From NCBI GenBank assembly GCA_902635455.1, contig CACPNW010000002.1:1-64000 (forward strand): DNA of 64,000 nt, given 5' to 3'. This DNA comes from an uncultured Alphaproteobacteria bacterium (GTDB lineage: Bacteria; Pseudomonadota; Alphaproteobacteria; HIMB59; GCA-002718135). The first letter of the stretch is position 1. The number at the start of each line of letters is the position of its first letter. The translations under genes and the position numbers were made by a program. Below the pieces are notes generated by a model. That model was not told the origin of the DNA, ran no database searches, and saw nothing but the letters and a program-made list of their open reading frames with translations. This document shows, one piece after another, positions 1 through 64,000 of the stretch.

Positions 1-591
1 AATTGGAACAAAGACACCCATCACATTGGCAATGTTGTTAGCTCCTAAACTATAGGCACCAAATGCTCCTGCTAACAATAAAGATGTTCTTGTATAGGCA
101 TCGAGACGAAGAATATGTAACTTTCTGTTCTGAATAATTTTTTTTGTGCCTATAAATAAACCCATTGATATTAAACCTGCTATAATAGGACACAACACCC
201 AAGTACTAAGAATAGTTATCAAAACTTTAATATTTGTTGGAGAACCCGAATAAAGATTCCAACCTACAATTGCACCAACTATAGCTTGAGTAGTTGAAAC
301 TGGAAGTCCTACTTTTGTCATTAGGTAAACAGATAATCCAGCTGCTATGCACGCTGCAAATGCACCAGGTAAAGCATTAATAGCACCTAACTTGCCAATT
401 GTTTCAGTGGTTCCTGCTCCACTAATTACAGCTCCTAAGATGATAAATATACTGCAAATAATAGCTGCCGTTTTAAATTGGACCATCCGTGTTCCAACAG
501 CAGTACCAAAAACATTAGCTGCATCATTTGCTCCCAAAGACCAGCCTAGAAACAATCCTCCTAAGAGAAATATAATAATTGTTAATTCCAT
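1..591 (-). CDS. pit: Inorganic phosphate transporter, PiT family (3' part outside window)
   Basis: Sodium- or proton-coupled phosphate permease of the inner membrane. The 197 codons visible from the ATG at 591 read without a stop to the window edge, which is why the ORF track omits the gene. The first PiT signature GANDAANVFGT lies near residues 20-30, a GLPVSTTQ re-entrant motif follows near residue 95, and the start of the second inverted repeat (GANNIANVMG) is at the window edge. It begins 7 bases after the stop of the DUF47 gene, so both should share one transcript. The family call is secure; the ion coupled is not visible. Confidence 0.93.
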   Translation of the reverse strand, partial: MELTIIIFLLGGLFLGWSLGANDAANVFGTAVGTRMVQFKTAAIICSIFIILGAVISGAGTTETIGKLGAINALPGAFAACIAAGLSVYLMTKVGLPVSTTQAIVGAIVGWNLYSGSPTNIKVLITILSTWVLCPIIAGLISMGLFIGTKKIIQNRKLHILRLDAYTRTSLLLAGAFGAYSLGANNIANVMGVFVPI

Positions 592-598
592 ATTTTAA

Positions 599-1261
599 TT
601 AAACTGATCTTTTAATAGCGTATATCTGAATTTCATCTGCAATATCTTCAGCCTGATCACAAATTCTATCTATTTTTTCTACAAAATAACGTAAGTGCAT
701 TTTTTTATCTAAAGGCAAATTTGAATCAAAAATTTTCCTTGCAAGAGAACTAAATTTAATATCTGATTCTTTTTCATAGAATGTAACTTTGTGTGCATTA
801 TTTCTTACCGATTTGATGTCTCTAAAAAACGATCTAACAGTTAAGCATAATGCTTCTACGCAATTTACTACTGTTTCAGTTAATTCAATTAAGTCTGGGT
901 GAAATTCTTTTGGAAAATCAGGTTTTTGAATAGAGAAATGATAACAATTACCCTGATACATCCCAATCACTTCATCGAGATGCTCCAATACTCTTAAAAC
1001 ATCACTTCGTGCATCTGGAATTAAGGTTTCTTCATAAAGAGTATGTTCTACTTCTTTAGTGATTTTATCAGCTTTACTTTCCATTAGTTTTACCTGCTCA
1101 ACCATTTCCTCAAACTTACCATTTGCTGAGTGATTTAAGTATGTAGGAATAATTGATTTAAATACCAAGCCCACTTCAGAGAGTATATCGACAAATTCAT
1201 CAATCTCTCTTTCGAGTTTTTTAGTATCACTAAATAATGAAGTACTTTTTAATCCAAACAT
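599..1261 (-). CDS. DUF47 / PhoU-like protein, partner of PiT
   Basis: This 220-residue, all-helical soluble protein belongs to the DUF47 (TIGR00153) family, distant PhoU relatives that bind metal and are nearly always encoded directly upstream of a PiT permease. Acidic metal-binding-type motifs are visible, for example ESKADKI, EKESDIK and DQAEDIADEI. The PiT gene follows in the same direction with a 7-base gap. Upstream is a Pho-box-like repeat, suggesting phosphate-starvation control. The likely role is gating or regulating the phosphate permease; that role is known only by family association. Confidence 0.9.
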   Translation of the reverse strand: MFGLKSTSLFSDTKKLEREIDEFVDILSEVGLVFKSIIPTYLNHSANGKFEEMVEQVKLMESKADKITKEVEHTLYEETLIPDARSDVLRVLEHLDEVIGMYQGNCYHFSIQKPDFPKEFHPDLIELTETVVNCVEALCLTVRSFFRDIKSVRNNAHKVTFYEKESDIKFSSLARKIFDSNLPLDKKMHLRYFVEKIDRICDQAEDIADEIQIYAIKRSV

Positions 1262-1299
1262 TTGAGGCTTATAGAACTTTTATAAAAAAAATAAAGCAA

Positions 1300-1317
1300 T
1301 GTTACATTTTTGTTACA
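1300..1317. promoter_or_regulatory. Pho-box-like tandem repeat (TGTTACA-N4-TGTTACA)
   Basis: Two identical heptamers TGTTACA are separated by exactly TTTT, giving the 11-base period of PhoB sites (CTGTCAT-N4-CTGTCAT type). On the minus strand the site lies 15 bases upstream of a TATAAA -10-like element (1284-1279) in front of the DUF47-PiT operon, so it could occupy the -35 position. On the plus strand the nearest -10 (TATAAT, 1364-1369) is about 47 bases away, which fits less well. PhoB itself is not in the window. Confidence 0.55.
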
Positions 1318-1388
1318 AAATCATAGTTTTTGTAAATTTTCTAATATAAAAAAAGTTTAGGGTTATAATAAATAAGTAGGGAGAAAAA

Positions 1389-1619
1389 ATGAGTTATATT
1401 TCACTAAATAAAATTAAATGGATAAGCACATTCTTAGTATTATTCGGCATATTATTGACCAATTTAAACTATTATCCGCTAAACATATTTAGTCATGGTT
1501 TAGGGGCTTTAGGATGGTGTATTGCTGGATATATAAATAATGATAAAGCTCTATTGACAAATTTTGGATTACAAATTCCTCTTTTTTTATTTGGATACTT
1601 TAATTATTTTATAATTTAA
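1389..1619 (+). CDS. Small two-helix membrane protein of unknown function
   Basis: This 76-residue protein has hydrophobic stretches at about residues 11-30, 33-48 and 60-76, with conserved-looking glycines (SHGLGALGWCIAGY) between them. It resembles small uncharacterised membrane proteins seen in marine alphaproteobacteria, but I cannot assign a named family with certainty. Start choice is supported by an AGGGAG ribosome-binding site and a TATAAT element at 1364-1369. It sits divergent from the DUF47-PiT operon and upstream of the SET-domain gene. Function unknown. Confidence 0.65.
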   Translation: MSYISLNKIKWISTFLVLFGILLTNLNYYPLNIFSHGLGALGWCIAGYINNDKALLTNFGLQIPLFLFGYFNYFII

Positions 1620-1642
1620 GAGTATAATTAAATATCTTGTAT

Positions 1643-1658
1643 GATAAATAAATTTATC
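1643..1658. repeat. 7-bp inverted repeat in the leader of the SET-domain gene
   Basis: GATAAAT and ATTTATC are perfect inverted copies separated by AA. The repeat lies between a TATAAT element (1623-1628), immediately after the upstream stop codon, and the start codon at 1671. It could be an operator or a weak RNA hairpin. Base composition makes chance AT palindromes common, so the assignment is tentative. Confidence 0.3.
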
Positions 1659-1670
1659 TAATAAATCCCT

Positions 1671-2168
1671 ATGCAAAAATCTTGGTATAAAAAAAAATCT
1701 ACTCTTCATGGCTCAGGGCTTTTTGCTTTGAAAGACATTAAAAAGGGTGAAAAAGTTATTCAATACATTGGTGATAAAGTAACTAAAAAAGAAGGTGATA
1801 AAAGAGCCGAAAAGCAAATTAAAAAAGCTGAAAAAAATAAAAAAAATGGAATGGTATATGTTTTTGAATTAAATAAAAAATACGACATAGACGGTGGAGT
1901 CCCATCCAATTATGCTCGATTTATTAACCATTCTTGTGATCCAAATTGTGAGGTTGAAATAACTAATAATGAAATTTGGATATCCTCTATTAAAAAAATT
2001 AAAAAATATAAGGAATTAACTTACAATTATGGTTATCCTTTTGAAAGTGATTATGAAGATCATATCTGTAAATGTGGATCAAGAAAGTGTGTGGGCTATA
2101 TTTTAAGTGATGACGATTGGCCTAAACTTAAAAAACATGAAAAGAAACGTAAAAAAAATATTAAGTAA
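1671..2168 (+). CDS. SET-domain protein-lysine N-methyltransferase
   Basis: A 165-residue single-domain SET protein, predicted to transfer methyl groups from SAM to protein lysines in the cytoplasm. The N-terminal strand STLHGSGLFALKDIKKGE is typical SET. The cofactor motif NHSC is at residues 86-89, a YNYGY catalytic segment lies near 118-122, and a post-SET zinc motif CxCx4C uses C133, C135 and C140 with C89. The C-terminus is very Lys-rich. It overlaps the start of the PstS-like gene by 32 bases. Bacterial SET substrates are mostly unknown; ribosomal or nucleoid proteins are possible targets. Confidence 0.85.
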   Translation: MQKSWYKKKSTLHGSGLFALKDIKKGEKVIQYIGDKVTKKEGDKRAEKQIKKAEKNKKNGMVYVFELNKKYDIDGGVPSNYARFINHSCDPNCEVEITNNEIWISSIKKIKKYKELTYNYGYPFESDYEDHICKCGSRKCVGYILSDDDWPKLKKHEKKRKKNIK

Positions 2169-3147
2169 AATATTTATTATTATTTCAGCTTTTGTTTTAT
2201 CAAATTCTGCTTTCTCTAGAGAACATATTTTAATTGTCGGTTCTTCTTCTATATATCCTTTTACAAACTTAGTTGCTGAAAGAATAGGATCTTTAGCTGA
2301 GGCAAAACCTATAACTCAAACTATGAGTACAGCAGAAGGGCACAATTTATTTTGTTTGGGAACTGGAGTTGATTATCCTGATATTGTTAGTTCTGTAAGA
2401 CGTCAAAGCATTGAGGAATTTAATTTTTGCAAAGACAATGGCGTTGAAAATATTATTGAAATTAAAATTGGAAATTATTCTTCAGTTTTTGCTCACAACA
2501 CCAATATTAAATGGAATGATAAAAAAGAAAATTTAGATCAAAACATTAATTTTTCTAAAGAAGATATTTGGCAAGCAATAGCAAAGGATAATAAAAACAA
2601 ACCTAACACATGGAATGAAATTAATAATTCGTTTCCTAATATTCCAATCTCAATAACAACACCTCCTTTATCATCGTCCATAAGGGAAGCTTTTGATTTA
2701 AAAATAATGCAACAAGGTTGTCTTGAAGATCTGTTAGTCGAAGAAGGCGACTGTACACAATATCGAGAAGATGGCCAAGTAATTGAAATTAATGAAAATG
2801 ATGATCAATATTTTGAGCAAATAATTAAAAATAAAGATAGTTTTGGCATACTTAGTTTCGGACTCTTTTCTAAAAACTTGGATAAAATAAGATCAGTTAA
2901 AATTAATGGTCAAGAAGCATCATATGAAAAAATTAAAAATTTGTCCTACCCCATTAGCCACCAATTATATTTGTATATTAAAAAAGATCATATTAATCTT
3001 ATCGATGGTTTAATGGATTATGTTAGAGAATTTGTAAGTGAATCGGCAACAGACGGATATCTTCTTGATGCGGGGCTAACTCAATTAACTCCTTTAGAAA
3101 AAGTTGAAGTTTTTGATAACATTGCTAACCTTAAGAATTATAAATAA
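2137..3147 (+). CDS. PstS-like periplasmic phosphate-binding protein, orphan
   Basis: A periplasmic solute-binding protein of about 336 residues, related to PstS. I place the start at the ATG at 2137, giving a signal peptide (basic N-terminus, hydrophobic core, AFS cleavage site near residue 25); the track's longer start lies inside the SET gene. The PstS-type first strand IVGSSSIYPF is clear, and the cysteine pair in LFCLGTG and FCKDNGV is preserved. The glycine-rich anion loop (usually like STGTGGG) reads STAEGH, so specificity may differ. No pstC, pstA or pstB is nearby, so its transport partner is unknown. Confidence 0.78.
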   Translation: MKRNVKKILSKIFIIISAFVLSNSAFSREHILIVGSSSIYPFTNLVAERIGSLAEAKPITQTMSTAEGHNLFCLGTGVDYPDIVSSVRRQSIEEFNFCKDNGVENIIEIKIGNYSSVFAHNTNIKWNDKKENLDQNINFSKEDIWQAIAKDNKNKPNTWNEINNSFPNIPISITTPPLSSSIREAFDLKIMQQGCLEDLLVEEGDCTQYREDGQVIEINENDDQYFEQIIKNKDSFGILSFGLFSKNLDKIRSVKINGQEASYEKIKNLSYPISHQLYLYIKKDHINLIDGLMDYVREFVSESATDGYLLDAGLTQLTPLEKVEVFDNIANLKNYK

Positions 3148-3154
3148 AGTTTGA

Positions 3155-4114
3155 CTAAAATCCGTTTGGAATAAAAATGTAGTGAATTGATAAAACAATT
3201 CCAACTGATACAGATAATCCAAAAATCATTTTCAAAAAATCTTTTCCAATTAAAGGAAAGACATATCGAAGCTTATAATCTTTATTCATTGTCGCTATTG
3301 CTAATTCTCTACCGCATAACAAACCAACAAAAACCCAAGTAGTTGACATTGGTATGTCATTGTATTGTTTAAAATAGAGAAGTATTATTGCATATATGAA
3401 ATCAATAATAGTTGCAGACCTGGTGTATCGCGTTCCTGTTTTCGAGTAGACTATTTTTTGAATTCGTCCCCCTCGATCCCAAAAAATATAAAAAAGAAGA
3501 ACACTTAATAAAATAATACATAAAATTAATAAATTTACAGGTAACTGACGTGGGAGAAAAACAGCAATGTTGGCAACGTCATGGCTTAGCCATGTGTACC
3601 AAAGAAATCCAGTTGTACACCATTGTCCGATAACCCAAGCTCTTCGGTGTTTCTCATTTACCTTGTCAAATTTTTCATTAATAAAATAACTAACAGCCAA
3701 CCACACAAGATAAGCAACCATAGCAGCTAAACCATAACCAACAACAGATTTCATTAAAACTTTTTCAAGAACAACCGTTGAGGCAAAAGCAGAGAGGACC
3801 AGAAAAGTTGTGGAGACAGGAATTCCTACTCTTGTAAGTATAACAAGTATTAAAGGGGCAGCAGCATGGTACCACTGAATTGTTTGATAAGGAATTTTGT
3901 TTAAACGACCAAAAGTAATATCACCATCATTAACATTCCATCCATAAATTAGAGTGAAGGCAAGTACGCCAGAAGCAGCTGTTGCCAACCAATACCATTT
4001 AAAGCGTTGGTTGGAAGCCATAAATGTACCAAGTGTTTGTACTGAGTCATTTGCAATAACTGAATAGGCGGCAAGACTAAAACCAACAATTGTATAAAAT
4101 AATGTGAGTTCCAT
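3155..4114 (-). CDS. PiT-family-like permease, second copy, divergent
   Basis: A polytopic inner-membrane protein of 319 residues. It keeps PiT-type inverted-repeat signatures in both halves: ANDSVQTLGTF near residue 21 with GIPVSTTF, then SHDVANIAVF with DIPMSTTWVFVG. It differs strongly from the PiT at 1-591 (hydrophilic loops are reduced), so it is an old paralogue rather than a recent duplicate. It converges on the PstS-like gene with a 7-base gap. No DUF47 partner or Pho box was found upstream. Phosphate is the likely substrate; another oxyanion such as sulfate cannot be excluded. Confidence 0.8.
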   Translation of the reverse strand: MELTLFYTIVGFSLAAYSVIANDSVQTLGTFMASNQRFKWYWLATAASGVLAFTLIYGWNVNDGDITFGRLNKIPYQTIQWYHAAAPLILVILTRVGIPVSTTFLVLSAFASTVVLEKVLMKSVVGYGLAAMVAYLVWLAVSYFINEKFDKVNEKHRRAWVIGQWCTTGFLWYTWLSHDVANIAVFLPRQLPVNLLILCIILLSVLLFYIFWDRGGRIQKIVYSKTGTRYTRSATIIDFIYAIILLYFKQYNDIPMSTTWVFVGLLCGRELAIATMNKDYKLRYVFPLIGKDFLKMIFGLSVSVGIVLSIHYIFIPNGF

Positions 4115-4240
4115 TTGCTATATTGAGGTTATTTAAATTTCTAAATAAGATTCGGATACGCTTAATTTGTATTTTCTGCAGCCTATAGCTTTGGGCATAA
4201 TTAAGCCCTAAAATACATTTATACAAATCACTCATCACAC

Positions 4241-4246
4241 TATAAA
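4241..4246 (+). promoter_or_regulatory. -10-like element of murJ
   Basis: TATAAA ends 8 bases before the murJ ATG, which would place transcription start almost on the start codon and give a leaderless or near-leaderless mRNA. No convincing -35 hexamer or Shine-Dalgarno sequence is visible in the 140-base divergent gap (4115-4254), which otherwise holds a short GGGC/GCCC inverted repeat near 4195-4210. Confidence 0.3.
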
Positions 4247-4254
4247 ATTAGATT

Positions 4255-5802
4255 ATGCAGGGTTTATTTAGGTCATTTTTTACTGTTAGTTTCTATACTC
4301 TTATAAGTCGCATATTGGGTTTTGTGCGTGACATATTAATTGCACGGTTTCTTGGTTCGACCGTAACATCTGACGCCTTCTTTGTAGCTTTTAGGATTCC
4401 AAATTTTTTTCGACGCGTACTTGCTGAAGGTGCTTATAGTGCAGCTCTAATCCCTGTTTTTTCTGGAATAGTAATTGATTCAAAAGATGATCATGAAGCT
4501 GCAGATTTTGTTGAGAATACAATGTCATTGTTACTTTTTGTTACGGTTGGCTTAACGATTATTTTCTTTTTTGGTATGCCCTATATTATACAATTATTAG
4601 CTCCTGGTTTTTCAGCAAATGAAGAAGCATTTGGTCTTGCTGTACATTTTGGAAAAATTATCTTTCCATATCTAATTTTTATTTCCTTGGTCGCTCATTT
4701 TACATCTATAAATAATGTACACAATAAGTTTGTAGCAGGAGCGCTTGCACCTGCAATATTAAATATTAGTTTTATTCTCTCATTATTTATATTAACCCCT
4801 TACTTGCCTACAGCTGGTCACGCCTTATCTTATGGTGTTTTGTTGGGTGGGGTGTTGCAATTTCTTTATTTATATAAAGCAGTTTTACAATTTTATCGTC
4901 CACGTATTCGTTTTCCAAAATTTAATGAAAAAATTAAAAAGTTTTTTCAGTTATTTTTCCCTGGCGTAATTGGCTCTGGTGTCATTCAATTAAATATAGT
5001 TGTAGGAACAATTATTGCTTCGTTCTTACCTATTGGAGCAATAAGTCATATTTATTATGCCGATCGGTTAAATCAATTACCTCTTGCAATTTTTGGTATT
5101 GCTATGGGCATTGTTTTACTTCCTAGTTTATCAAAAGCAATAAAAAATAATAATACAGAAGAAATTGATATTACTCAAAACAGAGCACTAGAGTTTTGCT
5201 TATTAATTTCTCTACCTTCTGCTGCTGGTTTGTATATCTTATCTGCTCCTATCATTAATATTTTATTTGAAAGAGGCGCTTTCTTATCAGATGATACTTT
5301 TTACACTGCAAAAGTATTATCCTTATTTGCTCTTGGTCTTCCTGCATATATTGTAATTAAAGTTTTAGTTACCTGTTTCTTTGCTAGAGAAGATACCAAA
5401 ACACCTCTTTATATTTCTATTGTTAGCGTAATTACTAACATTGTTCTTTCTCTCTTATTAATAGGTAGTATGCGGGAGATGGGCATTGCTCTTGCAACGG
5501 CAATCAGTGCCTGGGTAAATACTGTTTTACTTTTCATTGTATTACGCAGGAACAAATATTTTATTTTGGATTCAAAACTCATTATTAATACTTTTAAAAT
5601 AACTGTTTCTGTAATCTTAATGGCCTTCGGCTGTTATTTTCTTAATTTAATAATATTTGCCAATATTCAAGATTTGAGTTTATTATTAAAGATAGGAAGT
5701 CTTTTGTTGATATTGTTTTGCTGCAATTTTCTATATTTAGGAATGATATTTATGTTAAAAGTACTCACAATTCAGGATCTAAAAGGGTATATACAAAAGT
5801 AA
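4255..5802 (+). CDS. murJ: Lipid II flippase MurJ
   Basis: Flips lipid II across the inner membrane for peptidoglycan synthesis. The 515-residue product has the MOP-superfamily MurJ layout of about 14 hydrophobic helices. It begins with the typical N-terminus ([20 protein letters not shown]) followed by [21 protein letters not shown], whose basic residues line the lipid II cavity. Length matches the family. trpS follows one base after the stop codon. murJ-trpS-nfu is a familiar alphaproteobacterial neighbourhood. Confidence 0.96.
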
Positions 5803-5803
5803 A

Positions 5804-6814
5804 ATGGAAAAGCCTAACAAAAGAATTTTATCCGGTGTGCAACCCTCTGGCGATTTACACCTTGGAAATTATTTAGGTGCAATAAAAAATTTCGTTTCTT
5901 TACAACATGAATACGAATGTTTTTTCTGTGTAGTAGATTTACATGCAATAACAGTTTGGCAAGATCCAGCTATGCTGGCACAAAAAACGCGTGAGGTAAC
6001 AGCCGCATTTATAGCATCAGGTATTGATCCGGATAAAAATACTTTATTTGTTCAATCCCAAGTCCCACAACATTCACAACTAGCATGGATATTTAGTTGT
6101 ATTGCAAGAATGGGATGGCTAAATAGAATGACACAATTCAAAGACAAAGCTGGTAAAAATAGTGAAAATGTTTCTGTTGGATTGTACTCTTATCCAACAT
6201 TAATGGCAGCAGATATTTTAATATACTTAGCAACACACGTACCTGTAGGAGAAGATCAAAAACAACATTTAGAACTAACAAGAGATATTGCGCAAAAGTT
6301 TAATAATGATTTTAAAAATGATTTATTCCCTATTCCTGAGCCATTAATTTTAGGAGAGGCAAAACGTGTTATGAGTTTACGTGATGGAACAAAAAAAATG
6401 AGCAAATCAGATCCATCAGACTATTCACGTATTATGTTATCTGACAGCAAAGAAAATATTATACAAAAAATTAAAAAAGCAAAAACAGATCCACTACCTC
6501 TTCCTGAAAATTTAGAAGATGCAAAAAAACGACCAGAAGCAATGAACCTATTGACAATATTTGCAGCTTTGAGCAATACTGATGCCGAAAAAGTTATTCT
6601 AGATTATGCAGGAAAGGATTTTTCTAAATTTAAAAATGATTTAGGAGATCTTGCTTCCTCAAAACTCTCTCCTATTTCTTCAGAAATGAGCAAACTCATG
6701 AATGATAAAAATTTTCTGGATTCTATTATTAATTCAGGAAAAGAAAAAGCCATTTCAGTTGCCGATCCCGTTTTGAAGAAAGTTAATGAAATTATTGGTT
6801 TTTTATCTAGATAA
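5804..6814 (+). CDS. trpS: Tryptophanyl-tRNA synthetase
   Basis: Charges tRNA-Trp in the cytosol. This class I synthetase of 336 residues carries the HIGH-type motif as HLGN within [13 protein letters not shown] near residues 15-27, and the KMSKS loop within [10 protein letters not shown] near residue 200. Both are intact and spacing is normal for bacterial TrpRS. It starts one base after murJ and is probably cotranscribed with it. A 72-residue reverse ORF at its end is a shadow. Confidence 0.97.
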
Positions 6815-6885
6815 TATCCCAAATATTGAATTTTTTTTGATTATTTTTCATACGAAAGACATATTAATCACTATATAAGGGGGGT

Positions 6886-7452
6886 ATGTTTATACAAACT
6901 GAGCAAACACCGAACCCGCAGACCTTGAAATTTTTACCTGCTAGAGTTGTTATGGAGACGGGCACAGCTTTTTTTCAAAAAGTGGAAGAGTCGGGTAATT
7001 CCCCTATGGCAAAAAGACTGTTTAATATTGAAGGTGTAACCGGAGTATTTTTAGGAAGTGATTTTATTACTATAACCAAAAGTGATGATTTGGAGTGGGA
7101 AGTTATAAAACCTGGAATCTTAGGAGCTATAATGGAACATTATAATTCTAACGAAGCTACGATTATTAATGATGATGATTCTAAAGGAGAAAAATCTTTA
7201 AAAATAAACGCTGATGATACAGAGATTGATAAACAAATTAAAGAATTACTAGATACTCGCGTGCGTCCCGCAGTGGCTATGGATGGTGGAGACATTATTT
7301 ATGATAGTTTTAAGGATGGCGTAGTTTATTTGCACATGCAAGGGGCCTGCGCAGGTTGCCCAAGCTCAACAGCAACTCTCAAAATGGGAATTGAAAATAT
7401 GTTAAAACACTATGTCCCAGAAGTCAAAGAAGTGAGACCTATAGATGCATAG
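6886..7452 (+). CDS. Nfu-type iron-sulfur cluster scaffold (NifU C-terminal domain)
   Basis: Carrier/scaffold that delivers Fe-S clusters to apo-proteins. Residues 1 to about 90 form the Nfu N-terminal domain (MFIQTEQTPNPQTLKFLP), and residues 110-188 form the NifU-like domain with the cluster-binding CAGC motif. This two-domain form matches mitochondrial Nfu1 and alphaproteobacterial homologues. A strong GGGGGG ribosome site precedes the ATG. In-window Fe-S clients could include MiaB. The next gene overlaps its end by 8 bases. Confidence 0.93.
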   Translation: MFIQTEQTPNPQTLKFLPARVVMETGTAFFQKVEESGNSPMAKRLFNIEGVTGVFLGSDFITITKSDDLEWEVIKPGILGAIMEHYNSNEATIINDDDSKGEKSLKINADDTEIDKQIKELLDTRVRPAVAMDGGDIIYDSFKDGVVYLHMQGACAGCPSSTATLKMGIENMLKHYVPEVKEVRPIDA

Positions 7453-8452
7453 GTATTTAAAATTTTTTTCTGTAATTTGTTTTGGGATTGGATCGTACGC
7501 TATTCTAGATGCACTCAATACAAGAACTAATGAAATAGCTTCTCCTGATGTTAATTATTTAAATAGCAACATCAATATTGAGATTAATAACGAAATACTT
7601 GATTCCTCTAAAGTTAATTCTCTTTACTCAGAAAAAAATATAGAAGAAATTTATAATCAAGGCCCACAAGAAAAAAACGACCGATTAGTTGTTAACATTA
7701 AGCCCAAGCCTATTAACCCTTCAATTATTTTACAAAAAACAAAAACTGATAATCAAAGTTTATTAAGTTTTAATTTAGAATCATTTGAATTTGATAACTT
7801 TTCAAATAAAAAAGAAGAATTTATTAAAACTCTTTTACCTTTAATCTCTTATGAGAATCAAAAAATTCTTATTGATAGAGAAAATTTGAAGAATATTAAA
7901 ACAACTTTGTTAGACAATAAAACTTTAAAAAATAAAGATTTGTTATATTTATCAAAAATAGCAAAAAAATATAATATAAGCACTAAGAATAAGTACAAAA
8001 TTGATTTAATTGATCAGTTGTTGACTTCAGTTGATACTATTCCTAATTCTGTAGTTTTGGCGCAGGCAGCAAATGAAAGTGGATGGGGAACTTCAAGGTT
8101 TGCAAAAGAGTATAATGCTATTTTTGGAGAATACACTTATAATTTTTCAGAAGGTGTTATTCCTTTAAAAAGAGAAGAAGGGAAAACTCATTTAGTTAAA
8201 TCATTTACTTCATTTGATAAAAGTGTGGAATCTTATTTCAAGAATATAAACACTCATTATGCTTATGAAGAATTTAGATTAATGCGCAAAATAATGAGAG
8301 ATAAAAACAATTTTACAAATATTAATTTATTAGTAGGAACTTTAGATAATTACGCTGAAGATAATAAATATGTTGATACGATTAATGCAATAATTAAATC
8401 AAATAATCTTACTCAATTTGATATTATTAACTATATACCTTCTAGATCATAA
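7445..8452 (+). CDS. bax: Bax-like glucosaminidase-domain protein
   Basis: Predicted envelope peptidoglycan hydrolase. An N-terminal hydrophobic segment (about residues 8-24) would anchor or export it. It is followed by about 120 low-complexity, Asn/Lys-rich residues and a C-terminal glucosaminidase domain with IPNSVVLAQAANESGWGTSR, where the Glu is the catalytic candidate. The tail FTSFDKSVESYFKNINTH is characteristic of Bax. It overlaps the nfu stop and converges on the polysaccharide deacetylase gene. The pair interrupts the usual nfu-tsaB order, suggesting later insertion. Confidence 0.82.
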   Translation: MHRYLKFFSVICFGIGSYAILDALNTRTNEIASPDVNYLNSNINIEINNEILDSSKVNSLYSEKNIEEIYNQGPQEKNDRLVVNIKPKPINPSIILQKTKTDNQSLLSFNLESFEFDNFSNKKEEFIKTLLPLISYENQKILIDRENLKNIKTTLLDNKTLKNKDLLYLSKIAKKYNISTKNKYKIDLIDQLLTSVDTIPNSVVLAQAANESGWGTSRFAKEYNAIFGEYTYNFSEGVIPLKREEGKTHLVKSFTSFDKSVESYFKNINTHYAYEEFRLMRKIMRDKNNFTNINLLVGTLDNYAEDNKYVDTINAIIKSNNLTQFDIINYIPSRS

Positions 8453-9478
8453 ATAGAATTGATGGCCAAACCATCGCCAATTTCCATTTTTATCTTTTGC
8501 AGTACAGTTTATCCTTGATCTTCCTTTGCTAAGTTTTCTAGATAAACGTATCTCGATTCTTTCGTTAAATTTAAATAATTCTTTCTCAACTTGACCATTG
8601 CTATCAAAAACAAAGCAGTCCAAAGATACCGCAAGATTCTGATCAAGAAGAGAGAAGCCTATATACGGAGGATTTTCATTTAAAGTTGGATTAGAAGGTA
8701 TAAAATCATAAACACCCAGTCCCTGAGCAGAGGCAGCAAATTTTACTCGATCAATCTCGCTATATTTTTCATTTAAAGAAAATCGTGGCAAATAATAAAG
8801 ATTTGAAGTTTCATTAATTACTCCAGAATGCTGACCAAACGCTACTTTAAATTTATATTGTTTTAAAACATCAATTATTTTGTCGTGCGCTTCACCATAT
8901 GGATAGGCAAACAAACTTGGAATCTCACCCAACTCTCTTAAAAAAATTTTATTTGAAGTTTCAATTTCTTTTATTATTTCTTCAGAACTTAAATTTGGCA
9001 TATGGTCATGCGTATGAGAATGAGCGCCTATAACAACACCCTCTTTTTTTAAATTTCTTATTTCATCCCAATTTAAATAATTTTTATTATTTTCTACTAT
9101 TGTAGAAGTATTTACAAAAAGAGTAACAGGTATATTGTTTTCTTTAAAAATTGGCCAAGCCGAAATCATGAATGATTTATCTGCATCATCAATACTTATA
9201 CCAATAGTATTCTTAGGTAATTGACCATCATTTATTATAGTGTCGACAATAAAATCTAAGGATCTAATGTTATATTTTTCTTTTGTAAATTCATCTATGT
9301 GATCAATAAATTGTTCGATTTTAACACTTGTAGTAGGATATTTAGATATACCAAATTTATGGTACATGAAAACTACAGCAGAATTTTTAATATTATTTGC
9401 ATAAACATTAGTTATATTTAAAGAAATAAAAAGTATAATAATCGCTTTAATAAAATTGTTAATATATAAAAACACCAT
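8447..9478 (-). CDS. Exported polysaccharide deacetylase (NodB homology)
   Basis: Predicted secreted or periplasmic carbohydrate deacetylase of 343 residues. A signal peptide spans about residues 1-27. NodB motifs are in order: SIDDADKSF (metal/catalytic Asp), HSHTHDH (H-x3-H metal ligands) and FAYPYGEAHD. The last 100 residues form an extra, probably beta-rich domain. Its start codon touches the tsaB start codon, so its promoter must lie inside tsaB or it is leaderless; a GTG second codon is an alternative start. Overlaps bax by 6 bases at the 3' end. Substrate unknown; peptidoglycan or exopolysaccharide are options. Confidence 0.85.
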   Translation of the reverse strand: MVFLYINNFIKAIIILFISLNITNVYANNIKNSAVVFMYHKFGISKYPTTSVKIEQFIDHIDEFTKEKYNIRSLDFIVDTIINDGQLPKNTIGISIDDADKSFMISAWPIFKENNIPVTLFVNTSTIVENNKNYLNWDEIRNLKKEGVVIGAHSHTHDHMPNLSSEEIIKEIETSNKIFLRELGEIPSLFAYPYGEAHDKIIDVLKQYKFKVAFGQHSGVINETSNLYYLPRFSLNEKYSEIDRVKFAASAQGLGVYDFIPSNPTLNENPPYIGFSLLDQNLAVSLDCFVFDSNGQVEKELFKFNERIEIRLSRKLSKGRSRINCTAKDKNGNWRWFGHQFYL

Positions 9479-10102
9479 ATGAATTTATTGTTAGATGTAA
9501 TGTCTCCAATACCAGAATTTTCAGTTTTTGATGAGAACAAAATTATTATATCTATTAAATTGCCCCAAACCCAAGAAAAAAAATTAAGTGACACTATAAT
9601 TCCAAGCTATATCAAAATTAATAAAGATCTTAATTTGCAAAAAAACCTTCAATCTTTAGTAGTAACAACAGGTCCAGGATCTTTTACTGCCATTAGGGTA
9701 GGTGTTTCATTTATGCTAGGAATACACTATTCAAAGAATATTAAAATTGCCGGAGTATCTTCAGAAGATCTGTTAAACTTTGAATTGCCAAAAAATAAAG
9801 AAAAAAATATTGGTATGTTTATTTCTTCAGCAAATGATCAGCAAATCATATGTTATAAAAAAGTAAATCAAAATTATAATTATATTAAAATAGAAAAAAA
9901 CAATTTGAATGAGCTTAAAAATCTAAATGATTTAAATATTTTGTATTTTAATGACAAACCTCTAAATTTAATTAAAAATAATATAAAACAAAATAACTAT
10001 GTAATTAAAGACAACATAGTTAAAAATTTTTCGAAGTTAAATTTTGATAACACTGATGTATTAAAACCTATATACATTTCAAATAATAAGAATTTAAATT
10101 GA
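9479..10102 (+). CDS. tsaB: tRNA t6A37 modification protein TsaB
   Basis: TsaB is the non-catalytic partner of TsaD and TsaE in threonylcarbamoyladenosine formation on ANN-decoding tRNAs. The 207-residue protein keeps the family motif TTGPGSFTAIRVG near residues 61-73, while the C-terminal half is Asn/Lys-rich and degenerate, as expected in an AT-rich genome. It overlaps rimI by 4 bases (TTGA). tsaE is at 54299 in this window; tsaD is not in the window. Confidence 0.85.
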   Translation: MNLLLDVMSPIPEFSVFDENKIIISIKLPQTQEKKLSDTIIPSYIKINKDLNLQKNLQSLVVTTGPGSFTAIRVGVSFMLGIHYSKNIKIAGVSSEDLLNFELPKNKEKNIGMFISSANDQQIICYKKVNQNYNYIKIEKNNLNELKNLNDLNILYFNDKPLNLIKNNIKQNNYVIKDNIVKNFSKLNFDNTDVLKPIYISNNKNLN

Positions 10103-10575
10103 TAAATGTAAAAAAAATAAGCTCTTATGATTTTAAAGACTGCGACGAATTGATATATTCGGATTCTGAAGACAAAAACTACTTTAATGCTCTAGGATGG
10201 TCAAAAAACCAAGTAGCTACGCAGTTAGAAAAAAATATTAACTATTCTTATGGAGCTTTTTATAAAAAAAATTTAATAGCTTTAATTATTGGAGACTTAA
10301 TTTATGTTGAAAAAGTTTCAGAATATGAGATATTACTTATATATGTTAATAAAAAATATCGTAATAGAGGTTTGGCAAGTAGCTTAATAAATAATATTTT
10401 TATCCAGAGCAGTAATTTAAAATTGAAAAAAATCTTTTTAGAAGTCGCAGAAAATAATATCCCAGCAATTAAAATGTATGAAAAGAATAAATTTACATTA
10501 TTTAATAAAAGAAAAAATTATTATAAAATTGGCGATAACAAGATTAATGCCTTATGTTATTTAAAATTGATATAA
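10099..10575 (+). CDS. rimI: GNAT acetyltransferase, RimI-like
   Basis: Predicted N-alpha-acetyltransferase of ribosomal protein S18 or similar substrates. The GNAT acetyl-CoA loop appears as VNKKYRNRGLASSLINNI near residues 89-106, followed by EVAENNIPAIKMYEKNKF, a classic RimI signature. The start is a TTG that overlaps the tsaB stop codon. tsaB-rimI adjacency is widely conserved. A fur-type regulator often found downstream in alphaproteobacteria is absent. Confidence 0.85.
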   Translation: MINVKKISSYDFKDCDELIYSDSEDKNYFNALGWSKNQVATQLEKNINYSYGAFYKKNLIALIIGDLIYVEKVSEYEILLIYVNKKYRNRGLASSLINNIFIQSSNLKLKKIFLEVAENNIPAIKMYEKNKFTLFNKRKNYYKIGDNKINALCYLKLI

Positions 10576-10576
10576 T

Positions 10577-11893
10577 ATGAAAAAAAATAATCTCAAAAAA
10601 ATGTTTGTTAAATCTTATGGATGTCAAATGAATGTTTATGACTCTAACCGAATTAAAGATCTTTTTTTGCAAAAAAATTATGAGACAACAGACGACATAG
10701 ATAGTGCAGATTTAATAGTTTTGAACACATGCCACATTAGGGAAAAAGCTGCTGAAAAATTGTATTCTGATATTGGAAGAATAAATAAAATAAATAAAAA
10801 AAAATCTAAAGAAAACTATAAACTTGTTGTAGCTGGGTGCGTTGCTCAAGCCGAAGGTATTGAGATTCAAAAGAGAGCCCCTAGTGTTGATTTTGTTGTT
10901 GGCCCCCAATCATACCATAAGCTTCCTGAAATGATTGATAAAGAAGAGCAAAAAATTAATGATGATTTTCTGCCAAATGAAAAATTTAATAATCTTGTAT
11001 TTAATACTTCAAATGGGGTTTCAGAATTTGTTTCTATTCAAGAAGGATGTGATAAATTTTGCACATTTTGTGTAGTGCCATATACTAGAGGATCTGAATA
11101 TTCGAGACCAGTTCAAGATATAAAACAAGAAGTGTCAAAATATTTAGATAATGGAGTGAAAGAAATAATATTTCTAGGACAGAATGTTAATGGGTATCAT
11201 GGTACGGGAGATGATGGTAAATCTAAAGATCTTGCCTATCTTATAAACACAATAAGTGAGTTGGATAAAGTAAAAAGAATTAGATACATGACATCACATC
11301 CAATTGATATGAGTGAGAGTTTAATCAAAATTCATGGAGAAGATAATAAATTAATGCCATTTCTACATCTTCCAATACAATCAGCTTCTAACAACATATT
11401 AAAGAAAATGAATAGAAAGCACACAGTAAAAAGTTATTTAAAGATAATTGAAAAATTAAAATTATCCAGACCTGATATAGCCTTGTCATCAGATTTCATA
11501 GTTGGATTTCCTGGCGAAACTGATAAAGATTTTGATGAAACTATGAAGTTTGTTAGTTTGGTTAAATTTGTAATAGCCTATTCATTTATGTTTAGTCCTA
11601 GGCCAGGGACACCTGCATTCAAACTTCCAGATATTTCAAAAGAAGTCAAAAAAGCAAGATTAAGCGCTCTTCAATCTTTATTAAAACAACAGCAATCTGA
11701 TTATAATAAATCTTGTATAGATAAAAAAATGGAAATTCTTTTTGAAAAAAAAGGAAGGCATAAAAACCAATATATTGGTCGAACAATTTATAACCAAAGT
11801 GCTTTTATTGAATCGAAAGATAATCTTATTAATGAATTCAAAAAAGTAAAAATAAGCGATTCAACTGATTTTGCTTTAAAATGCTCTTCATGA
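10577..11893 (+). CDS. miaB: tRNA-2-methylthio-N6-dimethylallyladenosine synthase MiaB
   Basis: Radical-SAM methylthiotransferase acting on i6A37 of tRNAs. It has the UPF0004 N-terminal domain with three cluster cysteines (SYGCQMN, NTCHIRE, AGCVAQ), the radical-SAM motif CDKFCTFC near residue 158, and a C-terminal TRAM-like region. Length (438) is normal. It starts one base after rimI and its stop overlaps the phoH start as ATGA. The Nfu scaffold upstream is a plausible Fe-S supplier. Confidence 0.95.
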   Translation: MKKNNLKKMFVKSYGCQMNVYDSNRIKDLFLQKNYETTDDIDSADLIVLNTCHIREKAAEKLYSDIGRINKINKKKSKENYKLVVAGCVAQAEGIEIQKRAPSVDFVVGPQSYHKLPEMIDKEEQKINDDFLPNEKFNNLVFNTSNGVSEFVSIQEGCDKFCTFCVVPYTRGSEYSRPVQDIKQEVSKYLDNGVKEIIFLGQNVNGYHGTGDDGKSKDLAYLINTISELDKVKRIRYMTSHPIDMSESLIKIHGEDNKLMPFLHLPIQSASNNILKKMNRKHTVKSYLKIIEKLKLSRPDIALSSDFIVGFPGETDKDFDETMKFVSLVKFVIAYSFMFSPRPGTPAFKLPDISKEVKKARLSALQSLLKQQQSDYNKSCIDKKMEILFEKKGRHKNQYIGRTIYNQSAFIESKDNLINEFKKVKISDSTDFALKCSS

Positions 11894-12834
11894 AACAAAT
11901 TATTGAAACATTAGATATTGAATTTAGTGATAATAATCTTTTAAGTAGCTTATTTGGTGCTAATGATATTAATATCCAAACTTTGGAAAAAATTAACAAC
12001 GTAAAAATTCATTATAGAGGTAATAAAGTAAAAATTCAAGGATCTAAACAATCAATAAAAATTACAAAAAACGAATTACTTAATTTATTTGAAGAAGTAA
12101 AAAAAGGAATTGAAATTGATGAGGATAAAATTAAAGATACAAAAAGTCTTTTATCATTAGAAAAAAATAGTAATTTTAAAAAAGATTTATTTATTCAGAC
12201 GAAAAAAAGAAAAATCATTCCTCGTTCTAAAAATCAAAAAAAATATTTTGAATTATTAAATGAAAAAAATATTGTTTTTGCTATAGGTCCTGCAGGAACT
12301 GGAAAAACATTTATTGCAGTTGCTAAAGCTATATCCTCTTTACTTGATGGAAAAATAAAAAAAATAATTTTATCGAGACCTGCTGTAGAAGCTGGAGAAA
12401 AACTTGGTTTTTTGCCCGGGGATCTTAAGGAAAAAGTAGATCCTTTTTTAAGACCTATTTATGATGCTCTTTATGATATGTTGCCATTTGATCAGGTAGA
12501 GAAAAAAATAAACAACAATATAATTGAAATTGCCCCCATTGCATTTATGAGGGGAAGAACACTTGAAGATTGTTTTATTATTCTTGATGAGGCTCAGAAT
12601 ACGACAAAAATTCAAATGAAGATGTTTTTGACAAGATTAGGAAGAAATAGTCAAATGGTGGTAGTAGGTGATACAACTCAAATAGATCTTGTATCAAAAA
12701 ATGACTCAGGCTTAGTGGATGCATCAAAAAAACTAATTAAAATAGATGATATTGGATTTATAACTCTTGAGGAAGATGATGTAGTTAGACACGATGTTGT
12801 AAAAAAGATAATACATGCTTACGAAGGTAAATGA
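11890..12834 (+). CDS. phoH: PhoH-family ATPase (PhoH/PhoL)
   Basis: Cytosolic P-loop ATPase linked to RNA/ribosome metabolism through its constant neighbour ybeY. The KH-like N-terminal region (about residues 1-100) precedes the PhoH domain with Walker A GPAGTGKTF near residue 134 and Walker B IILDEAQN. I prefer the ATG at 11890, which forms an ATGA overlap with miaB, over the track's start three codons earlier. It overlaps ybeY by 4 bases. Confidence 0.93.
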   Translation: MKQIIETLDIEFSDNNLLSSLFGANDINIQTLEKINNVKIHYRGNKVKIQGSKQSIKITKNELLNLFEEVKKGIEIDEDKIKDTKSLLSLEKNSNFKKDLFIQTKKRKIIPRSKNQKKYFELLNEKNIVFAIGPAGTGKTFIAVAKAISSLLDGKIKKIILSRPAVEAGEKLGFLPGDLKEKVDPFLRPIYDALYDMLPFDQVEKKINNNIIEIAPIAFMRGRTLEDCFIILDEAQNTTKIQMKMFLTRLGRNSQMVVVGDTTQIDLVSKNDSGLVDASKKLIKIDDIGFITLEEDDVVRHDVVKKIIHAYEGK

Positions 12835-13307
12835 TAAAATTAAATTTTTTTTCAAAAACTAATAATTGGTCTAGAAGAATTGCTAAAGTTAAGAAAGTTT
12901 CTAAACTAGCAATGAAAGAGAAATCCCAAATGAGGTTTAAAAAGAATATCATATATTATTTAAATATTATTTTAACAAACGATGCTGAAATAAAAAAACT
13001 AAACCTTAAATATAAAAAAAATAATAAAACAACTGATGTTCTTACATTTATTTCTGAATACAAAAATGATAAAAAACTAACCAAATATTGTGATATTTAT
13101 TTTTCTGCTAATATGATTGAAAATGACTCTAAAAAAAACAAAATAGATTTTTATGATCATTTTGCACATGTTTTAGTTCATAGTTTTTTACATATTAATG
13201 GTTATTTACATGAAAAATTTAAAGATTTTGTTAAAATGCAAAAAACTGAAATTAATATTCTTTCAAAAATGGGAATAGAAAATCCATATTTAAAAAATGA
13301 AAAATAA
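12831..13307 (+). CDS. ybeY: Endoribonuclease YbeY, 16S rRNA maturation
   Basis: Zinc-dependent single-strand RNase needed for 16S rRNA 3'-end processing and ribosome quality control. The metal motif H-x3-H-x5-H is visible as HSFLHINGYLH near residues 117-127. Residues DVLTFIS upstream match the family's T-D-V-L-[ST]-F segment. Length (158) is typical. It overlaps phoH by 4 bases and corC by 11 bases. Confidence 0.93.
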   Translation: MIKLNFFSKTNNWSRRIAKVKKVSKLAMKEKSQMRFKKNIIYYLNIILTNDAEIKKLNLKYKKNNKTTDVLTFISEYKNDKKLTKYCDIYFSANMIENDSKKNKIDFYDHFAHVLVHSFLHINGYLHEKFKDFVKMQKTEINILSKMGIENPYLKNEK

Positions 13308-14142
13308 AGATAAAAAAAATTTTTGGAAAAGCTGGATAATTAATAAAATTCTTTTTAGCAAATCATCAAAAGAAGAAATTTTTAATTATATTACTTCGGA
13401 CACAGTTGATACTAATCAAATAGAAGAAGCAGATGATAATAATGAAAAAAGTTTAATAAAAAATATATTAGCTTTAAGTGAAAAAAGTGTAGAGGATGTT
13501 ATGGTTCCTAGGGGAGAAATAATTTCAGTTGAAAAAAATCAAACTTATAATGAAATTCTTTCTTTAATTAAAAATGAAAGTCATTCCAGAATGCCTGTTT
13601 TTGAAAATAATCTTGATAATGCAATAGGCTTTTTTCATATTAAAGACTTTATTAAATTTAATGAAAATAATTTCAAAATTGAATCAATATTGCGTGATGT
13701 ATTATTTGTTGCTCCAAAATCACCAATTTTAAATTTACTGAGAAGAATGAGACTTTCTAGTATTCATATGGGATTAGTTGTTGATGAATTTGGAGGTGTA
13801 GATGGGTTAGTTACTATTGAGGATTTAGTAGAAGAGATAGTTGGAGAAATAGAGGATGAGCATGATGCTGAGGATCTTGAAGAATTAATAATAACTAAGA
13901 ATAATAATTTTATTATTGTAGATGCTGCTTATCGGGTAGAAGATTTAGAAAAATACTTTCAAATAAAAAGCATCAATGAGTCAGACTCCGAAATAGAAAC
14001 TCTAGGTGGATTAATATTCTCTAAAATTAATAGAATTCCAAAAAATAATGAAGTTTTTGATATAAATGACATGTTAAAAATTAAAATTATTAAAGCCTCT
14101 GAAAGAAAAATACATACAATTGAAGTTAGAAAAGTGAGATAA
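13297..14142 (+). CDS. corC: CorC/HlyC-type CBS-domain protein
   Basis: Cytoplasmic CBS-pair protein of the hemolysin-C/CorC family without the DUF21 membrane domain. CBS domains span about residues 65-190 (VEDVMVPRGEI and VVDEFGGVDGLVTIEDLVEEIVG), followed by a CorC_HlyC transporter-associated domain to residue 281. Its role in Mg/Co efflux is inferred from family association. The gene overlaps ybeY and its stop abuts the TTG start of lnt. Confidence 0.9.
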   Translation: MKNKDKKNFWKSWIINKILFSKSSKEEIFNYITSDTVDTNQIEEADDNNEKSLIKNILALSEKSVEDVMVPRGEIISVEKNQTYNEILSLIKNESHSRMPVFENNLDNAIGFFHIKDFIKFNENNFKIESILRDVLFVAPKSPILNLLRRMRLSSIHMGLVVDEFGGVDGLVTIEDLVEEIVGEIEDEHDAEDLEELIITKNNNFIIVDAAYRVEDLEKYFQIKSINESDSEIETLGGLIFSKINRIPKNNEVFDINDMLKIKIIKASERKIHTIEVRKVR

Positions 14143-15591
14143 TTGTTTTTATTTAATTTTTTATTTCTAGGTATTTTCACCGCTCTCCTTTTTCCTCCTT
14201 TTTTTATTTTTCCACTTGGATTTGTTATCTTTCCACTTTTTTGGAAAAATTTATTATTTTTAAATAAACAAAATTCAATAAAATTATTTTTTTGCAGTGG
14301 TTTTTTATATGGCTTAGGCCTTTTAACAATTATGTTATTTTGGATTCAAAATCCATTTTTCATTTATGAGGAAACAAGTGCTCTTTTTTTTCTTTCATAT
14401 CTATTAATAATTTTACTTTCATTAATTTTTGGTTTGTTCTTTATCTTGTTCAAATTTGTAAGAAATTTATACTACCAAATTTATTCTATTCCACTGATAC
14501 TAATATTAATAGAAATATTTATTTCAAATTTTTGGCATGGTTTTCCTTGGGTTTCATTTGTATTAACAATTTCAAATAATCCTTTTGGATCAATTTTAGT
14601 TTATTTATTTGGGCCTCATTTAAGTGGTTTTTTGTTAATATTATTTTTTCTTCTACCTCAAATTATTTTTATAAAACATAAATTAAAAAATATAATAATT
14701 GGATTGTACTTCATTATATTAGTAATAATTGTTTTTTTGTATGCTTATCAAAATTTACATAAATCTAATGCCTTTAAAGAAGTTTCTGTTGATATATTTC
14801 AAATGAATTTTTCAAATCCAACTCATGAATATTCATCTAATGAATCGAAATATAATGAAATTATAAACCTAATAAAAAATTCAAATGCAGAACTAATAAT
14901 TTTTGGAGAAAATAATTTTCCTTATTTAGTAAATGATTTGAAAAAAATTGAAATAAACCAATTTATAAATGATAATCAGACAGTAATTATAGGAGGAACA
15001 AGAAAAGAAAATAATAAATTTTATAATTCATTATTTTCTATTCAAAAAAACAGCACAACATATTTTGATAAAAAAGTACTAGTCCCTTTTGGTGAATTTG
15101 TTCCATTTAGAAAGTATATTGGGTTTATGGATTTTATTAGTGGGTCTATTGATTTTAGCAAAGGAACAAATGAAAGAATTATAAACACTAAAAATGAAAT
15201 AAGTTTTATACCTATAATTTGTTATGAAATTATTTTTTTTTGGAAGTTGATAAATAAAGAAAATAATTATTCTAATTTACTAATTAATATTACAAATGAT
15301 TTTTGGTTTGGTGACTATATTGGTCCCTATCAACATTTTTACTTATCAAAATTAAGGGCTGCAGAATTTAATAAAAATTTAATACGAGTTTCTAATAATG
15401 GTATTTCCAGTATTATAGATAACAATGGAAACATATTAGTTTCTTCTGAATTGAATAAAAAAGATAAACTTAGCTATAAGCTATTAATTAATGATGAAAA
15501 AAATTTAATAATACTTCATAAAATTTTAGGTTACATTTTAACTATTTTTTGCTTTATATCACTTTTTGTTTTGAAGCTTAAAGATGAGTAA
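14143..15591 (+). CDS. lnt: Apolipoprotein N-acyltransferase
   Basis: Adds the third acyl chain to lipoproteins in the inner membrane. The N-terminal 200 residues are strongly hydrophobic (about 6-7 helices), followed by a periplasmic nitrilase domain. The catalytic triad is visible: Glu in IIFGENNFP, Lys in DKKVLVPFGEFVPF and Cys in PIICYEI. Start is TTG directly after the corC stop; no nearby ATG fits better. Overlaps trmB by 8 bases. The metK gene often found next to lnt in relatives is instead at 53127. Confidence 0.93.
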   Translation: MFLFNFLFLGIFTALLFPPFFIFPLGFVIFPLFWKNLLFLNKQNSIKLFFCSGFLYGLGLLTIMLFWIQNPFFIYEETSALFFLSYLLIILLSLIFGLFFILFKFVRNLYYQIYSIPLILILIEIFISNFWHGFPWVSFVLTISNNPFGSILVYLFGPHLSGFLLILFFLLPQIIFIKHKLKNIIIGLYFIILVIIVFLYAYQNLHKSNAFKEVSVDIFQMNFSNPTHEYSSNESKYNEIINLIKNSNAELIIFGENNFPYLVNDLKKIEINQFINDNQTVIIGGTRKENNKFYNSLFSIQKNSTTYFDKKVLVPFGEFVPFRKYIGFMDFISGSIDFSKGTNERIINTKNEISFIPIICYEIIFFWKLINKENNYSNLLINITNDFWFGDYIGPYQHFYLSKLRAAEFNKNLIRVSNNGISSIIDNNGNILVSSELNKKDKLSYKLLINDEKNLIILHKILGYILTIFCFISLFVLKLKDE

Positions 15592-16252
15592 AAATTTATT
15601 TAAATATAGAATGTATGGTCGCAGACAAGCAAGAAAAAAAAATAATTTTAATACGAACAATAAAGAAAAAAATGTAATTGAGGATATAAATTCAAAAAAA
15701 ATAAAGTTTCTTAAAAAAAATTATAATATACTAGATATCGGTTCAGGTAGTGGAGAAAGCACATTACATTTGAATGACAGATATCCAGATTCTCAAATTA
15801 TTGCATGTGATAATTTTAAAGATGGAAATATAAATTTAAGCAATAAAATTCTATCTAAAAAACTTAATAATATTATTATATTTAATGGTAATGTACTTGA
15901 GTTAATAGATAAAAAAATTAAAGAAGACACTCTAGACTCTGTATGGATATTATTCCCAGATCCTTGGCCAAAAAAAAGACATTCAAAGAGAAGACTAATT
16001 AGCAGCTTTTTCATAAAAAAATTGTCAAACTTAATTAAAAAAAATGGACACATACATATCGCTATCGATACTGATTTTTATCTTCGTCAGATATTAATAA
16101 TAATACATAAATATAGAAAAATTTTTTTATGGGAAAATCAAGGATTTGAAAGCTGGGAATACGATGATTCAACATTGCCCAAAACAAAATATTACAAAAA
16201 AGCTATGAAATTTGACAGAATTCCGTTTTATATTAATTTAAAAAAATTATAA
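15584..16252 (+). CDS. trmB: tRNA (guanine-N7-)-methyltransferase
   Basis: Methylates G46 of tRNAs using SAM. The Rossmann-like fold shows LDIGSGSGESTLHL near residues 47-60, and the signature FPDPWPKKRHSKRRL is near residue 124. Length 222 is normal. It ends the upstream operon: an intrinsic terminator begins 55 bases later, before nusA. rimP, which usually follows trmB in alphaproteobacteria, is missing. Confidence 0.95.
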   Translation: MSKNLFKYRMYGRRQARKKNNFNTNNKEKNVIEDINSKKIKFLKKNYNILDIGSGSGESTLHLNDRYPDSQIIACDNFKDGNINLSNKILSKKLNNIIIFNGNVLELIDKKIKEDTLDSVWILFPDPWPKKRHSKRRLISSFFIKKLSNLIKKNGHIHIAIDTDFYLRQILIIIHKYRKIFLWENQGFESWEYDDSTLPKTKYYKKAMKFDRIPFYINLKKL

Positions 16253-16254
16253 GC

Positions 16255-16283
16255 TTGAGTTTTAATAAGATTTTAAATATAGG
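16255..16283 (+). promoter_or_regulatory. Candidate nusA promoter
   Basis: TTGAGT (16255-16260) and TATAGG (16278-16283) are separated by 17 bases, immediately after the trmB stop codon. If used, the transcript would start near 16290 and would carry the 16293-16307 palindrome and the terminator hairpin before the nusA start codon. The match to consensus is moderate. Confidence 0.35.
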
Positions 16284-16307
16284 GCTTTAAAATTTGATTT
16301 AATCAAA

Positions 16308-16331
16308 GGTGGGGTTTCCCGCCTTTTTTTT
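16308..16331 (+). terminator. Intrinsic terminator / probable nusA attenuator
   Basis: GGTGGG pairs with CCCGCC (one G-T wobble) around a GTTT loop, followed by eight T residues. This is the most GC-rich stem in any intergenic region here. The T tract is followed directly by the nusA ribosome site GGTGA (16332-16336) and the ATG at 16342. A perfect AT palindrome, TTTGATT-T-AATCAAA (16293-16307), abuts it upstream. It can end trmB transcripts, but any nusA promoter upstream of it must read through, which suggests attenuation. Confidence 0.75.
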
Positions 16332-16341
16332 GGTGAATAAA

Positions 16342-17874
16342 ATGGCAAAACAAAAAATTAAAGTTATTAGAGAAGAAATGCTTCAAGTAGCCAATAATGT
16401 GGCTCAAGAAAAAAGTATTGATAAAGATTCAGTTTTTGGTGCAATGGAGCAGGCTTTAGAAAAAGCAGCTAGAGTAAAATATGGAATGGAAAGAGATATA
16501 AGAGTCTCTATAGATAGAGAGACAGGAGATATTAAACTTAACTCTTATCTAGAGGTAGTTGAAGAATTTACTGAAGAAGAACAGGCGAGACAAATATTAC
16601 TAAGTGAAGCTAAAAAACTAAAAACAAAAGTTGTTTTAGGAGATTTTATAATAGATGAACTTCCACCAATAGAATTAGGAAGAGTTGCTGCACAAAATGC
16701 TAAAGGAGTGATAATTCAAAAAGTTAGAGAGGCTGACAAATCTAGGCAATACGAAGAATATAAAGATAAGGTTGGAGAAATAGCAATCGGAATTGTTAAA
16801 AGAGTAGAATTTGGTAATTTAATAATTGATTTAGGAAAAAGTGAAGCAATTATTAAAAGAGAAGAATTAATTCCAAGAGAAACTTTTAAAAATGGAGACA
16901 GGGTTAGAGCATATATTTATGAAGTTAAAGATGACTTCAAGGGTTATCAAGTGTTTTTATCAAGAACCCATCCACAGTTTTTGGCAAAGTTATTTAGTCA
17001 AGAAGTTCCAGAAATATTTGATGGAATTATAATTGTTAAAAGTGTTGCACGTGATCCTGGTTCAAGAGCAAAGATTAGTGTTTACACTGAAGATTCTACA
17101 ATAGATCCTGTGGGAGCTTGCGTTGGAATGAGAGGCTCAAGAGTTCAAGCGGTTGTTAATGAATTACAAGGTGAAAAAATTGATATAGTTACTTGGTCAG
17201 AAAATGCAGCTACTTTTTTAGCTAATGCATTAGCACCAGCTGAAGTTAGTAAAATATTTCTATACGAAGAAAAAAATAAAGTTGAAGTAGTTATACCAGA
17301 TGATCAATTAAGTTTAGCAATAGGTAGAAAAGGTCAGAATGTAAAACTTGCTTCAAATCTTACTAATTTAGAAATTGATATATTAACTGAAGAGGAAGAA
17401 ACTGAAAGAAGACAAGAAGAATTTAAAGAAAAAACTCTTATATTAGCAGAATCACTTGATGTTGAAGATGTTATTGCTCAATTACTAGTAACAGAAGGAT
17501 ATGTATCAATTGAGTCTATAGCTTTAGAAAACGTTGAAAATATTGAAAAAATAGAAGGTTTTGATGATGATTTAGCTAAAGAAATAATTTTAAGAGCGAA
17601 TAATCATCTCAAGGAAAAAGATGAGGAAAACAAGAAAATTATTGATGAAAAGATTAGTGATGTAGATTTAAAAAATCTTGAAGGAATTAATAATAATATG
17701 TTGGCCTTGCTTGCAAAAAATAACATACTTACCTTAAATGATTTTGCTGATCTTGCGACTTTCGAACTAATTGATAAAGAAGAAGGTATATTTAAAAGTT
17801 TGGATCTTGATGAGGATAAAATTAATAAAATGATTATGAAAGCAAGAGAAAACTGGTTCGAAGAAAAAAAATAA
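16342..17874 (+). CDS. nusA: Transcription termination/antitermination factor NusA
   Basis: Binds RNA polymerase and modulates pausing, termination and antitermination. Domains in order: N-terminal RNAP-binding domain (1-125), S1 domain (about 130-200), two KH domains (to about 345; motifs GACVGMRGSRVQ and LAIGRKGQNVKLA), then an acidic C-terminal helical region. I use the ATG at 16342 (MAKQKIK), which has a GGTGA ribosome site; the track's upstream start lies in the terminator. The ylxR gene normally between nusA and infB is absent. Confidence 0.96.
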   Translation: MAKQKIKVIREEMLQVANNVAQEKSIDKDSVFGAMEQALEKAARVKYGMERDIRVSIDRETGDIKLNSYLEVVEEFTEEEQARQILLSEAKKLKTKVVLGDFIIDELPPIELGRVAAQNAKGVIIQKVREADKSRQYEEYKDKVGEIAIGIVKRVEFGNLIIDLGKSEAIIKREELIPRETFKNGDRVRAYIYEVKDDFKGYQVFLSRTHPQFLAKLFSQEVPEIFDGIIIVKSVARDPGSRAKISVYTEDSTIDPVGACVGMRGSRVQAVVNELQGEKIDIVTWSENAATFLANALAPAEVSKIFLYEEKNKVEVVIPDDQLSLAIGRKGQNVKLASNLTNLEIDILTEEEETERRQEEFKEKTLILAESLDVEDVIAQLLVTEGYVSIESIALENVENIEKIEGFDDDLAKEIILRANNHLKEKDEENKKIIDEKISDVDLKNLEGINNNMLALLAKNNILTLNDFADLATFELIDKEEGIFKSLDLDEDKINKMIMKARENWFEEKK

Positions 17875-17899
17875 ATTTTAAAAAAAGGAATTCATTAAA

Positions 17900-20164
17900 T
17901 TGGAAAAAAATAAAGATAGTAAACCAGATAACAAAAAAGGTAATAAAAAGCCGCTCAAATTATCTTCATCAGGAAGATTGCAAATTAGAAAAAATTTAGG
18001 GCCAACAGGAAATAAGGCAGGAAGACCTGGAAGCAAAAAAACAATTCAAATTGTTTTTCGAAATAAAAATAATCAGCAAAAAAGTTCATCTGCTGCCCAA
18101 TCAAATTTTAGAGGTTCATCTTCTTTTCGCTCACAACCTAACTTTTCGCCTTCTAAGATTAATGCAGGTTTAAATTTTAATAAAACTGGAAAATCACCAG
18201 ATAATAAAAATAAAAAATTTCAAGAACCAAAAAAAACTCAACCCAAAAAATCAACCCTAAAACCTAATGATGATAATTTGGGTAAAATTGATCCTAAAAA
18301 AATATTAGAACAAGAAGAAAGAGAATATGACAAATTTCCAAGTTTGGCTAAATTAAAAAGAGCTAGAGAAAAAGAAAAACTTAAAGCTCAAGAAACTGAT
18401 CCAGATTCTAAAATTTCTAGAGAGGTTTCAATTCCAGAAATTATTACTGTTCAAGAATTAGCAAGTCGAATGTCTGAAAAAACTGCGGACGTTGTAAAAA
18501 CCTTAATGAAAATAGGAGTAATGGCAAATGCAGCTCAATCTATAGAAGCTGATACTGCAGAAATAATTGCAACGGAGCTTGGTCATAAAGTAGTGAGAGT
18601 CAATGATGATGATATATTAAAAGAAATTGAAGATTTCGAAGATGATGAGAATTTGTTAACAACAAGGGCTCCAGTAGTGACTATAATGGGTCACGTGGAT
18701 CATGGAAAAACAAGCATTTTAGATGCTTTTAGAAGCTCTAATGTGGTAGCAGGAGAATCAGGTGGCATTACTCAACATATTGGAGCATATCAAATAGATA
18801 AAAATGGTAAAAAAATAACATTTATTGATACGCCCGGCCACGCAGCATTTTCAAATATGCGGGCTAGAGGAGCAAAAACTACTGATATAATTGTTCTAGT
18901 TGTTGCTGCTGATGATAGTTTAAAACCTCAGACAATTGAATCTATCGCTCATGCAAAAGCAGCAAAAGTTCCAATAATAATAGCTATAAATAAAATTGAT
19001 TTACCTAATGCAGATCCTGAAAAAGTTAGGAATGATTTATTAACTCAAGAAGTTGTTGTTGAAAAATTAAGTGGAGAAGTTCTTGATGTTGAGGTTTCTG
19101 CATTAAAAAAACTAAATTTGGATAAATTAGAAGAAGCAATTTTACTTCAATCAGATTTATTAAATCTAAAAGCCAACGCCAAGAGGCCAGCAAGAGGAGC
19201 TATTATAGAATCAAAACTAGAAAAAGGAAGAGGTTCTGTAGCAACTGTTTTGGTTCAAAAAGGTACTCTAAAAGTTAGTGATATATTTGTATCTGGTTCA
19301 GAGTGGGGCAAGGTTAAAGCTTTGATTAATGATAAAGGAGAAAATATAAAAGAAGCATTACCATCGATGCCTGTAGAAGTTTTAGGATTTGATTCTAATC
19401 CATACGCTGGCGATGATTTTATAGTGGTTGAAAATGAAAGTATAGCTAGAAAAATTGCAGAATATCGTTTTAATAAAATTAAAATTCACAAAAATAAAGT
19501 TGGCTCATCTAATGTTCAAGAAATGTTTAAACAAATATCAGAAGGCAAATCTAAGTCTCTACCAGTTATTATCAAAGCAGATGTTCAAGGCTCATCCGAG
19601 GCTATTGAAAATTCTATAAATAAATTATCAACCGAAGAAGTTAGTGTTGAAGTGATTCATAAAGGAGTAGGAGCAATAACAGAAAGTGATGTTGCACTAG
19701 CAAATTCAAGCAAAGGCCTAATTGTTGGGTTTAATGTTAGGGCAATTCCGCAGGCAAGAGATGCGGCTAAAAGAGATGGTATTAATATAAAATATTATTC
19801 TATAATTTATGAATTAATTGATGATATTAAAAATCTTTTAGGAGGCTTGCTTAGTCCTAGTATTAGTGAAAATATTACCGGCAATGTTGAAATAAGAGAA
19901 GTATTTAATATTTCAAAAGTAGGTAATATAGCGGGATGTATTGTTAAAGATGGTTTGATTTCAAGGAATTCACAAATTCGTATTCTTCGAGATAGTGTGG
20001 TGATTCATACAGGATCTATAAGTAGTTTAAAAAGATTCAAAGATGAGGTTAAGGAAGTCAAAAATGGATATGAGTGCGGTGTCATGATAGAAAATTATTC
20101 AGATATTAAAGTGGGTGACATTATAGAAACTTACGAAGAAAAGAAAACTGCTAGAGAATTATAA
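17900..20164 (+). CDS. infB: Translation initiation factor IF-2
   Basis: GTPase that places initiator tRNA on the ribosome. The first 180 residues are a basic low-complexity linker, then the IF2_N domain ([13 protein letters not shown]), followed by the GTPase with G1 [10 protein letters not shown]3 DTPGHAAF and G4 NKID, and domains II-IV. Start is TTG at 17900 with an AAGGAA site 9 bases upstream. Length 754 is on the short side for alphaproteobacteria because of a short N-terminal linker. Confidence 0.97.
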
Positions 20165-20170
20165 AAAAAA

Positions 20171-20551
20171 ATGAAAAATTCAATGTCTTCGCAGAGACAG
20201 ATGAGGTATGCTGAATTAATAAGATCATTAATTAGTGACTGTTTACTTAGAGAAGATTTTTATGATCAAGAAATAAAATTTAACTCAATAACAGTTTCAT
20301 TTGTAAGGATGTCAAAAGATTTAAAAATTGCAAATGTATATCTAATGCCCTTAGGGGGGAATCAACAAGAAGGTTTTTTAGAAAAAGTAAATTCAAAAAA
20401 ATACATTTTTCAAAAATTTTTAGCAAAAGCAAAATTAAAATCAAAATTTACACCAAAAATAATTTTTTTTATTGATGATACTTTTGATGAAGCTGAAAAG
20501 ATTAAAAAACTTCTTCTAGATAAAAAAGTTTTAAGAGATATTGATGAATGA
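20171..20551 (+). CDS. rbfA: Ribosome-binding factor A
   Basis: Small KH-like 30S maturation factor that assists 16S 5'-end processing. The N-terminus SQRQMRYAELIRSLISDCL and the central strand VRMSKDLKIANVYLMPLG match RbfA. Length 126 is typical. It lies 6 bases after infB and overlaps truB by 8 bases, the usual operon position. Confidence 0.92.
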   Translation: MKNSMSSQRQMRYAELIRSLISDCLLREDFYDQEIKFNSITVSFVRMSKDLKIANVYLMPLGGNQQEGFLEKVNSKKYIFQKFLAKAKLKSKFTPKIIFFIDDTFDEAEKIKKLLLDKKVLRDIDE

Positions 20552-21455
20552 AAATATTCAAGGTTGGATAAATCTTTATAAGCCCAAAAACATCACTTCA
20601 TTTTATGCTATAAAAAAAATTAAATATAAATTCAAAATAAAAAAAATTGGACACGCAGGAACTTTAGATCCTTTGGCAGAAGGAGTGTTGCCAATAGCAA
20701 TTGGAAAAGCTACTAAACTTATACCTTTTATTCATGGTCAGCAAAAAAAATATATTTTTGAAATCAAATGGGGGGAAAAAACTTCAACCGATGATTCAGA
20801 TGGGGTTGTTATTCATACTTCAAAAAAATTACCTGAAGAAGAAGAAATAAATAAACAATTAAAAAATTTTTTAGGTTATATTGATCAAACCCCTCCTAAA
20901 GCTTCAGCAGTTAAGATTAATGGTAAGAGAGCATATCAGCTGTTAAGAGAAAATAAAAATATTGAACTAAAGCCAAAAAAAGTTTTTGTAAGTAAAATAA
21001 AATTATTAAATTCGATTGATAAACATTACTCAACATTTGAAATTGAATGTGGCAAAGGTTTTTATGTCAGGGCTTTCGCCAGAGATTTAGCTGAGTCTTT
21101 AGGTACATTTGGGCATATTGTAGCTTTGAAGCGAGCAAAAGTTGGGCTTTTTGCAATAGAAACTGCGATTTTACTGGACGATTTAATAAAAATAAGACAA
21201 ACGCAGCAAGAATTTAATTTTATTCACTCTTCTGTTTCTATGCTGGACGACATCTTGGCATATGAAGTTGTTGAGGAAGAAGATTTAAAAAATCTTTCTT
21301 TAGGTAAGTCGATTATTCTAAATTTAAATAATTTGATTAAACCTTTGTTAAATTCAGTTGATGAAAAATTGGTTTTTTTATCATTTAAGGGAAATATAAT
21401 TTCTTATGGCAAATTAAACAATGATTTGTTCATACCAAAAAAAATATTATTATAG
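20544..21455 (+). CDS. truB: tRNA pseudouridine-55 synthase
   Basis: Forms pseudouridine 55 in the T-loop of tRNAs. The catalytic Asp is in GHAGTLDPLAEGVLPIAIG near residues 37-55, and the downstream motif KVNGKRAYQ-type segment reads KINGKRAYQLLRE. I prefer the ATG at 20544 over the TTG one codon earlier. Length 303 is normal. It overlaps rbfA and is followed by rpsO after 8 bases. Confidence 0.95.
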   Translation: MNENIQGWINLYKPKNITSFYAIKKIKYKFKIKKIGHAGTLDPLAEGVLPIAIGKATKLIPFIHGQQKKYIFEIKWGEKTSTDDSDGVVIHTSKKLPEEEEINKQLKNFLGYIDQTPPKASAVKINGKRAYQLLRENKNIELKPKKVFVSKIKLLNSIDKHYSTFEIECGKGFYVRAFARDLAESLGTFGHIVALKRAKVGLFAIETAILLDDLIKIRQTQQEFNFIHSSVSMLDDILAYEVVEEEDLKNLSLGKSIILNLNNLIKPLLNSVDEKLVFLSFKGNIISYGKLNNDLFIPKKILL

Positions 21456-21463
21456 GAGATCTG

Positions 21464-21733
21464 ATGTCGATTACAAAAGAAACAAAAAAAGAGTTAATTG
21501 ATAAGTTTGCTACAAATGAAAAAGATACTGGATCAGCACAAGTTCAGATTGCAGTATTAAGTGAAAGAATCAATAATTTAATAGAGCATTTCAAGATTCA
21601 TAAACATGATAAGCACTCACAAAAGGGGTTGGTTGCGCTAGTAAATAAAAGAAAAAAATTATTAAGTTATCTTTCAAGAAATGATCATAATAAATATCAA
21701 GATTTAATTAAAGAATTAAAAATCAGAGGATAA
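21464..21733 (+). CDS. rpsO: 30S ribosomal protein S15
   Basis: Primary 16S rRNA-binding protein of the platform. The 89-residue product has the full S15 helix set, with TGSAQVQIAVLSERINNL and HKHDKHSQKGLVALVNKRKKLLSYL. A strong AGGAGA ribosome site precedes the ATG. The rpsO-pnp pair is conserved across proteobacteria, where PNPase and S15 transcripts are processed together. Confidence 0.98.
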   Translation: MSITKETKKELIDKFATNEKDTGSAQVQIAVLSERINNLIEHFKIHKHDKHSQKGLVALVNKRKKLLSYLSRNDHNKYQDLIKELKIRG

Positions 21734-21760
21734 GAATATACAAAATAGAAAAGAGTAAAA

Positions 21761-23845
21761 ATGTTTGATGTAAAAAAAGTAGAATTAGAGTGGGCAGGAA
21801 AAAATTTAATAATAGAAACTGGAAAAATAGCAAGACAGGCTGATGCATCAGTTCTGGTAACGTATGGTGGCACAACCGTTATGGCGAATGTGGTCGCTGC
21901 TAAAAAGGCAAAGCCTGATATTGATTTTTTTCCTTTAACGGTCAATTATCAAGAAAAATTTTATTCAGTAGGCAAAATACCTGGTGGATTTTTTAAGAGA
22001 GAGGCAAGACCAACTGAAAAAGAAACGTTAATTTGTAGATTAATTGATAGGCCAGTAAGACCTTTATTTCATAAAGATTTTAAGAATGAGACACAAATTA
22101 CTTGTACTGTTCTATCTCATGATGTTGCAAATGATTCTGATATAGTTGCAATAATTGCAACAAGTGCAGCACTTACTTTGTCTGGCCTGCCTTTTATGGG
22201 CCCTCTAGGAGCTGCAAAAATAGGAAGAATAGATAATGAATTTATAATTAACCCAACAATAGAAGAAATTAAAAAATCAGATTTAGACTTAGTTGTTGCG
22301 GGTACTAGTAAAGGTGTTTTAATGGTTGAATCAGAAGCAAATCAGCTTTCTGAAGAAAAAATGCTTGAAGCAGTGGTTTTGGGACAAGAATCCTACTCAA
22401 AAGTAATTGAGGCTATAATTTCACTTGCAAAACAAGCAGCAAAAAATCCTTGGATATTACCTGAAAAAGATGAAGAAATTAAAAATTTACCTAATATTAT
22501 AGCTAAAGATTATAAAGAAGAGTTTCAAAAAGCATATAAAATTCAAGAAAAACAAAGTAGATCAGAAAAGTTAAATTCATTAAGAGTTGAGATTGAAGAA
22601 AAATTTGTTACCGAAAACTTAACTTCTGTAATTGTAGCTGATGTTGTTAAGTCTATCGAAAAAGATATTGTAAGAGGTGAATTATTAAATACAGGTAATC
22701 GTATTGATGGAAGAGACACTAAAACTATTAGACCAATAGTATGTGAAACAGGTATTCTTGAACGTACCCATGGTTCTGCATTATTTACAAGAGGTGAAAC
22801 TCAAGCGCTAGTAGTTACAACGCTAGGAACAGGTTTAGATGAACAAAGAATTGATGCTATTGAGGGCGAGTATAAAGAAAATTTTATGCTTCATTATAAT
22901 TTTCCTCAATATTCTGTTGGTGAAGTTGGAAGAGCTGGCTCTACTAGTAGAAGAGAAATTGGTCACGGTAAATTAGCATGGAGAGCAATTCATCCAATGT
23001 TACCTACCTCTGAAAAATTTCCATATACTTATAGGGTCGTTTCAGAAATAACAGAATCTAATGGATCAAGTTCTATGGCGACTGTATGTGGAACTTCAAT
23101 GTCCTTAATGGATGCAGGGGTACCATTGGAAAAACCAATTGCGGGTATTGCTATGGGCTTGATTAAAGAAGATGAAAAATATGTTGTTTTATCTGATATT
23201 CTGGGAGATGAAGATCATTTAGGAGATATGGATTTTAAAGTAGCAGGAACAATTGATGGAATTACATCTCTTCAAATGGATATTAAAATTACAAGTATAA
23301 CATCAAAAATTATGAAAGAGGCTTTAGAACAAGCTAAAGAGGGACGACACCACATTTTAAATGAAATGGCAAAAGCTATAGATTCTCCAAAGGAATCTAT
23401 ATCAAGTTATGCACCAACAATTACCACTATAAAAGTTCATAAAGATAAAGTTAGGGAAGTTATTGGTAAAGGTGGATCAGTAATAAGAGAGATTACAGAA
23501 AAAACTGGAGCTAAAATTGAAATTGACGATGAAGGTTTGGTGAGTATTGCTGCTGTTGATTCTAAATCGGGCCAAGCAGCTATTGATTGGATTAATAGTA
23601 TTGTTGAAGAGCCTGAGATTGGTAAAATTTATGAAGGAAAAGTAGTAAAACTAATGGAATTTGGTGCTTTTGTTAATTTTATGGGATCAAGAGATGGATT
23701 AGTACACATAAGTCAACTTAAAAAGGAGAGGGTTGAAAAAGTAAGTGATGTTGTTAAAGAAGGTGATTTGGTAAAAGTAAAAGTTTTAGATATCGACTCA
23801 AGAGGGAAGGTTAAACTTTCTATGAAAGAAGTTGAGTCAGATTAA
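21761..23845 (+). CDS. pnp: Polyribonucleotide nucleotidyltransferase (PNPase)
   Basis: 3'-5' phosphorolytic exoribonuclease of the RNA degradosome. Domains in order: RNase PH 1 (1-145), alpha-helical linker, RNase PH 2 (about 310-460, with [13 protein letters not shown]), KH ([15 protein letters not shown]) and S1 ([20 protein letters not shown]). At 694 residues it is complete. The 27-base gap after rpsO shows no obvious hairpin. glpQ overlaps its end. Confidence 0.97.
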
Positions 23846-24581
23846 CAATTTAAACATTCCCAAAATCATTGGACATAGAGGAGTAAAAAACCTTGCCCCT
23901 GAAAATACTTTAATTTCAATATTAGAAGCAATCAAAATTGGATTAAAATGGGTTGAGGTCGATGTAAAAATTAGTAGAGATGAAATTCCTTTTTTACTTC
24001 ATGACTCAAGCTTAAATAGAACAACAAATGGTTTTGGGGAAGCTAATTTATATAACTATTCAGAAATTAAAAAATTAGATGCTGGAAAATTTTTTTATAA
24101 AAAAAACACAAATATTTACCCTCCTACTTTAAAAGAAGCTTTAAATTTATGTAATGATCATTCTATTGGCTTAAATATTGAACTAAAACCAAATTTAGGA
24201 TTTGAAAAACAAAACGTTCAAAAAGTTTTAGAAGTTACAAAAGAATTTGAAAAAAAAGTGCCTATTTTTTATTCAAGTTTTGATATTGAATCTTGTATTA
24301 GTGTTAAACAAATTAACCCTAAAGCCCATTGTGGAATATTAATAGACAATTGTGATATTGAAAATTTATTAAGATTAATAAATAAGTACAATTTTTTTAG
24401 TTGTGGTTTTCATATTAAATGTTTTTCTACTAAATTAGTTAAAACATTAAAAAAAAATAATATTTTCGCTACTGTATATTCTCATCAAAATATTACTCAC
24501 GATGAAGCATCAGAATTATGGAAATTGGGAATAGACAGTATATTTAGTGATGACCCTAAAAATTTACTAATATCTAATTAA
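23832..24581 (+). CDS. Glycerophosphodiester phosphodiesterase
   Basis: GDPD-family enzyme that hydrolyses glycerophosphodiesters to glycerol-3-phosphate and an alcohol. The TIM-barrel catalytic start [15 protein letters not shown] and metal ligands ([26 protein letters not shown]) are intact; later IELKP is also conserved. No signal peptide is seen, so it is likely cytosolic (UgpQ-like). Start is a TTG within the pnp end. It may release phosphate and carbon from phospholipid head groups, which would fit the phosphate genes at the window start. Confidence 0.9.
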
Positions 24582-24583
24582 TT

Positions 24584-25348
24584 TTATGGCATACCCTTGA
24601 TATTGAAACCACAATCAACATAATGAATTTCACCTGTTACTGCATTTGACAAATCACTAACAAAATAAAGTGCTGTATTCCCCAATTCTTCTAAACTAAC
24701 ATTTCTTTTTAGTGCTGAATTTTCTTGCGTGTACTTAAAAACTTCTCTTGAGTTAGCTATTGCTGCTCCTGCTAAGGTTCTCATGGGTCCTGCTGAAATA
24801 GCGTTAACCCTTATATTTTTTTCTCCTAAATCGACACTAAGGTATTTAACGCTTGTTTCAAGAGCAGCTTTAGCAACACCCATGACATTGTAATTTGGCA
24901 TTACTTTGTTAGCTCCATAAAAACTTAGAGTCAATAAACTACCTCCTTCATTCATTATTGGTTCTGCAAGTTTTGCAATTTTAGTAAAAGAATAACAAGA
25001 TATATTTAAGCTTTTTATAAAATTATCTTTAGAGGTATCAATATACCTCCCATTAAGTTCATTTTTTTCTGAATATGCTGCAGCATGAATAACAAAATCA
25101 ATATTTCCCCATTTATTTGAAACTTTATTAATTGTATTTTCAATCGAGTTTTGTTTATTGAAGTCACATTCAACTAATAACTCACATTCTACCTGATCAG
25201 CTAAAGGCTTAACCCTTTTTAATAAAGTTTCATTTTGATAAGTTATTGATAACTTTGCACCATTTTTGTGTAAATTTTTCGCTATACCCCAAGCTATAGA
25301 ATGATCATTTGCAATACCAAATATAATTCCTTTTTTGTTTTTAATCAT
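24584..25348 (-). CDS. fabI: Enoyl-[acyl-carrier-protein] reductase FabI
   Basis: NADH-dependent reductase for the last step of fatty acid elongation. This SDR-fold protein has a nucleotide-binding start [18 protein letters not shown] and the active-site Tyr-x6-Lys as [10 protein letters not shown] use the ATG at 25348 (MIKNKKG), which overlaps the fabB stop by 8 bases; the track start lies inside fabB. Last gene of the fabA-fabB-fabI run. Confidence 0.95.
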
Positions 25349-26558
25349 GATACTTTGAAAATAATAAAGTTGCGTTTGTGCCACCAAAACCAAAACTATT
25401 AGACATTACATTATCAATGTTTTTATTTTCTAGTGTATCTAATAAAATATTATAATCCTTTGCTTTTTCATCTAAATTATCAATATTAGCAGAACCTGAA
25501 ATAAAATTATTTTTCATCATTAAAATACAATAAATTGCTTCATGAACACCAGTAGCACCTAAAGAATGTCCAGTAAGTGATTTTGTGGAGCTAATAAAAG
25601 GCATATCATTTTGAAAAACATTTTTTATTGCTTCCAATTCCTTAATATCACCAATTGGTGTGCTTGTACCGTGTGAATTAATATAATCAATTTTAGTGTT
25701 TAGGTTTTTTAAAGCCTTTTTCATACTTCTTACAGCCCCTTCTCCAGATGGTTGGACCATATCATAACCATCAGAAGTAGCGCCATAACCTGTTATTTCT
25801 GCATAAATTTTAGCACCTCTTTTCTTAGCATAGTCTAATTCTTCTAAAACTAACACACCCCCACCTCCTGAAATTACAAAACCATCTCTATCAGCATCAT
25901 AAGCCCTTGATGATTTTTCAGGTTCATTATTATATTTTGAAGATAAAGCTCCCATAGCATCAAATAAAATTGACATAGTCCAATGAAGCTCTTCTCCTCC
26001 ACCTGCAAAAACAATATTTTGCTTGCCCATTTGAATTAATTCATAAGCATTTCCAATACAATGAGAACTTGTTGAGCAAGCTGATGATATTGAATAATTT
26101 ACTCCTTTTATATTAAACGGAGTTGCAAGAGTTGCTGAGTTTGTACTTGACATTGAACGAGGCACCATAAATGGCCCTACTTTTTTTGAGCCATGTTCCT
26201 TACCTAAATTAAAAGCATTAAATAAATTTTGAGTTGATGGTCCTCCTGAACCAACTATTATACCAGTCATTTCATTGGAAATTTCGGATTTTTCTAAACC
26301 AGAATCATCAATAGCATCTTTTAATGCTATATAATTAAAAGCAGCGCCATCTCCCATAAACCTCAAATGTCTCCTATCAATTTTCTCTTCTAATTTTATA
26401 TTTGGCTTTCCATGAACCAGGCTTCTGAATGAGAATTCTTCGTATTCTGGAGCAAAAGAAATTCCAGAATTTAAATTTTTTAAGTTTTTAGTTACAGTAT
26501 TTACATCATTACCAATACATGACACAATTCCTAAACCAGTTATAACCACTCTTTTCAT
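25341..26558 (-). CDS. fabB: 3-oxoacyl-ACP synthase I (KAS I)
   Basis: Condensing enzyme needed for elongating unsaturated acyl-ACPs. The catalytic Cys is in [13 protein letters not shown] near residue 162, and the two His are in [10 protein letters not shown] and [12 protein letters not shown] terminal GFGGTNA motif is present. Length 405 matches FabB. It follows fabA after 5 bases, and the fabA-fabB pair marks the anaerobic (FabA) route to unsaturated fatty acids. Confidence 0.96.
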
Positions 26559-26563
26559 ATTAT

Positions 26564-27070
26564 TTAATCTTTAGAAGTAAAAAGACCAACTTTCATATCT
26601 TTTGCTTCATAGATAGGTTTTCCATCTGCTTTTAAAATACCGTCTGCTACACCAAGAATTAATTTTCTTAAAATTAATCTTTTTAAAGAAATATGATAAG
26701 TAACCTTTTTTACTGTTTGAAGAACTTGTCCTGTAAACTTAACCTCACCAACCCCTAGTGCCCTACCTTTACCTGGTTGCCCTAACCATCCTAAATAGAA
26801 TCCAACTAGTTGCCACATTGCATCTAGACCTAAACAACCTGGCATCACTGGGTCACCCTTAAAATGACAATCAAAAAACCATAAATTAGATTTAATATCA
26901 AGTTCTGCTACAATCTCACCTTTCGAAAATTCTCCCCCATTTTCATTTATATTTACAATTCTGTCTATCATTAGCATTGGAGGCATTGGTAGCTGAGCAT
27001 TTCCTTTGCCAAATAACACTCCTTTAGCGCAATCTATAAGCTGATCATATGAAAAAGAATTTTGCCTCAT
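26564..27070 (-). CDS. fabA: 3-hydroxydecanoyl-ACP dehydratase/isomerase
   Basis: Dehydrates and isomerises the C10 intermediate to start unsaturated fatty acid synthesis. The hotdog-fold active site is visible as [20 protein letters not shown], with His and Asp in the expected places. Length 168 is typical. It is the first gene of the fabABI run, with a candidate promoter directly upstream. Confidence 0.97.
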
Positions 27071-27080
27071 ATTAATTTAG

Positions 27081-27108
27081 AATATATGTTTATTATTTTT
27101 TTAATCAA
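27081..27108 (-). promoter_or_regulatory. Candidate promoter of fabA-fabB-fabI
   Basis: On the minus strand TTGATT (27108-27103) and TATATT (27086-27081) are 16 bases apart. The predicted start of transcription is a few bases before the fabA ATG at 27070, so the mRNA would have almost no leader. It lies in the 49-base gap after the moeB-like gene. Confidence 0.4.
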
Positions 27109-27119
27109 TCGTTTCTTAG

Positions 27120-27860
27120 TTAATTTAAATAGCATTTTTTGTTTCTTTTTATAGTTATATTATTCCAATCTCCCTTTAAGACGTTAAGTAAAGTTAAAAT
27201 ATTACCTTCATACTTTAAATTTGTAAGAAAATTAATTGTTTTTTGTGCTGTAATTAGCCCTGCCATTCCAGCTGCAATTCCCGAAATACCTACTGTATCA
27301 CATCTTGGAAGCTCAACATCCTTTTTGTTAGGAAAAATACAATTAAGACATAAATGATTATTTTTTTTATTTTCAAATAAAATTATTTCAGCATCAAAGC
27401 CAATGACAGAGCTACTAATAAGAGGTATTGAATTTCTTACACAATATTCGTTAACCATTTTCATTGTTTGCCAATTGTCACAAGTATCAATAACTATCGA
27501 AGATCCTTCAAGAAAATTCATATTTTTGTGGTCTAAATTTTGTTCGATGCTCTCTATTTCACAATATGGATTTATTTTTTTTAATTTTTTACTGGCAATA
27601 ATAGTTTTTTTTTTACCAATATCTTTAGAAGAAAATAAAATTTGTCTATTAAGATTACTTTTTTCTATTTTATCTCCATCAATTAATTTAAGATTTTTTA
27701 TTCCAGATGAAATTAAATAATTTGCTAAGGGACATCCTATTCCGCCAACACCAATAATAGTTATTATTGAATTTTCAAGTTTATTAATTTTGTCTTGAGA
27801 AAATTCTTTTAAAATAAATTGTCTACTGAGCATTTCAAATTCATAATCTGAGTAACTCAT
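27120..27860 (-). CDS. moeB: HesA/MoeB/ThiF-family adenylyltransferase
   Basis: E1-like enzyme that adenylates the C-terminal glycine of a MoaD- or ThiS-type sulfur carrier. It has the nucleotide loop GVGGIGCPLANYL, the Arg finger region NLNRQILF and the Cys loop PRCDTVG. Three of the four usual zinc cysteines are present (CLNC and a single C near the C-terminus); the last one is replaced where the protein ends (KKCYLN). Whether it serves molybdopterin or thiamine synthesis is not decidable here. Confidence 0.85.
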   Translation of the reverse strand: MSYSDYEFEMLSRQFILKEFSQDKINKLENSIITIIGVGGIGCPLANYLISSGIKNLKLIDGDKIEKSNLNRQILFSSKDIGKKKTIIASKKLKKINPYCEIESIEQNLDHKNMNFLEGSSIVIDTCDNWQTMKMVNEYCVRNSIPLISSSVIGFDAEIILFENKKNNHLCLNCIFPNKKDVELPRCDTVGISGIAAGMAGLITAQKTINFLTNLKYEGNILTLLNVLKGDWNNITIKRNKKCYLN

Positions 27861-29035
27861 AATTTGTCATAATAATTTTTTTTGATTATCTCTACTATTT
27901 TTTTTGCACAGTTAGTTTTTGACATTTTTGGGAATGAAACTATTTTATTTTGTGTTATTACTTTTATTTTATTATAATCTAAACCAAATACTTTATTAGA
28001 ATTATTTATTTTATTGTAAATTATTACATCACAATTTTTATCAAGCAATTTTTTCTTTGCACCGATTATATTATTAGTTTCAGCAGCAAAACCAACTAAT
28101 AGTTTAGGTCTATACTTTTTGCTATTTCCTATTTGTTTTAATATATCGATATTTTGATTAAATTTAATTTTATTGAAATCATTTTTTTTTAATTTGTTTT
28201 TATAGACTGAACCGACCTTATAATCACTTACAGCAGCCGAAAATATTCCTAAATCAATTTTTTTAATTTTTTTTATTTCATTATACATTTCTTTTGCAGT
28301 TCTTATTTTTATTAATTTTACATTATGTGGTGGTTGTAATGTAGTGGGACCGCTAATTAAAGTTACAGAACCTCCTAGTAAGGCAATTTGATTTGCAATT
28401 TCATAACCTTGTTTTCCAGAAGAATAATTACTAATATATCTAACAGGATCTATTTTTTCTATGGTTGGTCCTGCTGTAACTAAACATTTCTTTCCTTTAA
28501 AAATTTTTGAATTATTTAGTTTTGATAAAATTGTATTTATTATATTATTTGTATTTTCCATACGTCCTATGCCTATTTCACCACATGATAGGTTGCCAAA
28601 TTTAGGCCCAATAAATTCTACTCCACTATTAATAAGAAAATTAACATTTTTTTTATTAATTTTATTATTCCACATTTGAGTATTCATTGCTGGAACAAAA
28701 ATAATTTGTTTATTAGATGCTAAAAGAGTAGTTGATGCTAAATTATCACCATAGCCATTTGCATATTTTGCTATAGTATTTGCAGTAGCTGGACACACAA
28801 CCACTATATCTGCTTTACGAGTTAGTTTTATGTGCAACATTTTGTTATTTTTCTCAGATTTATCAGTGTACACTTTGCCATTTATGACAGCTTTTAATTT
28901 ATGATGATTTATTATTTTTTTAGTATTTTCTGTAACTACACAATCAATATAAACATTTTTGTTACTGAGTTTTTCAAGTATTTTTTTGCTTTTAATAGCA
29001 GCAATAGAACTTGTAATGATGAACAATAATTTCAT
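27857..29035 (-). CDS. coaBC: Bifunctional phosphopantothenoylcysteine decarboxylase/synthetase
   Basis: Two consecutive coenzyme A biosynthesis steps. The N-terminal CoaC flavoprotein half (1-180) has the catalytic His in HIKLTRKADIVVVCPATAN and the PAMN substrate motif. The C-terminal CoaB half begins at VTAGPTIEKIDPVRYISNYSSG. Its start overlaps the ubiE stop (TAATG) and it overlaps the moeB-like gene by 4 bases. ubiB and dut, common neighbours in alphaproteobacteria, are absent on either side. Confidence 0.95.
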   Translation of the reverse strand: MKLLFIITSSIAAIKSKKILEKLSNKNVYIDCVVTENTKKIINHHKLKAVINGKVYTDKSEKNNKMLHIKLTRKADIVVVCPATANTIAKYANGYGDNLASTTLLASNKQIIFVPAMNTQMWNNKINKKNVNFLINSGVEFIGPKFGNLSCGEIGIGRMENTNNIINTILSKLNNSKIFKGKKCLVTAGPTIEKIDPVRYISNYSSGKQGYEIANQIALLGGSVTLISGPTTLQPPHNVKLIKIRTAKEMYNEIKKIKKIDLGIFSAAVSDYKVGSVYKNKLKKNDFNKIKFNQNIDILKQIGNSKKYRPKLLVGFAAETNNIIGAKKKLLDKNCDVIIYNKINNSNKVFGLDYNKIKVITQNKIVSFPKMSKTNCAKKIVEIIKKNYYDKL

Positions 29036-29769
29036 TAAATTTTGTAACCTTTATGAACAGAAACTATCCCATCAAATAAATCTAAGTAAGAAACATTAGT
29101 AAAACCATTTAACTCTAGTAAAAATTTTAGCTTTTCTTGATTTGGAAAGAGATCTATACTTTCACTCAAATATTCATAAGCTTTTTCATTTTTTGCAATT
29201 ATTTTTCCTAAAAAAGGTAATAACCTTGATTTGTAATTATTATATATTGAAGTTGATAAAAAACTATTAGGCGAGCTAAACTCTAAACAGTAGTAACTAC
29301 CCCCAGGTTTTAAAACTCTTAAAGCTTCTTTAATTGATTTTTCTATATTAGTTATATTTCTTAAACAAAAAGCTATTGTATATTTATCAAAATAATTATT
29401 TTTAAACTTTAATTTTTCGGCGTTACCATGATGAAAAAAAACATTATTTCTTTTATTAATTCTATTTTTACCAATATTTAACATTTCTTTGTTTAAATCT
29501 AGTAAATGAAGATTTCCATTAAATTTATTTTTTAGAATATTTATTGCAATATCTCCAGTTCCAGAGCCTATGTCAATTATTGTTTCATTATTTTTTGGAT
29601 TAATTATTTCTGTAAATTTTTTTTTCCAAACTCTGTGAGCTCCAAAACTCATCAAATCATTCATTAAATCATAATTTTTAGCCACATCTGAAAAAACGTT
29701 TTGAACTAATCTTGTTTTTTCTGTAGGTTTTACTTTAGTATAACCAAAAGAAGAATTTAATTTAATCAT
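29035..29769 (-). CDS. ubiE: Ubiquinone/menaquinone C-methyltransferase UbiE
   Basis: SAM-dependent C-methyltransferase of ubiquinone synthesis (COQ5 type). The N-terminus FGYTKVKPTEKTRLVQNVFSD, the SAM loop DIGSGTGDIA, and the signature LRNITNIEKSIKEALRVLKPGG are all typical. Length 244 is normal. Its ATG is only 6 bases from the divergent mutM ATG. Confidence 0.95.
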   Translation of the reverse strand: MIKLNSSFGYTKVKPTEKTRLVQNVFSDVAKNYDLMNDLMSFGAHRVWKKKFTEIINPKNNETIIDIGSGTGDIAINILKNKFNGNLHLLDLNKEMLNIGKNRINKRNNVFFHHGNAEKLKFKNNYFDKYTIAFCLRNITNIEKSIKEALRVLKPGGSYYCLEFSSPNSFLSTSIYNNYKSRLLPFLGKIIAKNEKAYEYLSESIDLFPNQEKLKFLLELNGFTNVSYLDLFDGIVSVHKGYKI

Positions 29770-29775
29770 AAAAAT

Positions 29776-30588
29776 ATGCCAGAACTTCCAGAAGTTGAAA
29801 CTACAATAAGGGGCTTAAACATTTTGATAGGCCTAAAAATTATTAAAGTTAATATACACAAATTTAAATTAAGATATACAATACCAAAATCAATATACAA
29901 AATCCAAAAAAATTCAATTATCACTGATATTAGTAGGGTAGCTAAATATATTTTAATTAAATTTGATAATAAGTACAGTATTGTATTTCATTTGGGAATG
30001 TCAGGGAGATTAAAAATATTAAATAATCTCGGAAAAAGACAAAAGCATGATCATTTTATTATATATTTTGAAAAAAAAAGAGTGCTAATTTTCAATGATC
30101 CAAGAAGGTTCGGTTTTATTGATTGTGACTTAACTGAAAAAATTGCTTATAAAAAATATTTTTCTATACTTGGAATAGATGCTATGAGTAAAAAGCTTAA
30201 TTCAGGTTACTTATTTGAAAAAATTAAGCAATCTAATGTCCCTATTAAGCAAATTTTATTAAATCAAACTATAATTGCAGGTATAGGCAATATCTATGCT
30301 AGTGAAATTTTATTTGAATCAAAGATATCCCCTTTTAGAAAGGGTAAAAATATAAAGAATTCAGATTTATCTGCTTTAATAGCTGCTATTAGAAAAATAC
30401 TAAAAAAAGCTATCAAGTTTGGAGGCTCTAGCATAAGAGATTATGTTTCTTCTGATGGTACCCTTGGTAATTTTCAATCTAAATTTGCTGTTTACAACAG
30501 GGAAGGAAAAACTATATCTAAATTTAAAATAAAAAAAACCATCCAATATGGAAGATCTACATATTATTGTCCAAAATTGCAAAAATAA
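29776..30588 (+). CDS. mutM: Formamidopyrimidine-DNA glycosylase, degenerate zinc finger
   Basis: Bifunctional glycosylase/AP lyase removing 8-oxoguanine. N-terminal catalytic Pro-Glu (MPELPEVETTIRGL), the Lys loop HLGMSGRLK and the H2TH segment LNQTIIAGIGNIYASEILF are intact. The C-terminal finger is altered: where C-x2-C...C-x2-C is expected the sequence reads GKTISKFKIKK and YYCPKLQK, leaving one Cys (C265). The Arg of GRSTYY (R260) that contacts DNA is kept. This suggests a zincless finger rather than loss of function. Length 270 is normal. Confidence 0.93.
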   Translation: MPELPEVETTIRGLNILIGLKIIKVNIHKFKLRYTIPKSIYKIQKNSIITDISRVAKYILIKFDNKYSIVFHLGMSGRLKILNNLGKRQKHDHFIIYFEKKRVLIFNDPRRFGFIDCDLTEKIAYKKYFSILGIDAMSKKLNSGYLFEKIKQSNVPIKQILLNQTIIAGIGNIYASEILFESKISPFRKGKNIKNSDLSALIAAIRKILKKAIKFGGSSIRDYVSSDGTLGNFQSKFAVYNREGKTISKFKIKKTIQYGRSTYYCPKLQK

Positions 30589-30607
30589 AAAAAAATATAT
30601 TAAAGCA

Positions 30608-30635
30608 TTGACTTTACAAATTTTAGAACTAGACA
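30608..30635 (+). promoter_or_regulatory. Candidate rpsT promoter
   Basis: TTGACT (30608-30613) is a strong -35 match. A weaker -10 candidate, TAGACA (30630-30635), follows after 16 bases. The mRNA would begin close to the rpsT ATG at 30646, and no Shine-Dalgarno is visible in TGGTTTATAATG, consistent with a very short leader. Confidence 0.4.
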
Positions 30636-30645
30636 CTGGTTTATA

Positions 30646-30906
30646 ATGGCAAATCACAAATCTGCAAAAAAAAGATCCAGACAGTCTTCTTCTAGACATG
30701 TGGTAAATTCTCAGTACTTGACAAAGATTAGAACAAGTCTAAACAGATTTCAAGAAGCTATTAAATCCAAAAATAGTGATGATCTTCAAAAATCATTTAG
30801 TGATGTTAATTCTTGCATGTCTAAGGCTCTAAAAAGGGGAATTATCAACAAAAGAACTTTATCAAGAAAGTTATCCTCTTTATCAAGTCAAATTAAAAAT
30901 AATTAA
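30646..30906 (+). CDS. rpsT: 30S ribosomal protein S20
   Basis: Helical 16S rRNA-binding protein. The start MANHKSAKKRSRQSSSR is diagnostic, and the 86-residue length is typical. Position just upstream of dnaA is conserved in alphaproteobacteria. A T-rich run follows the stop codon without a convincing GC stem. Confidence 0.97.
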   Translation: MANHKSAKKRSRQSSSRHVVNSQYLTKIRTSLNRFQEAIKSKNSDDLQKSFSDVNSCMSKALKRGIINKRTLSRKLSSLSSQIKNN

Positions 30907-31059
30907 TTTTTTTTTAATTTTTTCACTTTTCTTCTTGCTAAAAATCCTTAAAGGGTATTGACTATCCTAAAAATAATTGGTGGATGGTTTTTTGGTTTTG
31001 CGGCTTTTGGTTTTTTACGTAAAATTTAATTTAAAAAACTGACGTATATTAGGGGGCTA
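30907..31059 (+). promoter_or_regulatory. dnaA upstream region with GG/T-rich tract
   Basis: This 153-base gap is G-rich on the plus strand compared with its surroundings. It contains two mutually exclusive short hairpins sharing AGGGT (30944-30956 and 30952-30968). A run of six GG pairs in T-rich sequence follows (30979-31010), for example TTTTTTGGTTTTGCGGC, then a TATATT (31045-31050) and an AGGGGG ribosome-site-like run 3 bases before the ATG. I found no TTATCCACA-type DnaA box, so origin function is not supported. Confidence 0.35.
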
Positions 31060-32454
31060 ATGGAAAAAGGTTTCGAAGATTTTGGTGAAAAAAAATGGCC
31101 CTCATTAAAAAAAGATCTTAAAAAAATTGTAGGAGAAACAGCTTATAATAATTGGATCAAACATCTAAACTTTATTTCATTTGAAAATAAGACTTTATCT
31201 TTTTCTGTTCCAACTAAGTTTTTAAGAGATTGGATAGTGAATAACTATGCAGATAAAGTAAAGGTTGAGGCAATTAAATATTTTAAGACTATTGAAACTA
31301 TAAAATTTCTAGTTAAACCAGTAGGCGGAAGAGTAGTACCTGGAACTGCTAGATCAATTAAGGATAATGATAATCATTGGAAATCTTCATTAGATATTAG
31401 AACTACTCAACCTTCCGCTTATCCCAATGAATTCGGAGCCCCTTTAGATCCAAGGTTTACTTTTGATAATTTTGTTGTTGGAAAACCAAATGAATTAGCT
31501 TTTGCTGCAGCTGAAAGAATAGCTGAGGCTGATAAAGTTTCATTCAACCCACTTTTTCTCTATGGGGGAGTAGGTCTAGGTAAAACTCATTTGATGCATG
31601 CAATTGGATGGAAGATAAAAGAACTCAACCCAGAGCGCAAAGTGATATATCTCTCAGCAGAAAAATTTATGTATCAATTCGTAAGAGCTTTAAGATATAA
31701 AGATACTTCAGCATTTAAAGAGCAGTTTAGATCAATAGATGTTTTGATGATTGATGATGTTCAGTTTATTAGTGGAAAAGATAATACCCAAGAAGAGTTT
31801 TTTCATACTTTCAATGCATTAATTGAACAAAATAAGCAAATAGTCATTTCAGCTGATAAGTCTCCATCTGATTTAGATGGCGTGCAAGAAAGATTAAAAT
31901 CAAGGTTAGGGTGTGGTTTAGTAGCCGACATTCATCCTACAACTTATGAATTAAGATTAGGAATACTAATAGAAAAAGCACATAAAAGAGGAGTAGAAAT
32001 ACCTCCTAAAGTTTTAGAATTTTTGTCTCATAGAATAGTTTCTAATGTGCGAGAAATGGAAGGCGCACTTAATAGGCTTGTGGCACACGCTACTTTAGTT
32101 GGAACTTCTATTACTGTTGAAACTGCTCAAGTTGTCCTTCAAGATTTATTAAAATCAAATAATAAAAAAATTACAATCGAAGAAATACAGAAAAAAGTAG
32201 CCGAGCATTTTAATATAAGGTTAACTGATATGCATTCTCCAAGAAGATCTAGGTCAGTAGCAAGACCAAGACAAATAGCTATGTATTTAGCTAAATCAAT
32301 AACATCTAGATCCTTACCTGAAATTGGTAGAAAATTTGGTGGACGTGATCATACAACGGTAATGCATGCTGTTAAAAAAATTGAGGAATTAAAGCATCAA
32401 GATAATAATTTTAATGAAGATATAGAATTATTAAAAAGATTGATAGATTCTTAA
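31060..32454 (+). CDS. dnaA: Chromosomal replication initiator DnaA
   Basis: AAA+ initiator that melts the origin. Domain I occupies about 1-90, and the AAA+ core has Walker A GGVGLGKTHL and Walker B MIDDVQF. The DNA-binding domain IV ends the protein with the signature PEIGRKFGGRDHTTVMHAVKKIE. Length 464 is typical of alphaproteobacteria. It leads dnaN-recF-gyrB in the same direction. Confidence 0.98.
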   Translation: MEKGFEDFGEKKWPSLKKDLKKIVGETAYNNWIKHLNFISFENKTLSFSVPTKFLRDWIVNNYADKVKVEAIKYFKTIETIKFLVKPVGGRVVPGTARSIKDNDNHWKSSLDIRTTQPSAYPNEFGAPLDPRFTFDNFVVGKPNELAFAAAERIAEADKVSFNPLFLYGGVGLGKTHLMHAIGWKIKELNPERKVIYLSAEKFMYQFVRALRYKDTSAFKEQFRSIDVLMIDDVQFISGKDNTQEEFFHTFNALIEQNKQIVISADKSPSDLDGVQERLKSRLGCGLVADIHPTTYELRLGILIEKAHKRGVEIPPKVLEFLSHRIVSNVREMEGALNRLVAHATLVGTSITVETAQVVLQDLLKSNNKKITIEEIQKKVAEHFNIRLTDMHSPRRSRSVARPRQIAMYLAKSITSRSLPEIGRKFGGRDHTTVMHAVKKIEELKHQDNNFNEDIELLKRLIDS

Positions 32455-32480
32455 TCTATTTTTATTTATAATCTTCTTAA

Positions 32481-33596
32481 ATGAAGTTTGTTGTTGAAAA
32501 AAATGCTCTAATTAAAGCTCTATCTCATGTACAAAGCATTGTTGAGAGAAAGAACACATTACCTATACTTTCTAATATTTTAATTGAAGCTAAAGAAAAT
32601 TGTATAATTTTATCTTCGACAGATATGGATATATCTATAACAGAAAAAATTAATCATAATAGTATAGAGGATGGCTCAACAACAGTTAATGCATCCACGC
32701 TTTATGATATAGTGCGAAAATTACCTGATAATAAGGAAATCGAATTTATAGCAAATGATGGTAAAATATTAAGTATTAGATCGGGTAGTTCCAGATTTTC
32801 TCTTGCGTGTTTGCCTAGGGAAGATTTTCCAATAATTGAGACAGAAGATGCTGGAATTAAATTAAAAGTCGATTCTCAAACTTTTTTCAAACTTATCGAA
32901 AAAACTAAATTCGCAATTTCTAATGAAGAAACGCGTTATTTTCTAAATGGCTTGTATTTTAATCTTCGAAAAGATGAGAAAAATAACTACATTACAATAG
33001 TAGGAACCGATGGACATAGGCTTTCAAAGATTGACTATCTATATCAGCCTGAATCTGAAGAGACAATTGGTGTTATCATACCCAAAAAAACAATTAACGA
33101 ACTCTCAAAGCTTTTAAGCGAATTTACAGGAGATATTAATATAGATTTAAACTCTAATAAGATTATTTTTTATATTAATGAATCAATTTTGATCTCTAAG
33201 CTTATTGATGGAAATTTCCCAGATTACAAAAGAGTCATACCAACAGAAAATAAAAATACTCTAGAGGTTAAAAGAGAAAATTTATTTAAAGCAGTTGATA
33301 GAGTTAGTACTATTACTAGTGATAAGCTTCCAATTATTAAATTTAAATTATTAAGTAATATAATGAACATATCTACTTCTAATAACGAAAATGGCACAGC
33401 GACTGAAGATGTTCAAACTATTTATGCTGGAGAGGAAATTGAAATAGGTTTTAATTCTAAATACGTTTTAGATATGCTTAATAATTTAGAAGATGAAGAT
33501 ATTATTTTAAATTTTAAAGATAATTCGTCACCGATTATCGCAACAGAAAAATCTAACCCCGACTTAATCTATGTGCTGATGCCAATGAGGATATAA
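32481..33596 (+). CDS. dnaN: DNA polymerase III beta subunit (sliding clamp)
   Basis: Ring-shaped processivity clamp. The 371-residue product has three clamp domains; MKFVVEKNALIKALSHVQSIVERKNTLPILSNI and the C-terminal YVLMPMRI are family hallmarks. It follows dnaA after 26 bases and precedes recF by 6 bases. Confidence 0.97.
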   Translation: MKFVVEKNALIKALSHVQSIVERKNTLPILSNILIEAKENCIILSSTDMDISITEKINHNSIEDGSTTVNASTLYDIVRKLPDNKEIEFIANDGKILSIRSGSSRFSLACLPREDFPIIETEDAGIKLKVDSQTFFKLIEKTKFAISNEETRYFLNGLYFNLRKDEKNNYITIVGTDGHRLSKIDYLYQPESEETIGVIIPKKTINELSKLLSEFTGDINIDLNSNKIIFYINESILISKLIDGNFPDYKRVIPTENKNTLEVKRENLFKAVDRVSTITSDKLPIIKFKLLSNIMNISTSNNENGTATEDVQTIYAGEEIEIGFNSKYVLDMLNNLEDEDIILNFKDNSSPIIATEKSNPDLIYVLMPMRI

Positions 33597-33602
33597 TTTT
33601 AT

Positions 33603-37165
<3,563 letters not shown>

Positions 37166-37186
37166 TTTTCTTAAATACTAATATTT

Positions 37187-38407
37187 ATGAGCAATATACT
37201 ATTAAGCAATTTAATTAAAATTAGATGGATAGCTATTTTTGGACAATTGATAGCTATATTATTTGTTTATTTTATATTAAAAATTAATATTTTTTTAATC
37301 CCATGTATTTTTGCTCTAATTACATCTGTGAGTGTAAACTTCTACTCTTATTTTCTTCAAAAAAAGAAAAATAATATATCGGACAAGCAGGCTTTCTTCT
37401 TTTTATTATATGATACTATTCAACTAAGTGTTTTATTGTATTTAACTGGTGGTATTATTAATCCATTTATAATCTTAATTATTGCACCAATTATAATTTC
37501 AGCAACTTACCTTGTTGCAATTTGGACAATCTTACTATCTTTACTTTCTATAACATTAATATTTACATTAAATTACTTTTATATACCTTTAGAGTGGAAT
37601 GAGGCCATTATAATACCTAGAACCTATCAAATTGGTTTATTACTATCACTTTTGATCGCAATAATATTTATTGCAGTTTACGTTTATTTATTTGCGACTT
37701 CTGCTAGAAAAATTTCTGATGCATTATCTGAAACAAAACTACAACTTTCTAATCAAAAAAAAATAACAGAAGTAGGATCACTAAGTGCAGCAGCTGTTCA
37801 TGAGCTAAGTACGCCCTTAAACACTATTTTTTTGGTTCTTAATGATTTTTTAAAAGACAAAAAACTAATAAAAAATTTAGATGTTTTAGAGGATATTGAA
37901 CTTTTAAAATCAGAGGCGGAAAGATGCAAAAATATATTACTAAAACTATCAAAAAATCCACAAAATTTAAAAGATAATTTTTTGAAAAAAGTCAAGATAA
38001 GTGATATTGTAAAGATTAATTTTGAAAAATTTAATACAAATAAAATACTAAAAATAAATACTAACAATCATGTTGAAAAAGAAATAATTTTTAAGGATGA
38101 AATAATGTATGCTGTAGGTAATTTAATACAAAATGCCATAATTTATTCAGAAAAATTTGTTTTTGTTGATATAAAAATTAACACTAATATTTACAATATT
38201 ATTATTTCTGATGATGGCCCTGGTTTTCCAAAAGATATTATAGAAAAATTAGGTCAGCCTTATGTATCTAAAAATAAAAAAGGTTTAGGTTTAGGTATTT
38301 TTATATCAAAAAATTTAATAGAAGGCCTAAATGGGGAAATTTTTTTTAATAACTCAAAAAATAATAAAGCAGTTGTTGAAATTAATTTAAACATAAATAA
38401 ATTGTAA
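37187..38407 (+). CDS. regB: Redox-sensing histidine kinase RegB/ActS/PrrB
   Basis: Membrane sensor kinase of the global redox two-component system. Six hydrophobic helices occupy about residues 1-170. The quinone-site heptapeptide is GGIINPF (88-94), the phospho-His is H205 in HELSTPLNT, and the redox cysteine is C247 in AERCKNIL. GHKL motifs DDGPGFP and GLGLGIF follow. All RegB hallmark residues are therefore present. It overlaps regA as TAATG, so the pair is cotranscribed after gyrB. Targets are likely respiratory genes. Confidence 0.93.
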   Translation: MSNILLSNLIKIRWIAIFGQLIAILFVYFILKINIFLIPCIFALITSVSVNFYSYFLQKKKNNISDKQAFFFLLYDTIQLSVLLYLTGGIINPFIILIIAPIIISATYLVAIWTILLSLLSITLIFTLNYFYIPLEWNEAIIIPRTYQIGLLLSLLIAIIFIAVYVYLFATSARKISDALSETKLQLSNQKKITEVGSLSAAAVHELSTPLNTIFLVLNDFLKDKKLIKNLDVLEDIELLKSEAERCKNILLKLSKNPQNLKDNFLKKVKISDIVKINFEKFNTNKILKINTNNHVEKEIIFKDEIMYAVGNLIQNAIIYSEKFVFVDIKINTNIYNIIISDDGPGFPKDIIEKLGQPYVSKNKKGLGLGIFISKNLIEGLNGEIFFNNSKNNKAVVEINLNINKL

Positions 38408-38937
38408 TGATGAATAAAGAATTGCTTATTGTAGACGATGATTTACCTTTTAGAGAAAGATTATCACAATCAATGGCTAAAAAGGGATTCACTGTTGAAA
38501 CCTTTTCAAGTGCACATCAAGTAAAAGAAAGAATAAATAATAAATTATTTGATTATGCAATTGTAGATATGCGTTTAGAAGATGGTTCTGGCCTTGAATT
38601 AATTCAAGAAATAAAAAAACATAGCCCAAATACCAAATCACTTCTTTTGACTGGATACGGCAATATAGCGACTGCAGTTGCAGCAATTAAATCTGGGGCA
38701 ATAGATTATTTGCCAAAACCTGCTGAGGTGGATCAAATTTATGATGCTTTAACCTCTTCTGAAGATTTGTTACCACTTCCTCCAAAAAATCCAATGACAG
38801 CAAATAGAATTAGATGGGAACACATACAGAGAGTTTTTTTTCAATGTAATAGAAATGTATCTGAAACAGCAAGAAGATTAAGAATGCATAGAAGAACACT
38901 TCAAAGAATTCTTAATAAACACGCACCCAAAGAATAG
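38407..38937 (+). CDS. regA: Response regulator RegA/ActR/PrrA
   Basis: DNA-binding partner of RegB. Receiver domain (1-120) carries the phospho-Asp in YAIVDMRLEDG; a proline linker (LLPLPPKNPM) and a Fis-type helix-turn-helix follow. That helix-turn-helix, NVSETARRLRMHRRTLQRIL, is nearly invariant across RegA proteins. Length 176 is typical. Confidence 0.96.
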   Translation: MMNKELLIVDDDLPFRERLSQSMAKKGFTVETFSSAHQVKERINNKLFDYAIVDMRLEDGSGLELIQEIKKHSPNTKSLLLTGYGNIATAVAAIKSGAIDYLPKPAEVDQIYDALTSSEDLLPLPPKNPMTANRIRWEHIQRVFFQCNRNVSETARRLRMHRRTLQRILNKHAPKE

Positions 38938-38942
38938 CATTT

Positions 38943-39965
38943 ATGAATTTATCTATTATAATTCCGGTATTTAATGAAGAGAATTTTCTTGAAAGACTAT
39001 TTTATGATTTAAAAAAACATTTTAATCTCAATGATGCTGAAATTATTTTTGTAAATGATGGTTCCACTGATAATTCAAAGAAATTAATAGAACATTTTAT
39101 TAAAGATAATTCTAAAAATTTTAAAAGTAATTTAATAAATTTTGATTTTAATAAAGGTAAAGGCAAAGCTGTAAGAGAAGGTATAAATTTCTCAAAAGGT
39201 AAATATGTATTATTACAAGATGCTGATTTAGAATTAGATTTAGAAGACTCTAAAGAATTATATGATATAATAAGGAATAATAGCGATATCAAATGTATTT
39301 TTGGAAGCAGATATCTTTCTGGAAAATTAAAGAAAAATAATTATTTCTTTAATCAGCTAGTAGCTAAATTAAATTCTATTATATTTAACTTATTTTTTTC
39401 TCAAAGTTTAAGTGATATTCATTGTGGGCTTAAAATATTGCACAGAGATGTAATTAAGAAATTAAAATTAGATATAAATGATTTTGGCCTTGAGATTGAT
39501 ATAGCCTCACAAATTGTAAGAAATAATTTTTTTATTTATGAGTATGGGGTATCTTATTATTTTAGAACTAAACAACAAGGAAAAAAAATTACCTGGATTG
39601 ATGGTGTAAAATCATACTATTATTTATTTAAAGTTAGATTTATAGATAACGATATAGCCACAAATATATCTATTATTTTCTCTTCTTTTTATATGAGCTA
39701 TGTTGGCTCATTTTTTGGTAAAGGAATGGGAACAACTTTATTCATTATTCTTTTTGCAATTATAGGTTTATTTATTGGATTAAAAAATAAAATTTTATCA
39801 TCTTCGATTATATTGCTTTTTATCTATCTAGGATCATTAATTGGAAAGGGACAAGGGCAAGTAGTAGCAGTTATATTTTTCTTTATTATAAGTTTTTACT
39901 TTATTTATTTTGTAAAAAAACAAATAAACAAAATTAATAATTTTATTTTAAATTATTTATTTTAA
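38943..39965 (+). CDS. Family 2 glycosyltransferase with duplicated C-terminal membrane motif
   Basis: Dolichyl-phosphate-glucose/mannose synthase-like GT2: IIIPVFNEENFLERL and FVNDGSTDNS at the start, then LLQDADLELD (DXD-type). Residues 1 to about 235 form the catalytic domain. The C-terminus is membrane-embedded and contains two copies of a YxGSxxGKGxG unit at residues 253 and 295, 42 residues apart, each followed by a hydrophobic helix. Likely acts on a polyprenyl-phosphate sugar for envelope glycans. It overlaps the convergent O-antigen-ligase-like gene by 23 bases. Confidence 0.85.
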   Translation: MNLSIIIPVFNEENFLERLFYDLKKHFNLNDAEIIFVNDGSTDNSKKLIEHFIKDNSKNFKSNLINFDFNKGKGKAVREGINFSKGKYVLLQDADLELDLEDSKELYDIIRNNSDIKCIFGSRYLSGKLKKNNYFFNQLVAKLNSIIFNLFFSQSLSDIHCGLKILHRDVIKKLKLDINDFGLEIDIASQIVRNNFFIYEYGVSYYFRTKQQGKKITWIDGVKSYYYLFKVRFIDNDIATNISIIFSSFYMSYVGSFFGKGMGTTLFIILFAIIGLFIGLKNKILSSSIILLFIYLGSLIGKGQGQVVAVIFFFIISFYFIYFVKKQINKINNFILNYLF

Positions 39966-41277
39966 TTTTATGTAGTGAAACTGAAACTGCAATTATAAAA
40001 AAAGTCAAAATTCCATTCCAGTTTTTAATTAAGCTACCTGTAGACATAATTGGCCAAAAAAGAATAATCAAGTTTGTTAATGATATTATTTTTAAAGTAT
40101 GATTTTGATTATTTTTTAAAATAAAAAAAAATAAATATGACAAATACACTATAAAAATCATAAAAACTATTATTCCCCCCTCAGCTAACCACTGAATATA
40201 TAAATTATGAGGATGTGAGGCACAGCTGTAATTCTTCATTTGTTTATTATATTTTTCAAAATTTAAGCATACGTATTTAAAATTATTAATCCCAACTCCA
40301 GTTAGGGGATTATTTTTGAACATATTTATGCCTAAACTATATATTTCTCCATACGCGGATGTTTTGAAATTCCTAAGAATTTCAATAAAACTAGGTTGTA
40401 CATTTATAATTTTTTTACAATTTTTATCCTTATCAGATGAGCATTTAAATTCTTTTTCTATTTTAAGACCTTGATGATATTGTGTAGATTCTATGATTTT
40501 AAAATCATTGTAAAATGGATGGAATTTATAAATAGATAAATTTAATAATATAAATAAAGTAAGAGAAAGCAATATCAAGATTCTTAAATTTTTTAAAAAT
40601 AAAAAAAGTATACCCAAACAAAGCATATACATGGCTAGTGCCATACGTTCTCCAGATACAAAGCTTAATAAACCTATTAGACTTAAATAAAAAATCGCTA
40701 TTAAAAAATTTACTTTATTTTGTTTAGTTATTAGAAAGTAAATAAAACCTAAAAAGCCTAGTTTTACTGAAAATGAGCCGGGTATTAATTCGTTTTTAAA
40801 AGGACCAGTTAACCTTCCATACCAGTTGGATTTGAATCCAAGTAAATCTGGTCCAAAACCTTCTTCAGCACTGTAGTTAAAAAATTGAAAAAGTGAATCT
40901 ATTATGACAAAACAAACCACAAAAAAAATAATTTTAATACAAAATTCTAAATTCTTTTGGTAATTAAAAATAAAAAAATATCCAACTATAGGTATAAAAA
41001 GTAACCTTATAAAAATTATTGAGTCTTGAAAAGATAGATATTTTTCATATGAAAAAAAACTAATAAATATTAAACTAATCCAAAATATTATAGAAAATAA
41101 AAAAATTTTATGATTAATCAATAATTTGTTTTTTTGTATAAAAAAATATAATATTATGAAATACAAACATGATATAGAAATAATTATATCAGGTATGGCT
41201 GGTCCAGTAATTAAAAATAATGGCAGTAAAGAAAACAATAGAATAAATAATTTATTAAACCTATTTATCATTTTCAT
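39943..41277 (-). CDS. O-antigen ligase / Wzy-like polytopic membrane protein
   Basis: A 444-residue integral membrane protein with about 10-12 hydrophobic helices and one large periplasmic loop (about residues 255-350). The Wzy_C-type signature is present: TGVGINNFKYVC, then ASHPHNLYIQWLAEGG. Such proteins ligate or polymerise undecaprenyl-linked glycans. No other surface-polysaccharide cluster is in the window, and the start overlaps the ABC ATPase gene by 17 bases. WaaL versus Wzy cannot be told from sequence alone. Confidence 0.8.
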   Translation of the reverse strand: MKMINRFNKLFILLFSLLPLFLITGPAIPDIIISISCLYFIILYFFIQKNKLLINHKIFLFSIIFWISLIFISFFSYEKYLSFQDSIIFIRLLFIPIVGYFFIFNYQKNLEFCIKIIFFVVCFVIIDSLFQFFNYSAEEGFGPDLLGFKSNWYGRLTGPFKNELIPGSFSVKLGFLGFIYFLITKQNKVNFLIAIFYLSLIGLLSFVSGERMALAMYMLCLGILFLFLKNLRILILLSLTLFILLNLSIYKFHPFYNDFKIIESTQYHQGLKIEKEFKCSSDKDKNCKKIINVQPSFIEILRNFKTSAYGEIYSLGINMFKNNPLTGVGINNFKYVCLNFEKYNKQMKNYSCASHPHNLYIQWLAEGGIIVFMIFIVYLSYLFFFILKNNQNHTLKIISLTNLIILFWPIMSTGSLIKNWNGILTFFIIAVSVSLHKIKINNLK

Positions 41278-42193
41278 TTATGATTTTCATAAATATGTCT
41301 TCAAGATCGCTTTCATATGTATTTATTTCTTTAAAATTAATTTTATTATTATTTAATATATTAATAATTGATTTTAAGGTTGTTTTTTGTTTATCATAGT
41401 TAATTATAAGGTTATTTTCTTTTAATATAGGATTATATTTATCTAGTTCTTTTGGTATGCTAATTTTTTCTTGAACTGCAAAACTAACAGTTTTATTTGA
41501 AATAATATTTAATAAATTATTTTTAGTATCATCTTTTAAAATCTTTCCCTTATCTATTATGGATATGTAATCACATAGTTCTTCAGCCTCATCTAAATAA
41601 TGAGTTGTTAGGCATATAGTTGTTCCTTTTTTATTTAAATCTCTAATATAATTCCACAAATTTGCTCTTAACTCGACATCAACACCTGCAGTAGGTTCAT
41701 CTAAAATTAGCATTTCAGGATTATGAACAATAGCTTTAGCTACCAATAATCTTCTTCTCATACCTCCAGAAAGTGTTCTTGCATAAGCATCTCTTTGTTC
41801 AAATAATCCAACATTATGTAGTATTTCCTCAGTATTTCTTTGTTTTTTTGGAATGCCGTATAAACCAGCCTGAAGTTCTAATAACTCATAAGGAGTAAAG
41901 AAAGGATCTATATTAAGTTCTTGTGGAACTATACCTATTTTTTTCTTACTAAGTTTTGAATTTGTATCAATATCAATCCCACAAATGGAAATTTTACCTT
42001 CATTTTTATTAACTAATCCTCCTAAAATATTAATAAATGTAGATTTTCCTGCACCATTAGGACCTAATAAGCCATAAATTGATCCTTTTGGTATTTGGAT
42101 ATTAAAATCCACTAAAGCATTTATTCTAGATTTTTTTTTAAAAAAAGTTTTATTAACTTTAATTGCATCAATAGAAAATTTATAGTCTAACAT
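41261..42193 (-). CDS. ABC-2-type transporter ATP-binding protein, no permease nearby
   Basis: Cytoplasmic ATPase of an ABC exporter (YadG/CcmA-like). Walker A is GPNGAGKSTFI near residues 44-54, signature LSGGMRRRL near 140, and Walker B LILDEPTAGVD. A C-terminal extension of about 80 residues after residue 230 is typical of drug/polysaccharide ABC-2 ATPases. The following gene in the same direction is the O-antigen-ligase-like protein rather than an ABC-2 permease, so its partner is elsewhere. Confidence 0.88.
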   Translation of the reverse strand: MLDYKFSIDAIKVNKTFFKKKSRINALVDFNIQIPKGSIYGLLGPNGAGKSTFINILGGLVNKNEGKISICGIDIDTNSKLSKKKIGIVPQELNIDPFFTPYELLELQAGLYGIPKKQRNTEEILHNVGLFEQRDAYARTLSGGMRRRLLVAKAIVHNPEMLILDEPTAGVDVELRANLWNYIRDLNKKGTTICLTTHYLDEAEELCDYISIIDKGKILKDDTKNNLLNIISNKTVSFAVQEKISIPKELDKYNPILKENNLIINYDKQKTTLKSIINILNNNKINFKEINTYESDLEDIFMKIINENDK

Positions 42194-42218
42194 AGGATTT
42201 GTTTTATAAAAATTTTAA

Positions 42219-44963
42219 ATGAATAAAAAAAGTAGATTAATTTTAGTTGATGGTTCAGCATATATTTTTAGAGCATATTACGCTTTACCTCCAATGACAA
42301 GAAAAGATGGAGTACCAATTAACGCAGTATTTGGTTTTACAAATATGCTTGTTAAATTAATTGAAGATTATCAAAATGAAAAAATGATTGTAGTTTTTGA
42401 TGCTGCAAGAGAAAATTTTAGAAATCAAATATATAAAGATTATAAGGCTAACAGAGGAGAAACGCCGGAAGACCTTATTCCTCAGTTTGATTTAATTAGA
42501 AAATGTGTAGAAGCTTTTAAAATCCCTCAATTAGAAATCTCAGGATATGAGGCAGATGATATTATAGCTTCTTATACAAAAATAGCTTCTTCCAAAAATA
42601 TTGACTCATTAATAGTATCCTCAGATAAAGATTTGATGCAATTAGTTAATGATAGAGTCGAAATGCTTGATCCGATGAAAAATAAAATAATTAGATCTAA
42701 GGAAGTTGTTGAAAAATTTGGTGTTGAACCAAATAAAGTAATTTATATTCAGGCTCTTACTGGAGATAAGATAGATAATATTCCTGGAGCACCTGGGATA
42801 GGCCCAAAAACTGCCTTAGAATTAATAAATAATTTTAATGATATTGATGGCTTGTTAAAAAATGTAAACAAAATTAAACAAGAAAATAGAAAAAAAACTA
42901 TAATTAATTCAGAAAAAGATATTAGAGTTAGTTTAGAGTTAGTTAAATTAAAATCTGATATAAAGTTACCTTATAAGTTAGAAGACATCAAAACTTATTC
43001 AGAATTAAAAGAAAAAAATCAAACAATCTTTGATTTTTTAAACAATCAAGGGTTTAAAACTATTTCAGAAAGACTCCAAAAGAATGCATTTGTAATAAAT
43101 AATATTGCTCTGAATAAAAATGATCAAAATAAAGGAAGTGAATACAAATTAATTAATTCAAAAAAAGATTTGGAAAATTTAATTGATAATTTAATCAAGG
43201 CTGGTTTTTGTTCAATTGATACAGAAACAACTTCACTCAATATTGAAAGTGCTAAATTAATAGGCATTTCTATATGTTACTGTGAAGATTTATCATTTTA
43301 TATACCTTTGAATCATTTAGATAAATTAACCTCTAAAAAAGTTTCTAATCAATTAGATGAGGAATATGTATTAAAAAAAATAAAAGAGATTTGTGCAAAT
43401 GAGTCAATATTAAAAATTGGACATAATATTAAATATGATATTAGAATTTTTAATAAATATAAAATTGATGTAAATTCTATAGCCGATACTATGCTAATGT
43501 CATATGCATTAGACAATGGTCTTACAAAACATGGTATGGATGACTTGGCGTTTTATCATTTTCAACATAATTGTATTAAGTATAAAGAATTAGTAGGAAC
43601 AGGAAAAAAAGAAATTACCTTTGATTATGTGCCAATTGATAAAGCTTTAGATTATGCAGCAGAAGATGCATTGATTACTCTTAGACTTTTCAATTTTTTA
43701 TATCCAAGAATAATTAAAGAAAAAAGAAATTTTGTATATTATGATATAGATTTGCCTTTAGTTCATGTATTGGCGTTAATAGAAAAAAATGGAATTAAGA
43801 TTGATAAGGGATATTTAAAAAAGTTAAGTAATGATTTTGAAAAAGAAAGTAAAAAAATTTCTAATAAAATTTTTAAGATTTCAAAAAAAGAATTCAATAT
43901 TGGTTCTCCAAAACAGTTAGGTGAAATTCTTTTTTTAGATTTAAAAATAACTGGAGCTAAAAAAACAAAGTCAGGAACTTTTTCTACTGACTCTTCTACA
44001 CTTCAAGATTTAGAATTAAAAGGATATGAAATAGCAAGGCTAGTTTTAGAGTGGAGAGAGCTAACTAAACTAAAATCAACTTATACAGATGCTCTTAATG
44101 ACCAAACTAACGAAACATCAAGTAGAGTTCATACTTCATTTGGAATTGCAAATACCCTTACTGGAAGATTAAGTTCGAATGATCCAAATCTGCAAAACAT
44201 TCCTATTCGTACTGAAAAAGGAAAAAAAATAAGGGATGCATTTATATCTGAAAATAAAAATAAACTTGTTAGTTTTGATTATTCACAAATTGAATTGAGA
44301 TTGGCAGCAGAAATTTCAAAAGACAAAGCTTTCACAAAAGCCTTCGTAGAGGGAGAAGATATACACTCTTCTACTGCAAAAGAGATTTTTAATTTAAAAG
44401 ACGAGGTTTTAACAGCAGATCATCGCAGAAAAGCAAAGGCAATTAATTTTGGTATTCTTTATGGAATAAGTCCATATGGATTAGCTAAACAATTAAATAT
44501 AACTAACAGTGATGCAAAAAAATATATTGAACAATATTTTGAACGTTATCCAAAAATTAAGAATTACATGGATGATCAAATTAGTTTTGCAAAAACAAAT
44601 CACTATGTAGAAACAATTTTTGGAAGAAGATGTAATATTAGGGGCATTAATGATAAAAACTTTGCTGTTCGGGGATTTGCAGAAAGACAATCTATTAATG
44701 CACCTATTCAAGGTACTGCAGCAGATATTATAAAATTTGCAATGATTGAAATACATAAAAATATATTGTCAAAAAAAATCAATGCCAATATGCTTTTACA
44801 AGTTCATGATGAATTAATATTTGAAATAAATGAAAAGGATGTAAAGCAGTCTTCTATTAGAATTAAAGAAATTATGGAGAAAGCACATTTGCAATTTAAA
44901 GATTTTACCGTACCTTTAACTGTAGATTATGGCATGGGGAGTACTTGGGGAGAATCACATTAA
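42219..44963 (+). CDS. polA: DNA polymerase I
   Basis: Repair polymerase of 914 residues with all three activities. The 5'-3' exonuclease (1-290; LVDGSAYIFRAYYALP, DADD-type acidic residues such as YEADDIIASY) comes first. The 3'-5' exonuclease (about 310-500) has intact DTETTSLN. The polymerase has SFDYSQIELRLAA, RRKAKAINFGILYG and QVHDELIFEI. The ATG is 25 bases from the divergent ABC ATPase gene. Confidence 0.97.
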   Translation: MNKKSRLILVDGSAYIFRAYYALPPMTRKDGVPINAVFGFTNMLVKLIEDYQNEKMIVVFDAARENFRNQIYKDYKANRGETPEDLIPQFDLIRKCVEAFKIPQLEISGYEADDIIASYTKIASSKNIDSLIVSSDKDLMQLVNDRVEMLDPMKNKIIRSKEVVEKFGVEPNKVIYIQALTGDKIDNIPGAPGIGPKTALELINNFNDIDGLLKNVNKIKQENRKKTIINSEKDIRVSLELVKLKSDIKLPYKLEDIKTYSELKEKNQTIFDFLNNQGFKTISERLQKNAFVINNIALNKNDQNKGSEYKLINSKKDLENLIDNLIKAGFCSIDTETTSLNIESAKLIGISICYCEDLSFYIPLNHLDKLTSKKVSNQLDEEYVLKKIKEICANESILKIGHNIKYDIRIFNKYKIDVNSIADTMLMSYALDNGLTKHGMDDLAFYHFQHNCIKYKELVGTGKKEITFDYVPIDKALDYAAEDALITLRLFNFLYPRIIKEKRNFVYYDIDLPLVHVLALIEKNGIKIDKGYLKKLSNDFEKESKKISNKIFKISKKEFNIGSPKQLGEILFLDLKITGAKKTKSGTFSTDSSTLQDLELKGYEIARLVLEWRELTKLKSTYTDALNDQTNETSSRVHTSFGIANTLTGRLSSNDPNLQNIPIRTEKGKKIRDAFISENKNKLVSFDYSQIELRLAAEISKDKAFTKAFVEGEDIHSSTAKEIFNLKDEVLTADHRRKAKAINFGILYGISPYGLAKQLNITNSDAKKYIEQYFERYPKIKNYMDDQISFAKTNHYVETIFGRRCNIRGINDKNFAVRGFAERQSINAPIQGTAADIIKFAMIEIHKNILSKKINANMLLQVHDELIFEINEKDVKQSSIRIKEIMEKAHLQFKDFTVPLTVDYGMGSTWGESH

Positions 44964-45018
44964 GTGAAAAAAATATTATTATTGATAGGTATTTTTTAAT
45001 TTTTTCAATATTAATTCA

Positions 45019-45141
45019 ATGAATATAAAAAATAAAAAAAAATCCAATCCTATGGCAAAAGATTTACGCAGTCCAAAATATAAACAACGTAAAGTGAAAA
45101 ATAAAAAAATTTACAATCGAAAGAAAAAAAATATTACTTAA
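45019..45141 (+). CDS. Small basic 40-residue protein, ArfA-like
   Basis: This ORF is missing from the supplied track because of its size. It encodes a 40-residue, strongly basic protein whose core, RSPKYKQRKVKNKKIYNRKK, resembles the conserved region of the ribosome-rescue factor ArfA and of related small proteins. Use of CGC/CGT arginine codons and GAT/GCA stands out from the surrounding AT-only sequence and supports coding. No Shine-Dalgarno is visible. Its stop overlaps the convergent glutaredoxin stop by 3 bases. The function is a guess; coding status is moderately supported. Confidence 0.55.
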   Translation: MNIKNKKKSNPMAKDLRSPKYKQRKVKNKKIYNRKKKNIT

Positions 45142-45377
45142 AAATCTTCATCGGGTTTATTAAAAGCCAGCCATTTTTCAAGTTCATTATATGTTCCTAT
45201 ATGTTCGTTATTAATTATTATTTGAGGAAATGTTCTTGCATTAGGAAATTTTTGGAAAAATTCCTCCCTTGTGAAATCTTTATCAAGCATGAATATTTGT
45301 GGTTTATATTTTGCAAGGCGCATTTTTGCTTTATCACAAAAAACGCAATGTGTTTTAGAATATATTTCTGCTTTCAT
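45138..45377 (-). CDS. Glutaredoxin (dithiol CVFC), ribonucleotide reductase partner
   Basis: A 79-residue glutaredoxin with active site CVFC near residues 12-15, cis-Pro in RTFPQIIINN and the GSH-site segment GTYNELEKWL. It resembles phage-type glutaredoxins more than GrxC. Position directly downstream of nrdA-nrdB indicates that it supplies electrons for ribonucleotide reduction. Its start shares a base with the nrdB stop. Confidence 0.9.
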   Translation of the reverse strand: MKAEIYSKTHCVFCDKAKMRLAKYKPQIFMLDKDFTREEFFQKFPNARTFPQIIINNEHIGTYNELEKWLAFNKPDEDF

Positions 45378-46366
45378 TAAAAAGCTTCATCAAAACTTAA
45401 AGCCCTGTCTGTTGGTCTTTGATATTCAGATACTCTTTTTTCAAAAAAGTTAGTTACATTTTGAACATCTAAAGCGCGCATAAAATCAAAAGGATTTTCA
45501 GTATTAAAAACTCTTTCAAATTCAAAAAGATCAGCAATTCGATCTGCAACTGCTTCAATATATTGGCACATCAGCTCTTTATTCATACCAATTAAATCTA
45601 CAGGCAAAGCATCTTTAACAAATTCTTTTTCAAAAGAAACTGCTTCTCTTACAATTTCTTCAAACTCTGACTGCGGCACATCGTTTGGTATCAAAGAAAC
45701 GTCCACAATGTCTGCATCTGTTAATGTTTTATTATTAAATTTATCTCTTAGTGTTTTAAACATAAGAGCTGAAAAACTAAAATGCATACCTTCATCTCTT
45801 GCAATCCAATCATTTGACAATGATAGACCAGGTAACAATCCTCTTTTTCTAAAATAATATATTGAACAAAACGAACCAGCAAAAAACAAGCCTTCTACTA
45901 ATCCAAAACCTATTAAACGGGTAAGTAAATTTTGATTCCCATTTAACCATTTTGAAACCCATTGAGCTTTGTGATTAATACACGTAACATTAGATATAGC
46001 ATCAAAAAGCATATCTTTTTCTTTAGGATCTTTTACATAAGCTTCAATTTGTAATGCGTACATTTCAGCATGTATAGATTCATTTAGCATTTGCATTGAT
46101 ATAAAACATCTTGCTTCAGGGATTAATATTTCTTTATAAAATCGACTTGCTAAATTTTCATTAATCATAGCTTCTGAATTAGCAAAAAATGCTAATACAT
46201 GTTTTATAAAATGTTTTTCACCTTCATTAAGGGTTTGTAAATCCCTTAAGTCATCGTGTAGAGCAACCTCTTCAGGTGTCCAAAATGCTTGAATATGCAA
46301 TTTGTATCTATCCCAAATCTCTTGATTTTTTATTGGAAATATTGATTTAACACCTTTTGATATCAT
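45377..46366 (-). CDS. nrdB: Class I ribonucleotide reductase beta subunit
   Basis: Houses the metal/tyrosyl radical cofactor. Ligands and radical site are visible: Glu/His and radical Tyr in NESIHAEMY, Glu in GLVEGLFFAGSF and Glu/His in ARDEGMHFSF. The sequence is much closer to the eukaryotic R2 type than to the E. coli NrdB type (ENLASRF, IPEARCF, LPGLSLSN). The C-terminal tail ending SFDEAF would dock onto NrdA. It follows nrdA after 9 bases. Confidence 0.95.
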   Translation of the reverse strand: MISKGVKSIFPIKNQEIWDRYKLHIQAFWTPEEVALHDDLRDLQTLNEGEKHFIKHVLAFFANSEAMINENLASRFYKEILIPEARCFISMQMLNESIHAEMYALQIEAYVKDPKEKDMLFDAISNVTCINHKAQWVSKWLNGNQNLLTRLIGFGLVEGLFFAGSFCSIYYFRKRGLLPGLSLSNDWIARDEGMHFSFSALMFKTLRDKFNNKTLTDADIVDVSLIPNDVPQSEFEEIVREAVSFEKEFVKDALPVDLIGMNKELMCQYIEAVADRIADLFEFERVFNTENPFDFMRALDVQNVTNFFEKRVSEYQRPTDRALSFDEAF

Positions 46367-46375
46367 TGTTCTTTA

Positions 46376-49123
46376 TTACGCACTACAAGTCAAACATTCT
46401 TCAGACTCTTGTTCAATAGAAGTATTTTTTATAAATTCTTCTTTAGCTATTTTTTCCGAAGATACAGTAACTTTTACTGCATCAACAGCAGATCTGCTTC
46501 TTAAATAATACATACCTGTTTTTAAACCTTTTTTCCAAGCATACATATGCATAGAATTAACTTTTCCAAAAGTAGGAGTTGATAACCATAAATTCATAGA
46601 TTGAGTTTGGTCTATAAAAGGAGCTCTATCAGCGGCCATATCAATAACAGTTTTTTGAGAAGTTTCCCAAACTGTTTTATAAACATCTTTCAAATCTTCT
46701 GGAAAATCTTGTATATTCTGTACAGATCCATTTTCGACAATAATTTTATCCCTCATATCTTTATTCCATAGATTTCTTTTAGAAAGTGCTTTAACTAAAA
46801 ATCTATTAACAAGCAAAAATTCACCAGATAAAGTTTGTCTTTTATAAATATTAGAAGTTTGAATTTGAAATGTCTCAGTATTTCCTAGGATAATTCCAGT
46901 AGAAGCTGTTGGCATGCAAGCTGTTGTTAAGGAATTTCTAACACCATGTTTTTTTATTTTTTCTCTTAAAGTCTCCCAATCCCACATATTTGATGGCTCA
47001 GTATTCCAAAGATCAAACTGAAAGTTGCCTTCAGAAATCGGCGATCCTTTAAATGTGGAATATACACCTTTTTCTTTCGCCAATTCACAAGAAGCCTCAA
47101 GAGCTCCAAAGTAAATAGTTTCAAAAATAAGCTTGTTAATTTCTTTAGCTTTTTTACTATCATACGGTAAGTTCATTTTAAAATATACATCGGCTAAACC
47201 TTGAATGCCAAGTCCTATAGGTCTATGTTTGTTGTTTGACGTTTCTGTTTTATTAGTTGGATAAAAATTAATGTCGATAACTTGGTCTAAATTTTTAGTA
47301 GCAAGTTTTGCAGTTTCATATAACTTTTGATAATCATATTCTTTTTTATTATTTATTTTCTTAATGAACTGAGGAAGTGCTATTGAAGCTAAATTACAAA
47401 CCGAAGTTTCTTTGCCATCTGAATATTCAACAATTTCTGCACAAAGATTTGATGATTTTATTACACCGATATTTTTTTGATTTGATTTTTTATTAATTGA
47501 GTCTTTATAAAGCATGTAAGGCTGACCAGTTTCTATCTGGGCTTCAATAATTTTTGACATTAAGCTCCTTGCTTTAATTTTTTCTAAATGTGGAAACTCT
47601 TTTTCATATTTTTCATATAATGTTTCAAATTCTTTTCCATATTTATCAGAAAGTCCAGGACACTCATGTTCACTCATCAAAGTCCAGTCTTTATCTTCTT
47701 CAACTCTTTTCATAAACAGGTCTGGTATCCACAGTGCATAAAACAAATCTCTAGCTCTAAATTCTTCTGCCCCAGTATTCTTTCTTAATTCTAAAAACTT
47801 TTCTATATCTGCATGCCATGGTTCAAGATAAACTGCAAAAGATCCCTTCCTCTTTCCACCTCCTTGATCAACAGACTTTGCTGTTTCATTAAATATTTTA
47901 AGGAAAGGTATCAAGCCATTAGATTTTCCATTTGTAGACTTAATTCTACTACCACTACCTCTGATATTATGTGCATGCATACCAATACCACCAGCTGTTT
48001 TTGAAATTAAAGCACAATCCTTTATTGTATTAAATATACCTTCAATAGAATCTTCTTCCATCGCTATTAAAAAACAAGAAGAAAGTTGTTGCATTTTAAG
48101 TCCACTATTAAAAAGTGTAGGCGTTGCATGTGTATATAGGCCATTGGAGAGACTTTCGTATGTTTCTTTTACTTTATTATAATCAAAATTATCACAAGAA
48201 ACAGTTAGCGCCACTCTCATCCATAAATCTTGAGGTCTTTCTATTGTTTTGTTTTCAAATTTAAGCAAATATGCCCTAATTAGTGTTGTAAAAGCAAAAT
48301 AATCAAAGTTATAATCTTTATCATAATCAATAATTGCTTCTATAGATTCAGCATTTGCCATTACTTTGTTATAATAATCATCTTTAAGCAAGCCATCATC
48401 ATATAAATTTTTTGTTGCAATTACAAAACCAGGAGTTTCTTTATGAAGGGAGTTTGCTTTTATTCGAGCAGCAAGATATGAATAATCAGGATGCTCAACT
48501 GTTAATGCAGCAGCAGTTTCTGAAAGATAGTTATCTATTTCTGTACTAGTAATATCAGGATAAAGACCAGGGATTGCTTTTTGAGCAACTACTATTGGAT
48601 CTATATGAAGCCCTGTTGATAGAACAGAAACACGATTTGTTATTTTATCTAAAGAGACCGGTTCTTTAGTTCCATCTCTTTTTAAGACCATTAAGGAAGA
48701 AACTTTTACTCCTACTTGTTCTTTTAACTTGTTTGTATGATATCTTGATGCTGCTCTTTGCTCTCTGTATAAGACATATGCTCTAGCAACTTTATGATGT
48801 TCATCCCTCATAAGCGCTAGCTCAACTTGATCTTGAATATCTTCAATATGAATCATATCTCCATCAGCAATTCTTCTTGTTAATGCTAAAACCACTTTTT
48901 GAGTTAATACTTCTACTGTTTTATGAATACTATCTTGCTGTTCTTTTTCTTTGCTTTTATTGTTTCTTATTTTTGTCTGAGCTAAAAAAGCTTTCTTAAT
49001 TGCATTAGAAATTTTATCAGATTTAAATGGAGTGATTTTCCCATCTCTTCTGACCACACTTAAGCTAAGTAAATTAATCTCAGGCTTATTTACATTTGCT
49101 GATACGAGTGAGTTGTCTGCCAT
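46376..49123 (-). CDS. nrdA: Class I ribonucleotide reductase alpha subunit
   Basis: Catalytic subunit reducing ribonucleoside diphosphates. Two ATP-cone-like regions are visible: VVRRDGKITPFKSDKI near residue 24 and VLKRDGTKEPVSLDKI near residue 150. The catalytic Cys pair (SSCFLIAM, SVCNLAS) and the thiyl-radical loop NLCAEI are intact. The C-terminal shuttle pair is C910/C913 (ECLTCSA). An AAGGA ribosome site precedes the ATG. The product is eukaryotic-like with an extra N-terminal cone, at 915 residues. Confidence 0.96.
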   Translation of the reverse strand: MADNSLVSANVNKPEINLLSLSVVRRDGKITPFKSDKISNAIKKAFLAQTKIRNNKSKEKEQQDSIHKTVEVLTQKVVLALTRRIADGDMIHIEDIQDQVELALMRDEHHKVARAYVLYREQRAASRYHTNKLKEQVGVKVSSLMVLKRDGTKEPVSLDKITNRVSVLSTGLHIDPIVVAQKAIPGLYPDITSTEIDNYLSETAAALTVEHPDYSYLAARIKANSLHKETPGFVIATKNLYDDGLLKDDYYNKVMANAESIEAIIDYDKDYNFDYFAFTTLIRAYLLKFENKTIERPQDLWMRVALTVSCDNFDYNKVKETYESLSNGLYTHATPTLFNSGLKMQQLSSCFLIAMEEDSIEGIFNTIKDCALISKTAGGIGMHAHNIRGSGSRIKSTNGKSNGLIPFLKIFNETAKSVDQGGGKRKGSFAVYLEPWHADIEKFLELRKNTGAEEFRARDLFYALWIPDLFMKRVEEDKDWTLMSEHECPGLSDKYGKEFETLYEKYEKEFPHLEKIKARSLMSKIIEAQIETGQPYMLYKDSINKKSNQKNIGVIKSSNLCAEIVEYSDGKETSVCNLASIALPQFIKKINNKKEYDYQKLYETAKLATKNLDQVIDINFYPTNKTETSNNKHRPIGLGIQGLADVYFKMNLPYDSKKAKEINKLIFETIYFGALEASCELAKEKGVYSTFKGSPISEGNFQFDLWNTEPSNMWDWETLREKIKKHGVRNSLTTACMPTASTGIILGNTETFQIQTSNIYKRQTLSGEFLLVNRFLVKALSKRNLWNKDMRDKIIVENGSVQNIQDFPEDLKDVYKTVWETSQKTVIDMAADRAPFIDQTQSMNLWLSTPTFGKVNSMHMYAWKKGLKTGMYYLRSRSAVDAVKVTVSSEKIAKEEFIKNTSIEQESEECLTCSA

Positions 49124-49162
49124 TTAATCCTTATCTAATTTTTTAAAATTTATTGTCGAATA

Positions 49163-49178
49163 ACACAATATGTAGTGT
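49163..49178. promoter_or_regulatory. NrdR box upstream of nrdA
   Basis: ACACAATATGTAGTGT is a near-perfect palindrome matching the NrdR box pattern (ACACwATATwTwGTGT type). It overlaps the predicted -10 of the nrdA promoter (TTGTCA at 49194-49189 on the minus strand, 16-17 bases upstream), so binding would repress nrdA-nrdB-grx. Confidence 0.65.
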
Positions 49179-49193
49179 CGCCGAAAATTGACA

Positions 49194-49209
49194 ATACAAC
49201 ATTTGCCTA
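49194..49209. promoter_or_regulatory. Degenerate second NrdR box
   Basis: ATACAACATTTGCCTA begins exactly 31 bases from the first box, the spacing of three helical turns known for paired NrdR sites. Its left half (ATACAACAT) matches the first box in 7 of 9 positions, but the right half is poor. Confidence 0.35.
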
Positions 49210-49413
49210 ATATCGCAATAAGAACAAAAAGAGAACATATAAAATTTTTTACTTTAAGTCAAAATATTTTTAAACTTTTTAAAATATTTATACCCAAGTT
49301 GTTGATATTTTTAAATTTACTTATTCACCCCATTTTACATACTTTTAGATTAAAATTAAATTTTTATAAATTTTTGAACTTAAATATGCCATAAATAATT
49401 AATAAAAAAATCT

Positions 49414-50136
49414 ATGAAACAAATTGCCCTTGTAGATGATGAAGAATCTATATTAACTTCGGTTTCCATAGCCCTCGAATCTGAGGGGTATGCCGTTGAC
49501 ACATATAAAAATGGAGTAGAAGCACTTGCAGGACTAGAATCGAAGGATTACGATTTAGGTCTTTTTGATATTAAAATGCCAAAAATGGATGGTAACGAAT
49601 TATTAACAAAAGTAAGATCAAATAAAAAAACTTCTTTAAGAGAAATGCCTATCATTTTTTTAACTTCAAAAGATCAAGAGCAAGATGAAATAATTGGATT
49701 AAGAATGGGAGCTGCTGATTATATTAAAAAACCATTCTCACAAAAACTTTTAAACGAAAGAATTAGAACTGTTCTTAGGGCATATTCTTATAGAAAGAAT
49801 GAAGAGCTAAACAACAATGAAGATAATTTAAACTTTAAAAATATAAAAAAAGGAAATCTTGAGTTAAATGAGATGAAGCAATTGTGTTTCTGGAAAGATA
49901 AGGTTATCGAGCTGACAGTTGCTGAGTTTAATTTAATCAAATCTCTGGCTCAATATCCTGGTGTAGTAAAAGATAGAAACCAATTGATGGACGCCATGTA
50001 TGGTGACACCATTTATGTTGATGATCGTACAATTGATAGTCATATTAAAAGATTAAGAAAAAAATTTAAATCATATGATCCTGAATTTGATCAAATACGC
50101 ACTCGCTATGGGTCCGGGTATTCATGGCGTGAGTAA
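49414..50136 (+). CDS. chvI: Response regulator ChvI (OmpR family)
   Basis: Output half of the ChvG-ChvI envelope/acid stress system. The receiver has IALVDDEESI at the start (QIALVDDEES), phospho-Asp in LGLFDIKMPKMDG and Lys in YIKKPFS. The winged-helix OmpR effector ends with DDRTIDSHIKRLRKKFK and RTRYGSGYSW. Length 240 is typical. Divergent from nrdA. Confidence 0.94.
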   Translation: MKQIALVDDEESILTSVSIALESEGYAVDTYKNGVEALAGLESKDYDLGLFDIKMPKMDGNELLTKVRSNKKTSLREMPIIFLTSKDQEQDEIIGLRMGAADYIKKPFSQKLLNERIRTVLRAYSYRKNEELNNNEDNLNFKNIKKGNLELNEMKQLCFWKDKVIELTVAEFNLIKSLAQYPGVVKDRNQLMDAMYGDTIYVDDRTIDSHIKRLRKKFKSYDPEFDQIRTRYGSGYSWRE

Positions 50137-51784
50137 ATTTTATAAATTTAGACTCTCTAATTATTCACTAACTTATCAACTTCTAATTATTAATTTAATT
50201 ACAGCATTTATAGGTTTTATTTCTTTATTGGTTTTTAATTTTTATTTAATTCAGGATGATAGAAATATTTTAATAGAATATGATAGCACTTTATTGAAAG
50301 TAAATAAAATAAGTAATTTTTTAAGCAATAATGCTATTTCAAGAGTACCTTTGTTTAATGAAAATTGTGATAACAATACTGAAGATCAAGACTGTGTTAT
50401 TAACATTTCTGAACCAACTTTAGACCCAACAACTACTCAGCAATATATAATGCAAAATTATCTACAAACCAATTTCGATGTTATTGTTTATAATGACGGA
50501 TGGGTTAAGTTTGCCGATACTGAAGATATGTACATTTCTAACGAAGTTTCAGAAATTGCTATTGATGCTAAAATTGGCACATCTGATAATTTTATTGATA
50601 ATTATCGCCAATTTTATATAGATTTTTTTAACAAATTCAGAAAAAATTTTATAAAAAATAAATATATCAAAGTAGCTCAAAAATTTAGAAGTGAAATTAA
50701 TTTAGTTTCAGAGACTATTAAGAATAAAAAAATAATTATAAATAAATTTTATAATAATGAAAAAGATATCATCCAAATCATCTCATCCCCAGTTTTATAT
50801 AATGATAAAATTTATGGCGTAGTTATAGTTTCATATCCACTTGTTCACAATAATTATAATTTAGGATTGAATTCATATAATTTATTTAATTTTTATATTT
50901 TTTTAGTTTTGATAATACTATTTATATCTTTCTTTTTTTCTAAGAGTTTAGTGAGTCCAATTAAAACACTATCCAAATTAACTTTAATTGAAAGAACAAA
51001 AATCAAGCCTAAAATAACTTTTTCATATCCAGTTAGGGGTGATGAAATAGGAACTTTATCAAATGAAATTCAAAAAATGTCTTTAGATCTAAAGACACAA
51101 ATAAATCAATTGGAAAAATTTGCAGCGGACGTTTCTCATGAATTAAAAAATCCTTTGACTAGCTTACAATCTGCAAATGAACTTATCTTGAATGATAATA
51201 TTGCTGAGAAAGATAAAGATATACTAAATAAAAATATTACAAAAGATATTAAAAGAATGAACAAGTTAATTTCTGATATTTCAAATTTTACTCAAATTAA
51301 GGCAGAAATTGAAACTGAAAGTTTTGAGTATATAAATATAAATGAATTTTTAATTGATGTTGCAAATAGCTATAATGAAAATAAGAAAAATATAAAAATT
51401 GAAATAGAAACTAATGATCAAAAATTATATGTAGCGGCAAATAAAGATAAATTATCTCAAGTTTTTTACAATTTAATTGATAACAGTATTTCGATTTTAT
51501 CTAAAAATCAAAATGTGTTTATCCAGTCAAGGTCGCTAGACCAAAAAAATATTGAAATTAAAGTATATGACCAAGGTAAGGGAATACCCCTAAAAGATGC
51601 AGAAAAGATATTTTATAGATTTTATACAGATAGGGATGCTGATAAGGGGGATCATAGTGGGCTAGGGTTGTCAATTTCTAGGGAAATTGTGAATTCTTTT
51701 GGCGGTGTTATAAAATTAGTAAAATCTGACAGGCGACTGTATCCTGGAGCTTGTTTTATTATTAATTTACCTTTAAAAGTCTGA
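50129..51784 (+). CDS. chvG: Sensor histidine kinase ChvG
   Basis: Membrane kinase partner of ChvI. I choose the GTG at 50129 (start SKFYKFRLSN after the initiator), which overlaps the chvI stop by 8 bases, rather than the track start within chvI. Two transmembrane helices (about residues 15-40 and 255-275) flank a periplasmic domain. Then come HAMP, the phospho-His in ADVSHELKNPLTSL and GHKL motifs YDQGKGIP and HSGLGLSIS. The hprK/PTS genes that usually follow in alphaproteobacteria are absent. Confidence 0.93.
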   Translation: MSKFYKFRLSNYSLTYQLLIINLITAFIGFISLLVFNFYLIQDDRNILIEYDSTLLKVNKISNFLSNNAISRVPLFNENCDNNTEDQDCVINISEPTLDPTTTQQYIMQNYLQTNFDVIVYNDGWVKFADTEDMYISNEVSEIAIDAKIGTSDNFIDNYRQFYIDFFNKFRKNFIKNKYIKVAQKFRSEINLVSETIKNKKIIINKFYNNEKDIIQIISSPVLYNDKIYGVVIVSYPLVHNNYNLGLNSYNLFNFYIFLVLIILFISFFFSKSLVSPIKTLSKLTLIERTKIKPKITFSYPVRGDEIGTLSNEIQKMSLDLKTQINQLEKFAADVSHELKNPLTSLQSANELILNDNIAEKDKDILNKNITKDIKRMNKLISDISNFTQIKAEIETESFEYININEFLIDVANSYNENKKNIKIEIETNDQKLYVAANKDKLSQVFYNLIDNSISILSKNQNVFIQSRSLDQKNIEIKVYDQGKGIPLKDAEKIFYRFYTDRDADKGDHSGLGLSISREIVNSFGGVIKLVKSDRRLYPGACFIINLPLKV

Positions 51785-51823
51785 AATTATAAAATAACAA
51801 TCTTAATAAAAATAGGGAATAAT

Positions 51824-53113
51824 ATGACTTCTGATTTTAAAGTAAAAGATATTAGTTTAGCAGATTGGGGTAGAAAAGAAATTGCAATAGCAGAAACAGA
51901 GATGCCTGGTCTAATGGCTATTCGTGAAGAAAACAAAGGAAAAAAACCTCTTGAAGGTGCAAGAATTGTTGGTTGTTTACACATGACAATTCAAACAGCA
52001 GTATTAATAGAAACCCTTGTTGAGTTAGGCGCATCAGTAAGATGGAGCTCATGCAATATCTTTTCAACACAAGATCAGGCTGCATCAGCTATTGCTGCAG
52101 AAGGAATACCAGTATTTGCATGGAAAGGCATGAATGATGAGGAGTTTTGGTGGTGTATTGAACAAACTTTAACTGGACCTAATAACTGGAAACCAAACAT
52201 GATTCTTGATGATGGTGGAGATGCAACACAAATTATTCATGAAAAGTATCCTGAATTATTAAATGATATTAAAGGTTTATCAGAAGAAACAACTACAGGG
52301 GTGCATCGATTAAAGGAAATGGAAAAGAAAGGTTTGCTCAAGGTCCCGGCAATTAATGTAAATGACTCTGTAACAAAATCAAAATTTGATAATCTTTATG
52401 GGTGCAAGGAGAGTTTAGTTGATGGCATTAGAAGAGGTACAGATGTTATGATGGCAGGGAAGATAGCTGTTGTTGCAGGTTATGGAGATGTAGGCAAAGG
52501 TTCGGCAGCAAGCTTAAGAGGAGCTGGAGCAAGAGTTTGCGTAACTGAAGTAGATCCAATCAATGCATTACAGGCAGCTATGGAAGGATATGAAGTTGTA
52601 ACCATGGATGATGCATGTGAATATGGTGATATATTTGTTACTGCAACAGGGAATCTTGATGTAATAACATTGGACCATATGAGAAAAATGAGAGATAGAG
52701 CTATAGTTTGCAATATTGGACATTTTGATAATGAAATTCAAACAGAAGCTCTAAGGAATTACAAAACTGATGAAATAAAGCCTCAAGTTGATGAAATTGA
52801 GTTTCCAGATGGTAAAAAATTGTTACTTTTATCACAAGGAAGGCTTGTAAACTTAGGCAATGCTACTGGTCATCCAAGTTTTGTTATGAGCGCATCTTTT
52901 ACAAATCAAGTGATGGCACAATTGGAATTATGGCATAATTACAAAAATTATGAGAATAAAGTATATGTTTTACCAAAACACTTAGATGAAAAAGTTGCTT
53001 TGTTACATCTTAAAAAAGTTGGAGCTAAATTAACCACTTTATCTGATAAACAAGCAGAGTATATTGGAGTTAAAAAAGAAGGGCCATTTAAAGATGACTC
53101 TTATCGTTATTAA
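51824..53113 (+). CDS. ahcY: Adenosylhomocysteinase
   Basis: Hydrolyses S-adenosylhomocysteine to adenosine and homocysteine, relieving product inhibition of SAM methylases. The NAD-binding loop is [15 protein letters not shown], with substrate-site motifs [11 protein letters not shown] and [11 protein letters not shown]. At 429 residues it lacks large insertions. An AGGGAA site precedes the ATG. No SAM- or SAH-responsive RNA fits into the 39-base leader. metK follows 13 bases later, completing the SAM cycle. Confidence 0.97.
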
Positions 53114-53126
53114 TTTAGGAGGATAA

Positions 53127-54293
53127 ATGAAAAGATCTTATTTATTTACAAGTGAATCAGTTTCAGAAGGACATCCTGATAAAGTATGTGACAGAATATC
53201 AGATATGGTTGTTGATAGTTATTTATCTCAGGATCCAAATTCAAGAGTTGCCTGTGAAACTCTAACTACAACAAATAAAGTTGTTCTAGCTGGTGAAGTT
53301 AGAGGACCGTCTATTTCAAAAGATGAGATAATTTCTAACGTAAGAGAATGCATAAAAGATATAGGATATGAACAAGATGGATTCCATTGGCAAAATTGTG
53401 AAGTTGATTATCATTTACATCCACAATCTTCTGACATTGCAATGGGAGTTGATGCTGGAGATAACAAAGATGAAGGTGCAGGTGATCAAGGTATAATGTT
53501 TGGCTATGCTTGTAAGGATACAGATAGTCTAATGCCAGCCCCAATTCACTATTCGCATCAAATATTATACAAAATGGCAAAAGCAAGAAAAGATGGAACT
53601 GCTAATGGACTAGAGCCTGATTCTAAAAGTCAAGTAACTATGCTTTATGAAAATGACAAACCTAGCAAAGTAACATCATTAGTTATTTCTTCACAGCACA
53701 AGGAGGGATTATCCCCTTCTGATGTTAGAGAAATTGTTAAACCTTATGTCTATGAGTGTATACCCAATCATCTATTGGAAGATTTAAAAGATGAAGATTT
53801 TTACGTTAATCCAACTGGAAATTTTGTAATTGGTGGACCAGACGGAGACTCTGGATTAACAGGAAGAAAAATTATAGTTGACACGTATGGTGGGGCCGCA
53901 CCACATGGTGGTGGTGCTTTTTCAGGAAAAGACCCATCAAAAGTTGATAGATCTGCAGCTTATGCAGCAAGGTATTTAGCAAAAAATATTGTTGCTGCTG
54001 ACTTAGCTGATCAATGTGTAATACAACTTTCATATGCTATTGGTGTATCTAAACCACTGTCTATCTATGTTAATACAAATAGCACAAACAAAATTGATGA
54101 AGCAAAGATAGAAAAAATGATTCCTGATTTATTTGATCTCAGTCCCAGAGGGATAATCGAACATTTAAAATTAAGAAACCCAATATATGTTCCAACCGCT
54201 GCTTACGGACACTTTGGACGTAATCCTAGTGATAATGGTCAATTTAGTTGGGAGAAAACTGATTTGGTAGATAAATTAAAAAGTGCAATTTAA
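53127..54293 (+). CDS. metK: S-adenosylmethionine synthetase
   Basis: Makes SAM from methionine and ATP. Signatures [32 protein letters not shown] and [16 protein letters not shown] are all intact. Length 388 is typical. A canonical AGGAGG ribosome site precedes the ATG. Coupling with ahcY differs from the lnt-metK-trmB order common in relatives. SAM users in the window include the SET protein, UbiE, TrmB and MiaB. Confidence 0.98.
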
Positions 54294-54298
54294 ATAAT

Positions 54299-54757
54299 TT
54301 GATCAAAAAAAAACAGAAATATTATGATTTAAAAGATTTAGAAATTTTTGCAAAAAATATTAGTAAAGATTTTACTAAAGGAACTATCATTTTTTTAAAA
54401 GGAGAATTAGGTGCTGGTAAAACAACACTTGCAAGATTTTTAATTAACAGTTTGTATGATTTAAAAAAAATAGATAAACCAAATTCAATTAAAAGTCCTA
54501 CGTTCCCAATATTATTAACATACGACTTGCTAGATTTTGATATATTTCACTATGACTTATATAGAATTTCGAATAATTCTGAATTAAATGAATTAAATAT
54601 TGAAGAAAATATAAAAGAGTCAGTAACTTTAATTGAATGGCCAGAAATATTGTTGAAAAGCAAATTTAGTTATAATTTTTATTTAATTGAATTAGAAATG
54701 GTTAGTGAAAATAAAAGAATCCTTAAAATAAAGTTTAAAAATAATATTAATGTATAA
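54299..54757 (+). CDS. tsaE: tRNA t6A37 ATPase TsaE
   Basis: P-loop ATPase that drives the TsaB-TsaD t6A machine. Walker A reads KGELGAGKTTLARF near residues 34-47, followed by SPTFPILLTYD and the FHYDLYRI segment typical of TsaE/YjeE. Start is TTG shortly after metK. Length 152 is normal. It overlaps the AmgK-like gene by 8 bases. Confidence 0.92.
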   Translation: MIKKKQKYYDLKDLEIFAKNISKDFTKGTIIFLKGELGAGKTTLARFLINSLYDLKKIDKPNSIKSPTFPILLTYDLLDFDIFHYDLYRISNNSELNELNIEENIKESVTLIEWPEILLKSKFSYNFYLIELEMVSENKRILKIKFKNNINV

Positions 54758-55673
54758 AAATTTTGAAAATTTAATCTTGCTTAAAGGTGGTGCATCTGAA
54801 AAAAAAATTTATCGATGTAATAAAAAAAATAAAAATTTTATAATTTTAGATTTTTCTCAAAATAAAGCTGAATTTAATAATCATTTAATTATTTATAATA
54901 TTTTAAAAAATATTAATATATCGATACCAAGTATTTATGAAATTGATTTTAAAAATTATACAATTGTAACTGAAGATTTTGGCAATCAAAGATATGACAA
55001 AATAATCGACAAGTATCAAATTAATTTTCTTTTAGAGTGCGCAATAGAATCATTAATTATAATAAATAATTCATCAATAAATCAATATGGGTTTGAATCT
55101 CTACCAAAATACAATTATCAAATTTTTAAAAATGAAATAAGTGAATTGGTTGATTATTTTTGTCCTTATAAAAAAATTAATAGCTCAATAAATAAATCTT
55201 TTTTTGAAATTTGGAAAAAGTATTACAAAAAATTAGATTTTGAATTTAATACTTTTGTACATAAAGATTTTGAATTAACTAATTTAATTTACCTTCCTAA
55301 AAAAAATAGTCATTTAAGGTGTGGAATTTTAGATTTTCAAAGTGCATTTATTGGATTTAAGGGATGGGACCTCTTTTCACTTCTTGAAAATTCAAGAATA
55401 TACTTTTCTACTGAAAAAAATGAACATTTTCTTAGAAAATATTATAATCAAACATATCCAAAAATTGATTTTGATTCATTTAAAAAACAGTATTATTTTT
55501 TAAATACTTCAAGACAGACGCGTCTTTTAGGTAGATGGGTAAAATTTGCTAAAGTTGATAAAAATAAATCCTATTTAAAATTTATTGATACTACAATTAA
55601 AAGGCTTAAAAATAGTTTAGAGATTTTAGAAATTAGAGAATTAAATGGCATTTATGAGCGTATTTTGAATTAA
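54750..55673 (+). CDS. amgK: AmgK-like anomeric sugar kinase (MurNAc/GlcNAc)
   Basis: Aminoglycoside-phosphotransferase-fold kinase. Catalytic loop HKDFELTNLI (H-x-D-x4-N) and metal site GILDFQSAFIG are intact. Paired with the MurU-like nucleotidyltransferase immediately downstream, it should phosphorylate MurNAc at C1 in the bypass cell-wall recycling route known from Pseudomonas. tsaE-amgK-murU is a common alphaproteobacterial order. Substrate assignment rests on this context. Confidence 0.8.
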   Translation: MYKNFENLILLKGGASEKKIYRCNKKNKNFIILDFSQNKAEFNNHLIIYNILKNINISIPSIYEIDFKNYTIVTEDFGNQRYDKIIDKYQINFLLECAIESLIIINNSSINQYGFESLPKYNYQIFKNEISELVDYFCPYKKINSSINKSFFEIWKKYYKKLDFEFNTFVHKDFELTNLIYLPKKNSHLRCGILDFQSAFIGFKGWDLFSLLENSRIYFSTEKNEHFLRKYYNQTYPKIDFDSFKKQYYFLNTSRQTRLLGRWVKFAKVDKNKSYLKFIDTTIKRLKNSLEILEIRELNGIYERILN

Positions 55674-55674
55674 A

Positions 55675-56382
55675 ATGATGAAAAACTTTACAACAATGAT
55701 TCTAGCAGCAGGTTTTGGAAGTCGCATGAAAGATTTAACTGAGAAAATACCAAAACCCTTATTAAAAATAAAAAATACAACCCTTCTCAGCAATACTATA
55801 AATTTTTTTGAAAACATTGGGTGTAATAGATTTATTTTGAATACTCACTACTTATACAAAGAATTAAACAATTATATAAATTCAATGCATTCAGATAAAG
55901 ATATTATATTAATACATGAACCTGAAATTTTAGATACTGGTGGGGGGATTAAAAATGCACTCAAATTTTTTAACAATAAGAATTTTTTGGTTACTAATTG
56001 TGATATATTTTGGAGAAAAAATAACATTTTAGATATTAAAGATTTTCTTTTTGATTTACAAAAAGTGAAAAATTGCCAATTGCTATTGGCAAGAAAAAGC
56101 AAAACATATGGTGTAAATAAAAATTCTGGAGATTTTGTTTTAGAGAATAATTCTTTACGAAGATGGAAAAAAAATGATCAAATTAATTTTTATTCAGGCC
56201 TCCAAGTTTTGAATCCTTCAGTTTTTAATAATATATACAAGTCTAAATTTTCGATTAATGAAATTTGGGATAATTTAATAAAAAAAAAAGAATTGTCAGG
56301 TGTTATTATGCAATCAGATCTATTTCATATAGGGGATATCAATACTTATCTTGATATAACTAAAAACTTACCTCTTGACTAA
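55675..56382 (+). CDS. murU: MurU-like sugar-1-phosphate nucleotidyltransferase
   Basis: Predicted MurNAc-alpha-1-phosphate uridylyltransferase that makes UDP-MurNAc without de novo synthesis. The nucleotide loop MILAAGFGSRMKDLTEKIPKP and the motifs LDTGGGIKNAL and VTNCDIFW are intact. Length 235 fits MurU. One base separates it from the AmgK-like gene. The addB-addA genes that often follow in alphaproteobacteria are absent; trxA comes next. Confidence 0.83.
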   Translation: MMKNFTTMILAAGFGSRMKDLTEKIPKPLLKIKNTTLLSNTINFFENIGCNRFILNTHYLYKELNNYINSMHSDKDIILIHEPEILDTGGGIKNALKFFNNKNFLVTNCDIFWRKNNILDIKDFLFDLQKVKNCQLLLARKSKTYGVNKNSGDFVLENNSLRRWKKNDQINFYSGLQVLNPSVFNNIYKSKFSINEIWDNLIKKKELSGVIMQSDLFHIGDINTYLDITKNLPLD

Positions 56383-56409
56383 ATAATAAGAATACTTATT
56401 TCTTTATAT

Positions 56410-56730
56410 ATGACAACATATTCCACTACTGATGAAAATTTTGAAAAAGACATATCGGAACCTAATTTTCTAGTTCTGGTTGATTTCTGGGCAGAATGGT
56501 GTGGTCCATGCAAACAAGTTGGACCAATTCTTGAAGAAATAGCAAATGAATACGAAACTAAGATTAAAATTTTAAAAATTAATATAGATGAAAATCCTCA
56601 AACTCCACAAAAATATGGCGTAAGAGGAATACCTACACTTATGCTATTCAAGAATGGTAATTTAGCTGATTCAAAAGTAGGTAGTTTACCCAAGTCTGCG
56701 CTAGAAGCTTGGTTAACAACTAATTTATAA
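56410..56730 (+). CDS. trxA: Thioredoxin
   Basis: General dithiol reductant of 106 residues with active site WCGPC near residues 31-35, cis-Pro in RGIPTLMLF and the typical strand VLVDFWAEWCGPCKQVGP. It converges with folC, overlapping by 6 bases. As a cytosolic donor it can serve NrdAB alongside the glutaredoxin. Confidence 0.97.
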   Translation: MTTYSTTDENFEKDISEPNFLVLVDFWAEWCGPCKQVGPILEEIANEYETKIKILKINIDENPQTPQKYGVRGIPTLMLFKNGNLADSKVGSLPKSALEAWLTTNL

Positions 56731-57984
56731 GTATTTTTTTCTTAATTTTCCAACTAAATATAAAGATCCAGTAATTAAAATATACTTTGTTTTTGTTTTT
56801 GAAATAAATTTTTTTGCTTCTATTATACTTGTTTTTTTCTGACAACTAATAAATAGTTTTTTACAATTCTTTTCTATTTCGGATGGAGTGAAAGAATTTT
56901 TTTCATTAGGAATTTTGATTGCAATAATTTTTTCAACACTGTCTTTAATTGTTTTTAAGAAATCAAACATTTTTTTATTATTCAGCATACCAAACAATAC
57001 TATAGGTTTAATTTTTTTTTGCTTCAAAAAAATATTTAGTTTTTCTGATCCACTTATATTATGTGAGCCATCAAAAATTATTATTTTGTTTTTATAGTTT
57101 ATCATTTCTAATCTACCAGGCCATTTAGTTTTATATATACTTGCATTAAATAGATTGCATTTTATTTTAAATCCTAAACTTTTAATTATCATTGCACCAG
57201 CTAATGCAGAAGTTGCGTTTTCTAATTGATGATCACCCAACAACTGTGGTTTTTTAATTAAATAATTTTTATTGTTAAATTTGAATATAAATTTGGATTT
57301 ACTTTTGTTTTTAAAGTTATAATCTTTATCATAGTAATATACGTTTTTTTTATTTTTTAGGTTTAATTTTATTATTGTTTCGACATCACTGCTTTGTTTA
57401 GATATTAATATTTTTTTGCTGTATTTTGTTATCCCAAGTTTTTCTTTTGTAATTTTTTTAATAGTTTTGCCCAAGAATTCTTCATGATCCATACTAATAT
57501 TAGTTATGATGCTTAATAATTTATTTGGTATAATATTTGTTGCATCTAATCTTCCTCCTAATCCTGTTTCAAGAATTAAAAAATCTGCCTTTTTCTTTGC
57601 AAATAAAACAAAAGCTGCTGCAGTTGTAATTTCAAAAAATGTTATTGGATTACCATTGTTAATTTTCTTAACATATTTTAAAGTATCATATAATTTTTTT
57701 GAACTTATTTCACAGTTGTTAATAATAATTCTTTCATTAAATTTATTTAAATGAGGAGAAATATATGCATGGCAAGAATATCCATTTAGAGTTAATATAT
57801 TTCTAAGATAACTTAGTGTTGATCCTTTTCCATTAGTTCCAGCTATATGAACTGTCTTAGGAAGGTTGTAATGAGGATTTTCAAGTTTTTTTAATAGAAC
57901 CTCCAATCTTTTTAATGACAAGTCTATATACTTTGGGTGCAAATTCATTAATTGAATTAACAACCTGTCTATTTTTGAGTTCAC
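56725..57984 (-). CDS. folC: Folylpolyglutamate/dihydrofolate synthase FolC
   Basis: Mur-ligase-family enzyme that adds glutamate to dihydropteroate and folates. The P-loop is AGTNGKGSTLSYL near residue 48, with SPHLNKFNERI, the ETGLGGRLDATN motif and DGSHNISG following. Length 419 is typical. It lies downstream of accD with a 4-base gap in the trpF-trpB-trpA-accD-folC run. Confidence 0.94.
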   Translation of the reverse strand: MNSKIDRLLIQLMNLHPKYIDLSLKRLEVLLKKLENPHYNLPKTVHIAGTNGKGSTLSYLRNILTLNGYSCHAYISPHLNKFNERIIINNCEISSKKLYDTLKYVKKINNGNPITFFEITTAAAFVLFAKKKADFLILETGLGGRLDATNIIPNKLLSIITNISMDHEEFLGKTIKKITKEKLGITKYSKKILISKQSSDVETIIKLNLKNKKNVYYYDKDYNFKNKSKSKFIFKFNNKNYLIKKPQLLGDHQLENATSALAGAMIIKSLGFKIKCNLFNASIYKTKWPGRLEMINYKNKIIIFDGSHNISGSEKLNIFLKQKKIKPIVLFGMLNNKKMFDFLKTIKDSVEKIIAIKIPNEKNSFTPSEIEKNCKKLFISCQKKTSIIEAKKFISKTKTKYILITGSLYLVGKLRKKYL

Positions 57985-57988
57985 TCTA

Positions 57989-58831
57989 TCAATTTATATG
58001 ATTTAAAATATTTACAAGTATATTTTTTAGATCTTTTCTATGACAAACTATATCTACCATACCGTGATCTTTTAGATATTCTGCTTTTTGAAAATCAATT
58101 GGTAATTCTTCTCTTATTGTATCTTGTATCACTCTTTTGCCTGCAAATCCAATTGTTGATCCTTGCTCTGCTATTGTAATATCTCCTAACATAGCAAATG
58201 AAGCAGTTACACCACCAGTTGTTGGCTCTGTTAACACCACAATATAAGGAATTTTATTTTGATTTAATAATTCTACTGCAGCTACTGTTCTTGGCATTTG
58301 CATCAAACTAATTATACCTTCTTGCATTCTGGCACCACCAGAAGAGGTTATGATTATCATAGGTAATTTTTTTTGAACTGCGATCTTAGCTCCTTTTACT
58401 ATTCCAGCTCCAACAGATCTTCCCATTGAGCCTCCCATAAATTCAAAATTCATTATAGCACAGAGCACATTAATCCCTCCAAGATCACCCTCTAGTAATA
58501 ATAAAGCATCCTTACGATTTGTTTTTTTTCTATATTCTTTAAGTCTATCTTTATACTTCTTCTTATCGCTAAAACTTAAGGGATCATCAGATATATTTTC
58601 TAGTTCTACCTCATTTATATTTTTATTTCCAAATAAATTTTTAATTCTATCATCTACAGACATTCTAAAATGATAATTACATGACAAACATACATATATA
58701 TTTTCTTTTAGATCTTTATGATGAATCATATTTGCGCATTTCGGGCAGTTTTGCCAAAGATTATCAGGAACCTCTTTTCTTTTAACTAGAGCAGATAATC
58801 TAGGTTTTACAAAATTAGTAAGCCAATTCAT
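57989..58831 (-). CDS. accD: Acetyl-CoA carboxylase carboxyltransferase subunit beta
   Basis: Transfers CO2 from biotin to acetyl-CoA, first step of fatty acid synthesis. The N-terminal zinc ribbon is intact (CPKCANM and CLSCNYHF). The carboxyltransferase core shows GGSMGRSVGAG, SGGARMQEG and GGVTASFAMLGDI. Length 280 is normal. Its start overlaps the trpA stop by one base. accA, accB and accC are outside the window. Confidence 0.97.
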   Translation of the reverse strand: MNWLTNFVKPRLSALVKRKEVPDNLWQNCPKCANMIHHKDLKENIYVCLSCNYHFRMSVDDRIKNLFGNKNINEVELENISDDPLSFSDKKKYKDRLKEYRKKTNRKDALLLLEGDLGGINVLCAIMNFEFMGGSMGRSVGAGIVKGAKIAVQKKLPMIIITSSGGARMQEGIISLMQMPRTVAAVELLNQNKIPYIVVLTEPTTGGVTASFAMLGDITIAEQGSTIGFAGKRVIQDTIREELPIDFQKAEYLKDHGMVDIVCHRKDLKNILVNILNHIN

Positions 58832-59622
58832 TACACAGAACCTTTTTTTAATTCTTTAGTAAAATTAAAAATTTTATTTAACATAATAGATTTATTTTTA
58901 TAATTTTCTTCAATAATTTTTACTATACTTGAACCCACAACAGCTCCATCAGCTATTTGACAAATTTCTTTTACATCATTAGCATCTTTAATTCCAAACC
59001 CAGCTATAACCGGTAAATTAGTGTGATTTTTAATTATTTTTATTGAGTTTTTCAACTCCTCTAAGTTAGCAGAATGTTGTCCAGTAATTCCTGTTATTGT
59101 GACGTAGTATAAAAAACCACTTGCATTATTTAAGATTGTTTTAAGCCTATCCTCATTTGTTGTAGGTGTAATAAGCCGAATAAGATCAATATTATTTTTT
59201 TTTAATAACTCGTTTAATTCAGTATCTTCTTCAGGTTGGAGGTCAACAATAATTAGTCCATCAATTTGATTGTTTTTGCACTTGTTAACAAAACTATTAA
59301 TACCATAACTATGAATTACATTATAATAACCCATTAAAATTATAGGTATGTCTGGTTTTTTGTTTCTTAAATAATTCGCTATATTAAATATATCATCAAG
59401 GGTTATTCCGTTATTTATAGCTCTACTGCTAGATAATTGTATTGTTGGTCCATCAGCCATAGGATCTGAGAAAGGCATACCTATTTCAACTATATCTATA
59501 TTATTATCAGCTATTATTTCTAATATTTTTTTGCTTGTTTCTAGATCTGGATCTCCGCCTGTTGTAAAAGTTACAAGTTTTTTACTTTGTCTTTCAAAAA
59601 TTTTTTTAAAACGTAAAGACAT
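58831..59622 (-). CDS. trpA: Tryptophan synthase alpha subunit
   Basis: Cleaves indole-3-glycerol phosphate to indole. TIM barrel with catalytic Glu in VEIGMPFSDPMADGP and Asp in GLIIVDLQPEE, and the phosphate loop VIAGFGIKDAN. Length 263 is typical. It overlaps trpB by one base, matching their obligate complex. Confidence 0.96.
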   Translation of the reverse strand: MSLRFKKIFERQSKKLVTFTTGGDPDLETSKKILEIIADNNIDIVEIGMPFSDPMADGPTIQLSSSRAINNGITLDDIFNIANYLRNKKPDIPIILMGYYNVIHSYGINSFVNKCKNNQIDGLIIVDLQPEEDTELNELLKKNNIDLIRLITPTTNEDRLKTILNNASGFLYYVTITGITGQHSANLEELKNSIKIIKNHTNLPVIAGFGIKDANDVKEICQIADGAVVGSSIVKIIEENYKNKSIMLNKIFNFTKELKKGSV

Positions 59623-60833
59623 TATAAGTTGATATTTAGTTTTTCAGCTACTGTAAAAATATCTTTATCTCCTCTTCCACACATATTCATTACAATAATA
59701 TTATTTTTATTATAGTTTTTAGCTATTTTTCTTAATACAGCTAAAGCATGTGAAGGCTCAAGAGCTGGGATTATACCTTCTAGTTTGCAACAATATTTAA
59801 AAGCATCTAAAGCTTCATCATCTGTTGCTGACATATACTTAACTCTTTTTTCTTCAAATAAATAAGAATGTTCAGGTCCAATACCAGGATAGTCTAAACC
59901 TGCAGAAATAGAGTGAGCCTCTTCAATTTGACCACTTTTAGATTGTAGTAAATAAGTTTTATTTCCATGAAGAACTCCTGGTTTGCCCCCACTTAAACTT
60001 GCAGCATGTTTATTTGTATCTAAACCTAAACCAGCAGCCTCAACTGCAATCATTTCAACATTTTTATCATCTAGAAACTCATGAAACAAACCTAAAGCAT
60101 TAGATCCTCCTCCTATACAAGCTAATAAGACATCAGGCTCACGATTTTCTATCTTAGATAGTTGATCTCTCACTTCTTTTCCTATTATAGACTGAAAATC
60201 TCTTACCATAGATGGGTAAGGGTGAGGGCCAGCAGCTGTTCCAATTATATAAAAAGTATCTTTTACATTTGTAACCCAATCTCTTAAAGCTTCATTCATA
60301 GCATCCTTTAAAGATTTAGAGCCATTAGAAACGCTACGAATTTCAGCTCCCAACAATTTCATTCTAAAAACATTTGGAGATTGCCTTTTAATATCTTTTT
60401 CTCCCATATAAATAATACAATCCAATCCAAATAATGCACAAACAGTTGCAGTAGCTACACCATGCTGTCCGGCCCCTGTTTCAGCAATAATTCTTTTTTT
60501 ACCCATTTTTTTTGCTAAGAGAATTTGTCCCATGCAATTATTTATTTTATGAGCTCCTGTGTGATTAAGTTCATCTCTTTTAAAATATATTTTAGGGCCA
60601 CCTAGATCATTTGTTATTCTTTTAGCAAAAAATAAAGGACTTGGCCTCCCAACATATGTTTCAAGATAATAATTTAATTCTTTTTTAAAATTATCATCAT
60701 ATTTAATTTTATTATATTCTTTATCCACTTCTAAAATTAAAGGCATTAAAGTTTCAGAAACATATCTACCCCCAAAATCTCCAAAATATCCTTTTTCATC
60801 AGGTAAGTGCTTATAGCTATTTTTATTTTGCAT
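59622..60833 (-). CDS. trpB: Tryptophan synthase beta subunit
   Basis: PLP enzyme joining indole and serine. The Schiff-base Lys is in [16 protein letters not shown], and the phosphate-binding Gly-rich loop [10 protein letters not shown] and the terminal SGRGD-type motif (NMCGRGDKD) are present. Length 403 is typical. It overlaps trpF by 11 bases. Confidence 0.97.
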
Positions 60834-61455
60834 TATATTTTTTAAATAAATTGTTAATCATTTCATTATTTTTAATTCCAGGTGCATCTTCTACACCTGA
60901 AGATAAGTCAATTCCATCAGGATTTGTAAAATTTTTAATTTTATTAATATTAGAAGCATTAATTCCCCCAGACAAAAACCATGGTTTTTCAATCTTTTTT
61001 TCAGATAAAAGGGACCAATTAAATTTTTTAGCATTTCCACCAGGCTGATCACCTTCTTCAGGTTTATAATCAAATAAAAACAAATCATTAGATTTGTAAT
61101 TATTTAAAATATTAAAATCCTGATTATTCTTTATTGATATCGCTTTTATTATAGTTACTTTTGTAGTTTTTTTTACTTCATTAATATAATCATTATTTTC
61201 TGAGCCATGAAGCTGAATATACTTTAATTCTAGTTTATCTATAAACGATTTAACCTTATCAATTTTTTCATTAACAAACACGCCCACCGGTTTGATTTTT
61301 TTACTTTTACTAAATTCTATAAGTTTAAATGCTTGGCTTAAATCAATATATCTAGAACTTTTATTATAAAAAATTAATCCAAAATAATCGGCGCCATTAT
61401 TATCACAACATAAAATAGTATTTGTATCTTTCAATCCACAAATTTTAATTAACAC
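60823..61455 (-). CDS. trpF: Phosphoribosylanthranilate isomerase
   Basis: Third-step enzyme of tryptophan synthesis. The N-terminal catalytic Cys is in KICGLKD; the Asp side has FLFDYKPE, and the phosphate loops FLSGGIN and DLSSGVE are intact. Length 210 is typical. Placed between pyrF and trpB in a single reverse-strand run. trpE, trpD and trpC are not in the window. Confidence 0.95.
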
Positions 61456-61456
61456 T

Positions 61457-62143
61457 TTAGATAATAGACTTATTTAATTGTTTAATAGTTTTAAGAGGAT
61501 TCTTAGATTTTGTTATTGGCCTACCAATTACTAAGTAATCTGCTCCTAACCTAATTGCTTCTTTGGCACCTATAGTTCTTTTTTGATCATCATTTTTTTT
61601 AGTATAATTATCCGGCCTAATTCCAGGCACTACAATTATCAGCTTTTTACCCCCAATTTTTCTAGCTGTTTTAATCTCTAAAGGACTACAAACTATTCCA
61701 TCTAATTTATTTTTATAAGCATTTTTTACAAATTTAGTTACTAATTTTTCAATATTAGCCTCATTATAATATTTTTTTGTTTGTAGTGAGTTTAAGCTTG
61801 TTAATATTGAAACCCCAAGTATTTTAAGCTTTCTGTTTTTTTTTGAATGTGTTGATTTTTGCATTTCATCACCTCCAGAAATATGTATTGTTGTAAATTT
61901 AGGAGATAATTTTTCAATTGCTTTAATTCCTTTTTCAACTGTATTAGGGATATCATGCAATTTTAGATCAAGAAAAATATTTGGACAAATCTTTTTAATT
62001 TCAAAATATCCATTAATTCCAAAATTTAAAAAAAATTCATAACCAATTTTAAAAGCATATACTTCACTTCGTAATTCTGAAACTAGGGATTTAATTTTTT
62101 TTAAATTGTTGCTATCTAAAGCAACAATTATTTTATTACTCAT
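61457..62143 (-). CDS. pyrF: Orotidine-5'-phosphate decarboxylase
   Basis: Final step of UMP synthesis. The signature FLDLKLHDIPNTVEKGI carries the D-x-K-x-x-D active-site residues, and the phosphate motif VVPGIRPD is present. Length 228 matches the bacterial form. It starts 8 bases within ihfB's end and is followed by trpF after one base. Confidence 0.96.
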   Translation of the reverse strand: MSNKIIVALDSNNLKKIKSLVSELRSEVYAFKIGYEFFLNFGINGYFEIKKICPNIFLDLKLHDIPNTVEKGIKAIEKLSPKFTTIHISGGDEMQKSTHSKKNRKLKILGVSILTSLNSLQTKKYYNEANIEKLVTKFVKNAYKNKLDGIVCSPLEIKTARKIGGKKLIIVVPGIRPDNYTKKNDDQKRTIGAKEAIRLGADYLVIGRPITKSKNPLKTIKQLNKSII

Positions 62144-62429
62144 TACTTATCTGGTTATTAATTAGATTGTGTAAAATTTTTCCAATTTTGAAATGAATTT
62201 TAAAAGTTTCCTTTTTTAAAATCTTTTCATTTGTTTTGGGGTTTCTGACTAGCTTAGATTTATTCACCTTTTTTTTAAATGTACCAAAACCTCTAATTTC
62301 TATGTTGTTATCTTCGTTTAAGCTTTTTGTAATTTTTTTAAAAAAAAGGTTAGTAATTAATTCAATATCATTTTGACTAAGGTTTTTGTGTTTTTTTTGA
62401 ATATTTGAAATCAGTTCTGATTTTAACAT
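62136..62429 (-). CDS. ihfB: Integration host factor beta subunit / HU-family protein
   Basis: DNA-bending nucleoid protein of 97 residues. It shows the HU/IHF fold: N-terminal helices, IEIRGFGTFKKKV and the DNA-intercalating beta-arm RNPKTNEKI. Placement directly after rpsA is the conserved ihfB position and favours IHF-beta over HU. Its ATG shares a base with the rpsA stop (TGATG). A SET methyltransferase in the window could in principle target such Lys-rich proteins. Confidence 0.9.
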   Translation of the reverse strand: MLKSELISNIQKKHKNLSQNDIELITNLFFKKITKSLNEDNNIEIRGFGTFKKKVNKSKLVRNPKTNEKILKKETFKIHFKIGKILHNLINNQISNE

Positions 62430-64000
62430 CAGTTGTCTTTATTTTTATCTAAAACTGAACCTAAAATATCGCCTAATGAAGCTCCAGAGTCGCTTGAACC
62501 ATATTTATTTAAAGCTTCTTTTTCATCTTTAATCTCTAGATCTTTAATAGATAAATTAATTGATCTTGTTTTTGAATCTATTGAAACAACCATAGAATCT
62601 ATGTTTTCATCAATTGCATATCTATCAATTTTTTGCTCAGTTTTTTCTTTTGAAAGGTTTGATTTTTTTATAAATCCATTTAAATTTTCTTCTAATTTTA
62701 TAGTCAAACCTTTATCATCTATGTTTATAATTTTACCACTTACCTTTGATTTAATTGGATGCTTTTCTAAATATTCTTGAACTGGATCCTTGTTTAATTG
62801 CTTAATTCCAAGACTGATCCTTTCTTTTTCAATGTTAATATCTAAAATTTTAACAGTTAGCTTATCTCCTTTTTTATAATCTTGTAGCATTTTTGTGCAC
62901 TCTGATTCATCCCAGCTTAGATCTGAAATATGAACCATGCCATCAATTTCATCATGAACTTTTACAAAGATTCCGAAATCTACAACATTTACTATCTCTG
63001 TTTCAAATGAGTCATTAATTGCAAAACTATTTGTTAGTTTAGACCAAGGATTGTCTTTCAATTGTTTTAAACTACAAATTAGTTTTCTTTTTTCATCATC
63101 AATTTCCAAAATTTTAACTTCAATCTCATCATTATTATCAATAATTTTTGAAGGATGAGGAGGTTTTTTTAGCCAAGTTAGTTCCCCTAAAGTAATAACA
63201 GCATCAAATTGATTTTCTATTATCAAGTTAACATTTTGATCTCCAACTGATACTACTTTTGCCTTTTGAATTTCATTTATTTTAACAAAATCATTTATTT
63301 TATCCCATGGGTCATCTGTTAATTGTTTTATTCCTAAACTTAATCTTTCTTGCTCTTGGTCAAATTTCAAAATTTTAACTTTAATTTTTTGTCCTAATTC
63401 TAATATTTCATTTGGTGAGCTAATTTTTGTCCAAGATATATCAGTAACATGAACAAGACCATCCAAACCACCTAGGTCTATAAATGCTCCATAATCTGTA
63501 ATGTTTTTTACCTTTCCTTCAATTATTGATCCTTCTTTTATATTACTTAAGAGTTCTTTTTTCTGAACTTCAAATTCTGCATCAGATATAGCTTTTCTTG
63601 AAACAACTATATTACCTCTAAACTTATCCATTTTTAAAATCATTAGCTCTAAAGGTTTATTTAGGAGTTCTTTTGTATCTTTAGTTATTTGTCGGGTATC
63701 AATTTGACTACCAGGCAAAAAGGCCGTAACTCCATTTAAATCTACACTTAATCCACCTTTAACCTTATTAAACGGTATTCCTTTTACAACATTATTTTTG
63801 GAAAAAGCGTCTTGTAAATGATTCCAAGAATTTTGTTTTACAGCTTTTTCTCTTGATAATATTGTTTCACCATTCACACTATCAACATTTTCAACATATA
63901 CTTCTAGTTTGTCCCCAATATTTATTTCTAGTTCTTTACCAGGCCTAGAAAATTCAGAGGTAGGAACCCTGCCTTCACTTTTTAAACCAACATCAATAAT
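62429..64000 (-). CDS. rpsA: 30S ribosomal protein S1 (5' end outside window)
   Basis: mRNA-binding ribosomal protein built of S1 repeats. The reading frame continues without a stop through the track's start at 63877 to the window edge (VYVENVDSVNGETILSREKA is continuous), so the listed ATG-like start is an internal GTG and the gene is truncated here. 523 residues are visible, covering most of repeat 1 to repeat 6, with repeat markers such as GAFIDLGGLDGLVHVTDISW and GIFVKVHDEIDGMVHISDLSW. Roughly 40-50 N-terminal residues should be missing. Confidence 0.96.
   Translation of the reverse strand: MIDVGLKSEGRVPTSEFSRPGKELEINIGDKLEVYVENVDSVNGETILSREKAVKQNSWNHLQDAFSKNNVVKGIPFNKVKGGLSVDLNGVTAFLPGSQIDTRQITKDTKELLNKPLELMILKMDKFRGNIVVSRKAISDAEFEVQKKELLSNIKEGSIIEGKVKNITDYGAFIDLGGLDGLVHVTDISWTKISSPNEILELGQKIKVKILKFDQEQERLSLGIKQLTDDPWDKINDFVKINEIQKAKVVSVGDQNVNLIIENQFDAVITLGELTWLKKPPHPSKIIDNNDEIEVKILEIDDEKRKLICSLKQLKDNPWSKLTNSFAINDSFETEIVNVVDFGIFVKVHDEIDGMVHISDLSWDESECTKMLQDYKKGDKLTVKILDINIEKERISLGIKQLNKDPVQEYLEKHPIKSKVSGKIINIDDKGLTIKLEENLNGFIKKSNLSKEKTEQKIDRYAIDENIDSMVVSIDSKTRSINLSIKDLEIKDEKEALNKYGSSDSGASLGDILGSVLDKNKDN

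Follow-up and report, generated by a model that had tools for sequence, protein, structure and literature searches.

A zincless-type finger on the MutM DNA glycosylase of the alphaproteobacterial order HIMB59

The window, the whole 64,000-nucleotide stretch of DNA analysed here, derives from a 1.14-Mb, 68% complete genome of the order HIMB59 and harbors an intact reading frame coding for a MutM (Fpg) protein (Table 1). The gene is located between what we take, by reading, to be a divergent ubiE on one side and rpsT-dnaA on the other. Its translated product shows full-length matches to the NCBIfam models PRK01103 (282 bits; cut-off 212) and TIGR00577 (247 bits; cut-off 203), and matches the Pfam families Fapy_DNA_glyco and H2TH, while its top match in the PDB is the MutM protein of Neisseria meningitidis (E = 1.5e-48). 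The C-terminal finger is matched by neither of two Pfam finger models: PF06827 (zf-FPG_IleRS) gives no match even at E<=10, and the NEIL1 finger model PF09292 likewise gives none. Pro2, Glu3, Lys57, the H2TH residue Asn172 and the Met75/Arg110/Phe112 triad are invariant in the alignments, the catalytic role of Pro2-Glu3 being established Fpg chemistry. Since all of these residues are conserved, as are the glycines of the 8-oxoG capping loop, the protein is predicted to act as a glycosylase/lyase on 8-oxoG and FapyG. Elsewhere in the window, a MoeB/ThiF-like E1 protein (27120-27860, - strand) retains its first zinc pair (CLNC), its C-terminal pair being reduced to one Cys (KKCYLN), as is also observed in 26 sequences of the family to which the window belongs.

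Table 1. Coordinates of mutM and of its functional elements in the window.
Feature	Coordinates	Strand	Basis
mutM (fpg), 270 aa; formamidopyrimidine/8-oxoguanine DNA glycosylase with AP lyase	29776..30588	+	Predicted from profiles and best PDB match
Catalytic Pro2-Glu3	29779..29784	+	Conserved throughout alignments
H2TH domain, residues 132-222, including Asn172	30169..30441	+	PF06831, E=1.8e-26
8-oxoG capping (recognition) loop, residues 217-234, including the glycines on either side	30424..30477	+	Gly217 and Gly231 invariant (n=41)
C-terminal finger, zincless type, residues 241-270	30496..30588	+	No PF06827 match; order-wide conservation; dN/dS 0.114; pLDDT 91-96
Ile247, Cys1 position	30514..30516	+	I/V/M in 73/73 own-family sequences
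Ile252, proposed second residue of hydrophobic mini-core	30529..30531	+	V/I in 85/85 order sequences
Finger Arg260, phosphate clamp	30553..30555	+	Invariant in all aligned sequences
Cys265, sole remaining ligand position (Cys3)	30568..30570	+	Cys in 71/73 own-family sequences; Ser/Ala in sister family (Ser in 10/12)
Leu268, Cys4 position	30577..30579	+	L/I/F in 84/85 order sequences

An earlier note on this DNA had claimed, for positions 30500-30588 with the finger, that three of the four zinc cysteines are gone from the protein, while the catalytic Pro-Glu, the H2TH domain and the finger Arg are intact, and the alignments bear out both statements. The window MutM ends in NREGKTISKFKIKKTIQYGRSTYYCPKLQK; aligned to zinc-containing MutMs, the first, second and fourth ligands of the CX2C...CX2C finger correspond to Ile247, Phe250 (Cys2, at about residue 250) and Leu268, leaving Cys265 at the Cys3 position as the one ligand cysteine of four. 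A hairpin finger that keeps its Arg without the full set of zinc ligands is present both by sequence and by model. Bacterial Fpg/MutM proteins with a CX2C-X16-CX2C finger, such as those of Escherichia coli (1k82), Geobacillus stearothermophilus (1r2y), Lactococcus lactis and N. meningitidis (6tc6), have in common with the window MutM the MPELPEVET N-terminus, the catalytic Pro, Glu and Lys, the H2TH Asn, the Met/Arg/Phe void-filling triad, the 8-oxoG loop, the finger Arg and the overall fold. Compared with their cysteine tetrad, however, only one Cys is found in the window MutM and none in most proteins of its sister family, with hydrophobic residues occupying the Cys1 and Cys4 positions.

The order HIMB59 comprises the families GCA-002718135 and HIMB59, with 29.1 and 30.7% GC, respectively (PMC10734472), while AEGEAN-169 is another name for the HIMB59 group (PMC10308909). 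The genomes analysed from the window's order fit this description, which is the basis for the clade names used here: the window's own family (GCA-002718135/AEGEAN-169) was represented by six genera, and the sister family (HIMB59) by one, including a closed 1.41-Mb genome and the genome AG-895-J15 (locus L189). Among 73 full-length MutMs of the own family, 68 have one finger cysteine, two have none and three have two, the second one being located near the Cys2 position. Nine of the twelve sister-family proteins lack finger cysteines altogether and three have one, while a further 20 of 20 MutMs from this family have none. No MutM of the order with all four cysteines was observed among the 105 full-length proteins, in which at most two of the four, and mostly one or none, are retained. 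All full-length MutMs read from the order share this loss, so that a sequencing error or a frameshift was rejected as its explanation. Position 247 is mostly Y, L, M or W in the sister family, and position 265, a Cys in the own family, is mostly S or A in the sister family, while Gly259 and Arg260 are kept in the order and Thr262 nearly always is. In one genus member (locus L045, G002:C6), an in-frame stop cuts mutM short where the finger would begin, leaving a product of 246 amino acids (...NKEGKK), which may reflect either a sequencing error or a true truncation.

MutM was found in all 20 genomes of the order that are at least 90% complete. Leaving aside split fragments, there is one Fpg/Nei gene per genome, and protein searches of the window's own genome and of the order's genomes identified no additional Fpg/Nei gene whose finger is intact; as such, no zinc-containing backup was found. 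A MutY-like partner is encoded in 39 of 40 genomes.

Outside the order, about 150 MutMs retain at least three zinc cysteines and usually four. A single-protein query gave no matches in the genome contigs, and an alignment-based search of these contigs yielded 80 named relatives, of which only that of AG-895-J15 comes from the order; the remaining 79 all have at least three finger cysteines, as do the MutMs read from other genomes of the class. The earlier note had regarded such a finger as unusual in a bacterial MutM, an opinion with which these counts agree, as does a 2011 survey of the family, according to which bacterial Fpg clades show perfect conservation of all four cysteines, zincless fingers having arisen in the lineages of plant/fungal FPG and of NEIL1 (PMC3188539). 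Within the Alphaproteobacteria, the finger is evolutionarily mobile, since several groups show shifted ligands, either as CxxCxC...C without the last Cys or as CxxGDGG with three Cys. In the former type, in which the fourth Cys is replaced (L101, L104, L106, L117, L119, L153, L156, L173, L180 and others), this ligand seems to have been relocated to the first knuckle. A drop to one or no Cys is restricted to the order HIMB59 among the genomes read. In a tree of 80 non-eukaryotic MutMs, the order groups with alphaproteobacterial MutM and forms one clade (99/87), with the own family (100/95) and the sister family (100/100) each supported. The simplest reading is a single loss of the zinc ligands in the ancestor of the order.

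Purifying selection acts more strongly on the finger than on the remainder of MutM: the finger has a dN/dS of 0.114, and of 0.056 for residues 254-268, against 0.190 for the whole protein (1345 close pairs; simple nucleotide counting, with synonymous sites near saturation). An AlphaFold2 model built on 41 sequences has a mean pLDDT of 91.4, and the finger is modelled with high confidence (residues 241-270: 91-96), with strands at 253-257 and 260-264 flanking Gly259; residues 228-232 of the capping loop fall below 50, the bounding Gly217 and Gly231 being kept. The model superposes on the zinc-containing E. coli Fpg 1k82 with TM scores of 0.91/0.94 (rmsd 1.7; 272 columns) and on the zincless Arabidopsis thaliana FPG 3twk with a TM score of 0.80. 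A sister-family MutM without any finger Cys gives pLDDT values of 75/92/95 over the finger blocks. As nearly all sequences in the underlying alignment are from zinc-containing relatives, which biases the prediction towards a canonical finger, the model supports rather than proves metal-free folding.

Zincless fingers are known from plants, fungi, animals and giant viruses, while none was found described for a bacterial MutM in the open-access full-text literature. In known structures, zinc and zincless fingers superpose and perform the same DNA-binding job (PMC4176347). Human NEIL1 and mimivirus Nei1, which belong to the other subfamily (Nei), present the finger Arg on a zinc-free beta-hairpin, as the HIMB59 MutM would. 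Another parallel is provided by the plant/fungal FPG proteins. The finger of A. thaliana FPG (3twk, residues 252-280) reads AFVDGKKIDFITAGGRTTAYVPELQKLYG, and the hydrophobic residues of its segment AFVDGKKIDFITAGGRTTAYVPELQK line up with those of the HIMB59 finger, V..I..GGRTTAYVPELQK in A. thaliana FPG1 (3twk/3twl) against I..I..YGRSTYYCPKLQK in the window MutM. Counted from the Arg, with the register set by eye, the plant residues V, I, V and L correspond to I247, I252, C265 and L268, and because they fall in register the HIMB59 and plant lineages appear to have arrived at the same hydrophobic substitute. The two proteins are, however, only 26% identical, and the HIMB59 MutM keeps the bacterial 8-oxoG capping loop, whereas the plant and fungal enzymes are reported to leave 8-oxoG unexcised (Kathe 2009, cited in PMC3188539). 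We judge the HIMB59 finger to be probably independent in origin from that of plant/fungal FPG.

A further set of MutM-like proteins is found in IMG/VR phages (L307, L309-L318, L320-L322, L327, L330 and L338), with one finger Cys and a C-terminus of the type ...HWVPQIQK or similar, in which VPxI replaces CxxC. Many are encoded on contigs larger than 100 kb and they apparently constitute a zincless viral clade. Their identity to the window MutM is 28-31%. They fall in a separate, long-branched clade (100/100), on which ground acquisition from a phage or virus was rejected.

The earlier note's proposal of a bacterial MutM that is complete but for a zincless-type finger is supported by the 105 MutMs of the order and by the AlphaFold2 model. 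Neither of the observations by which the note would have been refuted was made, as no orthologue of the order has all four Cys and the finger is modelled confidently. We consider it very probable that the protein is a working bacterial MutM and that a hydrophobic mini-core took the place of zinc a single time, in the order's ancestor, with the hairpin still presenting Arg260. In that ancestor, the zinc-thiolate cluster would have given way to a small hydrophobic core formed by Ile/Val or another hydrophobic residue at Cys1, Val/Ile at 252, Cys/Ser/Ala at Cys3 and Leu/Ile at Cys4, and these greasy side chains probably hold the finger together. The hairpin would thereby continue to present Arg260 as a clamp on the phosphates next to the flipped-out lesion, and the finger, independently evolved, would work like its zincless counterparts in plant FPG and NEIL1. 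While the loss of the ligands, its extent across the order, the purifying selection and the confidence of the model are observations, we infer that the finger would fold in solution and be free of metal, and that the order's MutM would be active as a glycosylase. With less assurance, we lean towards the fuller reading that the only MutM of this order of abundant, open-ocean bacteria carries a metal-free hydrophobic finger of independent bacterial origin which converges on the plant positions, retains 8-oxoG specificity and would be immune to chelators and thiol oxidants.

Several other explanations for the missing ligands were weighed. Zinc thiolates may have been removed to protect a repair enzyme that has to function in surface water, where sunlight is strong and oxidative stress prevails, in line with the finding that 2-thioxanthine oxidises the Fpg zinc finger, with loss of zinc, while zincless NEIL1 is resistant (PMC4176347), and with a cysteine content of 0.17% in the first 235 residues of own-family MutMs versus 0.65% in those of SAR11. 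The latter group, however, inhabits the same water and retains the zinc finger with four Cys in 30 of 30 MutMs (Pelagibacterales, recognised via the named Pelagibacteraceae locus L166, which is 65% identical to the MutM of genome G243), and the LigA and IleRS fingers are retained in HIMB59 itself, which makes such oxidation proofing an unlikely driver. As regards selective cause, the observations do not point to a shortage of zinc or cysteine; the change may have been neutral, once a core able to keep the hairpin together was in place, or may have made the finger resistant to thiol oxidation, both being compatible with the observations.

The earlier note had further suggested zinc economy in open ocean water, and this part of it was not borne out. 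Under such an economy, cells short of free zinc in surface water would shed dispensable zinc proteins, so that further losses would be predicted at other zinc sites and among streamlined bacteria of the same habitat. The organism does fit an oligotrophic marine clade, and another tetrad encoded in the window, that of the MoeB-like E1, is likewise incomplete, with three of four Cys. Zinc sites checked family by family are nevertheless kept: the IleRS of the same genome retains CHRCWK...CKRC in a finger of the same Pfam family, as it does across the order, LigA has four Cys in both families, and 25 of 31 genomes, most of them incomplete, have the zinc domain of ClpX. The zinc knuckle of the sister-family LigA (L340-L345) reads CLCG...C...C and falls below the Pfam cut-off; these weak scores are explained by a CxC variant of the CxxC spacing, the four Cys still being there. 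General loss of zinc sites was accordingly rejected. The proteome cysteine content of the order is ordinary (0.89-1.14%), close to that of SAR11 (0.98-1.21%) and of two other small alphaproteobacteria (0.84-0.85%), by which an economy of cysteine or sulphur was also rejected. MutM is moreover a low-copy protein, so that the zinc saved would be tiny. Together with the intact SAR11 fingers, these observations render zinc economy quite improbable, more so than oxidation proofing.

An alternative metal site, made up of Cys265 with nearby Asp, His or Glu residues or shared across a dimer, is less probable again. The near-constant Cys265 of the own family and the Asp found at position 250 in 47 of its 73 MutMs would be consistent with such a site. 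The sister family, however, has Ser or Ala at 265 and no conserved Cys, His or Asp was found in its finger, while position 250 varies between D, F, H, Y and C and positions 248-249 vary freely in the order. A residual role for cysteine in the own-family finger may nevertheless exist, because Cys265 is present in 71 of 73 proteins and three of them have a second Cys. Decay of the finger in a weak or dead enzyme, or an error in the sequence, might be suspected from the missing ligands and the mostly incomplete draft genomes, but is scarcely credible given the same loss in 105 order genomes, the invariant Arg and conserved hydrophobic replacements, a finger dN/dS below that of the whole protein, the intact catalytic residues and the presence of MutM in every near-complete genome.

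Replacement of the zinc site by a hydrophobic core in a working MutM would have several implications. The order provides graded cases, with two, one or no Cys, for studying the passage from a metal-stabilised to a metal-free fold, while annotation pipelines that require PF06827 are to be warned of such proteins. Because the capping loop is kept, zinc would be separable from 8-oxoG specificity in the HIMB59 MutM, which is furthermore a candidate MutM for natural resistance to oxidants. A whole bacterial order with the zincless form among zinc-keeping relatives would add an independent origin to those of the zincless fingers in this glycosylase family.
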